Source: a virus. From it: a stretch of 31,386 nucleotides of DNA. Positions within the stretch are counted from its first letter, which is position 1. Each line of letters opens with the position of its first letter. Below are positions 1 through 31,386 of this stretch, one piece after another. The translations under genes and the position numbers were made by a program. Location: positions 1 through 31,386 of IMG/VR virus record IMGVR_UViG_3300030101_002514. One strand, 5' to 3'. The notes under the pieces were generated by a model. The model searched no databases. It was not told where the DNA came from and saw nothing but the letters and a program-made list of their open reading frames with translations.

Positions 1-170
1 ATTGGTGCAATAACATTTGCTAACACAGAAAACACTTCGGCAAATGGTGCGTTATCTCAAATTTTTACTTATACAGAGACAAGCGATTCAAATGCAGGTG
101 ATGATAGTGGTGGACATCTAGCATTTTTAACTAGACCCGAAGCAGGTACAATCACAGAACGTATGCGTAT
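1..170 (+). repeat. Near-perfect direct repeat within the fibre gene (copy at 30159-30328)
   Basis: Bases 1-170 match 30159-30328 with only two differences (positions 99 T/A and 153 C/A). Both are synonymous third-codon changes in the same reading frame. The sequences diverge abruptly after base 170. It encodes one fibre repeat module ending in the TERMRI motif. It is probably the repeat at which assembly of this molecule stopped. Confidence 0.9.
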
Positions 171-1653
171 AGATTCTAGTGGGCAGATAACTAACACAAT
201 GTCAGGCGGTACAGTTTCTACTGATATAAATGGGCATATAACAAGTTTTCAAACTTTAGATACTGCAACAGCAGGTGGAAGATTTATTGGTAAAAGCAAT
301 AGAGGTGTATTAGGTTCTATTCACATAGAACAAACAACAACAAGTGCCGATGGTGGATATATAGGTTTTGAAACTTCACCAAGTGGTTCAACTACGCCAA
401 CAGAACGTATGAGACTGGATTCTAGTGGCAGATTGGGTATTGGAATTACTCCTGCTGATGGTTTTAATTCAGCAAGATTAAATTTAGGAACTGGAGCAGT
501 ATCTAGTGAAGTAATAGCTTTTGCTACAGCTTCAGGTGGTAATGCAGAATTAAGAAACACATCTAATACTGGAACTTTTAGTATCACAAATAATGATGGG
601 GGAACTACATTAATGACAATATTAGCCAACGGAAACGTAGGAATTGGAAACACATCTCCAACAAGACCATTAGATGTTACAGCAGATAGTGGAGCAGTAG
701 GTATAAAAATAAGAGCAAGAAGTGCTAATGATTTTGCCTTTTTATCATTTACGCAAAATGATGGTGGCGGTACTGCTTTTGCAGAGTTAGCAGGTCTTGG
801 TAGTGGTGGTGGTTTAAGAATTGATACAGCAGGTTCAGAAAGTATGCGTATCACGAGTGATGGTGTTGTTCAATGTGGACTTTCAACTGCAGGTGTACAA
901 TCAACTGCTAAATTAACTTCAAGAGTAAATGGTTCAGCAATAGAGTTTGGTCATACAAATGTTTCTGATTATTTTTTTGGTACTTTAGGTTCTTATGGTA
1001 GTAATGGAGAGCCATTTTTATCGTTTTCTTGTATGAATGAACAAAATGCTAATACTTGGACTACTAAAAGTACAGTTGGTAATATTATACAAGGTAATAA
1101 TAGTGGACATTTAGTTTTTCAACAAGTTACTTCTACAAATACCACTGGACAAACACCTACTGAACGTATGCGTATCACAAGTGGGGGTCAAGTTTGTATA
1201 GGAACTACAAGCACTACAGTATCTTCTTCTGTAGTAAGTGCAGTATTTGGTTCAGGTAGTGATGTAACTTTAAAATTAGGTGGTCATAGTGGTACACATA
1301 CTATGATGCAATTTTTACATACTGGAACAGTAGTAGGTAGTGTAAGTTCAACTACATCTGCTACTTCATATAACACTTCATCTGATTATAGATTAAAAGA
1401 AGATTTACAAGATTTCAATGCTTTAGATATTGCATCTAAAATTAAGATGTATGATTTTAAATGGAAAGAAGCAGATTCAAGAAGTTATGGTGTATTAGCA
1501 CACGAACTTCAAGAAGTAGTACCACAAGCAGTTAGTGGTGATAAGGATGCAGAAGAAATGCAACAAGTTGATTATAGTAAGTTAGTACCTATCTTATTAA
1601 AGTCAATACAAGAATTAGAAGCTAGAGTTCAAGAACTAGAAAAAGAGATTTAA
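1..1653 (+). CDS. Tail fibre, C-terminal part, with peptidase S74 chaperone domain (5' partial)
   Basis: The frame is open from base 1, so this is the 3' portion (550 residues) of the fibre gene that also runs off the other end of the window. Residues 1-450 are Gly/Ser/Thr/Asn-rich beta-structured repeats with the recurring TERMRI-x-S-x-G-x-VGIG unit typical of trimeric fibres of aquatic phages. The last ~90 residues are an intramolecular chaperone of the endosialidase/S74 family: a S461-D-Y-R-L-K-E motif, the segment YGVLAHELQEVVPQAV, then a C-terminal coiled coil. In this family the chaperone drives trimerisation and then cuts itself off just before the Ser of S-D-x-R-L-K, which here predicts cleavage before Ser461 (base 1381). 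Role: host recognition at the tail tip. The family call is firm; the receptor is unknown. Confidence 0.92.
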   Translation: MGAITFANTENTSANGALSQIFTYTETSDSNAGDDSGGHLAFLTRPEAGTITERMRIDSSGQITNTMSGGTVSTDINGHITSFQTLDTATAGGRFIGKSNRGVLGSIHIEQTTTSADGGYIGFETSPSGSTTPTERMRLDSSGRLGIGITPADGFNSARLNLGTGAVSSEVIAFATASGGNAELRNTSNTGTFSITNNDGGTTLMTILANGNVGIGNTSPTRPLDVTADSGAVGIKIRARSANDFAFLSFTQNDGGGTAFAELAGLGSGGGLRIDTAGSESMRITSDGVVQCGLSTAGVQSTAKLTSRVNGSAIEFGHTNVSDYFFGTLGSYGSNGEPFLSFSCMNEQNANTWTTKSTVGNIIQGNNSGHLVFQQVTSTNTTGQTPTERMRITSGGQVCIGTTSTTVSSSVVSAVFGSGSDVTLKLGGHSGTHTMMQFLHTGTVVGSVSSTTSATSYNTSSDYRLKEDLQDFNALDIASKIKMYDFKWKEADSRSYGVLAHELQEVVPQAVSGDKDAEEMQQVDYSKLVPILLKSIQELEARVQELEKEI

Positions 1654-1661
1654 AAAATTAT

Positions 1662-1669
1662 TATATTTG
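1662..1669 (+). promoter_or_regulatory. Bacteroidota-type -7 promoter element (TATATTTG)
   Basis: TATATTTG matches the Bacteroidota sigma-A -7 consensus TAnnTTTG and lies 21 bases before the ATG at 1691, just after the fibre stop codon. I see no clear -33 element. The same element precedes seven other transcription units in this window. Confidence 0.55.
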
Positions 1670-1690
1670 TTAAAATATTAAATTAAAATT

Positions 1691-2044
1691 ATGGCTAAAG
1701 CAAAAAATACTTATTCGTGGAACTGTCGTACTGTCGATTGTTATACTAAATTAGATTCTAATTCTGACGTTGTTTATAATATTCATTGGCGTTATACTGC
1801 AACTTCTGACAAAGTAGATTCAGAAGGTAATCCGTACGTAGCATCAAGTATTGGAACGCAATCAGTATCTACAGAAGACATCAAAGATTTCATACCTTTT
1901 GCAGACTTAACTAATACTAAAGTTACTGAATGGTGTGAGACTGCGATTGGTGAAGAACAAGTTGCAAAGATGAAAGAAGGTTTAGATGCACAGATTGAAG
2001 AAAAAATAAATCCAACTCACGTTACACTACAAGTTTCAGAATAA
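1691..2044 (+). CDS. Conserved small phage protein next to tail fibre (DUF7936-like)
   Basis: 117 residues. The N-terminal half is beta-rich (TYSWNCRTVDCYTKLDSNSD, then VVYNIHWRYTA). The C-terminal half has a D-F-I-P-F-A-D-L-T segment, a helix with W-C-E-T-A-I-G-E-E-Q-V, and the ending I-E-E-K-I-N-P-T-H-V. This pattern matches a small family common beside tail fibre genes in marine phages, which I associate with DUF7936; its function is unknown to me. It has its own TAnnTTTG element and sits between the fibre and tail tube genes, so a virion-associated or fibre-assembly role is plausible but inferred. The start is chosen because an A/T-rich leader precedes the only upstream ATG. Confidence 0.7.
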   Translation: MAKAKNTYSWNCRTVDCYTKLDSNSDVVYNIHWRYTATSDKVDSEGNPYVASSIGTQSVSTEDIKDFIPFADLTNTKVTEWCETAIGEEQVAKMKEGLDAQIEEKINPTHVTLQVSE

Positions 2045-2067
2045 AAATAATTATACATTTTCTTATT

Positions 2068-2087
2068 TAAGTTTGTAATAATATTTG
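2068..2087 (+). promoter_or_regulatory. Bacteroidota-type -7 elements before tail tube gene
   Basis: TAAGTTTG (2068-2075) is an exact TAnnTTTG match. A second TTTG-type element, TAATATTTG (2079-2087), follows at once and lies 26 bases before the ATG at 2114. The same TAATATTTGTATAA string occurs on the minus strand upstream of the regulator gene at 14613. Strong expression would suit a major tail protein. Confidence 0.5.
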
Positions 2088-2113
2088 TATAACATTTTTA
2101 AATTTATAATATT

Positions 2114-2536
2114 ATGCCAAGCACAGGATTAATGAATGGAACTCTGCTTGTACTTCAGATCAGTACAGACGGCAGTTCATTTACAAATCTCGGACATTCA
2201 ACTTCAGCATCTTTATCATTTAATTTAGATACACCTGAGGCGACTTCCAAAGATAGTGGCGGTTATCGTGAAGTTATCGCAGGAGCAAGATCAATCGATA
2301 TTAGTTTTGATTCTTTGGTCGCTTATGATGATAGTGTTGATGTTGATACTATGATAGGACACGCAAATAATAGAACAAAAATTCACGCTAGATTTGGGAC
2401 TGCTGTAAGTGGTGATACTACTTATGCAGTTCAAGGATTTATCAGTTCTATTGATTATACAGCAGATGCAGAAGCACCAATAACATTTAGTGGTACTTTC
2501 ACTTCAACTGGCGCTGTTTCTGTAGGTACTAACTAA
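2114..2536 (+). CDS. Major tail tube protein (TP901-1/HK97 type)
   Basis: 140 residues. The pattern is typical of siphovirus tail tube proteins: a short N-terminal strand with L-L-V-L-Q-I-S, a T-S-A-S-L-S-F-N-L segment, a T-P-E-A-T-S-K-D-S-G-G-Y-R-E stretch (normally [T/N]-x-x-x-x-[T/D]-K-D-S-x-G), and a C-terminal F-S-G-T-F-T-S-T-G motif. It polymerises as hexameric rings around the tape measure to form the tail tube. The position directly upstream of the tail assembly chaperone and tape measure genes is the standard siphovirus order, which supports the call. Confidence 0.88.
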   Translation: MPSTGLMNGTLLVLQISTDGSSFTNLGHSTSASLSFNLDTPEATSKDSGGYREVIAGARSIDISFDSLVAYDDSVDVDTMIGHANNRTKIHARFGTAVSGDTTYAVQGFISSIDYTADAEAPITFSGTFTSTGAVSVGTN

Positions 2537-2575
2537 TAATTTTTATATTATAATTATTAATGTTAGTTTTACTTA

Positions 2576-2947
2576 ATGAATAGTAAAAGAGGTTATGTAG
2601 ATGTAGAAATTGGAGGGCGCAAAAGAACCCTCCATTTTTCTATGAATTTTTGGTGTCATTTTACAGAATCGTTAAAAATTAATCTTAATGATTTAGATAA
2701 ATTATTTTCTAATACATCATTTAATATGTCAACTATAAGAGGTATTATATACTCTGGTCTAGTTGCATTTGATAAAGAAGAAAAAAATAATATTGATTAT
2801 GATAAATATGATGTTGGTAATTGGCTTGAAAATTTTGATCAAGAGCAATTAACAAAAATTATGTCAGCTTTAACACAATCAAAAGTTTTAGGTAATTCTT
2901 TAAATATGGGTTTAGAAAGAGAAAATAAATCTGTAAAAAAAAAATAA
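2576..2947 (+). CDS. Tail assembly chaperone, short form (gpG-like)
   Basis: 123 residues, mostly helical, ending in V-K-K-K. Its position between the tail tube and tape measure genes is that of lambda gpG and its many unrelated-looking analogues, which bind the tape measure protein and recruit tube subunits. The last codons lie in a run of ten A residues (2935-2944) immediately before the TAA stop. A -1 slip there fuses this product to the downstream frame (see the next entry). The function is assigned by position and by the frameshift architecture rather than by sequence motifs. Confidence 0.82.
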   Translation: MNSKRGYVDVEIGGRKRTLHFSMNFWCHFTESLKINLNDLDKLFSNTSFNMSTIRGIIYSGLVAFDKEEKNNIDYDKYDVGNWLENFDQEQLTKIMSALTQSKVLGNSLNMGLERENKSVKKK

Positions 2948-3291
2948 AAACTGATTATTGGGAAGACATTCTTGACTATTACATTGGTCAATGTGGAATA
3001 ACACCCAACGTATTTTGGACAAATACGTTAAACGAAAATCAAAGACTTTCTGAATCATATCAAATAAAACAAAATTTAGAATGGGAACGTTTACGTTATC
3101 TTGCTACAATGATGATAAATTTAAAAGCTACAAAGCCAAGTCATAGAATACAACCAACAAAATTATTCAAACTACCACAAGACAATAAAATTAAAAAGAA
3201 AAAAATCAAACCATTAACAAAAGAAGAAGTTGACAATGTAATAAAAGATTGGGATAATACAATGAACACAGGAAAAATATCTAATATCTAA
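2576..3291 (+). CDS. Tail assembly chaperone, long form by -1 frameshift (gpGT-like)
   Basis: Reading 2576-2941 and then slipping -1 to re-read from 2941 gives a product of about 238 residues. The -1 frame is open from 2929 to the stop at 3291. The conserved part of the second frame begins well before its first ATG (3109), at D-Y-W-E-D-I-L-D-Y-Y-I-G, so it is not an independent gene. It carries the T-domain signature of this family: I-T-P-x-x-F-W near the start, a helix with E-W-E-R-L-R-Y-L-A, and then P-T-K-L-F-K-L-P-Q-D. The slip site is the run of ten A at 2935-2944; either ribosomal slippage or RNA polymerase slippage could give the product. Only a minor fraction of the long form is expected, as in lambda. 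Confidence 0.85.
2935..2944 (+). promoter_or_regulatory. A10 slippery sequence for programmed -1 frameshift
   Basis: Ten consecutive A residues lie directly before the TAA (2945) of the short chaperone. Tandem AAA lysine codons allow re-pairing one base back, giving A-AAA-TAA read as AAA-ATA-AAA. A weak hairpin (TTGAC 2972-2976 with GTCAA 2987-2991) lies downstream, but it is far from the site and may not matter. Confidence 0.8.
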
Positions 3292-3297
3292 AATAAT

Positions 3298-3305
3298 TAT
3301 ATTTG
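3298..3305 (+). promoter_or_regulatory. Bacteroidota-type -7 promoter element (TATATTTG)
   Basis: TATATTTG lies 15 bases upstream of the tape measure ATG at 3321, in the short gap after the chaperone stop codon. It is identical to the elements at 1662 and 27729, down to the following T. Confidence 0.55.
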
Positions 3306-3320
3306 TTAAAATTATGATCT

Positions 3321-5507
3321 ATGTTTCAAGATTTATTAATAAGACTAAGAGGTGATGCTACTGAACTTAAAGGTGCAGTAAAACAATCTAAAAAAGAAAT
3401 ATCTGGTTTTCAGAAACAATTAAACAATGTATCAAGCACACTTAAAACTGTTTTTGCTGGTGCGTTATCTGTAGCCGCAGTTCAATCTGTTAGACTTGCA
3501 AAAGATTTTACAAAATCTATGACACAAATCAAAGCACTCGTAGGTGTCGCAAGTGATGAAGTAGATGCAATGGGAGAAAGTGCAAGAAAAATGGCTGTCG
3601 AAACTGGCAGAAGTTCTAACGAAGCCGCTGAAGCGTTGTTCTTTATTACATCTGCTGGACTGCGTGGAGCTGACGCAATGAACGTATTAGAGGCATCTTT
3701 AAAAGCGTCTGCGGTAGGACTAGGGCAAACTAAATCAGTAGCAGACTTGGCAACTTCGGCACTTAACGCCTATGGCACAGAGAATCTTACTGCCATTGAA
3801 GCGACAGATATCTTAACTGCATCTGTAAGAGAAGGTAAATTAGAAGCTAGTGAACTAGCGGCGTCAATGGGTAGAGTTTTGCCTGTAGCGTCAAACATGG
3901 GTGTAGAGTTTCACGAAGTTGGTGCGGCGTTTGCAGCCATGTCGAGAACGGGTACTAATGCCGCAGAAGCGTCAACTTCTTTAAATGCTATATTGTCAGG
4001 TTTACTAAAACCAACACAAGATGCAGAAATGGCTCTATCTGAAATGGGTTTATCTAGTAAAGGTCTCAAACAACAGATCAAAGATGAAGGCTTGTTATCT
4101 GTACTTAAAACTCTCAAAACAGAATTTGATCAAAATTCAGATGCGTCTGCAAGAGTTTTTCCTAATTTGAGGGCGTTACGTGGTGTTTTAGATTTAGTAG
4201 GTACTGGTGCTGAAACAAACGCAAAAATATTTGATTCTTTATCTGTTTCTCTGGGTGCAACAGAAACAGCATTTGAATCTACTAAAGACGCATCTTTTGA
4301 ATTTGATAAAGAGTTATCAAGATTAAACGAAACTTTACTTGTCGTTGGTGAAAATGTATTGCCTGTTGTAAACTTTTTATTTAAAAAATTTAATGATGCA
4401 ATAACTGGCACAACTTTTTTCACAGAATTATATGAAAAAAATGTTAAATCACTTAATGATACATTAAAAGAATTTTCAAAAAATCAAAAAGATGTTAATG
4501 ATGAAATAAATGAAAGTGGTGAAGAAATCACACAATTAAATACTATATATCAATCATATAAAAAAACAATAAAAGAATTAAAAAATACTGAAGAAATACT
4601 TGGTGATGAATTTGATTTAACTGAAGAAAGCATAAAAGAAACACAAAAATCATTAATAGAGCTTTTAAATGCAAGTCAAAAAAATACAACTGCATTTCAA
4701 AAACTATCAACAGAATTAAAAAAATTACAATCAATACAATCTATAGATTTAGCAGAAAAATTAGGTTTAGAATCTGAAAAAGATTTAGATGATTTAGATA
4801 TTGATTTTTCTAGTTTAGAAAAAGAACTAGAAAATGTTAAGACATTCAATCAAATGTTAAATGAAATTCTTGATCAATCTAATAAAGATTTATCTGATAA
4901 AACACAAGAGCTTTTTGAAAGTCAAGCAAATCATAGACAAGAGCAATTTAAAAAATTTTCTGAAGATGCTTTAACTATAGCTGGTATTGTTCAAACAAAT
5001 TTAATTGCAATATCAGATAAATTAATAGAATCATTAGGTATTGCAGATCAAGGTGTTGCAGGTTTTGTAAAATCTATTGTTAAAATGTTAACCCAATTAA
5101 TAATTCAACAAACTATAAATAGTGCTGTACAAAAAATTATTGGTAAAGCACAAATAGGTACAAATTTTGGAGTAGCACAATCAAGTGCAATTACTTCTGC
5201 AACACAAACAGCGGCAACAATACCAGGTGGTTTTTTTGCTTTACCGGCCATGATTGCTTCAGCTATGGCACTCGTTGGAAGTGCATTCGGTGGAATCACA
5301 GCTTTTGCAAAAGGTGGTTTAGTAAAATCACCAGTCATGGGACTTGTCGGGGAAGCTGGGCCAGAGGCAATCATACCTTTAGATAGACTACCTAATTTGA
5401 TGTCTCAATCACAAAGAAGCACAAAAGGTGAATTTACATTAAGAGGTCAAGATTTAATATTAGCACTTGAAAGAGCAGGTGATTTTAGAACAAGAGTTAC
5501 TGGTTAA
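3321..5507 (+). CDS. Tape measure protein (TP901 family)
   Basis: 728 residues, the longest helical protein of the tail module. The N-terminal domain begins D-L-L-I-R-L-R-G-D-A-T-E-L and is followed by the TP901-type tape measure core at about 60-340 (repeated A-x-x-x-x-T-S-A and M-G-V-E-F-H-E-V-G-A-A-F motifs). A Lys/Glu/Asn-rich coiled-coil stretch spans about 360-545, then hydrophobic helices and the signature G-E-A-G-P-E-A-I-I-P-L at 676-686, found near the C-terminus of many tape measures. It sets tail length and is ejected with DNA. At the usual 1.5 angstrom per residue it implies a tail of roughly 110 nm (inference). An upstream out-of-frame ATG at 3314 reads only 13 codons, so 3321 is the start. 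Confidence 0.93.
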   Translation: MFQDLLIRLRGDATELKGAVKQSKKEISGFQKQLNNVSSTLKTVFAGALSVAAVQSVRLAKDFTKSMTQIKALVGVASDEVDAMGESARKMAVETGRSSNEAAEALFFITSAGLRGADAMNVLEASLKASAVGLGQTKSVADLATSALNAYGTENLTAIEATDILTASVREGKLEASELAASMGRVLPVASNMGVEFHEVGAAFAAMSRTGTNAAEASTSLNAILSGLLKPTQDAEMALSEMGLSSKGLKQQIKDEGLLSVLKTLKTEFDQNSDASARVFPNLRALRGVLDLVGTGAETNAKIFDSLSVSLGATETAFESTKDASFEFDKELSRLNETLLVVGENVLPVVNFLFKKFNDAITGTTFFTELYEKNVKSLNDTLKEFSKNQKDVNDEINESGEEITQLNTIYQSYKKTIKELKNTEEILGDEFDLTEESIKETQKSLIELLNASQKNTTAFQKLSTELKKLQSIQSIDLAEKLGLESEKDLDDLDIDFSSLEKELENVKTFNQMLNEILDQSNKDLSDKTQELFESQANHRQEQFKKFSEDALTIAGIVQTNLIAISDKLIESLGIADQGVAGFVKSIVKMLTQLIIQQTINSAVQKIIGKAQIGTNFGVAQSSAITSATQTAATIPGGFFALPAMIASAMALVGSAFGGITAFAKGGLVKSPVMGLVGEAGPEAIIPLDRLPNLMSQSQRSTKGEFTLRGQDLILALERAGDFRTRVTG

Positions 5508-5509
5508 TT

Positions 5510-7870
5510 ATGTCTAATTATGGAGAAAAATACGGTGTAAATTTTTTTGATGTAGATGAAAATAAATTTCGTTTACAGATATTAGAATATGGTTACGGTG
5601 GTGATTCATCTACAAATCTTACACTAGCTAAGAATCCAATCACAATTACTTATGAACAAGATGATGATTATTTCAAACCAATAATCGGATCAACTTGTAA
5701 GATTGATTTAATAATAGAAGATAAAACATTAGGTGACGAATGGGAAGATGAACCTACTAACTGGGAAGTTGCTGATTTTTTTTGGGAGTATGTTGATCTA
5801 ACTTTCTTAGCACCACAATCAGATAGAGAATTTAAAATAAAAGTACATAGAGAAATTTTAAATGGAACAAGTGATGCGTATGCTGTAGCAAATAGATTAA
5901 AAGATACATCTGTAGATTTTACTGCTAAATTAAAAGTAGGTGATTTAATTATTAATACAACTACAGGAGCATCAACAACTGTTGCACAAGTAAGTTCTGC
6001 AACAATTATTAAATTAAGTGCTGATATTTTTGCAGATGCAGGTGGTGAAACTTATGAAATATTTAGAAACTTATGGACTGGATTCATAGTTCAAGACAGT
6101 TACACATTTCCTATTGCAAACTATCCATTTCAGATAAGCGTTTATGCTACTGATCTTATTGGTACTTTAGACGGTTATACTTATGATCTAACTACTAATT
6201 CACCGACTGCTTTTGCTTCTATACAGAATTGTCTTAAAAATATTAATGTTCAAGATGCAGAGGGTACTGCTGTAAAAAGTTTAGAGTTTGGTTATAAGGT
6301 TCTATGTAGATTAAATTATTTTACGGTTTCAGCAGGTTCTTATACATCAAATGATAATCCTTATACATTGACACACATAAATTTTGTTGATGCGTTTAAA
6401 GATGAAAATTCTAATTTCTTAGATTGTAAAACAATATTAATATCATTATTACAAATGTTTAATTGTCGCATATTCCAACACGAAGCAACTTGGACAATAA
6501 TAGATAACGCTTCTTTATCTCTTAGTTCTTTTAATGATAGTGGTGGTTCTTATTCAAAAGAATTTAAAGTATATAGCAAGGCAGGATCACTTATTGGTAC
6601 TGAAGCTATTACTTCACCAGTTGTAAATATTAATTCATCACAGAGCAGTTCTACAATACAACCTATGAATAATGATTTATTGAAAAGAATTAAACCTCCT
6701 ACAATAAGACAAAAGAATCAGATAAATATAAAACACCAGTTAAAAAAGACTATCACAAATGGTGGTTTTGAGACTACATCTTCACCAACTGGTAGCACAC
6801 CAAGTTATGGTAATGACGTTGGTACTTGGTCTATCGTTGATAAATCAATAACCTTTGGTGTTGATGTTGAAGCTGTTGATACGTCAATTTCACCTCCAGT
6901 CACTTTCGGTAAACCTGCATATCAAGGATCATTCAGTTTATTATCTATAGGTTCTTCATCATCTACATCAACATTTGTTGCAACAAATAATACTGGTAAC
7001 ATTGGATCAACTACAGAAGAAACTATTTTATCTTTTGCAACAAGAGGATTTTCACCTGATCTTTCATCTGATCCTACTGGACAAACACCACTGAATAATA
7101 TAGGTTATACGATTAAGTTTCAGATACTACTTGGTGGTGTTCATTATTGGAACAATTCTACTGGTGAATGGACATCAAGCGTAACAACAAATTTTATATT
7201 TGATTCTACAAATGACGAATGGGTAAGAAGAGAAATTAAGATGAGTAATGCACCAACTACTGGTGCAGTAGAGATAAAACTTTTAGTATCACAAGAAAGT
7301 GCATACGGTAATTCTAATTTTAGAATGTATTATGATGATTTCACATTACAAAGCAGTAGTGACTTAGAATATTTAGATACAGAGGTTAAGATTGTAAAAA
7401 CAGAATTTAAAAATAATAATGCAGTATTGAAATCTGTAGAAAATATATTTGGTACAATTCAAGATGCAAAATATAGTAATTGTTTAGTTGATGCTAGTGG
7501 TAATGTTATATTTCAATTTAAAGGTTTTGATGAAGGCGTTGCACTCGGAAACCCTTTAGAAGTAAAAATGAATCAACAACGATTGAATGATTTTGCAAAA
7601 AACAATGAAAGATATGAAGGTACATTTAGAAAAGTAAAAGATAGCGATAATTTCACAACACCAATAAGTATGCTTACATTACCCAAAATAAGTTTTGATA
7701 CGTTTAGTTTAGATAATCATTGTGCTATTGATAATTTAAAATATAATGTTTCTGAAAACAGATATAGTTTAAGGATGCACGTACCTGATCAATCAAACTT
7801 CACAGATGCTAATTTATTTAATGATATAGAAGTTAGAAGAAACTTCTACGAAGATAAACCTAAAGATTAA
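5510..7870 (+). CDS. Tail hub/tip structural protein with lectin-like domain
   Basis: 786 residues, starting two bases after the tape measure stop codon. The position after the tape measure is that of distal tail/hub proteins (Dit/Tal). The N-terminal region (about 1-250, containing N-P-I-T-I-T-Y-E-Q-D-D-D-Y-F-K-P and F-L-A-P-Q-S-D-R-E-F-K-I-K) has the beta-rich look of a baseplate hub protein. An insertion at about 415-612 starts with N-G-G-F-E and ends with M-Y-Y-D-D-F-T-L, the usual edges of a carbohydrate-binding jelly roll (CBM4/9-like). The C-terminal ~170 residues are again beta-rich. Likely role: closing the tail tube and attaching to the cell surface. The hub assignment is positional; the lectin-like fold is inferred from its edge motifs. 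The stop codon overlaps that of a convergent gene by four bases. Confidence 0.72.
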   Translation: MSNYGEKYGVNFFDVDENKFRLQILEYGYGGDSSTNLTLAKNPITITYEQDDDYFKPIIGSTCKIDLIIEDKTLGDEWEDEPTNWEVADFFWEYVDLTFLAPQSDREFKIKVHREILNGTSDAYAVANRLKDTSVDFTAKLKVGDLIINTTTGASTTVAQVSSATIIKLSADIFADAGGETYEIFRNLWTGFIVQDSYTFPIANYPFQISVYATDLIGTLDGYTYDLTTNSPTAFASIQNCLKNINVQDAEGTAVKSLEFGYKVLCRLNYFTVSAGSYTSNDNPYTLTHINFVDAFKDENSNFLDCKTILISLLQMFNCRIFQHEATWTIIDNASLSLSSFNDSGGSYSKEFKVYSKAGSLIGTEAITSPVVNINSSQSSSTIQPMNNDLLKRIKPPTIRQKNQINIKHQLKKTITNGGFETTSSPTGSTPSYGNDVGTWSIVDKSITFGVDVEAVDTSISPPVTFGKPAYQGSFSLLSIGSSSSTSTFVATNNTGNIGSTTEETILSFATRGFSPDLSSDPTGQTPLNNIGYTIKFQILLGGVHYWNNSTGEWTSSVTTNFIFDSTNDEWVRREIKMSNAPTTGAVEIKLLVSQESAYGNSNFRMYYDDFTLQSSSDLEYLDTEVKIVKTEFKNNNAVLKSVENIFGTIQDAKYSNCLVDASGNVIFQFKGFDEGVALGNPLEVKMNQQRLNDFAKNNERYEGTFRKVKDSDNFTTPISMLTLPKISFDTFSLDNHCAIDNLKYNVSENRYSLRMHVPDQSNFTDANLFNDIEVRRNFYEDKPKD

Positions 7871-8040
7871 GATTTTTTTTCTAAATGCTTTAGTGACTTA
7901 CATTCTTCTTCTAATAAATTATTAAAGTCTTTTATTTGTTCTTTAAAACTATTTATAATCTTTCTTCTTTCTTCTAAATCGTGCATAGAATTTGAGCAAG
8001 AATCAAGAAAATTTTGTTTTAAAAATTCATATAAACTCAT
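7867..8040 (-). CDS. Small coiled-coil protein (57 aa), last gene of leftward operon
   Basis: A 57-residue frame starts at an ATG overlapping the previous small gene (TGA/ATG, bases 8037-8040). It ends at 7867, overlapping the end of the convergent tail tip gene by four bases. It is rich in Lys/Glu/Leu and predicted to form a single helix or coiled coil from about residue 20 to the end (R-R-K-I-I-N-S-F-K-E-Q). Function unknown. Support comes from the tight packing and coupled start, which match the rest of the operon. No homologue is recognised. Confidence 0.55.
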   Translation of the reverse strand: MSLYEFLKQNFLDSCSNSMHDLEERRKIINSFKEQIKDFNNLLEEECKSLKHLEKKS

Positions 8041-8117
8041 ACAAAAAGTATTAATGAAACATAAAGCGTTGAAAACAACACAATCAAAAATAAGAAATCT
8101 ATTATTAACTTTTTCAT
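8037..8117 (-). CDS. Tiny membrane peptide (26 aa)
   Basis: M-K-K-L-I followed by about 20 almost uninterrupted hydrophobic residues (DFLFLIVLFSTLYVSLILFV) forms one membrane segment with a positive N-terminus. The ATG comes one base after the upstream stop codon, and its own stop overlaps the next ATG, so the frame fills the gap exactly. Function unknown. It could act on the host membrane early in infection. Confidence is limited by length. Confidence 0.45.
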   Translation of the reverse strand: MKKLIIDFLFLIVLFSTLYVSLILFV

Positions 8118-8118
8118 A

Positions 8119-8241
8119 TTATTTAGTTTTACAAAATTTACATACACCATTTTTTCTTGGAACAATTCTATAACAACATTCTCTTGTACATAAATATAAA
8201 TCAAGAAAATACTTTACAAGAAATCTAATTATCTTCTTCAT
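8119..8241 (-). CDS. Small cysteine-rich, possible zinc-ribbon protein (40 aa)
   Basis: The 40 residues include C-T-R-E-C-C in the middle and G-V-C-K-F-C-K near the end, giving the C-x3-C and C-x2-C pairs of a minimal zinc ribbon. Basic residues flank a hydrophobic N-terminal helix. The start lies inside the end of the upstream gene (17-base overlap), and the stop is followed within one base by the next ATG. Metal binding is inferred from Cys spacing alone; no family is recognised. Confidence 0.5.
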   Translation of the reverse strand: MKKIIRFLVKYFLDLYLCTRECCYRIVPRKNGVCKFCKTK

Positions 8242-8422
8242 ATTCAGACAATAAATCTTTTGCTTCATTATAAAGTTCTTCAGAAACTACATAAGTCATA
8301 TCAATTGGTTCATTTAAAATTACTCTATCACCAGTTTCAGGTTGATATTCAGTCATCTGAATTATCAAAGTTCTATGATCATAAAAAGCATAGAACGTGA
8401 ATATGTCGTGTTCAAATGTCAT
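8225..8422 (-). CDS. Small acidic hypothetical protein (65 aa)
   Basis: A 65-residue protein with a predicted beta-rich N-terminal half (H-D-I-F-T-F-Y-A-F-Y-D-H-R-T-L-I-I-Q) and an acidic helical C-terminus (E-A-K-D-L-L-S-E-Y-E-E-D-N). Its ATG overlaps the stop of the upstream gene as ATGA (8419-8422), indicating coupled translation. I do not recognise the family. Small acidic early phage proteins often bind host enzymes, but nothing here shows that directly. Confidence 0.65.
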   Translation of the reverse strand: MTFEHDIFTFYAFYDHRTLIIQMTEYQPETGDRVILNEPIDMTYVVSEELYNEAKDLLSEYEEDN

Positions 8423-8601
8423 TGCTTCTTACCTATCAATTCTTCAATCTCATCTGCTAACTCTTTCATAGACTTTAACTTAGTCATTATAGAACTTTGT
8501 TCTATCTTATCTCTTAACGGTGTGTTAAGAAACTCTATACGCTTTTTAACACGCTTCTTACGTGCTTTCTCTCTTGCTCTGTCGTAACTATCATTTTTCA
8601 T
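8419..8601 (-). CDS. Small basic helical hypothetical protein (60 aa)
   Basis: 60 residues, with a strongly basic N-terminus (R-A-R-E-K-A-R-K-K-R-V-K-K-R) followed by an amphipathic helix ending in E-L-A-D-E-I-E-E-L-I-G. It may bind nucleic acid (inference from charge only). The leader just upstream (8602-8660) carries a hairpin and a 14-base motif shared with another leader at 13892, so this gene may head its own transcript. No known family recognised. Confidence 0.62.
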   Translation of the reverse strand: MKNDSYDRAREKARKKRVKKRIEFLNTPLRDKIEQSSIMTKLKSMKELADEIEELIGKKQ

Positions 8602-8603
8602 AA

Positions 8604-8617
8604 TTAATCGCTTAAAT
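8604..8617 (-). repeat. Leader motif TTAAYCGCTTAAAT (copy at 13892-13905)
   Basis: On the plus strand this reads TTAATCGCTTAAAT. The copy at 13892-13905 reads TTAACCGCTTAAAT (13 of 14 identical). Both lie in non-coding leaders just upstream of minus-strand genes. It is a possible operator or RNA element; its role is unknown. Confidence 0.45.
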
Positions 8618-8631
8618 CGTTAAAAATTATA

Positions 8632-8653
8632 AAGGGTTCATTTCTACACCCTT
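8632..8653 (-). terminator. Hairpin between two small genes, possible terminator or attenuator
   Basis: AAGGGT (8632-8637) pairs perfectly with ACCCTT (8648-8653) around a 10-base loop. In the direction of transcription it is followed by an AT-rich stretch with a five-T run. It lies just after the stop of the 82-aa gene. The weak T tract makes it a tentative terminator. Confidence 0.4.
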
Positions 8654-8663
8654 ATATATTTAA

Positions 8664-8912
8664 TTAATCTATTAACTCTTTATCTAATAGTTTTTTAATT
8701 TGATTTTCAACTGATGTTTTTGGTTCTATTATTGCAGTATAGCCAATTTTATGTTCTTGATTTACTGCATAATATAATTCACCTGATTCACAAAATTTAG
8801 TGTTTTTTTCTCCTGTAAGTTTACCCATAAAATATTGATTAATATAATATATATATCTGCCTTTATCGGTTAAATTAGGAGTAAAAATAGTTTTTCTTTT
8901 AATAATTTTCAT
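8664..8912 (-). CDS. Hypothetical protein (82 aa)
   Basis: 82 residues, basic and aromatic-rich at the N-terminus (N-L-T-D-K-G-R-Y-I-Y-Y-I-N-Q-Y-F), with a mixed alpha/beta pattern and the ending I-K-K-L-L-D-K-E-L. It is separated from the asparagine-synthetase-like gene by a 76-base gap that contains a possible promoter element, so it may be independently transcribed. I do not recognise the family, and no catalytic motif is visible. Confidence 0.62.
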   Translation of the reverse strand: MKIIKRKTIFTPNLTDKGRYIYYINQYFMGKLTGEKNTKFCESGELYYAVNQEHKIGYTAIIEPKTSVENQIKKLLDKELID

Positions 8913-8973
8913 AATATAAATTTAAGTTTTGTGTCTTATGACAATACAATAATATATAAAATATTTTATAATA

Positions 8974-8981
8974 CAAAAATA
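8974..8981 (-). promoter_or_regulatory. Possible minus-strand -7 element (TATTTTTG)
   Basis: Read on the minus strand, TATTTTTG matches TAnnTTTG and lies 61 bases before the ATG at 8912, in the gap after the asparagine-synthetase-like gene. It is embedded in AT-rich sequence with two AAATATTTT stretches, so a chance match is possible. Confidence 0.3.
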
Positions 8982-8988
8982 TTTTATA

Positions 8989-9792
8989 CTAAAATAGGTT
9001 TAATTGTTGCTTTGACCAATCGTGACAGATGTCCATAATACGTGATCTTTTTTTAAAATTTATTTCTTTATTAAATAATAGTTTTTCAAAAACAGTTGGT
9101 ATGTTTGAAACCAACTGTAAATTCAAATGTTTTTTTAAATTCAAATCATTAATCTCATCAAAACATTTACGTATTAAATATTTTTCTTGTGGTTTATTTA
9201 TTTCAGACCAATCATATTGTATAAAATAATTAAATACTTTTTCATTAATATATGGTGCAATTAATATTTTTTTGTATTCTTTACTTAACATTTTAAGTTG
9301 TTCAACGCCTGCAGGATTATCACTTGAAAAATATTTTTTACGAAACTTATCAAATTCTATTTTAGTATGTATATGATTTATCATTGCAGATTTGCTCAAT
9401 CCGTAATGACCATCTGCGGCGACACCTGAAATAATTACTTTTTCTTCAATGCAAGGAAACACATACAAGAAAGGCCATGTACACTCAAACTGCGTTTTTT
9501 TCTTACATTTATATTTATTAGATAATTTTTTAAAATCATTAATAATGTTTTTATCAGAAACAGATATTTTTGTAAACTTAATATTGTGTTTTTTACATAT
9601 TTCTTCAGCTTTTTTTGAATCATATGTTTCTATGTTGTTTACATAAAAAGTATAAGCGTGAATCTTTAAATTCAATCTTTTTGCTGTAAATAAACAACTA
9701 CTGCTGTCAACACCACCAGATAATAAAATTGCTACTTGTTTATTATTTTTAACATCTTTTCTTATAATTTCATATAATATTTTATCTATCAT
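8989..9792 (-). CDS. Asparagine-synthetase-like PP-loop amidoligase without glutaminase domain
   Basis: 267 residues. The PP-loop S-G-G-V-D-S-S lies at 25-31, followed by a Rossmann-like strand pattern, and S-G-V-A-A-D-G-H-Y-G at 122-131 matches the S-G-x-G-A-D-E-x-x-G-G motif of AsnB synthetase domains. Family members activate a carboxylate as acyl-adenylate and transfer nitrogen or an amine to it (asparagine, beta-lactam and carbapenam synthetases). The N-terminal class II glutaminase domain of true AsnB is absent, so the amine donor would be ammonia or another amine. It is the last large gene of the operon with the CmoA-like enzyme and DNA methyltransferase, and its ATG overlaps the resolvase stop codon (ATGA, 9789-9792). 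I infer that it amidates a carboxylated base. Other PP-loop roles such as tRNA modification remain possible. Confidence 0.75.
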   Translation of the reverse strand: MIDKILYEIIRKDVKNNKQVAILLSGGVDSSSCLFTAKRLNLKIHAYTFYVNNIETYDSKKAEEICKKHNIKFTKISVSDKNIINDFKKLSNKYKCKKKTQFECTWPFLYVFPCIEEKVIISGVAADGHYGLSKSAMINHIHTKIEFDKFRKKYFSSDNPAGVEQLKMLSKEYKKILIAPYINEKVFNYFIQYDWSEINKPQEKYLIRKCFDEINDLNLKKHLNLQLVSNIPTVFEKLLFNKEINFKKRSRIMDICHDWSKQQLNLF

Positions 9793-10133
9793 ATAGAAAA
9801 TATTTTATGATAAATTAACATTTCAACAAGTTCATGAAAATCGTTTTTTTGCATTATGATATATTCGCCGTCATTTTTTCTTTTATGATAAATAATTTTG
9901 TAATCATCTATATCTGATTGCATCTCTTTAAATATTTTATGATATGACGGATTATTTATTAAAGACTTACATTGTATCGCAAACGGCTTAGTATTAACAA
10001 GATCAATTTTTCTGTCATCCATCATCTTAGACGCATAACGTGAAGTCTCGCAGTTTGACCAACCGAGTTCTCTATATTCTCTGCGAATTTGTCTCTCGTA
10101 ATCGTGTCCCTTTCTTCTGTTTGTGTTTGACAT
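9789..10133 (-). CDS. Holliday-junction-resolvase-like nuclease (PD-(D/E)XK)
   Basis: 114 residues. R-R-K-G-H-D-Y-E13-R-Q-I-R-R at the N-terminus, then D-D-R-K-I-D44-L-V and F-A-I-Q-C-K56 form the E...D...(E/Q)-x-K constellation of archaeal/phage Hjc-type resolvases. In this family Q-x-K commonly replaces E-x-K. It would cut branched DNA during replication and recombination before packaging. Its gene is coupled to the downstream PP-loop gene by an ATGA overlap. The fold assignment is strong; junction specificity is inferred from resemblance. Confidence 0.78.
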   Translation of the reverse strand: MSNTNRRKGHDYERQIRREYRELGWSNCETSRYASKMMDDRKIDLVNTKPFAIQCKSLINNPSYHKIFKEMQSDIDDYKIIYHKRKNDGEYIIMQKNDFHELVEMLIYHKIFSI

Positions 10134-10197
10134 ATAATATACTTAAAAGAGCTATTAAGCAAATAGCTATAAATTTAATTAATCTTTTTTTTATCAT
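10072..10197 (-). CDS. Possible tiny membrane protein (41 aa) overlapping two genes
   Basis: ATG at 10197 opens 41 codons: K-K-R-L-I-K, then about 16 hydrophobic residues (FIAICLIALLSILYV), then a basic tail. It spans the otherwise non-coding gap 10134-10174 but overlaps the upstream gene by 23 bases and the resolvase gene by 62. The membrane segment resembles other tiny membrane peptides of this phage. The large overlap keeps confidence low. The hairpin at 10150-10168 lies inside it, and the two explanations compete. Confidence 0.28.
   Translation of the reverse strand: MIKKRLIKFIAICLIALLSILYVKHKQKKGTRLRETNSQRI
10150..10168 (-). terminator. Hairpin between small gene and resolvase gene
   Basis: AGCTATT (10150-10156) and AATAGCT (10162-10168) form a perfect 7-bp stem with a 5-base loop. 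In the minus direction it is followed by CTTTTAAG. It may be a weak terminator or attenuator partway along the leftward operon. Confidence 0.4.
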
Positions 10198-10501
10198 CTC
10201 TTTCAACGAAAAGTGCGTAACCTAGATAACAGTAATTAATCACGTCTGCAAATCTAGAATGTATGGGCTCTGACTTTTTTAAATTTGCGTTCTTCATGTG
10301 TGCCATGATACTCTGTAAATGTTTTTCAAAAAAAACTCCCCATACTCGTAATTCAGAAATATCTAATCTCTCTGCTGTTTCTTTGAAATTATGCAGTACA
10401 TCTAAGTCTTCATTTGTGTACTCTGGTCTTTTATTCTGCATAATATCAAAGCTGTAATCATTTAATTGTTTTACTAACTTGTCAAATTCTTTTTGTGTCA
10501 T
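10175..10501 (-). CDS. All-helical phage protein with SEPIxxRxxDxxNY signature (108 aa)
   Basis: 108 residues, predicted all-alpha. It has an R-P-E-Y-T-N-E-D-L-D-V-L-H-N-F-K segment, V-W-G-V-F-F-E-K-H-L-Q-S-I, and a closing S-E-P-I-H-S-R-F-A-D-V-I-N-Y-C-Y-L. I remember this S-E-P-I-x-x-R-x-x-D-x-x-N-Y arrangement from a widespread but uncharacterised phage family. The conserved E, K-H, R-x-x-D and N-Y positions faintly recall all-alpha NTP pyrophosphatase (MazG-like) or nucleotide-modification-associated domains, but I cannot confirm that. Its ATG overlaps the upstream gene's stop by four bases. A nucleotide-handling role would suit the operon and remains inference. Confidence 0.68.
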   Translation of the reverse strand: MTQKEFDKLVKQLNDYSFDIMQNKRPEYTNEDLDVLHNFKETAERLDISELRVWGVFFEKHLQSIMAHMKNANLKKSEPIHSRFADVINYCYLGYALFVERDDKKKIN

Positions 10502-10743
10502 AATACTTTTTTTAATATGTCATATTTAACTTCATCTAATTCTTTGATTTTGCTTAAAAGAATCAACTGTTCTTGTTTTGCTTTTGCTCTTTCTTCGTCA
10601 GTAGAATCTATACCAAGATTACATTCAATGTTCGCCATAGCTTTCATGAGTGCATCTATCTTTGCTTTTGTTTGTTTGTTAGTGTTGTAACTACCAAACA
10701 GTTTTCGTTTTTCGTTTTGTGATAATTCGTCTGTTGTTACCAT
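10498..10743 (-). CDS. Small helical hypothetical protein (81 aa)
   Basis: 81 residues, charged and helical. The K-Q-T-K-A-K-I-D-A-L-M-K-A-M segment and the C-terminal L-S-K-I-K-E-L-D-E-V-K-Y-D-I-L-K-K suggest a coiled coil. The ATG shares one base with the methyltransferase stop (TAATG), and its end overlaps the next gene, so it is translated as part of the same coupled series. No family recognised. It could be an accessory subunit for its neighbours, but nothing in the sequence shows this. Confidence 0.66.
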   Translation of the reverse strand: MVTTDELSQNEKRKLFGSYNTNKQTKAKIDALMKAMANIECNLGIDSTDEERAKAKQEQLILLSKIKELDEVKYDILKKVL

Positions 10744-11822
10744 TATTTTAAAATTGTGTTATAAATATGCTTTGCTATTGCATACATCATCAGAGGAGGT
10801 ACGCTTCTGCCTAGTCTCTCCCATTTCTTAGCGAATGTTTCGCCGAGATAATAGTCATAAGGAAAGCTACACACACTCTTTAATTCGTCAATAGTCAAAG
10901 TTCTTTTTATATGTGGGTGCCATAGTTCAGCACTTGTTGTTACAGTTCTACATGGTTTATTTGCGTCAAGACGTATGCGTCCTGCACCACTGATCTTTTC
11001 TTTTATTCTATCACCACAAGCTAACATACTTTCGCCAGGCTGTTGAAGATCATATACTCTTTGCTGTTCTTTAGATAATTTTTTATAAGAACTATCTATT
11101 TCTATCTTAATATTATCAATGACTTCTTGAATAGTTATTTTATCTTTTATCTTTTCGGGATACGTTATGTTCTTCAGTATATCGTTACGAACACCTATAA
11201 ATATTATTCTTTCTCTAGCTTGTGGCACATAATAATCACTTGAATCTAATACTCTATATTCTACGCTGTAACCACAAGAAATTAAATTATAATAAATTGT
11301 TTTTTTATGTTCGTCAAATATATGTGTTTGTGCTGAACCAAGAAGATTTTGTGATGCACCCATAGTGAGACCTTTTACGTTTTCAGCTACAAAAACTCTT
11401 GGCTGTACATCTCTGACTAATCTTGCAAATTCAAAAAACAAATCATCTGTTCTCTGTACTGTGTCTGAATATTTTTTTTCTTGACCCCATGCTTTTTCTC
11501 GTAAACCCGCCATGCTAAAAGAAGCACAAGGTGGAGAACCGTCAAGAATATCAAGTTCACCTTTTTTAATATTTAATTCTTTAAATATATCTTCTGCTTT
11601 TAATTGTCTCACATCTTGTGTGAAGATATGCGTGTCTGGATAATTCTTAGCATAACATTCATAAGCGTCTTTTATAAATTCATTTATTGCAAGTATGTTA
11701 CCACCTGCCAATCTGTAGCCAGTAGATGAGCCGCCACAACCTGCAAATAATGATATGACTTTGAAAAAATTTTGTTGACTTTTTCGTTTTACTAAATCTA
11801 AACTATAATTAAATGGTTTCAT
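10743..11822 (-). CDS. C5-cytosine DNA methyltransferase with Arg in motif X (candidate carboxymethyltransferase)
   Basis: 359 residues with all core motifs of C5 enzymes: motif I L-F-A-G-C-G-G (25-31), motif IV G-S-P-P-C99-A-S-F-S with the catalytic Cys, motif VI E147-N-V, motif VIII Q201-A-R-E-R, a target-recognition region at about 215-310, and motif X near the end. Motif X normally reads G-N-(S/A)-V. Here it is G338-R339-S-V-P-P; the codon at 10808-10806 is AGA, so Asn cannot arise from a single base error. A Lys at the equivalent Asn (N374) of M.MpeI confers use of carboxy-SAM and yields 5-carboxymethylcytosine. The upstream gene encodes a carboxy-SAM synthase homologue, coupled by an ATGA overlap (11819-11822). 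I see no partner restriction enzyme. The C5 family is certain; carboxymethyl transfer is inferred. Confidence 0.95.
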   Translation of the reverse strand: MKPFNYSLDLVKRKSQQNFFKVISLFAGCGGSSTGYRLAGGNILAINEFIKDAYECYAKNYPDTHIFTQDVRQLKAEDIFKELNIKKGELDILDGSPPCASFSMAGLREKAWGQEKKYSDTVQRTDDLFFEFARLVRDVQPRVFVAENVKGLTMGASQNLLGSAQTHIFDEHKKTIYYNLISCGYSVEYRVLDSSDYYVPQARERIIFIGVRNDILKNITYPEKIKDKITIQEVIDNIKIEIDSSYKKLSKEQQRVYDLQQPGESMLACGDRIKEKISGAGRIRLDANKPCRTVTTSAELWHPHIKRTLTIDELKSVCSFPYDYYLGETFAKKWERLGRSVPPLMMYAIAKHIYNTILK

Positions 11823-12487
11823 TTTATTAAAATCCAGCTTTTAAAATTAAGAGATTGAAAAAAACATTTAATCTTTTTAAAACCTGCTTCGTAAAACATA
11901 TTTAAATTTTCTTTTTCACTTAATGGTCTCATGAGACATCTTAGATCAATTTGTTTTTCTAAAATTTCTTTATGTGTAAAATTTTTAAGTTTTTGATCAT
12001 AATGTGTAAATGTAAATATGTCTTCTAAAAAACCATCATCTATATATATTTTTTCAGCAATGATACAAGCACCACCTTTATTGAGATTTTTACAAACTTT
12101 TTTTAACAATTTTTCTCTCTGCGATATTTCTAAAAATTGTAATGTAAATATCAATAGTATAAAATTTGTGTTATAAAATTTTATTCTATCATCTGTTATG
12201 TCTCTTAAATAAAAAGAAAGATTCTTAGAAGATGTTTCTTTTAATAGATTATCTGATATGTCGTAGCCTACGAATGATGCGTTGTTTTTATTTTGTTTAT
12301 GTAACTGTTTTAGAAGAAGGCCTGTAGAACAACCAAGATCATATACGTTTGAATTTTTAGTTATAAAATATGTTGATATTTTTTGTATTAAATCAATTAA
12401 AGAATGATAATTAGATACACTTTTATTTATGTGATCATCAAAATTATCTATCGTATCAAAGCTGAAGTTCTGTTTGTTTGTTTTCAT
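11819..12487 (-). CDS. cmoA: CmoA-like carboxy-S-adenosylmethionine synthase homologue
   Basis: 222 residues, collinear with bacterial CmoA (about 247 aa). Matching segments are H-I-N-K-S-V-S-N-Y near the start, V-Y-D-L-G-C-S-T-G (48-56, SAM-binding), F-T-L-Q-F-L-E (114-120), L-N-K-G-G-A-C-I-I-A-E-K (135-146), H-Y-D-Q-K (162-166), A-G-F (201-203) and the ending F-F-Q-S-L-N-F-K-S-W. CmoA converts SAM and prephenate into carboxy-SAM, normally for tRNA wobble-uridine modification together with CmoB, which is absent here. By my alignment E. coli Arg199, which contacts the carboxylate, corresponds to Gln179; Arg183 lies one helical turn on and might substitute. The next gene is a DNA methyltransferase with a substitution suited to carboxy-SAM, so supplying that cofactor is the likely role. 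Use as an ordinary SAM methyltransferase cannot be excluded. Confidence 0.82.
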   Translation of the reverse strand: MKTNKQNFSFDTIDNFDDHINKSVSNYHSLIDLIQKISTYFITKNSNVYDLGCSTGLLLKQLHKQNKNNASFVGYDISDNLLKETSSKNLSFYLRDITDDRIKFYNTNFILLIFTLQFLEISQREKLLKKVCKNLNKGGACIIAEKIYIDDGFLEDIFTFTHYDQKLKNFTHKEILEKQIDLRCLMRPLSEKENLNMFYEAGFKKIKCFFQSLNFKSWILIK

Positions 12488-12965
12488 ATTTTACTGCTTT
12501 CATTCTAGTTTCATAATCTAGTTCTATATTTAAAAATACACCAAGTTTTACTGCTGAAATAATTTCAAATTTTTTCTCATAAAATTCTTCTTCATCACTA
12601 TTTAAATTTAATCTAGAGTTTTTACTCATCTCTATAACAGTCAACGGTTTAAATCTTACATTTTTATTAAATAAATTTTCTTCAGGTAATTCACCCATAA
12701 TTATATAACCATATGTGTTTTTGAATCTTGGATATTGTGCTGTTATTAAAGTATTATATGATAATAACTGAGCAGTCGTTAATTTTTTTTGTTTGTATTT
12801 GTATTCTATAAAAAATTGTTGATTAGTTCTCAAACTACTTATATGACAATCAACGTCTTGTATAGAACATTTTTTTGTATTCATATAACTAATATGAAAA
12901 TTTAAAAGATTATTATGATAACCATCTATATATTTTTTTTCTGTATTTATATCTTGAAAATTCAT
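12456..12965 (-). CDS. Putative nuclease-like protein (PD-(D/E)XK-type motif)
   Basis: 169 residues when started at the ATG at 12965, which overlaps the exonuclease stop as ATGA; an upstream in-frame ATG at 13001 would add 12 residues inside the previous gene. I-Q-D37-V-D39-C-H-I, then F-F-I-E54-Y-K56-Y-K and a following A-Q66-L-L-S-Y resemble the D...E-x-K...Q core of the PD-(D/E)XK fold, as in small phage nucleases and Holliday-junction or restriction-like enzymes. The C-terminal half shows no motif I know. The end overlaps the CmoA-like gene by 32 bases. The nuclease call is tentative; the substrate is unknown. Confidence 0.6.
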   Translation of the reverse strand: MNFQDINTEKKYIDGYHNNLLNFHISYMNTKKCSIQDVDCHISSLRTNQQFFIEYKYKQKKLTTAQLLSYNTLITAQYPRFKNTYGYIIMGELPEENLFNKNVRFKPLTVIEMSKNSRLNLNSDEEEFYEKKFEIISAVKLGVFLNIELDYETRMKAVKYENKQTELQL

Positions 12966-13726
12966 AATATGTGACTGCCGTCTTCGTTGATGTCTTGCCA
13001 ATGAAAACCTTGTATTTTATTATTGATTATATATTGTCGCCATGACTTAAAAGCAAGACGCCATGCTTGTTTACCTTTTTCAATTAAATTATCTGATAAT
13101 GAATAAACAGCTACATCATACGGATACTTGTTTTCAATAGCAATAAAACGAAACGCAGAGGGATCGAAGCCAAGCATTTCTGAATAGAAACACGCCTGAA
13201 GATGATAAGCGTAATTGAAAATTGAGTTTCTAAAAGCTATTGGTGATGCGTCTTGACAAGTCTTAATGTCAATGATATATCTATTCTTTTTGATTCCGTC
13301 AGGTCTTATACGTACAGGAACGTTATCGAATGTACCGTAATAACTATTTTCTATTTCATCTAATGTAGATATTAATTTATTTGCAAGTTTATTGTTTGTA
13401 ACATTTTCTATTATTTTATTTAAAGATTCTTTTTCTTCATGACTAACAATAATTTTATCTTTATTTTCAGATAATATATGTTTTTTGTATTCTCTATCTT
13501 TCTTTGTTCTTAGATTTAAATTTTTAGGTAAACAAAAAACTTCTTTCTTTTCATATTCTAAAAGCAAACTATGTACAGCACTACCAAAGTTCATTGCAGA
13601 AGTTGATACATATTTCTCTCTGTTTACAAAATGATATACTGACTTCTTAAATATTGTTTTAAGACCACTTGCTGAAATACTATCATGTGAATGATATTCT
13701 TGATTCGTGTCTTTCTTTTTTATCAC
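12962..13726 (-). CDS. PD-(D/E)XK exonuclease (RecE/DUF3799-like)
   Basis: 254 residues. A G-S-A-V-H52-S motif near the N-terminus, V-R-I-R-P-D143-G, then Y-I-I-D153-I-K155-T, and Y-H-L-Q177-A-C-F-Y181 give the His...D...D-x-K...Q-x-x-x-Y order of the RecB/RecE-type phage exonuclease superfamily. It probably resects double-stranded DNA for recombination-dependent replication, working with the SSB-like protein encoded nearby. The start is a GTG at 13726 that overlaps the stop of the preceding 45-aa gene (GTGA). No single-strand annealing protein was recognised nearby, although a divergent one could hide among the unknown genes. Confidence 0.85.
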   Translation of the reverse strand: MIKKKDTNQEYHSHDSISASGLKTIFKKSVYHFVNREKYVSTSAMNFGSAVHSLLLEYEKKEVFCLPKNLNLRTKKDREYKKHILSENKDKIIVSHEEKESLNKIIENVTNNKLANKLISTLDEIENSYYGTFDNVPVRIRPDGIKKNRYIIDIKTCQDASPIAFRNSIFNYAYHLQACFYSEMLGFDPSAFRFIAIENKYPYDVAVYSLSDNLIEKGKQAWRLAFKSWRQYIINNKIQGFHWQDINEDGSHIL

Positions 13727-13860
13727 TTTATTTTTTTTAAATTATGTTTTATATAATAGATAAAATATAGAATTGCAGGACTGAATACTAATATGTTGAA
13801 AATGTTTGGGTGCCAGTACTCGCCACAGAAACCAAAAAAATGTTTTAAAACTTCTATCAT
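13723..13860 (-). CDS. Small membrane protein (45 aa)
   Basis: 45 residues: an amphipathic N-terminus with H-F-F-G-F-C-G-E-Y-W-H-P-N, one membrane segment (about 22-38, ILVFSPAILYFIYYI) and a basic tail K-H-N-L-K-K-I-K. The F-G-x-C-G-E-x-W-H-P-N signature recalls a small uncharacterised protein I associate with phages of aquatic bacteria. The stop overlaps the exonuclease GTG start. The leader upstream carries an inverted repeat. Function unknown. Confidence 0.65.
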   Translation of the reverse strand: MIEVLKHFFGFCGEYWHPNIFNILVFSPAILYFIYYIKHNLKKIK

Positions 13861-13869
13861 AATCAAAAA

Positions 13870-13925
13870 GAAGCACCATCATCACCGATTATTAACCGCT
13901 TAAATTAAAATGAATCAGGTGCTTC
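13870..13925 (-). repeat. Inverted repeat flanking a 40-base leader element
   Basis: GAAGCACC (13870-13877) and GGTGCTTC (13918-13925) are perfect 8-base inverted copies. In the minus direction the second arm is followed by TTTTTG and then the ATG at 13860. The enclosed 40 bases contain the 14-base motif at 13892-13905 that recurs at 8604-8617. It could be a structured RNA leader, an attenuator between the SSB-like gene and the next gene, or a binding site. The region 13861-13958 has no gene. Confidence 0.5.
13892..13905 (-). repeat. Leader motif TTAAYCGCTTAAAT (copy at 8604-8617)
   Basis: TTAACCGCTTAAAT on the plus strand, 13 of 14 bases identical to 8604-8617. Both copies lie upstream of minus-strand genes. 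Here it sits inside the loop of the inverted repeat 13870-13925. Confidence 0.45.
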
Positions 13926-13958
13926 ACTTAAATAAAACTACAAAATAGTATGAAAAAA

Positions 13959-14228
13959 CTAAAACGGTAACCCACTATCATCAGCAGATTGCGTTTCAGT
14001 CTTTTTCTTAATCTTGCTTGGATCGTTCCAAACAACGTTCACGTTCTTACCAAACTGATCAGGCTTATCTCTTTTTGAGATTCTAAGTCTGACGAATTTG
14101 TTTCCTTTGTATTCTTCAACTACATCTGGATTCTCTTTAATCTTATCAAGATTTAATGTTACGTTGAAAAATTCACCGTATTGACCAGTAACTGTTTTGC
14201 CACTACCTAAATATATTGTCTCACTCAT
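13959..14228 (-). CDS. Single-stranded-DNA-binding-like protein
   Basis: 89 residues. The protein is beta-rich (G-E-F-F-N-V-T-L-N-L, N-K-F-V-R-L-R-I-S-K-R) and ends with a disordered tail K-T-E-T-Q-S-A-D-D-S-G-L-P-F. The acidic tip with terminal L-P-F closely resembles the D-D-x-L-P-F tail by which bacterial SSB proteins recruit partners. The core is shorter than a full OB-fold SSB (about 110 residues), so this may be a minimal phage form. The position upstream of the exonuclease supports a replication or recombination role. The tail motif is seen directly; ssDNA binding is inferred. Confidence 0.72.
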   Translation of the reverse strand: MSETIYLGSGKTVTGQYGEFFNVTLNLDKIKENPDVVEEYKGNKFVRLRISKRDKPDQFGKNVNVVWNDPSKIKKKTETQSADDSGLPF

Positions 14229-14233
14229 ATTAA

Positions 14234-14425
14234 TTATTTTAAAAGTTTATTATTCATATTATGTGCTACTTTACCGTTAGCACACCAATAGCCGAAATGT
14301 GATGCAGTTTTAATTATATCACTTTCAGTTATGTCTTCACAGTTGCCATTAGTTTTTAAATTCCAAAAGTCAATAGATGCTTTTAATGATGATTGTCTAA
14401 TTATTTGATTTTGTGTGTCATTCAT
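14234..14425 (-). CDS. Small hypothetical early protein (63 aa)
   Basis: The preferred start is the ATG at 14425, which overlaps the regulator stop as ATGA; an ATG at 14434 would add three residues. The product is helical, with I-R-Q-S-S-L-K-A-S-I-D-F-W and a conserved-looking H-F-G-Y-W-C-A-N-G-K segment. No family recognised. Being second in the leftward operon and coupled to the regulator gene, it may be a regulatory or host-takeover protein, but this is guesswork. Confidence 0.62.
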   Translation of the reverse strand: MNDTQNQIIRQSSLKASIDFWNLKTNGNCEDITESDIIKTASHFGYWCANGKVAHNMNNKLLK

Positions 14426-14613
14426 AATTCGCATATTAAAGATTTTAAAAAACCGATTTTAACCATTGATTCAAGTTCGCTAACCTTGAACGAACTAGGA
14501 TCATTGAACTTGTTATGAATCGTCATAGGCGTGACACCCATCTTTTTAGCAAGTGTCAGCTTTGTCATACCAAGCTCTTTTAATCTATATTCTAACTGTA
14601 ATCGTTGTAACAT
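14422..14613 (-). CDS. Cro/CI-type helix-turn-helix regulator
   Basis: 63 residues, nearly all one XRE-type helix-turn-helix: L-T-L-A-K-K-M-G-V-T-P-M-T-I-H-N-K at about 19-35, followed by the third helix with V-S-E-L-E-S-M-V. It is the first gene of the leftward operon and faces a divergent 214-base control region with a large inverted repeat. It probably binds there to set the balance of leftward and rightward transcription. No integrase or second repressor is visible, so a Cro-like early regulator in a lytic phage is more likely than a lysogeny repressor (inference). Confidence 0.85.
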   Translation of the reverse strand: MLQRLQLEYRLKELGMTKLTLAKKMGVTPMTIHNKFNDPSSFKVSELESMVKIGFLKSLICEL

Positions 14614-14645
14614 ATTACAAATTAAGTATAAATAAATTTATTATA

Positions 14646-14654
14646 CAAATATTA
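14646..14654 (-). promoter_or_regulatory. Probable leftward promoter element (TAATATTTG)
   Basis: The minus strand reads TAATATTTGTATAA 32 bases before the regulator ATG. The same 14 bases occur at 2079-2092 before the tail tube gene. It is a one-base-longer variant of TAnnTTTG. Confidence 0.4.
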
Positions 14655-14723
14655 TTTTTATTTTATTAAAAATATTTTATATTGCATAAAATAACAAGCA
14701 CTTAGCTTTAATATATATATTAA

Positions 14724-14766
14724 ATTATTTCTATTATTTTCTTTAAAGGAAAATAATAGAAATAAT
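14724..14766. repeat. Perfect 18-bp inverted repeat with 7-base spacer
   Basis: The left arm 14724-14741 (ATTATTTCTATTATTTTC) is exactly complementary to 14749-14766. The spacer is TTTAAAG. It lies midway between divergent genes. Possible roles are operator for the nearby regulator, a bidirectional terminator, or an origin element. Confidence 0.85.
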
Positions 14767-14827
14767 ATATCTATATGTATAACATTAATATAGATATTAA
14801 TAATAAAATAATCAATTTTTTTTAATT

Positions 14828-15157
14828 ATGACACAACAAATGAAAAAAAGCGCCAAAGAAAAAACAGAAAGTGAAGCGAAGATGTCGATAAATGTTTCGC
14901 ATTTAATAGATGAATTTGAAACTGCTGAAGCTACGTTTCGATTTGCTGACATATCTAGCAAAAGAAGTAAGTACAATCGTGACATAGATGAAGCGTTCTA
15001 TAATCACGCAAAAAGATATATTGAAAAGTTATGCAAACTTTTAGTTCTCGTCAACGCAGGCGAGATGTTTCATCTGCATCAATATAGACAGACACTTATA
15101 AATCATAAAAAAGACATAAACAAAATCTATCAAAAAATTAAAGACATTAAATTATGA
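14828..15157 (+). CDS. Hypothetical early protein (109 aa)
   Basis: 109 residues, charged and mostly helical, with a lysine/glutamate-rich N-terminus and a long helical region containing Y-N-H-A-K-R-Y-I-E-K-L-C-K-L-L-V-L-V-N and a C-terminal N-K-I-Y-Q-K-I-K-D. It is the first gene of the rightward block, and its stop overlaps the ATG of the helicase-like gene by four bases. That coupling suggests it works with the ATPase, for example as a loader or accessory factor, but no family is recognised. The start is the first ATG after the control region in a T-rich leader. Confidence 0.68.
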   Translation: MTQQMKKSAKEKTESEAKMSINVSHLIDEFETAEATFRFADISSKRSKYNRDIDEAFYNHAKRYIEKLCKLLVLVNAGEMFHLHQYRQTLINHKKDINKIYQKIKDIKL

Positions 15158-16107
15158 AAGGTAAACTACAGATATTAGACTTCGATGATGTATTAAAGCG
15201 TGACGAAAACGCACAAGAATGTAAAGAAGTTTATGTAAATGATGTTAGAGATAAACTAGAAACATTTTTCAAAGATGGTTACGAGTTAGGTCAACCTTCT
15301 TACATAAATAAGTTAAATGAAATATTCACATGGCGTAAAGGTTTCTTGTATTGTTTCAGTGGATATCCGCAGTCGGGTAAATCAGAGTTCATAAATTACT
15401 CAATGTTATTAAGAGCAAAACATTATGATGACAAGATTGTGATGTACTCACCAGAGAGTAATACGTATGAACTTATAACAAATCTTGCTAGAGCATATCT
15501 AGGTAAGAACGTAAATCCCGAGTTTGATAATGTATGTACAGAAGAAGAATACAATAAAGGTTTAGACTTCATTCAAGATCATTTTGTATTTTTAGAGAAT
15601 CAAGAAGAACTACCATCAGTTGCAGGATTGCTCAATACATTTGAGAGATTGTCTAACAAAGATTTTGATTGTTACGTAATAGATCCCATGAACTGGCTCG
15701 TTGAATCAAACGTCGGCGAAACAAATCTCTATAACTATCTGAAAGTATCTTTGACAAATCTCAAAATGTTTGCGAAAAACTTTGATAAGATTGTTTGTTA
15801 TATTGAACACCCTAAAACTCCAAGCCCTGTAAAAGGTAAGATACCTAAGGCGACTGCGTTTAGTTTGGCCGGGGGCACTATGCACTTCAATAAGGTGGAC
15901 GTTATGTGTATATTACACAGAATGACAAAAGAAGATTTAGAAGATAAATTATCAAAAGGTGAAATTTTAGCTAGACAATTAGATAATTTAGATAATAATA
16001 TTAACTTTGTTGAGTTTGAAACAGTTAAAATGAAATCACAAAGATTAAATGGCAAGCTTGGCAGTAATCTTTTAGAATATGATTTCATTACTGGTAGATT
16101 TAAATAA
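15154..16107 (+). CDS. DnaB/Twinkle-like RecA-fold helicase ATPase
   Basis: 317 residues. Walker A G-Y-P-Q-S-G-K-S at 70-77, Walker B D-C-Y-V-I-D-P at 172-178, and a C-terminal F-V-E-F-E-T-V-K-M-K-S-Q-R-L-N-G-K-L-G with a closing L-E-Y-D-F-I-T-G-R-F match the ATPase domain of replicative helicases, whose members carry a K-N-R-x-G-x-x-G loop and an L-x-Y-D-x-x-T-G-R-F end. No primase domain precedes it, so it is helicase only. A DnaB-type role in unwinding phage DNA is likely; the RecA-like DNA repair ATPases are the alternative. It is the only recognisable core replication enzyme in the window. Confidence 0.82.
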   Translation: MKGKLQILDFDDVLKRDENAQECKEVYVNDVRDKLETFFKDGYELGQPSYINKLNEIFTWRKGFLYCFSGYPQSGKSEFINYSMLLRAKHYDDKIVMYSPESNTYELITNLARAYLGKNVNPEFDNVCTEEEYNKGLDFIQDHFVFLENQEELPSVAGLLNTFERLSNKDFDCYVIDPMNWLVESNVGETNLYNYLKVSLTNLKMFAKNFDKIVCYIEHPKTPSPVKGKIPKATAFSLAGGTMHFNKVDVMCILHRMTKEDLEDKLSKGEILARQLDNLDNNINFVEFETVKMKSQRLNGKLGSNLLEYDFITGRFK

Positions 16108-16114
16108 ATAAATT

Positions 16115-16312
16115 ATGACAAAAGAACAAGCCACACAGTTACTGGTTTCTGTTTGCGAAAAAGCATCAAAATCAGGTTTATTCACATTATCAGAATCAAG
16201 TCTTGTGTTACAAGCACTTGAAAAATTTGGTGTACAACCACCGCAGGTAGAAGATTTGAAACATGATGACGTGGAAAAAAAGGTATCAAAAACAAAAGAA
16301 ATTAAAGACTAA
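16115..16312 (+). CDS. Small hypothetical protein (65 aa)
   Basis: 65 residues with an N-terminal helical domain (E-Q-A-T-Q-L-L-V-S-V-C-E-K-A) and S-S-L-V-L-Q-A-L-E-K-F-G-V, ending in a charged tail. It starts seven bases after the helicase stop codon in the usual aaatt-ATG context. Short helical proteins of this shape are common beside terminase and helicase genes in aquatic phages, without known function. No motif points to an activity. Confidence 0.6.
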   Translation: MTKEQATQLLVSVCEKASKSGLFTLSESSLVLQALEKFGVQPPQVEDLKHDDVEKKVSKTKEIKD

Positions 16313-16574
16313 ATATCTTTTTATTTCTGATGAAGTTGAAATACTAGGCTATTCATTAAACATTTGTAATACAGTTATTAAACTATGGTATTACTATAAA
16401 TGTAAATCACAAATAATTTATATTGCTATAAATGATAAAGTAAAAACTTATCAAATAAGAGAAAAATCAATATCTCTTAGTGATATTAATAATCAAAAAA
16501 CATATAAATATCTTAATAAAATTATAACAAGAGATGAATTTATCTTACTTTTAGAGTGTGATAACAAAAGGTAA
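16263..16574 (+). CDS. Hypothetical protein (103 aa), overlapping start
   Basis: 103 residues, basic at the N-terminus, then Tyr/Ile/Lys-rich with an L-W-Y-Y-Y-K-C-K-S-Q-I-I-Y-I-A-I segment. The first ATG pair lies 50 bases inside the previous gene, an unusually long overlap here. The frame has no other ATG, so translation may start there or at a weaker codon. The frame otherwise fills 16313-16557 with no competing gene. Function unknown. Confidence 0.5.
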   Translation: MMTWKKRYQKQKKLKTKYLFISDEVEILGYSLNICNTVIKLWYYYKCKSQIIYIAINDKVKTYQIREKSISLSDINNQKTYKYLNKIITRDEFILLLECDNKR

Positions 16575-16842
16575 GAATAAAGTTTTAAAAGAAATAAAAA
16601 CATTTATTTTACTTTACAAAGAAAAAGCTGAAGCCCATCATTATCATACTAATGACGATTTAAAATGTTATAAAAGAATATATGCTATTGCAGAGTTATT
16701 TCCTGTAAATAAAGAATATAAAAGAAGTTTGCCAAAAATAGAATGTTACATTAAAGAATTGTGGTTACTTTATTATTATTTCAAACAAAGAATTGACGGT
16801 AAAAACTTAAAGTATAAACAAATCGTAATAAAATATTCTTAA
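16558..16842 (+). CDS. Hypothetical protein (94 aa), GTG start
   Basis: 94 residues from a GTG at 16558 overlapping the previous stop by 17 bases; no ATG is available in the first part. Basic and helical, with A-E-A-H-H-Y-H-T-N-D-D and E-L-W-L-L-Y-Y-Y-F-K-Q-R segments. It lies just upstream of the terminase small subunit gene. No family recognised. Confidence 0.52.
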   Translation: MITKGKNKVLKEIKTFILLYKEKAEAHHYHTNDDLKCYKRIYAIAELFPVNKEYKRSLPKIECYIKELWLLYYYFKQRIDGKNLKYKQIVIKYS

Positions 16843-16847
16843 TTTTG
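16840..16847 (+). promoter_or_regulatory. Bacteroidota-type -7 promoter element (TAATTTTG)
   Basis: TAATTTTG ends only four bases before the terminase small subunit ATG at 16852. If active, its transcript would be leaderless or nearly so. Confidence 0.5.
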
Positions 16848-16851
16848 TATC

Positions 16852-17205
16852 ATGGCAACAAAAAGCAACATATTAAAAAACAATATTATTAAAGCACTTG
16901 AAAAACATCTTGGTGTTGTTACATCTGCTTGTAAAGAAGTTGGTTGTAACAGATCAACATTTTACAAGTATTACAACAATGATTCTAAATTTAAAGAGAA
17001 AGTTGATGAATTACAGAATGTAGCTTTAGACTTTGTTGAATCAAAGTTATTTGAACAGATACAAAATGATAATGCTACGTCTACAATATTCTATTTAAAG
17101 ACTAAAGGCAAGGCGCGTGGTTTCATAGAACAGAACATTATTGAACATAAAGGAGGAATAGAAAGTAAACTCATTCAATGGAAGCCAGCAGACAAGAAAC
17201 AATAG
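16852..17205 (+). CDS. terS: Terminase small subunit
   Basis: 117 residues. An N-terminal helix-turn-helix domain (A-L-E-K-H-L-G-V-V-T-S-A-C-K-E-V-G-C-N-R, then S-T-F-Y-K-Y-Y) is followed by a helical oligomerisation region with A-L-D-F-V-E-S-K-L-F-E-Q-I and F-Y-L-K-T-K-G-K-A-R-G-F. The last is a hallmark of small terminases of the phBC6A51/PBSX type. It recognises phage DNA and hands it to the large subunit. The gene overlaps the large subunit gene by 28 bases. Confidence 0.85.
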   Translation: MATKSNILKNNIIKALEKHLGVVTSACKEVGCNRSTFYKYYNNDSKFKEKVDELQNVALDFVESKLFEQIQNDNATSTIFYLKTKGKARGFIEQNIIEHKGGIESKLIQWKPADKKQ

Positions 17206-18362
17206 AATGTAATAAACAATTCTATCAAACATTAAACTCTGATAAAAGAATAATCTGCCACCAGGGCGGTAGTAGATCAGGCAAAACATACGCTATCTGT
17301 CAGTATCTTATATATCTGCTAACAACAAGAGAAAAAAAATTAGTTATAACAATAGCAAGAAAAACATTACCTGCTCTAAAAGGTAGTGTTTACAGAGACT
17401 TTTTAGAGATAGCAGATAAAGTAGGTATACTACAATTCTCTATTATCAATAAAGCAGAAATGACTATTAAATACAAAAATCATCTTGTCGAATTTATATC
17501 ATTAGATAACGAAATGAAGGTGCGTGGTAGAAAGCGTACACATTGTATGCTCAATGAAGCAAACGAATTTTTTAAAGAAGATTTTGATCAGTTGAGCTTA
17601 AGGACAACAGAAAAGATAATTCTTGATTTTAATCCTTCAGATGTCATACATTGGATTTACTCTGATATTTGTACAAGAGATGATTGCGATACTTTTATCA
17701 CTACATTTGAAGATAACGCTTTTCTTGATCAAGAAATAAAAAAAGAAATACTGAGAATGAAAGAACGTGATTCTGATATGTGGCGTGTCTACGGTCTTGG
17801 TGAACGTGCTACATTTAAAGAAGGACAAATATTCGATAAATGGCGATGGATAGATTACAATGAATTTATGAATAAAGAAGACTGCGAAGTTGTTTACGGT
17901 ATCGACTGGGGCTACAGCAATGATCCTACTGCAATAGTAGAAGTGCGTAGAAAGAATGACAGACTGTATGTAAATGAATTGTTATATAAAAAGAATTTAA
18001 CAAATCAAGATATTTATAATGAGATAAAGAATCTTGATCTGTTAGAAGAAATATTTGTTTGCGACAGTTCAGAACCAAAGTCACTCGAAGATTTAAAAAG
18101 ATTAGGACTATACTGTAAAGCGTCAATAAAAGGCGCAGGATCAGTTATGAACGGCATACAAACAATAAAAGAATATGATGTGTATGCTTCAAAACAAAGT
18201 AAAAACTTACTTCAAGAGTATCAATATTACACATGGGAGACAAACAAAGATTCACAAACAATAAATAAAATTAAACAGAATGGCATGGATCATTTAATGG
18301 ACGCTTTTAGATATGCAGTAACAACTGGTCTATCAAGACACAGTTCATTAATCATTGTTTAA
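17178..18362 (+). CDS. terL: Terminase large subunit (PBSX/XtmB family)
   Basis: 394 residues. The ATPase domain shows Walker A G-G-S-R-S-G-K-T (30-37) and Walker B T-H-C-M-L-N-E-A-N-E. The RNase-H-like nuclease domain shows Y-G-I-D-W-G-Y-S-N-D-P, F-V-C-D-S-S-E-P-K-S and D-H-L-M-D-A-F-R-Y-A. All three acidic nuclease positions are present, and the length is normal for the family. It is the DNA-packaging motor docked on the portal. The type of packaging (headful or cohesive ends) cannot be read from the sequence alone. Confidence 0.96.
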   Translation: MEASRQETIECNKQFYQTLNSDKRIICHQGGSRSGKTYAICQYLIYLLTTREKKLVITIARKTLPALKGSVYRDFLEIADKVGILQFSIINKAEMTIKYKNHLVEFISLDNEMKVRGRKRTHCMLNEANEFFKEDFDQLSLRTTEKIILDFNPSDVIHWIYSDICTRDDCDTFITTFEDNAFLDQEIKKEILRMKERDSDMWRVYGLGERATFKEGQIFDKWRWIDYNEFMNKEDCEVVYGIDWGYSNDPTAIVEVRRKNDRLYVNELLYKKNLTNQDIYNEIKNLDLLEEIFVCDSSEPKSLEDLKRLGLYCKASIKGAGSVMNGIQTIKEYDVYASKQSKNLLQEYQYYTWETNKDSQTINKIKQNGMDHLMDAFRYAVTTGLSRHSSLIIV

Positions 18363-18372
18363 TAATTTTTAG

Positions 18373-18380
18373 TATTTTTG
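18373..18380 (+). promoter_or_regulatory. Bacteroidota-type -7 promoter element (TATTTTTG)
   Basis: TATTTTTG followed by AAAATAAA lies 16 bases before the portal ATG at 18397. The same TTTTGAAAATAAA string follows the element at 21755 before the protease gene. Confidence 0.55.
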
Positions 18381-18396
18381 AAAATAAATTCTATAT

Positions 18397-20736
18397 ATGG
18401 CAAGTTTTCTTCAAAGATTAAGAAATGGTTTGAAAGCATTTGGTTCACAACAAACAGATGAATCATATAATAGATTTATTTATGATGTTCTCGGCACAAA
18501 TCCAATTTCCAATAATCAATATAATCAAGACTATATTGATAAAGGTTATAAATTTAATCCTACAATTTATTCTCTTATACAACTCATATCAAAATCTGCG
18601 ATTACTGTTCCATATAAAATATATCAAAAATTAGATGAAAGTTCAGTTAAAGAATATAAAGGTCTATTGTCTGATGGTTTAAACGAAGATTCAGTATTTA
18701 AATCTAAATTAATGCGTAAGCATATATTTGAAGAAGTTGAACATTCTGCTCTTGGAAAGTTATTAGAAAGACCGAATCCTGCACAATCATTTTCTGTTTT
18801 TTTGCAAGAACTTATATCATTTGGTAAACTTACTGGCAACAGATACATATATGGACTGTCACCAGAAAACGGTGAAAATGCTGGTGTTTATTCACAACTT
18901 TACAATTTACCTGCTCACTTAATAGAAATAAAATCTGATGGTATTTTTAAGCCTGTATCTAAATACACAATGATTTACAATAAAAACAAATATGATCTAA
19001 CAGCAGAAGAAGTTTTGCACATTGCAGACTTTAATCCAGACTATCAAGGTGATGGTTCACATTTATATGGTCAATCACCTATTGAAGCAGGTATGAGAGT
19101 ATTGACTACAGCTAATGAAGCCGTTGAAACAAATCTTAAATTTTTACATAATCAATCAGCAAGAGGTATGTTAAGTCCTACAGATGAAAACATTACACCA
19201 ACACAAGCTCAACAATTAAAAGATGCACTAAGAAGAAACTATCAAGGAAGTAAATCTGCTAATGATATAATGATTACTGGTAAGAAGTTCTCGTGGACAA
19301 ACTTTGGGCTTTCTACATCTGATCTTCAATTATTAGAATCATATAATGCAACAATTAAAGATTTGTGTAATCTATATGGCGTACCAGTACAATTATTAAA
19401 TAATACAGAATCTACAACATACGATAATTATAGAATTGCAAGAAAAGTTTTATTTACTAACGCAATTATTCCAGAATTAAATAAGATAAGAGATGAATTT
19501 AACAGATGGTTAGTACCGCAGTTTGGTGAAGATTTATACTTTGACTTTGATTATAGTGCGATACCTGAACTAATGCCAGAGCAAAAACAATTAGTTGATA
19601 ATCTATCTAAAAGTTACTGGCTCACATCAAATGAAAAAAGAGAAGCGTCAGGCTACGGAGTAGACGAAGACAATGACATCATGAACGAATATTTAGTACC
19701 AGCACAGTTTATGCCGATATCAGATTTAGATGTATCTGTATCTGAAGAAGCGAGATTTCCAGAGTTACCTGAAAGAAGCACAGATGATGAAGATAATAAT
19801 ATTGTACAAGAAGAAGTTATAGAAGATATGAGAGATGAAGAAGAAAAGCAAGAGATGAACGCAAGATTAAGAAAGTCATTACAAAAGAAAGCTGACGAAC
19901 ACAATGAAAAAGTAGGTGACGCAAAATCAAAAAAAACTAATGTAAGAACATTATTTGCAGTATATAAAAGAGGTATCGGTGCATACAGAACAAATCCACA
20001 GTCAGTTAGACCAAGTGTTAGTTCACCTGAACAATGGGCGATGGCAAGAGTAAATAGTTTTCTTTATGCTTTAAGAAATGGAAGATTCAGAAGTGGTAAG
20101 CACGATCAAGATTTATTACCAGAAGGTCACCCAATGTCAACAAAAAAGAATTTAGATTTTAAAAAATTAGTACCAGGTATGACTGATGTATTTACTACAA
20201 GACAAGAAGCAGAAGATAGAGCAGAAGAACTTGGTGGTAGTGGTTCTCATTATCATACATGGGATGGCGAAGAAGTTTTTATGCCTTTTGAATCACATGA
20301 CGAATATAATGAAGCTGTTGCAAATCAAAAAACTCATTATGATGATGAAGACGAAGAAGAACGCAAACAAGAACTTTATGATGACTATCCTAAGTCTGCT
20401 AGTGCTAAGGCTAAAAGAGCAAGAGAAATTAATGAATCATTTAATAATCCTTGTGCAACATTAGTCGGTAAAACTAGAAGTGCTGATCTTATTGCAAGAA
20501 GAGGTCTAAGTCTTTCTACAGTTAAAAAAACATTTTCTTACTTATCAAGAGCATATGAGTACGTCACAGGCGATTACATTGATGAAAAAGACAAACCTAT
20601 ATGTGGTGATATATCTTTCTCTCTCTGGGGTGGCGACAACAAAGTATCAAGAGTAGAAGACGATCCAATGTATAAATGGTGCAAAAGAATACTTGATAGA
20701 GCAAAAGAAAATAAAAATGCCTTTACCGAAGCCTAA
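18397..20736 (+). CDS. HK97-type portal protein with ~300-residue C-terminal extension
   Basis: 779 residues, far longer than the usual 400-500. Residues 1 to about 440 form a standard HK97-type portal (Y-K-F-N-P-T-I-Y-S-L-I-Q-L-I-S-K near the start, L-T-G-N-R-Y-I-Y-G, L-C-N-L-Y-G-V-P-V-Q-L-L-N near 330). An acidic linker follows at about 465-490, then a distinct extension containing Y-K-R-G-I-G-A-Y-R-T-N-P-Q-S-V-R-P and E-Q-W-A-M-A-R-V-N-S-F-L, an internal region with G-S-H-Y-H-T-W-D-G, and a terminal C-G-D-I-S-F-S-L-W-G-G-D. Such segments turn up in other phage head-region proteins as far as I recall, but their role is unknown to me. There is no frameshift or stop between the parts, so the fusion appears genuine. 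Confidence 0.9.
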   Translation: MASFLQRLRNGLKAFGSQQTDESYNRFIYDVLGTNPISNNQYNQDYIDKGYKFNPTIYSLIQLISKSAITVPYKIYQKLDESSVKEYKGLLSDGLNEDSVFKSKLMRKHIFEEVEHSALGKLLERPNPAQSFSVFLQELISFGKLTGNRYIYGLSPENGENAGVYSQLYNLPAHLIEIKSDGIFKPVSKYTMIYNKNKYDLTAEEVLHIADFNPDYQGDGSHLYGQSPIEAGMRVLTTANEAVETNLKFLHNQSARGMLSPTDENITPTQAQQLKDALRRNYQGSKSANDIMITGKKFSWTNFGLSTSDLQLLESYNATIKDLCNLYGVPVQLLNNTESTTYDNYRIARKVLFTNAIIPELNKIRDEFNRWLVPQFGEDLYFDFDYSAIPELMPEQKQLVDNLSKSYWLTSNEKREASGYGVDEDNDIMNEYLVPAQFMPISDLDVSVSEEARFPELPERSTDDEDNNIVQEEVIEDMRDEEEKQEMNARLRKSLQKKADEHNEKVGDAKSKKTNVRTLFAVYKRGIGAYRTNPQSVRPSVSSPEQWAMARVNSFLYALRNGRFRSGKHDQDLLPEGHPMSTKKNLDFKKLVPGMTDVFTTRQEAEDRAEELGGSGSHYHTWDGEEVFMPFESHDEYNEAVANQKTHYDDEDEEERKQELYDDYPKSASAKAKRAREINESFNNPCATLVGKTRSADLIARRGLSLSTVKKTFSYLSRAYEYVTGDYIDEKDKPICGDISFSLWGGDNKVSRVEDDPMYKWCKRILDRAKENKNAFTEA

Positions 20737-21733
20737 ACCTACAGAATCAAGAAATCAATTTTTGTCAAGATGTATGTCAAATGAGACTTCAATGACTGAA
20801 TATCCAGATGCACAACAACGATATGCTGTATGTAATTCTTTAATAGAACAGAAGTATATTCTTACAAAACAAAGTGAAAGAAAAATATCAAGAATGTTTG
20901 AAAGACAAATCAATATTGCTGAAAAGAAAAATTACAAAACTGTATTTAAATATTATGATGATAATTATAAAAAAGCTATTGAATTTTATAAACAAGATGA
21001 TAATCCTCTAAATAATAATTTTAATACATTATTTACAATTAATGAGATGACAGAAATGTTTAAAAAATTATATAGAGATACAGGTCTTCGTTTCTATATG
21101 TGGTACAGAAAAAACTTTAATATGTTTATACAGAAACTTAATAGATCTGAAGTAGAGAGATTAATATTAAGAATAGAAGACAATCAAAGAATTAGTCAAA
21201 GAGATTTACAAAATTTAGAAGCTACTATTCTTGAAGGAATGGATAAATACGCAATACAAAGAACAAATTATCTTGTAACTGCAAAAGAAGTTACATCAAT
21301 AAGTGGTGTCGCAAGAAACACTTTAAAAAAAGTCTTGACTGATTTAGTTGCAAAAGAAGATTTTATGTCACTAGGTTTAGATCAAAGAGTAAAACAAATA
21401 TCAAAAATATTGACATTTAAGTCACGATGGATGGCGAGACGAGTTGTTAATACAGAAACAACTGCGGCGGCTAATAATGCAATATCTCTTTCTGCTCGTG
21501 ATGCCTTTGGTGCTGACAATCTATTAAAAAAATGGATAGCAGGAGGTAGAAACATCAGAGACACACATTCTAGAGCAACTGTATTTTATCGTAAAAACCC
21601 AATAGAAGAAAACAAACCATATGCAGTTGGTAATTCTTTTTTAATGTTTCCGGGTGACACACAACTTGGCGCATCTGCTAGTGAAATAGTTAATTGTAAG
21701 TGTGTATCTTTTCCAGTCATAAAAGTAGATTAA
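20717..21733 (+). CDS. Head morphogenesis protein (phage Mu F/SPP1 gp7-like)
   Basis: 338 residues from the ATG at 20717, preferred because the conserved N-terminus P-L-P-K-P-K-P-T-E-S-R-N-Q-F-L-S-R-C-M begins there; an upstream ATG at 20693 would add eight. The C-terminal domain has the Mu F-like pattern: N-T-E-T-T-A-A, K-K-W-I-A-G-G, R-D-T-H-S-R, then F-L-M-F-P-G-D and a final E-I-V-N-C-K-C. Proteins of this type enter the procapsid at the portal vertex. The N-terminal R-C-M...Q-R-Y-A-V-C segment occurs in many phage head proteins. The gene overlaps the portal gene by 20 bases. Confidence 0.83.
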   Translation: MPLPKPKPTESRNQFLSRCMSNETSMTEYPDAQQRYAVCNSLIEQKYILTKQSERKISRMFERQINIAEKKNYKTVFKYYDDNYKKAIEFYKQDDNPLNNNFNTLFTINEMTEMFKKLYRDTGLRFYMWYRKNFNMFIQKLNRSEVERLILRIEDNQRISQRDLQNLEATILEGMDKYAIQRTNYLVTAKEVTSISGVARNTLKKVLTDLVAKEDFMSLGLDQRVKQISKILTFKSRWMARRVVNTETTAAANNAISLSARDAFGADNLLKKWIAGGRNIRDTHSRATVFYRKNPIEENKPYAVGNSFLMFPGDTQLGASASEIVNCKCVSFPVIKVD

Positions 21734-21754
21734 ACATCTAATAAAAAAATGTAT

Positions 21755-21762
21755 TAATTTTG
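21755..21762 (+). promoter_or_regulatory. Bacteroidota-type -7 promoter element (TAATTTTG)
   Basis: TAATTTTGAAAATAAA lies 14 bases before the protease ATG at 21777 and shares its downstream sequence with the element at 18373. It would drive protease and capsid expression. Confidence 0.55.
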
Positions 21763-21776
21763 AAAATAAAAAAATT

Positions 21777-22496
21777 ATGAAAAAGATATTATTTAAAGGA
21801 GGTGTCATAGATGACATTGATCAAAAACTAGGCGTTGTCAAAGGATATGGTTCAATTTTTGGTAATGTTGATTCTGATAAAGACATTATTGAAAAAGGTG
21901 CATATTCGAGAACAATAAAGAACAATGGCTCTCGTGTCAAGTATTTATATCAACATGATATAACAAAACCAATCGGTAAGATGCGTGAATTATATGAGGA
22001 TGAAAAAGGATTGGCTTTTGTTGCTGAGGTACCCAAGACAACGTTTGGTAAAGAAATATTAGAACTAATGGAGTATAAAGTAATAGATGAAAATAGTGTT
22101 GGAATTATGCCCATTGAAAAAGAAATTGACGACAAAGGTAATCGTATAATAACAGAAGTAAAATTATATGAAATATCTGCTGTCACTTTAGCGGCTAATG
22201 AAGAAGCTAAAATATTAGAAGTAAAAGGTGAATCTGACAAGATTGATTATTACACAAAGAGATTTGACAATTTAATTAAGTTTATTCGTAAAGGAAATAT
22301 TACTGACGATCTTGGTTATCTAGTCGAATATGAATTAGAAATATTAAAGTCTTTGATTGCTCGTGATCACTCACACCAATCACACAAGGAACTATCTCGT
22401 GGTAATGCACACATAGAAACTAAGAAAGATGAAAATGATTCCAATTCTATTATTAATTATATGTTTAACAGTTTAAAATCTAAATCAAATGAATGA
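21777..22496 (+). CDS. HK97-type prohead protease (peptidase U35)
   Basis: 239 residues. G-V-V-K-G-Y-G-S-I-F-G-N-V-D-S-D-K-D near the start, L-Y-Q-H60-D with the catalytic His, E-N-S107-V-G-I with the catalytic Ser, and L-Y-E-I-S-A-V-T-L-A-A-N-E define the herpesvirus-type assemblin fold of HK97 gp4. It digests scaffold and the capsid N-terminal domain during maturation. The C-terminal ~80 residues are a charged helical tail of the sort removed by autoproteolysis. It overlaps the capsid gene by eight bases. Confidence 0.94.
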   Translation: MKKILFKGGVIDDIDQKLGVVKGYGSIFGNVDSDKDIIEKGAYSRTIKNNGSRVKYLYQHDITKPIGKMRELYEDEKGLAFVAEVPKTTFGKEILELMEYKVIDENSVGIMPIEKEIDDKGNRIITEVKLYEISAVTLAANEEAKILEVKGESDKIDYYTKRFDNLIKFIRKGNITDDLGYLVEYELEILKSLIARDHSHQSHKELSRGNAHIETKKDENDSNSIINYMFNSLKSKSNE

Positions 22497-23706
22497 AGAT
22501 TTAAAAAAACAGATAGATGATATTTGTGACGTAATTGATGAGAAAATTGAGAAAAGTTCCAATGCTCTCAAAGATAACGTAAACAAAGAAATTGATTCTG
22601 TCGTTTCTGGCGAGGTTAAGAATCTCGTTGAGAAACATTCTGAAATGGTTGAAAGATTAGATAAAATTGAAGTAGAAAATAAAAAAGAAGACTTCAAGGG
22701 TGTTTATAAAACTAAATCAGAAATTTTTGGAGATGCTATTGAGAAAAGTGAATCATTCAACGCAATGAGACTAGGAAACTCAAACACAGCATCATTTGAT
22801 GTAAAAGCAGATGTATTAATTTCGTCTGACTTTGCAGGTGCTAGTTCATCAAGAGATGCAACTGGTGTTGAACGAGTGGCGGGCATCAAGAGAGATCCCT
22901 CGAATGTCACCAATATGCTTAACATAATACCAGTAGCTAGTACAACATCTAATGTAATTAGATATGTTAAAGAATCAGCTTATACTGATAATGCGGCAAA
23001 TGTTGCCGAAGGATCAGCGCCGACTGATTCAGAATTTCAACTAACAGCGGCTGATGCTATAGTTCAAAAAACAAGTGCTGTCATGACTATTTCACAAGAA
23101 ATGTTGGATGACACGCCTGGACTTCAAGCATATCTTTCACAAAGGATGCCAGCAAAAATTATGACTGTAGTTGATGATCAGTTGCTAAACGGATCAGGTG
23201 TTTCACCTAATCAATTAGGACTTGTCAATGGTGGTACTAGCTTTGCGGCTGGTGGGTTTGCTAACGCTATAGAATCAGCACAAGAGCTTGATTGTTTAAT
23301 AGTCGCTATAAACCAGTTAGCCCTTGCCAATTATTCTGCAAGTGGTATTATATTGAATCCTACAGATTTCCATAAGGCGTATCTATTAAAAGACACGACT
23401 AATGAGTATCTAAGAGGAACTTCTATTGTAACAAGTGACGGTTTTACAAGAATAAATGGCGTGCCTGTATTTTTAAATAATAAAATGGCGGCAGGTACAT
23501 TTGTTGTTGGTGATTTCGCACAAGGTTCACAAGTTTTTCAAAGAGAAAACATGAAGTTAGATTTTGCATTTGAAAATAACGATAACTTTGACAAATATCT
23601 TGTCAGCGTTAGAGGTATCATTAGAATGGCTCACGCAATCTATTTACCAAATGCTTTCGTAAAAGGCACATTTAGTGCGGCGAAAACAGCTTTAGAAACT
23701 TCATAA
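22489..23706 (+). CDS. Major capsid protein (HK97 fold)
   Basis: 405 residues. The N-terminal ~100 residues are charged and helical (D-L-K-K-Q-I-D-D-I-C-D-V-I and onward), the delta domain that acts as internal scaffold and is removed by the protease. The rest is a typical HK97 capsid: V-A-E-G-S-A-P-T-D-S, T-A-D/A-x-x-x-Q-K-T-S-A, I-S-Q-E-M-L-D-D, N-G-S-G and the closing R-G-I-I-R-M-A-H-A. A strong terminator-like hairpin follows the gene, as expected for the most abundant product. Confidence 0.95.
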   Translation: MNEDLKKQIDDICDVIDEKIEKSSNALKDNVNKEIDSVVSGEVKNLVEKHSEMVERLDKIEVENKKEDFKGVYKTKSEIFGDAIEKSESFNAMRLGNSNTASFDVKADVLISSDFAGASSSRDATGVERVAGIKRDPSNVTNMLNIIPVASTTSNVIRYVKESAYTDNAANVAEGSAPTDSEFQLTAADAIVQKTSAVMTISQEMLDDTPGLQAYLSQRMPAKIMTVVDDQLLNGSGVSPNQLGLVNGGTSFAAGGFANAIESAQELDCLIVAINQLALANYSASGIILNPTDFHKAYLLKDTTNEYLRGTSIVTSDGFTRINGVPVFLNNKMAAGTFVVGDFAQGSQVFQRENMKLDFAFENNDNFDKYLVSVRGIIRMAHAIYLPNAFVKGTFSAAKTALETS

Positions 23707-23730
23707 TTAGTTTAATTAATGGGTTATTAA

Positions 23731-23760
23731 AAGGGCAGCAATTTTGTTGCTCTTTTTTTT
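23731..23760 (+). terminator. Rho-independent terminator after the capsid gene
   Basis: AAGGG-c-AGCAA pairs with TTGCTCTTTT around the loop TTTTG, giving about ten pairs with one bulged C and two G-T pairs. The stem runs directly into a long T tract. It lies 25 bases after the capsid stop and just before the next promoter element. Confidence 0.75.
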
Positions 23761-23768
23761 TATCTTTG
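23761..23768 (+). promoter_or_regulatory. Bacteroidota-type -7 promoter element (TATCTTTG)
   Basis: TATCTTTG directly follows the terminator T tract and lies 22 bases before the ATG at 23791. A TTTTG in the terminator loop (23742-23746) could serve as a -33 element, but the spacing is a little short. Confidence 0.5.
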
Positions 23769-23790
23769 TTTAAATCAAAAATTTATTATT

Positions 23791-23979
23791 ATGAAAATTA
23801 AATGTAAAGTTGATATTGTTCGTGAAGGTGTTGAATACGTAAAAGGTGATGTTGTAGATATACCAGAATCTAATGTTGATAAATGGGTTGCAAAAGGATG
23901 GGGTTCACCAGTAGAACACAAAGAACATAAATCAAAAAAAGAAACAAAAGAATATAAAGTACAAAAAGAAACAAAATGA
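23791..23979 (+). CDS. Small head-region protein (62 aa), DUF7210-like
   Basis: 62 residues. A compact beta domain (K-C-K-V-D-I-V-R-E-G-V-E-Y-V-K-G-D-V-V-D-I-P) ends in K-W-V-A-K-G-W-G-S-P, followed by a Lys/Glu-rich tail. The pattern V-x-x-x-G-x-x-Y-x-x-G-D-x-V-x-[I/L] followed by a helix and G-W is seen in small proteins found between capsid and connector genes, which I associate with DUF7210. A minor head or connector accessory role is inferred from position. It overlaps the next gene by four bases. Confidence 0.6.
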   Translation: MKIKCKVDIVREGVEYVKGDVVDIPESNVDKWVAKGWGSPVEHKEHKSKKETKEYKVQKETK

Positions 23980-24539
23980 TAAGTGTTCAAATTGATTCTA
24001 CTACTGGTAGTGAGATTGTTGCAAACTCTGAACTAAAAGATTATGCAAGAATTGAAACATCTGATGATGATAGTATTGTTGCTGAATTGATAAAAGCGTC
24101 ACGTGAAAAATGCGAAGCATATATTAACAGAGATATAGTAGCTAAAACTAGAACATTGTTTATAAGTGATGTTAATAGATCAGGTGAATATGGTGATCTT
24201 TACAGACGAGATGTGAAAATAGTTTTGCCGTTTGCACCAATATCATCTGTAACATCTGTACAACAACAAGATAATTCTGGTTCACTAACAGATATAGGTC
24301 ATAATGTACATGGATTTGAAGATAAATATGTTGAGATACCAAGAGATTATATTCAAAATATAAAGATTGTATATACGACTTCAGGTCTTTCATTTGATGA
24401 TATTAAACTTGCTATCAAACAGTTAGCAACAACATATTATGATAATAGATCAGATTATGTCAAAGGCTTAACTGTAAACGAACTACCAACTAATATAAAA
24501 AGTATATTATCTAAATATGTTTACTATAATGAATTATGA
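23976..24539 (+). CDS. Head-tail connector (HK97 gp6-like)
   Basis: 187 residues. E-L-K-D-Y-A-R-I-E-T-S-D-D-D-S-I-V near the start, followed by I-K-A-S-R-E-K-C-E-A-Y-I-N-R, is the classic opening of gp6-type adaptor proteins (L-K-x-x-L-R-I-D-x-x-x-D-D-x-x-I). Next come V-L-P-F-A-P-I-S-S-V-T-S-V and a C-terminal helix I-K-L-A-I-K-Q-L-A-T-T-Y-Y-D-N-R. It forms the ring under the portal. The order of the following genes confirms a connector module. Confidence 0.9.
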   Translation: MISVQIDSTTGSEIVANSELKDYARIETSDDDSIVAELIKASREKCEAYINRDIVAKTRTLFISDVNRSGEYGDLYRRDVKIVLPFAPISSVTSVQQQDNSGSLTDIGHNVHGFEDKYVEIPRDYIQNIKIVYTTSGLSFDDIKLAIKQLATTYYDNRSDYVKGLTVNELPTNIKSILSKYVYYNEL

Positions 24540-24865
24540 TAAAAGCAGGCGATCTAAGATACAGACTTACAGTAAAGAGAAACACAAATTCTTCTGATGG
24601 TTTTGGTGGCTTCACATCTACTCAATCTACTGTAGGTACATTTTGGTGCAACAGAAAATTTTTAGATGGAAATATGATATACAGAGATGGTAAACGAATA
24701 CTGCAAACTGGCATTGAAATAACATTGCGTAAAAACACATCTACAACAAATATTCAACGTGGTGATATATTATTTTTGACAAATGATAACAACAAATACA
24801 GAATTAATGAAATGTTTGAAGAAGATTTATATACTTTTAAAATTTTAGCAGACAAGCAACAATGA
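24536..24865 (+). CDS. Head closure / head-tail adaptor (SPP1 gp16-like)
   Basis: 109 residues. G-D-L-R-Y-R-L-T-V-K-R, then D-G-F-G-G-F-T-S-T and T-F-W-C-N, match the start of head-tail joining proteins (G-x-L-x-x-R-[I/V]-x-[I/L]-x-x and G-x-x-x-x-x-W-x-x-x-x-x-x-W). A K-Y-R-I-N-E-M segment lies near the end. It closes the connector and binds the tail. Four-base overlaps link it to both neighbours. Confidence 0.87.
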   Translation: MIKAGDLRYRLTVKRNTNSSDGFGGFTSTQSTVGTFWCNRKFLDGNMIYRDGKRILQTGIEITLRKNTSTTNIQRGDILFLTNDNNKYRINEMFEEDLYTFKILADKQQ

Positions 24866-25242
24866 GTAAAAAAAATTCAGCAAGAATACGTCAACAAGAT
24901 ATAAAAGAATTTAATCGTAAAATGAAAAAATTTGAAAAATTTACAATGCCAAATAAAGGTTTAGATCAAGAATTACAAATAACAGCAAATCAAATTGGTG
25001 ATATATCGACTGATAATGTGCCTGTGATAAGTGGTAAACTAAGAGATTCAATACGTTTTGAATCAAAGTTTTTAGATTATATTGTTAAATATATAATAAA
25101 TTATGCTTCATTCGTTGAGTTTGGCAGACCAGGTAAAGGTTCAATTCAAGGTCATAAACCTTTTTTTAGACCTGCGATTACACAAGCTAAAATAAATTTT
25201 GTTAAAAGAATAAAGTCTAAACTAAAAGAATTAGTGAAATGA
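24862..25242 (+). CDS. Tail completion / neck protein (HK97 gp10-like)
   Basis: 126 residues. Conserved segments are V-P-V-I-S-G-K-L-R-D-S-I, Y-A-S-F-V-E-F-G-R-P and K-P-F-F-R-P-A, matching the P-V-x-T-G-x-L-[R/K]-x-S-I, Y-A-x-[Y/F]-[V/I]-E-[F/Y]-G-[T/R] and x-P-F-[L/F]-x-P-A motifs of gp10-type proteins. It lies between the head closure and tail terminator genes, as in HK97-like phages. Confidence 0.9.
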   Translation: MSKKNSARIRQQDIKEFNRKMKKFEKFTMPNKGLDQELQITANQIGDISTDNVPVISGKLRDSIRFESKFLDYIVKYIINYASFVEFGRPGKGSIQGHKPFFRPAITQAKINFVKRIKSKLKELVK

Positions 25243-25673
25243 AAGATCCATCACATTTTGTAAGAAAAGCTGTCTTTGAAGCTCTAAATGGTAATGTCAC
25301 GCTAAATTCTGCAACAGTTCCTGTGTATAATGTTGTTCCATCAACAGCAAGTGCGCCTTATATACTTATTACATCTGTTCAAAACAATATTGTTGAAAAT
25401 ATTAAAGATACATTTTTAATGCAAGTGCAAACTCAAATTGATGTTATAACTTCTTTCGATACAAACACAGGGGGACAGCTTGACGCCAATCTTGCAATGA
25501 ATCAAATAACAAATTTGCTTGTAAGTAAAAATTCTTTTTTTGATTTATCTTCTAATAATTTTAAATGTGTAACATCACAAAATGATGGTATCACATATAT
25601 TACAGATGATACAGATACAGAAACCATTTATAGAGCAATTTTAACTTTAAGTAATGACGTTGAGCAATTATGA
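25239..25673 (+). CDS. Tail terminator protein (DUF3168 family)
   Basis: 144 residues. V-F-E-A-L-N-G-N-V-T near the start, then V-P-V-Y-N-V-V-P, A-P-Y-I-L-I-T, and a closing T-I-Y-R-A-I-L-T-L match DUF3168/tail-terminator proteins (A-L-x-x-x-x-x-[L/V]-[V/Y]-x-x-x-P-x-x-x-x-x-P-Y-[I/V]). The ring it forms stops tail tube growth at the length set by the tape measure. The tube gene itself lies beyond the fibre gene, an unusual separation. Confidence 0.85.
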   Translation: MKDPSHFVRKAVFEALNGNVTLNSATVPVYNVVPSTASAPYILITSVQNNIVENIKDTFLMQVQTQIDVITSFDTNTGGQLDANLAMNQITNLLVSKNSFFDLSSNNFKCVTSQNDGITYITDDTDTETIYRAILTLSNDVEQL

Positions 25674-26146
25674 GATTAGAATTATATAGATTTAGTTCAC
25701 AGAATGAAAGTACACTTGGAATTTTATATTTAGTAAATGATGAAACAAACCAAAAAGATTTTCTATGCTTTACTCTCGAAGATGAAAAAAGGGAGGTCAA
25801 AGTTTATGGAGAAACTCGCATACCTCAAGGCACATATAAAATTGAATACAGAAAAGAAGGAGGTTATAATAATAAATACTCAAAACGTTTTCCAGCTATT
25901 CATAGAGGTATGCTTGAAGTTAGGGGTGTGCCTAATTTTACTCATATTCTTCTCCATTGTGGTAATACTGATGACGATACAGATGGTTGTCTTCTTGTTG
26001 GAAACGTTGTATCACAAAATATTACAAAGGATGGATTTCTAGGACAATCTACAGATTGTTATAAAAGAATATATCCGATATTAGCAGATATTTTAGATAT
26101 GCAAAAACATCTATCAATTAAAATAATTAATTTTGAAGAAATCTAA
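25670..26146 (+). CDS. DUF5675 family protein, possible lysis enzyme
   Basis: 158 residues. F-T-L-E-D-E-K-R-E-V-K-V-Y-G-E-T-R-I-P-Q-G-T-Y (about 32-54), H-R-G-M-L-E-V-R-G-V-P-N-F-T-H-I-L-L-H and a D-T-D-G-C-L-L-V-G segment are the hallmarks of DUF5675, found across phages and bacteria. Its paired H...G-N-T-x-x-D-T-x-G-C-L layout recalls the H-x-x-x-S-x-G-C signature of L,D-transpeptidases, so action on cell-wall peptides is plausible; this is inference. It lies directly upstream of membrane proteins including a holin-like one, where an endolysin is expected, and no classical endolysin is seen in the window. Confidence 0.78.
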   Translation: MRLELYRFSSQNESTLGILYLVNDETNQKDFLCFTLEDEKREVKVYGETRIPQGTYKIEYRKEGGYNNKYSKRFPAIHRGMLEVRGVPNFTHILLHCGNTDDDTDGCLLVGNVVSQNITKDGFLGQSTDCYKRIYPILADILDMQKHLSIKIINFEEI

Positions 26147-26156
26147 ATCAATAAAT

Positions 26157-26459
26157 ATGGATGATATAACAAATAAAAAGGTCGCAGTTGATCTTGATGG
26201 AGACGGAAAATCTGATTTTAAAGTTGACATAAAATTTTTAGGTTTGCTTGTAGGTGGTATCATATCACTTACAATGACATATTCACAATTAACATCTGAA
26301 ATTGAAGTTGCAAAAACACTTCCTGAATATAAAATAGAACAAGATGATACTAAAGTTATCAATCAGAAAATAGATTATTTAATAAGGGAATTAGAAAAAT
26401 ACGAAGAACAAACTAATAGAAGATTAAATAGTTTAGAAGATAAGGTGTATAAGAAATGA
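26157..26459 (+). CDS. Single-pass membrane protein with calcium-loop-like motif
   Basis: 100 residues from the ATG at 26157, which follows the previous stop by ten bases; an ATG at 26133 would add eight residues inside the previous gene. V-D-L-D-G-D-G-K-S-D-F near the N-terminus has the D-x-D-G-D-G spacing of an EF-hand/dockerin calcium loop. One membrane segment (FLGLLVGGIISLTMTYSQL) and a C-terminal coiled coil follow. The next tiny gene starts within its stop (ATGA). The location in the lysis cassette suggests a holin, spanin or pinholin partner; unproven. Confidence 0.65.
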   Translation: MDDITNKKVAVDLDGDGKSDFKVDIKFLGLLVGGIISLTMTYSQLTSEIEVAKTLPEYKIEQDDTKVINQKIDYLIRELEKYEEQTNRRLNSLEDKVYKK

Positions 26460-26530
26460 ATACTAGAGTAAAATTTGCTATAGTATTATTATTTTTATTT
26501 TTTATATTAACAATATTTATTCAAAGTTAA
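26456..26530 (+). CDS. Tiny membrane peptide of lysis cassette (24 aa)
   Basis: 24 residues: M-N-T-R-V-K then an unbroken hydrophobic stretch FAIVLLFLFFILTIFI and Q-S. The ATG overlaps the previous stop (ATGA), and its own stop abuts the next ATG (TAAATG). Exact fit between genes supports translation. It may be a small holin-like or antiholin peptide. Confidence 0.5.
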   Translation: MNTRVKFAIVLLFLFFILTIFIQS

Positions 26531-26722
26531 ATGAAGTTATTAAGTGATATATCTTTATCAGAAGCTGATGTAAATAAACAACTAAAAACTACACAGACAA
26601 TATCTAAGATCAATACATTGATGGATGTGGCAGATGGTCTTAAAGAATGGGAGGGTGTACAAAGGATAGAAATATTTTTAAGAATAGAACATAAATTAAT
26701 TGATTTAATAGATGAATTGTAA
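26531..26722 (+). CDS. Small helical hypothetical protein (63 aa)
   Basis: 63 residues, amphipathic helical, with A-D-V-N-K-Q-L-K-T-T-Q-T-I near the start and R-I-E-I-F-L-R-I-E-H-K-L-I-D-L-I at the end. The ATG abuts the preceding stop, and the stop shares one base with the next ATG (TAATG). Likely part of the same lysis or virion-accessory transcript. No family recognised. Confidence 0.58.
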   Translation: MKLLSDISLSEADVNKQLKTTQTISKINTLMDVADGLKEWEGVQRIEIFLRIEHKLIDLIDEL

Positions 26723-26811
26723 TGGATGTATTTTTATTGGGAACTGTTCTTCTTATTGCATTTGTGTATAGTGCTTTTCTTATCTATATATGGACTAACG
26801 ATAAAAAATGA
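26722..26811 (+). CDS. Tiny membrane peptide of lysis cassette (29 aa)
   Basis: 29 residues dominated by one membrane segment (VFLLGTVLLIAFVYSAFLIY) and ending W-T-N-D-K-K. It starts within the previous stop codon and ends within the ATGA that begins the holin-like gene. This precise packing supports a real gene. Function is unknown; a holin modulator is possible. Confidence 0.5.
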   Translation: MDVFLLGTVLLIAFVYSAFLIYIWTNDKK

Positions 26812-27194
26812 ACAAGATATTATCAAAACTTTTTGGAGAAACTGCAAGTGGTATTGCAAATATTGTCGATAGATTCGTTCAGACTAAAGAAGAAAAACAT
26901 AAAGCTAATCAAGAGATTCAACAACTATTTCAATCATTTGAGATTGAAATGCAGAAGAACACTACAGAAAGATGGAAATATGATTCTACTTCTGACAGTT
27001 GGTTATCTAAAAACATAAGACCATTAGTTTTACTAATTCTAGTAATTTCTACAATATTACTTGTTTTCATAGATGCAGGAAAAATATCTTTTGAGGTCAA
27101 AGAGAGTTGGGTTGACCTTTTACAAATAGTGTTAATTACAGTAATCGGTGCATATTTTGGTTCTCGTGGTCTTGAAAAGTATTCTAAGAAATAA
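26808..27194 (+). CDS. Holin-like membrane protein (3-TM holin superfamily-like)
   Basis: 128 residues. The soluble N-terminus (K-H-K-A-N-Q-E-I-Q-Q) leads to W-K-Y-D-S-T-S-D-S-W-L-S-K-N-I-R-P-L, then two hydrophobic segments (about 70-90 and 103-121) with A-Y-F-G-S-R-G-L-E-K at the end. The S-D-S-x-L-S-K-x-I-R-P-L and F-G-x-R-G-x-E-K motifs are typical of the Holin_3TMs/GTA-holin group. It would permeabilise the inner membrane to trigger lysis. Its neighbours are several tiny membrane peptides and the DUF5675 gene. Confidence 0.78.
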   Translation: MNKILSKLFGETASGIANIVDRFVQTKEEKHKANQEIQQLFQSFEIEMQKNTTERWKYDSTSDSWLSKNIRPLVLLILVISTILLVFIDAGKISFEVKESWVDLLQIVLITVIGAYFGSRGLEKYSKK

Positions 27195-27334
27195 TGGCTA
27201 AAAGATTTTATCCAAAAGCATACGAAAAAAAACCAAAGAAAAAAAGAAAAGGAATACATAGTAAAAATAGAAATACAAATAATAAAAACGGTAAATATTA
27301 TAGTGGCACAAAATACAGAGGACAAGGAAGGTAA
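27194..27334 (+). CDS. Small very basic conserved phage protein (46 aa)
   Basis: 46 residues: K-K-P-K-K-K-R-K-G-I-H-S-K-N near the start and a conserved ending Y-Y-S-G-T-K-Y-R-G-Q-G-R. A K-R-K-G-[I/V]-H-[A/S]-K...Y-R-G-Q-G-R pattern recurs in small proteins of aquatic phages as I recall it. Very high positive charge suggests nucleic-acid binding or a packaged DNA-condensing role. The ATG shares a base with the holin stop (TAATG). Confidence 0.7.
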   Translation: MAKRFYPKAYEKKPKKKRKGIHSKNRNTNNKNGKYYSGTKYRGQGR

Positions 27335-27728
27335 GATTTGTGCAACTTGCAATAAGTATAAACCTCTTTCACGCTACTATAAAAGACAGAATAAGAAACC
27401 CGAAATACATTGTCGAGATTGCAGAAATAAAAAACGTGAAGAAAACCATAGACATTGGAAACAAGAATTTATTTATAAACTATCTACGCATATAGATATT
27501 AAATGTGTTAAATGTGGATACGATAAAAATTTTAGTGCTTTAGACTTTCATCATACAAAAAGAAAGAAGTTTGCAATAGCTAGAGAGATTAGAAACTTGT
27601 CAAAAAAAAGTTTCTATGATGGTAAAGTTGATCGTATATTGACAGAGATAATGAGCAAATGTGAAGTGCTATGTTCTAACTGTCACCGTGAACATCATAA
27701 CAAGCATATAATGAAAATGAAAAAATAG
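27303..27728 (+). CDS. HNH endonuclease with zinc-binding N-terminus
   Basis: 141 residues from a GTG at 27303. C-A-T-C...H-C-R-D-C forms one Cys pair set, and I-K-C-V-K-C-G-Y...L-D-F-H-H-T-K then L-C-S-N-C-H-R-E-H-H forms the HNH core with its structural zinc (two C-x-x-C pairs). The D-F-H-H catalytic region and C-H-R-E-H-H end are intact. It may be a free-standing homing-type endonuclease, since it sits between late genes with a 32-base overlap, or a packaging-associated nuclease; the terminase is far away, favouring the former. The GTG start is tentative, as no ATG precedes the first Cys pair in frame. Confidence 0.85.
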   Translation: MAQNTEDKEGKICATCNKYKPLSRYYKRQNKKPEIHCRDCRNKKREENHRHWKQEFIYKLSTHIDIKCVKCGYDKNFSALDFHHTKRKKFAIAREIRNLSKKSFYDGKVDRILTEIMSKCEVLCSNCHREHHNKHIMKMKK

Positions 27729-27736
27729 TATATTTG
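27729..27736 (+). promoter_or_regulatory. Bacteroidota-type -7 promoter element (TATATTTG)
   Basis: TATATTTG, identical to 1662 and 3298, lies 16 bases before the tail fibre ATG at 27753 and directly after the HNH stop codon. Confidence 0.55.
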
Positions 27737-27752
27737 TAAATAAAATATTCTT

Positions 27753-30700
27753 ATGGGTACAGCACTTACTGGAAATACTATCGCATCCTCGTATTTAGGA
27801 TTACTAAAATCAACTGATTCATTAGCAATAGGCACATCAGCAAAAAGAATTACTGATGGTGCAGGAAATGATTTACCAATAAAACTTACAACAACTCAAA
27901 TGTTTTTTAATGTGGGTAGTGTTTCAGCTCCTGCATTATCTTTTGATGGTAATAGTTCAGAAGGTTTTTATATGCCTGATGATGAGACATTAGCAATAAC
28001 ACTTGGTGCTAATGAAAGAGTAAGATTTTTTCCTAGTGGTAAGTTGAAATTAAATAATTATGGTGGTGGTTCTTTTACTGGTACAGTCACACAAAGACTT
28101 GGTGTAACTTCATCAGGTGAAGTCGTAGAAATACCTATTGGTTCAGGTGCTGTTGATGGTTCAGGTACAGCAGGAAAACTAGCAAAATTCACGGATTCAG
28201 ATACGCTTGGTGATTCTCTATTAACTGAAAGTACAAATAGTGTTAGTTTAGCTGATAATAAAGAATTAATACTTGGTAATGATTCTGATTTAACAATAAA
28301 ACATTCAAGCACTGGTAACCAAAACTCAATTAAAAGCGACACTCATCAATTATTTATAACTTCTGATGTGGGTATGGAATTAGCTGATAATGGTGGTAAA
28401 TCATACTTTGAAGCTACGGAGGGTGGAAGTTCAAGATTATTTTTTAATAATTCGAAAAAAATAGAAACAACTAATACTGGAGCGGACATAACTGGAACAA
28501 TAACAACAACTGGTAGCGTATCAGTAGGAGATTCTATAACTCTTGCAGATAATAATAAAATAAAGCTAGGTAGTAGTGCAGATTTAGAAATCTATCACGA
28601 TGGTAGTAATAGTTATATCGATGAGGGAGGAACTGGTGGATTATTGTTAGAATCGAATTCGTATATATATTTACAAACAAGTAATGGAGGTGCTTATACT
28701 GGTAGATTTATAAATGGTGGTGCAGTTGAATTATATCATAACGGAAATAAAAAATTTTCAACAACAAGTACAGGAACAACGACTACTGGCGATGGTATTT
28801 TTACAGGCTCTGTTGCTATAGGAGGAACATCACCCGATGAAAGTCTACATATCACAAATAGTAGCGGAGCTAACATTATTTTAAATTCTGATGCAAATAC
28901 GGCAGATAGTGGTATATATATGTCAGAGGGGGCAGATGCTACGCCAACTCAAAATGGTGCTTATCTTCATTATGATGCAAGTGCAAATGAGTTCAAAATT
29001 GCAACTGGTGGGAGTTCACTTACAGATAGGTTTACAATAGCAAGAGATACTGGCAACGCAACTTTTGCAGGAGATGTATTTGTAAGTCAATCAAATACAG
29101 ATGCGGTACCCACAAATAATCTTTCAGGAGATGAATTGTTAAATATTAGCAATAATGATAATTCAGGTGTTTATTCAGCTTTAAAATTTAGAACTAGAAC
29201 AAGTGGTGCGGCTCATTCATTAGTAGGTTTAAGAATGGACTCTGATTATACTGATGCTAAATTTTTTATAAGACTAAGAAATGCAGGATTAACTTCTCAA
29301 GAAGTTTTTAATGTAGGTAATACGGGTGCAACTTTTGCAGGTAATCTAGCTTTAAATGGTTTAACAAATAGTGATTTTGATGCTGATGCTGATAATTTAG
29401 TATTAGGTGCGAGTAGTGGAAACGCAGGACTAACTATTTTTTCAGGTTCAAGTGCAAATAATTTTGGCAGTATTTATTTTGCAGATGGCACAACAACTAC
29501 AGCTAAAAAAGCAGGTTTTATCAGATACGAGCAGAATACTTCTGAGATGACGTTTGGAATAAATGCAGTACAAAAATTAAATATTGCACTTGATGGTACT
29601 GCAACTTTTAGTGGAAATGTTTTGATAGGTAAAACTGCTAATGCTATAGGTGGTGCAGGGGTTGTTATAAGAAAAGCTGGTGAAATATTTTCTACAAGAG
29701 CAGGGGATGTTGCAGGATTTAACAGATTGACAACGGATGGTAATATTGTTCAGTTTTACAAGGATGGTTCAGTAGTTGGAGCTATAGGCACACAAAAATG
29801 GGGCATTGGTGAAGCGAATCCAGATTTACAGCTTCATATCAAAAATACTGCAACTGGTAATACTGGTATTGCTATTGAAAATACAAATAATGCACAGAAT
29901 TTAGATATAGATTTTTATAGTAATGCAGGTTCAGCACAAGGTAGAATAAGATACGAAGAGGGTGCAGGTGCTTTCAACTTCTCACCTAATGTAAGTTCTC
30001 CTAACGCAATGTATATTAATTTTTCTAATAATATAGGAATTGGAACGACATCGCCTAAACATTATTCGGGAACAACTGGTACAGTTTTATCTATAGATAG
30101 TGCAACTCATAGAGGTATATTAGAATTAAGTGGTGCATCAAATTCTGATGAAGCAATTATTGGTGCAATAACATTTGCTAACACAGAAAACACTTCGGCA
30201 AATGGTGCGTTATCTCAAATTTTTACTTATACAGAGACAAGCGATTCAAATGCAGGAGATGATAGTGGTGGACATCTAGCATTTTTAACTAGACCCGAAG
30301 CAGGTACAATAACAGAACGTATGCGTATTAAATCAACTGGTGCTGTTGAAATAACTGGTTCATCAACAACCACAAACGCTCAAGCTTTTATAACAAATGA
30401 TAATTCAGTTCTAACAATAGGTTCATCAGTTTCGGGTAGCGTTGTCAAAGATATTAGCTTTAATTCACCATCTGCTATGATGTATATTGATGGTAGTACA
30501 TCTCACGTTGGTATCGGAACAACTTCGCCTCAAAGACTTCTTAATTTATCACAAGCAAATGGTGCTAATATAAGATTTGATAATAGTACAACTGGAAGAC
30601 ATTTTGTTATTGGTGAAGGTGTTGGCACAAATGATGTATTTTCATTTAGGGGTCTTTCATATCAAAGTACAGATACATTGTCTATTGATTTTGCTAATGA

Positions 30701-31386
30701 CCGAGTAGGAATTGGAACGATATCACCGTTACATAAATTACACATTTTAGATTCAAGTGATGGTGCTTCAATTTATACTGCTATGTTTCAAAATAATGGA
30801 ACATCAGCTAATACTTCAAGTAAAATTTTATTTGTTCAAGGCGGCAGTACAATAAGAGGTGCTGTTATTGGTGGGTTACAAGAAGCTTCTAGTGGTTCGC
30901 CTACATCAATGGTTTTTGAAACATCTGCTGCTTTTGCTACTCCTACAGAACGTATGCGTATCACATCTACAGGAAACGTAGGAATAAATCAGACTGTACC
31001 AGTTGTGCCGGTTCACATTGTAGGTACTGCTGTAAATAATCCATCTAATGGTACTGGTGGTTATGAAGTTATGCAAGTATTTGATGATACTTCTTATGCT
31101 ACTGGAGTTGGTGGTGGAATAGGACTTGGTGGTAAATTTCATTCTAACGGTACTGATACAATATTCGGAGAGATAAGAGGAATAAAAGAAAACGCTACTG
31201 ATAATAATTATGCTAGTGCTTTGACATTTTCAACAAGAGCAAATGGGGCTAGTATAACAGAGCAAATGAGAATCACTAGTGATGGGAATTTAGGAATAGG
31301 AATTTCAGACCCAACTAATTCTACAAACTACAAAACTTTAGATATAAGAGGAACTTCAGGTGGTCAAATAATATTAGGTAGAACTG
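27753..31386 (+). CDS. Tail fibre, N-terminal part (3' partial, runs off the window)
   Basis: 1211 codons open to the window end with no stop; the C-terminal part of the same gene is at 1-1653. The start M-G-T-A-L-T-G-N-T-I-A-S-S-Y-L-G-L-L-K-S is a common fibre N-terminus in aquatic phages, presumably attaching to the tail. The rest is repetitive beta-structure rich in G, S, T, N and D. Recurring units such as N-x-L-S-G/A-G-D/N-V and T-E-R-M-R-I-x-S-x-G-x-V-G-I-G-T-x-x-P give roughly 20-residue rungs. The combined known length is at least 1761 residues, a very long fibre. The last base of the window is the first of a codon while base 1 is also a first position, so some sequence (length 2 modulo 3) is missing between the ends. 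Confidence 0.9.
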   Translation, partial: MGTALTGNTIASSYLGLLKSTDSLAIGTSAKRITDGAGNDLPIKLTTTQMFFNVGSVSAPALSFDGNSSEGFYMPDDETLAITLGANERVRFFPSGKLKLNNYGGGSFTGTVTQRLGVTSSGEVVEIPIGSGAVDGSGTAGKLAKFTDSDTLGDSLLTESTNSVSLADNKELILGNDSDLTIKHSSTGNQNSIKSDTHQLFITSDVGMELADNGGKSYFEATEGGSSRLFFNNSKKIETTNTGADITGTITTTGSVSVGDSITLADNNKIKLGSSADLEIYHDGSNSYIDEGGTGGLLLESNSYIYLQTSNGGAYTGRFINGGAVELYHNGNKKFSTTSTGTTTTGDGIFTGSVAIGGTSPDESLHITNSSGANIILNSDANTADSGIYMSEGADATPTQNGAYLHYDASANEFKIATGGSSLTDRFTIARDTGNATFAGDVFVSQSNTDAVPTNNLSGDELLNISNNDNSGVYSALKFRTRTSGAAHSLVGLRMDSDYTDAKFFIRLRNAGLTSQEVFNVGNTGATFAGNLALNGLTNSDFDADADNLVLGASSGNAGLTIFSGSSANNFGSIYFADGTTTTAKKAGFIRYEQNTSEMTFGINAVQKLNIALDGTATFSGNVLIGKTANAIGGAGVVIRKAGEIFSTRAGDVAGFNRLTTDGNIVQFYKDGSVVGAIGTQKWGIGEANPDLQLHIKNTATGNTGIAIENTNNAQNLDIDFYSNAGSAQGRIRYEEGAGAFNFSPNVSSPNAMYINFSNNIGIGTTSPKHYSGTTGTVLSIDSATHRGILELSGASNSDEAIIGAITFANTENTSANGALSQIFTYTETSDSNAGDDSGGHLAFLTRPEAGTITERMRIKSTGAVEITGSSTTTNAQAFITNDNSVLTIGSSVSGSVVKDISFNSPSAMMYIDGSTSHVGIGTTSPQRLLNLSQANGANIRFDNSTTGRHFVIGEGVGTNDVFSFRGLSYQSTDTLSIDFANDRVGIGTISPLHKLHILDSSDGASIYTAMFQNNGTSANTSSKILFVQGGSTIRGAVIGGLQEASSGSPTSMVFETSAAFATPTERMRITSTGNVGINQTVPVVPVHIVGTAVNNPSNGTGGYEVMQVFDDTSYATGVGGGIGLGGKFHSNGTDTIFGEIRGIKENATDNNYASALTFSTRANGASITEQMRITSDGNLGIGISDPTNSTNYKTLDIRGTSGGQIILGRT
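30159..30328 (+). repeat. Second copy of the fibre direct repeat (see 1-170)
   Basis: Matches bases 1-170 at 168 of 170 positions, in the same codon phase. The flanking sequence differs completely downstream (A-T-T-A-A-A-T-C-A here versus A-T-A-G-A-T-T-C-T). Confidence 0.9.

Follow-up and report, generated by a model that had tools for sequence, protein, structure and literature searches.

We are close to certain, judging from homologous sequences, that the tail assembly chaperone of the phage studied here is produced by programmed -1 recoding at a run of ten A (A10). The DNA analyzed, called the window below, is the whole of a 31,386-base virus record; it has 30% GC and the source phage appears to be marine. 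Most products would stop at the TAA behind the run and give the short protein G, while a minority would enter the -1 frame and give a G-T fusion, as in the G/GT pair of phage lambda. The run would be held at 9 or 10 A because at nine or ten A the RNA polymerase can slip and insert an extra one, and the resulting 11-A mRNA would yield the same fusion protein as a ribosomal -1 slip. In the lineage of the window and its relatives with A runs, an appreciable part of the fusion would come from transcriptional slippage, with ribosomal -1 slippage acting beside it on the in-phase heptamers (A_AAA_AAA or A_AAA_AAG) inside the run. Sister lineages would use G_GGA_AAG, presumably through the ribosome as in lambda. 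For this mixed explanation as a whole (A10 recoding, a run held in length, slippage of both polymerase and ribosome) we see a slightly better than even chance; the frame, the homology, the pattern of run lengths, the avoidance of long runs in other genes and the interspersion of site types are observed, while we infer which machine slips and in what ratio the products are made. The features involved are the following.

2114..2536, plus strand: major tail (tube) protein, upstream neighbour of G (phrog_1407, E 4.8e-26; PF06199)
2576..2947, plus strand: G, short tail assembly chaperone open reading frame, 123 aa, C-terminal V-K-K-K-TAA (phrog_2115 'tail protein', E 1.9e-8; 67-member alignment)
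2929..3291, plus strand: T, -1 frame extension without a start codon of its own (phrog_16333, E 2.3e-6; -1 frame in 321/321 stretches)
2935..2944, plus strand: A10 slip site (9 or 10 A in 78/80 distinct junctions without GGGAAA)
2935..2941, plus strand: upstream in-phase heptamer A_AAA_AAA, the first of two that overlap (read from the sequence)
2938..2944, plus strand: in-phase heptamer A_AAA_AAA adjacent to the stop (last AAA replaced by AAG in 36/38 distinct junctions of the window's clade)
2945..2947, plus strand: zero-frame stop TAA, immediately 3' of the A run (read from the sequence)
3321..5507, plus strand: tape measure protein, downstream neighbour of T (phrog_1533, E 1.8e-48; PF10145)

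The location of G and T between the major tail and tape measure genes points to a tail assembly chaperone recoding site similar to that of lambda G/GT, and we take them as a pair of this type, a role assigned from position, frame and homologues. PHROG 16333, matched by T, is a family of unknown function. Pfam gave no match for G itself; among its relatives, 4 of 17 had weak matches to PF11836 (Phage_TAC_11), the best at E 0.015. The AlphaFold model of G (pLDDT 80.9) matched two BFVD entries annotated as tail assembly chaperones (E 6.4e-4 and 2.8e-3), the other matches being tail tube or uncharacterized proteins. When this model was compared to solved structures, the HK97 chaperone 2ob9 was the top match with VIA-align, a weak one (Z 3.6, 82 residues, rmsd 4.5), and Foldseek against PDB found nothing at E <=0.001. 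T encodes a helical domain (KIKTDYWEDILDYYIGQ...; AlphaFold pLDDT 87.8, pTM 0.54) with three good BFVD matches, none with an annotated function. Profiles of G and T recovered from the PDB sequences only weak matches to unrelated chains. In tblastn searches of 50,697 phage records no match was found for the G and T of the window (E up to 0.01) or for a distant G (L193) and a distant T (L115) (E up to 0.1). The capsid and the tape measure match many phages, every one at less than 60% identity.

Elsewhere in the window, 163-1653 and 5510-7870 code for a Peptidase_S74-domain tail-fibre-like protein and a 786-aa tail-module protein, the latter with no Pfam match at E 0.001. The minus strand codes for an Asn-synthase/QueC-like protein (8989-9792; PF00733, PF06508) and, nearby, for a C-5 cytosine DNA methylase (10743-11822; PF00145) and a second methyltransferase (11819-12487; PF13847). 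These genes are possibly a DNA or tRNA modification cluster.

The original prediction had described the A10 at 2935-2944 with a chaperone ending in K-K-K-stop, and a -1 frame free of stops from 2929 to 3291 whose T signature begins ahead of any ATG. Both readings are borne out. Counted from the G stop at 2945, the -1 frame stays open between -16 and +344, with the T stop at 3289-3291. The base after the run is T; if a -1 slip takes place at the run's end, reading of the T gene proceeds from the ATA at 2944. The first ATG, GTG or TTG in this frame is the ATG at 3109, already inside the conserved domain. We compared the first 76 T codons with those of the nearest relative among the matches listed (L001), in which G ends in A9G-TAG and not in A10-TAA, and found 7, 2 and 22 substitutions at codon positions 1, 2 and 3. 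This third-position bias indicates that T is translated and that it is coding right after the run. Transcripts expressing T would be those with 11 A (or 8 A). Transcripts of 9 or 11 A had been proposed as the signal of slippage; the 11-A form keeps that value, while the 9-A form leads to the +1 frame, closed after 2 codons.

Relatives were collected from IMG/VR and one genome collection, giving 324 loci, two stretches of the window's own record included. The searches retained the best 80 of 437, the best 80 of at least 565 and the best 80 of at least 533 matches, and further site types are possible. With the window the set comprised 325 sequences, 321 of them with both G and T (L100, L108, L184 and L202 were left out); since some contigs are represented more than once, and the window's junction three times, the number of distinct junctions is 145. 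Among the matches listed, T was in the -1 frame in all 321 stretches. Every one of the 145 distinct junctions had an in-phase X_XXY_YYZ heptamer within the overlap, and only 3 had a possible start in the T frame ahead of the T core, GTG or TTG and in no case ATG. The ever-present heptamer and the near absence of T starts indicate that T is made as a continuation of G after a -1 shift, and the programmed -1 frameshift originally predicted for the tail chaperone is strongly supported by both counts. Comparison with related phages had been suggested as a check, on the grounds that relatives lacking both the A run and the open -1 frame, or a separate start for T, would speak against a frameshift; the relatives without A run do have the -1 frame, with a different slip site, and none of the distinct junctions offers T an ATG of its own ahead of the core. 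Three family members (L143, L144 and L145) are on contigs that had been assigned to MAGs of Rhodobiaceae, Woesearchaeota and Gammaproteobacteria. The bin of L144 is doubtful because its junction is identical to that of the viral contigs L058 and L059 over the 45 bases compared.

Two kinds of site are found at these junctions. GGGAAA heptamers are present in 65 of the 145, as GGGAAAG in 62 and GGGAAAC in 3; GGGAAAG (G_GGA_AAG) is the slippery site of phage lambda itself. The 80 others comprise 35 A9, 43 A10, one A7G (L208) and one A6G (L217), with no run of 8 A or of more than 10 A in these 80 junctions among the matches listed. For a ribosomal heptamer seven A, or six A and a G, would already suffice. 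The contrast with lambda that was originally drawn for transcriptional slippage has to be qualified, as homologues of the same genes use the GGGAAA heptamers. Both kinds are interspersed over a tree of 69 groups, with 9 parsimony changes compared to a shuffled mean of 24.6. (Four junctions, L034, L054, L076 and L248, were too short for this tree; the G alignment took 67 of the 69 groups and a second alignment 61.) The A-run sites form 9 separate clades, several of the separating nodes having low support. The clearest case is L304 (GAA AAA AAA AAT), nested with a support of 0.99 in a GGGAAAG clade; L180, which belongs to that clade, reads GAG GGA AAG at the corresponding position. From this distribution we lean somewhat towards a family that has repeatedly swapped between A9-A10 sites and the kind of site used by lambda. 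GC composition was considered as the cause of the site type and discarded: the GGGAAA groups are richer, with a mean of 0.361, but their range of 0.307-0.424 overlaps that of the A-run groups, 0.289-0.389.

The A10 is the sole coding-strand run of 9 or more A in the genes of the window (picked by eye from the list of open reading frames), where synonymous shuffling expects 5.5; one such run or none was obtained in 2 of 500 shuffles. The same comparison with synonymous shuffles was made for the other genes of these phages, about 310 kb in 332-335 CDS segments. Runs of A7 and A8 were as frequent as expected (110 vs 111 and 49 vs 45) and A6 was in excess (361 vs 299), whereas A9 or longer appeared only 2 times vs 17.0 expected, a depletion of ~8-fold. 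The junctions therefore stand just above a threshold that other coding sequence stays below. In these other genes, no avoidance of heptamers depending on phase was seen (in-phase A7, 53 vs 56; in-phase A6G, 22 vs 18). T runs follow the prediction from slippage only partly: the ratios to expectation were 0.70 for T7, 0.31 for T8 and 0.95 for T9 (3 vs 3.1), with 0 vs 1.2 for T10 or longer, and T9 or longer divided into 0 vs 2.3 at A-run loci and 3 vs 2.2 at GGGAAA loci. None of the 145 junctions has a T run as slip site. A rare second long A run is found in L057, L058, L059 and L144, in which the T gene ends in A9 directly before its own TAA, 317 bases past the G stop.

The 34 junctions that have neither AAAAAAG nor GGGAAA all carry 9-10 A, and all 67 with a shorter run or none carry one or the other heptamer (Fisher 1e-11 for the association, junctions being counted without correction for kinship). 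Given an in-phase A heptamer, shuffles put the probability of a run of at least 9 at p=0.156 (17.0/109.2); to find a long run in at least 9 of 11 clades then has a binomial P=2e-6, if clades are assumed independent. Besides, 13 A9 sites are followed by C (CAA/GAA AAA AAA AC) and the run contains a single in-phase heptamer, yet it is exactly 9 and never 7 or 8. Eleven of these 13 have no other strong heptamer in the overlap; L248 and L249 have AAAAAAG further down.

Published lengths for slippage are in the same range. In a large fraction of bacterial genomes, selection against A or T runs becomes apparent at nine, according to an excerpt of PMC1088944 that itself names replication slippage as a possible cause of the avoidance; in the phages studied here the avoidance of long runs elsewhere may likewise come from replication slippage. 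Polymerase slippage is described as efficient in vivo at nine A (PMC5009743, excerpt), and bacterial RNA polymerase as needing at least 7 T, and more in the case of A (PMC6260861, excerpt). The latter excerpt cites one study in which insertion on 7-11 A had at least double the efficiency of deletion, and one in vitro experiment at A11 in which deletions predominated with E. coli RNA polymerase. A single inserted A leads to the -1 frame.

A purely ribosomal -1 shift is the main competitor of the mixed explanation, and we consider it the less probable of the two, though a real possibility. The slip would be made by tRNA-Lys pairs, on A_AAA_AAA in the window and on A_AAA_AAG in relatives; additional A's would just offer more positions for slipping or re-pairing, and the adjacent stop or the lysines would act as a pause. 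A run of 9 or more A always holds an in-phase ribosomal heptamer. In the clade of the window a direct count finds AAG as the last Lys codon of 36 out of 38 distinct junctions, and in 9 of 11 groups, the alignment-column fraction being understated by a misaligned clade one residue longer; elsewhere in these 11 groups, AAG makes up 0-10% of the conserved Lys columns, with the exception of one T column at 45%. Family-wide, an in-phase AAG closes 42 of the 78 long runs, and 55 of these 78 reach the stop or fall one base short of it. Both the retained AAG and the place where the run ends favour the ribosome, as do sister lineages with GGGAAAG at the same place (L304 vs L180). The first A of the long runs falls on codon position 2 in 45 cases and on position 3 in 33, never on position 1. 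A purely transcriptional site would not require avoiding position 1, but this leans to the ribosome weakly at most, since just about a fifth would be expected there (3.6/17.0 from shuffles); moreover, the 78 runs are not independent. A varying direction of the shift is given as a sign of transcriptional slippage (PMC3711429, excerpt), and by the converse the constant -1 frame of the 321 stretches leans the same way. Also on the ribosomal side is an SD-like motif within 22 nt upstream, found in 11 of 35 A-run groups vs 0 of 32 GGGAAA groups (raw counts). In the L018 group (14 junctions) the sequence AAGGA lies ~9 nt ahead of an A_AAA_AAG heptamer, a spacing close to that of the upstream element of dnaX.

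What slippage of the ribosome by itself leaves unexplained are the 13 single-heptamer runs fixed at 9 and the exchange, in the window, of AAG for A_AAA_AAA, the less shifty of the two for the E. coli ribosome (PMC5009743, excerpt). It also has to work with no conserved downstream stimulator. Folding compared to synonymous shuffles gave a mean z of -0.30 in 30 A-run groups and +0.10 in 30 GGGAAA groups (62 of the 69 groups were covered), and RNAalifold across groups found no structure of note. Stimulators are not obligatory for -1 ribosomal frameshift sites. Plain dinucleotide shuffles of the 80 nt downstream had hinted at one (mean z -2.27 for GGGAAA and -1.03 for A-run groups), and the codon-preserving test attributes this signal to coding sequence. 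In the window the 100 nt 3' of the run do fold better than shuffles (z -2.88, and -3.15 compared to synonymous shuffles), and T contains at 3007-3029 a 9-bp hairpin, AACGTATTTTGGACAAATACGTT, common only to L001 among the groups shown; this hairpin is an unlikely stimulator because it is 62 nt past the slip site. The early remark that no strong downstream stimulator is evident holds for the family as a whole.

Sliding of ribosomes on poly(A)/polylysine, with no defined -1 slip, would fit the three consecutive Lys codons of the window's site, but in a purified E. coli system A11 was needed and A9 or A10 gave little product (PMC4363877, excerpt), the junctions never exceed A10 among the matches listed and the A9-then-C sites hold just two AAA codons; we find it improbable. 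More improbable still is the lack of any frameshift, T being either made separately by reinitiation or dead sequence. The G stop adjoins the T frame and the ATA at 2944 could serve as a rare start, but starts ahead of the T core are nearly absent, the stops of the A-run junctions are TAA or TAG in 78 of 78 and never TGA, and the substitutions in T are biased to third positions. A homopolymer error of assembly or sequencing could be suspected since the window lacks the G that follows the run in its nearest relative; we give it hardly any credence, as A10 followed by T is present also on separate contigs (L109, part of L176-L188, e.g. L176 and L188, and L286) and G and T keep one and the same relative frame throughout the stretches.

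We return to the mixed explanation. The suggestion that transcriptional slippage may contribute has gained indirect, comparative support, from the length held at 9-10 and the avoidance of A9 or longer elsewhere, and ribosomal slippage on the in-phase heptamers remains beside it. We consider it somewhat more probable than not that at the A9-A10 sites, including that of the window, the RNA polymerase slips in addition to the ribosome. A stronger version, in which polymerase slippage on A9-A10 runs locked in length sets the chaperone ratio and lineages have repeatedly exchanged it for ribosomal frameshifting of the lambda type at this position of the gene, would have somewhat less than an even chance.

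The frameshift itself is ordinary; the unusual part is an A run selected for its length and exchangeable with the site of lambda. Frameshifting of tail chaperones is generally regarded as ribosomal, and a 2004 survey is said to have dealt with frameshifts in tail genes. Our literature search, which covered titles and abstract openings of the papers listed and had subscription papers outside its scope, found no transcriptional slippage reported for a tail assembly chaperone. If the products come partly from mRNA with miscounted A's, it would be transcription that sets the chaperone ratio, which could then vary from host to host with the RNA polymerase. Besides, the family provides natural matched pairs (GGGAAAG vs A9 or A10 in the same gene, e.g. 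L180 and L304) for the study of swaps of recoding machine in evolution. Gene callers and frameshift finders would need to count such A runs as functional.

A system close to this one is lambda G/GT: the order of tail tube and tape measure genes, the short G with a -1 T extension and the slip at or near the end of G are alike, and 65 of the 145 homologous junctions have a GGGAAA heptamer, 62 of them GGGAAAG. Unlike lambda, the site in the window is A10 and not GGGAAAG, its G has no Pfam match and the PF11836 matches of the relatives are weak. Among bacterial systems, the A_AAA_AAG and A_n sites of IS elements are A runs usable by either mechanism (PMC3711429, excerpt); they differ in that they belong to transposases, with a shift direction that is unconserved in some families. 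Shigella spa13 (A10) and Citrobacter rodentium tssM1 (A11) share the run of 10-11 A, and transcriptional slippage gives there a longer product (PMC5009743, PMC6260861, PMC4256274, excerpts); unlike the phage tail chaperones these are bacterial secretion genes, and for tssM1 the altered transcripts were measured. In dnaX, Thermus thermophilus uses transcriptional slippage at nine A and E. coli ribosomal frameshifting at A_AAA_AAG (PMC5009743, PMC1088944, excerpts). The family of the window differs from this pair in that the shift makes the longer product and the slipping machine is proposed from sequence patterns; it resembles it in that homologous genes may arrive at the same end by either machine, the junctions described here having a long A run or a ribosomal heptamer.

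Follow-up and report, generated by a model that had tools for sequence, protein, structure and literature searches.

A tailed-phage genome fragment with a predicted CmoA-CmoX-CmoY pathway for carboxymethylation and amidation of DNA cytosine

The window analysed here, a virus record of 31,386 bases (IMG/VR IMGVR_UViG_3300030101_002514), is a tailed-phage fragment encoding homologues of CmoA, CmoX and CmoY. We put at about 0.85 the probability that this complete set acts as in Synechococcus phage S-B43, most likely with glycine as the ligated amine. The pathway was described in S-B43 by Yang et al. (Nat Commun, 7 Dec 2025, PMC12783734): CmoA forms carboxy-SAM, CmoX carboxymethylates cytosine and CmoY ligates glycine to the product. 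5-glycylcarboxymethylcytosine was detected in S-B43 virion DNA by LC-MS, at m/z 343.1 (PMC12783734). Every chemical step has been shown in that system, for enzymes 35-44% identical to those of the window. An initial annotation of this DNA had proposed a route from CmoA through carboxy-SAM and 5-carboxymethylcytosine to an amide, and had left open whether natural carboxymethylated DNA was already on record. It was reported in December 2025 (PMC12783734), and the proposed route is the published one, with homologous enzymes and the diagnostic Arg present in the window. The system is thus already published and the window is one more member of it; a natural pathway of DNA-base modification that was described only recently is hereby extended to an AT-rich phage distant from the cyanophage in which it was proven. 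The published list of 5,615 candidate CmoX homologues was drawn from IMG/VR and other sets (PMC12783734), so the window CmoX may already be in it.

The window has a G+C content of 30.4% and carries genes for terminase, portal, head protease, major head protein, neck, tail tape measure, tail fibre and holin. At its end the sequence is cut off within a 1,211-codon open frame; the genome is therefore not closed. The nearest relatives of the terminase are found in Bacteroides phages, at an identity of only 34%. A minus-strand gene series spans positions 13726 to 8989, as follows.

12962-13726, minus strand: exonuclease VIII-like gene, first of the series (phrog_412, E 3.5e-55)
12456-13001, minus strand: gene upstream of CmoA, without convincing family match
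11819-12487, minus strand: CmoA homologue, predicted carboxy-SAM synthase, 222 aa (TIGR00740, PDB CmoA structures, identity to SpCmoA, residue check)
10743-11822, minus strand: CmoX homologue, predicted DNA cytosine C5-carboxymethyltransferase, 359 aa (PF00145, 8YF3, R339)
10498-10743, minus strand: small gene between CmoX and CmoY, without family match (73% to a frame at the same position in L013, a related locus described below)
10175-10501, minus strand: small gene between CmoX and CmoY (phrog_6802, function unknown; 71% in L013)
9789-10133, minus strand: small nuclease-like gene overlapping CmoY (weak RusA-like/PDDEXK match; 57% in L013)
8989-9792, minus strand: CmoY homologue, predicted 5cxmC (5-carboxymethylcytosine) amide ligase, 267 aa (PF00733, identity to SpCmoY, structure model)

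What is established for the window is the identity of the genes, their key residues, their linkage and the recurrence of the pair. The coordinates of CmoA (11819-12487) and of the C5-methyltransferase (10743-11822), both on the minus strand, bear out the ATGA overlap noted initially. The PP-loop gene does lie in the same close-packed series, as the fourth gene downstream of the methyltransferase; three of the four junctions leading to it are overlaps and the other is a 41-nt gap between 10175 and 10133. A promoter and terminator scan of the operon gave no excess over shuffled sequences. As in S-B43, all three enzymes are present with overlapping genes (35, 43 and 44% identity for CmoA, CmoX and CmoY), and the two systems share the motif-X Arg, the SPPC motif, an AsnB-type ligase without glutaminase and a re-sited CmoA Arg. 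They differ in gene order, which is CmoA-CmoX-three small genes-CmoY in the window and CmoA-CmoY-CmoX in S-B43, and in setting, an AT-rich (30% GC) 31-kb phage fragment as against a 214-kb cyanophage. The window also departs from S-B43 in its divergent CmoX recognition region and in the absence of CmoY from a close relative of the phage.

The methyltransferase matches the DNA_methylase family (PF00145, E 4.9e-53). Its top PDB match is 8YF3, the SpCmoX crystal structure (E 4.6e-66), followed by M.HaeIII (E 5e-20), and it is 43% identical to SpCmoX. The SPPC catalytic motif corresponds to S96-P97-P98-C99, with C99 as the catalytic cysteine. A basic residue was expected in place of the motif-X Asn, and it was found as R339 in RLGRSVPP, aligned to SpCmoX R350; the latter binds the carboxymethyl group, and the wild-type enzyme accepts carboxy-SAM only (PMC12783734). 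Both SPPC and the motif-X Arg are invariant across the five CmoX proteins that were aligned. The carboxymethyltransferase M.MpeI N374K, cited in PMC12783734, is comparable: replacing the motif-X Asn with a basic residue lets this C5-methyltransferase use carboxy-SAM. That enzyme is engineered, carries Lys and prefers CG, whereas the window enzyme is natural, carries Arg and is linked to CmoA. The target-recognition region of the window CmoX is unlike that of SpCmoX, so the GC motif is not transferable to it. Modification or restriction aimed at GC might show as GpC depletion, but none was seen in the window (observed/expected 1.2).

The CmoA homologue matches TIGR00740 (E 3.9e-36) at 124.9 bits, under the equivalog cut-off of 193.3 bits, and its best PDB matches are the CmoA structures 4gek, 1im8 and 4iwn. 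It is 35% identical to the proven SpCmoA and 32% to E. coli CmoA. The SAM-contact residues Y39, D62, G64, S66, D89 and D117 are all kept, as is E164; N90 and N132 are not conserved, and likewise in SpCmoA. In E. coli CmoA, Arg199 binds the carboxymethyl group by a salt bridge and was proposed in 2013 as a mark of carboxy-SAM enzymes (Byrne et al. 2013, PMC3663124). This position is Gln179 in the window CmoA and Glu188 in SpCmoA. One helical turn further on, the position of E. coli Glu203 is occupied by Arg in both proteins (Arg183 in the window). As SpCmoA is active with Glu188, activity in this lineage does not depend on Arg199. In a census of 63 distinct CmoA proteins, made up of named references and matches of at least 150 bits, 49 had Arg at 203 but another residue at 199, 11 had Arg199 with an acidic residue at 203, none had Arg at both positions and three had it at neither. 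A divergent, weak-scoring group has Arg at neither position and a QRP motif further on. The carboxylate-binding Arg of the window CmoA lineage thus appears to have moved by one helical turn, and we infer that Arg at 203 takes over the carboxymethyl salt bridge. Yang et al. make no mention of Arg199 in their main text (PMC12783734). It is an unsafe marker of carboxy-SAM enzymes, since most of the phage CmoAs found have their Arg one turn later.

The linkage of the motif-X Arg to CmoA was examined in two alignment-based scans, one covering viral contigs and the other genomes of bacteria and archaea; single-protein scans yielded few loci, and alignment-based scanning was needed. A CmoA match accompanied 76 of 88 motif-X-Arg loci (viral 72/80, genomic 4/8) and none of the 62 motif-X-Asn loci. 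Arg-type proteins served as seeds of the viral scan. The loci are related by descent, and the counts treat them as independent, so the Fisher p of 2e-30 is indicative only. Some low-scoring CmoA matches (70-116 bits) are from divergent lineages. In 66 of the 74 distinct viral CmoX loci, CmoA lay on the same strand at a distance of no more than 2 kb, and a CmoY-type ligase was present in only 27 of these 74, many of which are short contigs. The pairing of CmoA with a C5-methyltransferase, noted initially in this one phage, does therefore recur in relatives (76/88 Arg-type loci). The association of Arg with CmoA, and of Asn with its absence, tests the key residue of the pathway independently. 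Erwinia and Dickeya jumbo phages were considered as cases of CmoA and CmoY without CmoX, with another acceptor base; this was rejected on the case of Dickeya phage AD1, where a motif-X-Arg C5-methyltransferase (AD1_048) lies about 15 kb away. A chromosomal CmoX in Nonomuraea, considered as a host system, was likewise rejected: it is in a probable prophage and is followed by a terminase-like gene.

These data bear on two simpler readings of the gene pair. The PF00145 and generic Methyltransf_31 matches, together with a CmoA score under its equivalog cut-off, would suit an ordinary 5-methylcytosine DNA methyltransferase beside an unrelated small-molecule methyltransferase. This is very improbable given the Arg in place of Asn at motif X, the role of R350 in SpCmoX, whose wild type takes carboxy-SAM only, and the linkage of this Arg to CmoA (76/88 against 0/62); the neighbour, moreover, has CmoA structures (4gek, 1im8, 4iwn) as its best PDB matches. 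We rejected an ordinary methyltransferase on motif X and CmoA linkage. Still harder to credit is that CmoA serves tRNA cmo5U modification independently of the methyltransferase. E. coli CmoA is a tRNA-modification enzyme, and phage copies are often annotated accordingly. The window protein belongs to the same family as this E. coli enzyme (4gek/4iwn; tRNA cmo5U synthesis) and keeps most of its SAM-contact residues, but it has Gln179/Arg183 in place of Arg199/Glu203, and no CmoB partner was found. CmoB had been noted as absent, and no match was indeed detected in the window, itself a fragment, which also counts against the tRNA role, as do the overlap of the CmoA gene with a motif-X-Arg methyltransferase gene and the recurrence of the pair.

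The ligase matches Asn_synthase (PF00733, E 2.6e-13) and shares 44% identity with SpCmoY across 266 residues. Its PP-loop SGGVDS is intact, and a KKTxxEC..PF.Y block is conserved in 14 homologues. The structure model has a mean pLDDT of 90.6, and it matches beta-lactam synthetase and asparagine synthetase in their synthetase domains, with TM-scores by query of about 0.76-0.81. The window CmoY shares with asparagine synthetase B and beta-lactam synthetase the PP-loop SGGxDS and the synthetase fold, but at about 13% sequence identity, and it has no N-terminal glutaminase or pseudo-glutaminase domain. Family searches found no glutaminase domain in its 267 aa. Of the term "amidoligase" in the initial annotation, the AsnB synthetase domain stands and a glutaminase domain is missing. 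A full AsnB-like gene adjoins CmoX in Streptomyces phage TurkishDelight and in a Nonomuraea prophage.

The lack of glutaminase and the likeness to the glycine ligase point to 5-glycylcarboxymethylcytosine (+115 Da) as the final base rather than carbamoylmethylcytosine (+57 Da). The earlier suggestion of the latter is not favoured by a ligase of this kind, 44% identical to a proven glycine ligase, and we down-weighted it as the default product. The amide in the final base is likely formed with glycine or a different amino acid rather than with ammonia. Of the steps of the pathway, the choice of amine is the least certain. In the same pathway CmoY could join an amino acid other than glycine, ammonia or a polyamine, giving a carbamoylmethyl or other amide. 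Published ligase clusters differ in their active sites and one bears a glutaminase (PMC12783734), and the substrate of CmoY is not readable from sequence alone. We nevertheless hold another amine to be unlikely, for the window CmoY shares 44% identity and a conserved core with the proven glycine ligase and is without glutaminase, unlike the full AsnB-like genes of TurkishDelight and the Nonomuraea prophage.

By analogy with S-B43, the window enzymes would have the same activities; the amine, the sequence context and the protective role are likewise inferred. CmoA would convert SAM and prephenate to carboxy-SAM. The SPPC cysteine of CmoX would attack cytosine C6 within a short sequence context and the carboxymethyl group would pass to C5, with Arg339 standing in place of the motif-X Asn. 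CmoY would then use ATP to adenylate the carboxylate and join an amine, most likely glycine. The 5-glycylcarboxymethylcytosine made in this way, at the DNA level, would protect virion DNA from host restriction.

The closest relative found consists of loci L011 and L013, both on one contig. Their block keeps the gene order: counterparts of the small genes at 7867, 8225 and 8419 are followed by those of 9789-10133, 10175-10501 and 10498-10743, and then by CmoX (57-59%), CmoA (76%) and an exonuclease-like gene. CmoY is absent from L011/L013, where the 0.9 kb in which it would be expected holds only small frames, and the spacing of the window without CmoY is nearly equal to that of L011/L013. CmoY is thus a cassette of a single gene, which a close relative with the same synteny lacks. 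It is conceivable, but we think rather improbable, that the lineage is chemically unlike S-B43, with a CmoY amine other than glycine, another context for CmoX, and a CmoY cassette gained or lost so that sister phages carry amide or bare 5-carboxymethylcytosine. If the enzymes act as predicted, the presence of CmoY in the window and not in L013 would give the amide form in one phage and bare 5cxmC in the other, and the pair offers a natural comparison of amide and bare carboxymethyl DNA.

Comparison of the carboxy-SAM synthase (CmoA) proteins across loci revealed that in phage CmoAs the pair R199/E203 is exchanged reciprocally for x199/R203 (E. coli numbering). The former occurs in 11 distinct CmoA proteins and the latter in 49, with none carrying both arginines. 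In P0001, the CmoA of the window, the swapped arginine site corresponds to residues 179 and 183.

Further observations concern CmoX (DNA cytosine C5-carboxymethyltransferase) and CmoA genes at several other loci:

L043, L056, L058, L066, L072, L082 and others: tandem CmoX pairs
L179:87-2216, Dickeya phage vB_DsoM_AD1: CmoX homologue AD1_048, motif X WERLGRICVP
L006:4968-6667, Staphylococcus phage, SPbeta-like: CmoA and HhaI-like C5-methyltransferase
L007:5001-7519, Staphylococcus phage vB-SscS-F1: CmoA, CmoY (AsnB-type ligase) and HhaI-like C5-methyltransferase
L095, 4920-8196, Nonomuraea cavernae contig, likewise L096: CmoX, full AsnB-like gene with glutaminase, CmoA
L008:15828-16622, human faecal contig MT835562 (record status UNVERIFIED): CmoA

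In the tandem pairs, which adjoin CmoA and CmoY, motif X reads GRMVPP in one gene and GRMVPS in the other; the two enzymes perhaps have two target specificities. The catalytic motif of AD1_048 is interrupted precisely by an intein-like insertion (GSPP|CFTEDTII...VVHN|CKGFSTAG), placed so that the first residue after splicing would be the catalytic Cys.

The C5-methyltransferases adjoining CmoA in both Staphylococcus phages have VVGGVIN as motif X, with neither Asn nor Arg. Their homologue in Psychrobacillus phage Perkons has the usual QAGNS, and no CmoA match was found there. The VVGGVIN type could be a second, arginine-less route to carboxy-SAM use, one that falls beyond the criteria of the published survey (Yang et al.).

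The Nonomuraea set is a candidate for the ammonia (carbamoylmethyl) form. It is followed by a terminase-like gene, and both loci are probably prophage. In MT835562, CmoA neighbours ABC-transporter-like and dehydrogenase-like genes, with no CmoX or CmoY match in this locus; the surroundings suggest a biosynthetic cluster more than they do DNA modification.

The window also contains the following sequence features:

1-182 and 30159-30340: direct repeat, 182 nt, 96% identity
8955-8988, 13727-13768 and 14637-14682: mutually similar AT-rich intergenic elements

One direct repeat copy lies at the record start and the other in an open frame near the opposite end; the repeat may reflect tail-gene paralogy or an assembly effect. 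The AT-rich elements, possible phage promoters or operators, are placed upstream of minus-strand genes.

Follow-up and report, generated by a model that had tools for sequence, protein, structure and literature searches.

A motif X arginine beside a CmoA-like gene points to DNA cytosine carboxymethylation in an HK97-type phage

Why should a viral DNA cytosine C5 methyltransferase carry an arginine in place of the asparagine of motif X, directly beside a gene that resembles a carboxy-SAM synthase? The locus that raises this question lies in a virus record of 31,386 bases, the whole of which was analysed and is referred to here as the window. The record carries HK97-type head and tail genes (terminase, portal, head protease, capsid and tape measure) and, in minus-strand order, a CmoA-like gene, the C5 methyltransferase gene, three small ORFs and an asparagine-synthetase-like gene, with the CmoA, CmoX and CmoY homologues on one strand and within a span of at most 3.5 kb. 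By analogy with a characterized phage system, we consider that the genes of this locus in all likelihood specify a CmoA-CmoX-CmoY pathway for the hypermodification of phage DNA. The features concerned are as follows, L001 being the locus of the closest relative.

8989-9792, minus strand: CmoY-like ATP-dependent amide ligase homologue, 267 aa, with an SGGVDS loop (PF00733, identity to SpCmoY)
9789-10133, minus strand: small PDDEXK / RusA-like phage nuclease gene (phrog_244, 5.9e-12)
10175-10501, minus strand: 108-aa ORF between the CmoX and CmoY genes, conserved in L001 (ORF list)
10498-10743, minus strand: 81-aa ORF directly after the CmoX gene, conserved in L001 (ORF list)
10743-11822, minus strand: CmoX-type DNA cytosine C5-carboxymethyltransferase homologue, 359 aa (PF00145, 8YF3 match, AF2 fold)
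10806-10808, minus strand: codon AGA for Arg339 in motif X, equivalent to SpCmoX Arg350 and HhaI Asn304 (sequence, alignment)
11526-11537, minus strand: motif IV SPPC, residues 96-99, with the predicted catalytic Cys99, SpCmoX Cys98 (alignment)
11819-12487, minus strand: CmoA-like carboxy-SAM synthase homologue, 222 aa (TIGR00740, E. coli CmoA 4gek match)

The plus strand reads TCT at 10806-10808 and hence AGA on the minus strand, and re-reading the sequence confirmed exactly that this is codon 339 of the ORF and encodes an arginine in motif X of a C5 methyltransferase homologue. The residue stands in the context ...KKWERLGRSVPPLMMYAIAKHIY, its codon falls within ERLGRSVPPLMM, and motif X reads ERLGRSVPP, with G-R-S-V where the canonical motif has G-N-[SA]-V. 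The ORF encodes a full-length C5 methylase (PF00145, 4.9e-53, residues 20-354; TIGR00675, 8.5e-49, above the cut-off) with SPPC as its motif IV. A sequence-only reading of this DNA had described the replaced asparagine as conserved, which is correct for the C5 family as a whole but not for the SPPC sub-family, where the column is not fixed and holds Asn, Met, Leu or Arg according to clade. The same reading had placed AGA more than one change away from the Asn codons, and it is indeed two changes from AAC and AAT. It had also thought decay or a sequencing slip unlikely, and we reject both, and chance as well, because the column is Arg in all 91 readable methyltransferases from the 80 viral loci that best match a CmoX-type profile and is invariant across our 27-row alignment A8.

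A mechanism for such an arginine has been published, in the one paper on this kind of system that our literature search retrieved. In the Synechococcus phage S-B43, CmoA is reported to make carboxy-SAM (Cx-SAM), SpCmoX to place a carboxymethyl group on C5 of cytosine, giving 5-carboxymethylcytosine, and SpCmoY to attach glycine to that group (Yang et al., Nat Commun, December 2025; PMC12783734). In the crystal structure of SpCmoX with Cx-SAM (8YF3), Arg350, at the position of HhaI Asn304, is in contact with the carboxymethyl group; the wild-type enzyme accepts Cx-SAM as its sole cofactor, and R350N is inactive with both SAM and Cx-SAM (PMC12783734). The proposal that an arginine replacing the motif X asparagine engages the carboxylate of the carboxy-SAM that the adjacent CmoA provides has thus been demonstrated for a homologue, and Arg339 of the window enzyme aligns to Arg350. 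It follows that the window enzyme is not the first natural case, since the mechanism was already published for SpCmoX, and it is from this work that we infer the enzymatic activities of the window proteins (PMC12783734).

Several lines of evidence tie the window enzyme to SpCmoX. By sequence, 8YF3 is its best solved relative (phmmer E 4.6e-66, the next at 5e-20). The AF2 model (pLDDT 88.4, pTM 0.90) finds 8YF3 at Foldseek rank 1 and superposes on this Cx-SAM complex with a VIA-align Z of 40.4 and an rmsd of 2.0 A over 313 residues, the next structure reaching Z 33.1, so that, at the level of the overall superposition, the modelling check suggested by the sequence-only reading came out in favour of its proposal. 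In the alignment, SpCmoX F25, E47, F48 and D69 are identical to window F26, E48, F49 and D70, S95-C98 to S96-C99, and the residues of motifs VI and VIII are identical too. The two enzymes thus share SPPC, the motif X arginine, all mapped Cx-SAM contacts, the fold and CmoA and CmoY homologues alongside, and by this strong homology Arg339 is very probably functional. The similarity is uneven, however, with 40% identity overall, 51% in the catalytic core and 21% in the target-recognition region, and because of this last value the GC target of SpCmoX cannot be assumed for the window enzyme; the dinucleotide ratios of the window (observed/expected GC 1.2, CG 0.69) are uninformative on the target. 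The gene order differs as well, CmoY lying about 1 kb past CmoX in the window and between CmoA and CmoX in S-B43, and so does the phage, HK97-type with a 31-kb record as opposed to a 214-kb cyanophage. The published screen of IMG/VR v4, UniProtKB and MGnify for SPPC plus an arginine at the R350 position gave 5,615 candidates (PMC12783734); the window enzyme has both features and may already be among them, because its record comes from IMG/VR, one of the screened sources. The kind of enzyme is already known, and the window member is new to the searches made here.

The canonical C5 methyltransferases HhaI and HaeIII resemble the window enzyme in fold, catalytic cysteine and motif order, but have Asn at motif X and lack a CmoA partner. 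An engineered parallel is M.MpeI N374K, a carboxymethyltransferase with Lys at motif X that is mentioned in PMC12783734; there too a basic motif X residue permits the use of carboxy-SAM, but the enzyme is engineered, has Lys and targets CG. The sequence-only reading had invoked this lysine variant, rightly according to that mention, and had assumed the same for arginine; our literature search found no report of N374R.

The neighbouring gene, which had been called a carboxy-SAM synthase homologue, bears out that name. Among NCBIfam models it matches TIGR00740 best (3.9e-36, 124.9 bits), and because this score does not reach the equivalog cut-off of 193.3 bits we call the protein CmoA-like and not a TIGR00740 equivalog. 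SpCmoA, which has been proven active (PMC12783734), likewise stays below the cut-off at 115.6 bits, so that the cut-off does not separate the phage enzymes. The window protein matches E. coli CmoA (4gek) at 3.2e-25, is 34.8% identical to SpCmoA and, besides sharing TIGR00740 as best model with both, keeps the equivalent of Tyr39. E. coli Arg199 (numbered from the 4gek alignment), a residue with a cofactor role, is replaced by Gln179 in the window protein and by Glu in SpCmoA; in each of the two an Arg follows four residues later (Arg183 in the window protein). Among the CmoA-like neighbours of Arg-type methyltransferases this second Arg occurs in 81 of 120 with SPPC partners and in 85 of 86 with partners of the GFPC type described below; the 199 position is Arg in 8 of 120 and 0 of 86, respectively. 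Judging from these alignments, phage CmoA seems to have moved its basic group by one helical turn.

The arrangement of the genes bears on how CmoA is used. The stop of the CmoA-like gene and the start of the CmoX gene share a 4-nt overlap (ATGA), and in S-B43 the three counterparts follow one another directly, likewise overlapping by 4 nt. The closest relative, L001 (2816-5017), with a CmoX 57% and a CmoA 76% identical to those of the window, keeps the pair together and retains the small genes, and in the target-recognition region its CmoX shares only 29% identity with the window enzyme. The 108-aa and 81-aa ORFs gave no significant family match to Pfam or NCBIfam profiles. The PDDEXK gene overlaps the start of the CmoY-like gene by 4 nt; we considered it as a part of the pathway and rejected it, because L001 also has the gene yet no CmoY was found there at the matching place, and it is probably phage housekeeping outside the pathway. 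One could argue that CmoA serves tRNA cmo5U formation, as befits a tRNA-pathway enzyme of Gram-negative bacteria, or drains SAM from SAM-dependent defences, an idea raised as testable in the discussion of PMC12783734, and that the C5 enzyme merely tolerates carboxy-SAM. We regard this as very improbable, given the gene overlap and the preserved pairing in L001, the proven partnership of SpCmoA and SpCmoX (PMC12783734) and the fact that viral loci collected through CmoA hold an Arg-type methyltransferase in 72 of 72 readable cases.

The sequence-only reading was silent on the amide ligase at 8989-9792, which is a member of the set. It matches the synthetase domain of Asn synthetases (PF00733, 2.6e-13, residues 2-128), and no Pfam model matched a glutaminase domain in it. 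It is 44.9% identical to SpCmoY over 97% of its length, above the other phage relatives listed, shares with it the ATP-pyrophosphatase loop (PP-loop) SGGVDS, of SGGxDS pattern, and, like this 5cxmC-glycine ligase, consists of the synthetase domain only; no solved relative was found by sequence at E 0.01. The resemblance suggests hypermodification. An alternative is that the pathway ends at 5-carboxymethylcytosine and that the Asn-synthetase-like gene has a role elsewhere or takes another amine in place of glycine. This finds some backing in L001, with CmoA and CmoX and no CmoY at the same place, and in the SPPC/Arg ORFs of our scans, 52 of 141 of which have a CmoY-type ligase within 5 kb; on the other side stand the identity to SpCmoY and the lack of a glutaminase domain, a feature reported for the SpCmoY cluster as opposed to the ammonia cluster (PMC12783734), and we consider the alternative possible but rather unlikely. 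Under the hypermodification pathway that we favour, whose steps are reported for the S-B43 homologues (PMC12783734), the CmoA-like protein would convert SAM and prephenate into carboxy-SAM. Cys99 of the CmoX-type enzyme would attack C6 of the flipped target cytosine, and the enzyme would move the carboxymethyl group from carboxy-SAM to C5, with the contact between Arg339 and the carboxylate selecting carboxy-SAM over SAM. The modified product would then shield the phage DNA from host restriction. This virus of bacteria thus very probably puts a small acid group on its DNA cytosines and then builds on it.

We next asked how closely the arginine and CmoA are linked across the family, using five profile queries with the best 80 viral loci for each and counting an ORF as readable when both motifs aligned; alignments were needed, as the window CmoX used by itself as query retrieved only 1 relative from the viral contigs. 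With the CmoX-type query 91 of 93 ORFs were readable, all of them SPPC/Arg, and 83 of the 91 had CmoA within 5 kb. The CmoA query, where CmoA is present in all loci by construction, gave 72 readable ORFs out of 76, all Arg (45 SPPC, 27 GFPC), and 4 of 80 loci without a methyltransferase. By contrast, the Asn-type query (57 of 86 readable) yielded 54 Asn ORFs and 1 Glu ORF, none with CmoA, the remainder being a Met and a Ser ORF, both in L199, that adjoin one CmoA; the Met-type query (80 of 84 readable) yielded 79 Met and 1 Asp, none with CmoA. Pooling these two scans, CmoA was nearby in 2 of 137. The same holds in bacterial and archaeal genomes, where among the best 80 matches to the CmoX profile CmoA lay within 5 kb of 36 of 41 SPPC/Arg genes and of 0 of 18 SPPC/Asn, 0 of 17 SPPC/Met and 0 of 2 GSPC/Asn genes. 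The correlation with an adjacent cmoA that the sequence-only reading had proposed to check is therefore present in viral and cellular sets alike (83/91 and 36/41 versus 2/137 and 0/35).

Merging the viral scans, with identical proteins collapsed and loci from named phage records dropped, gave 325 proteins, with CmoA beside 185 of 194 Arg, 0 of 54 Asn, 1 of 74 Met and 1 of 3 other enzymes, a table biased by its inclusion of the CmoA-anchored loci, so that the separate counts are fairer. Restricted to loci with at least 2.5 kb on both sides, CmoA accompanied 66 of 68 Arg enzymes and 2 of 64 others, and the Fisher p of 1.5e-32 overstates the case because the sequences are related and the counts are not events. 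On an 84-row tree the Arg state changes 3 times, giving 3 independent pairs, too few for significance, in which the expected direction occurred in 2.5 on average and the opposite direction never. These data also bear on the reading of the window enzyme as an ordinary 5-methylcytosine methyltransferase with a neutral motif X arginine and an accidental CmoA neighbour. Such a reading can draw on the variability of the column in the SPPC sub-family, where some non-Asn residues occur without CmoA, but CmoA tracks Arg and not Met, Leu or Asn in both the viral and the cellular sets, two separate lineages reached Arg and both did so beside CmoA, and wild-type SpCmoX accepts only Cx-SAM (PMC12783734); we hold it to be extremely unlikely.

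The scans also turned up loci with two Arg-type CmoX genes close together (L038, L040, L046, L049, L055, L064, L066, L071, L076, L077, L083 and L087), possibly with different target sequences. Moreover, metagenome-assembled genomes of Verrucomicrobia each contain five or six CmoX-CmoA loci, namely L405, L406, L408, L440, L446 and L452 in the single assembly JAKQDD and L434, L441, L443, L447 and L451 in JAOSKK; prophages, mobile elements or a cellular role are possible readings.

Exceptions occur in both directions. Eight Arg-type ORFs in seven viral loci (L010, L011, L050, L063, L065, L078 and L083) have no CmoA nearby, and none was found in the whole records of L010, L011, L063, L065 and L078; here the host might supply carboxy-SAM. 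Of the 5 among 41 cellular Arg genes without CmoA within 5 kb, L449 just misses the limit, with a CmoA 5.1 kb away. Searches of the genomes found a CmoA outside the neighbourhood for L418 and L432, a weak partial match only for L456 and nothing for L412. L199 (4147-6729) misfits the rule: its CmoA-like gene (54.5 bits) is flanked by two methyltransferases, one Met-type and one Ser-type, the motifs being GMTV in one and RCSGIPP in the other.

Within the SPPC clade, an Asn group from Acidobacteriota and Planctomycetota (L420, L428, L458, L461 and L466) nests among Arg rows; no CmoA was found within 5 kb of any of the five, and none at E 1e-6 in the genomes of L420 and L461. Similarly, Methylophilales phage Melnitz-3 (L168), on a long branch within the S-B43 group, has Leu at motif X, and no CmoA was found in its whole 141-kb genome. 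These six are candidates for natural reversion, the direction of change not being given by unrooted counts. Because the switch of the SPPC clade appears undone, to Asn or Leu, where CmoA is absent, one codon and one neighbouring gene together would mark the cofactor.

Finally, a second group of Arg-type enzymes stands apart from the SPPC clade. Its members have GFPC as motif IV (GGFPCATFS) and GRTITIP, GRTISIP or GRTVTVS as motif X, which aligns with GNSV of Asn-type phage enzymes. The GFPC/Arg query gave 79 readable ORFs in 80 loci, 79 of 79 with Arg and 77 of 79 with CmoA. One member, L105 (8914-10008), has HhaI as its best solved relative (E 4.1e-47), and its match to 8YF3 is much weaker (4.2e-12). 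In trees the GFPC/Arg rows nest among Asn-type enzymes; forcing all Arg-type rows into one clade changed the log-likelihood by -238 units with a p-AU of 1.9e-5, on a quick tree of 37 rows that we selected ourselves, and on this test a joint clade is rejected. An AF2 model of an enzyme of this lineage was poor (pLDDT 48.5) and was not used. No CmoY-type ligase was seen in the loci of 94 GFPC/Arg ORFs (72 distinct proteins), and in 72 GFPC/Arg loci a gene of one family lies downstream, the representative tested being a ParB_N protein. One such ParB_N-domain protein gene lies downstream of CmoA at L388:5881-7068, and ParBc proteins are reported near many published CmoX genes (PMC12783734). Taken together, the sequence comparisons suggest that DNA cytosine carboxymethyltransferases probably evolved at least twice, in the SPPC/CmoX clade and in an HhaI-like phage Arg lineage encoded beside CmoA, often with a ParB-domain protein and with no CmoY-type ligase, and that the SPPC switch was undone where CmoA is absent. 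Within the papers searchable, the HhaI-like lineage appears not to have been described before, because the published screen required SPPC and the main text of PMC12783734 does not contain 'GFPC'. If true, it would offer a separate source of such enzymes and a clear-cut example of convergence.

More generally, the motif X residue and a neighbouring cmoA predict the cofactor of a DNA methyltransferase, a relation supported here from sequence alone. The window adds an HK97-type phage whose CmoX possibly has a new target sequence, because its target-recognition region has diverged, and a new target would be of use to DNA labelling and sequencing methods based on carboxymethylation. Among the matches listed for terminase and for capsid (ten each), none exceeds 35% identity, and all come from phages whose hosts are unrelated. 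Elsewhere in the window, the ORF at 1-1653 repeats the stretch IGAITFANTENTSANGALSQIF...ERMRI, which is also found inside the tail-fibre-like ORF at 27753-31385.
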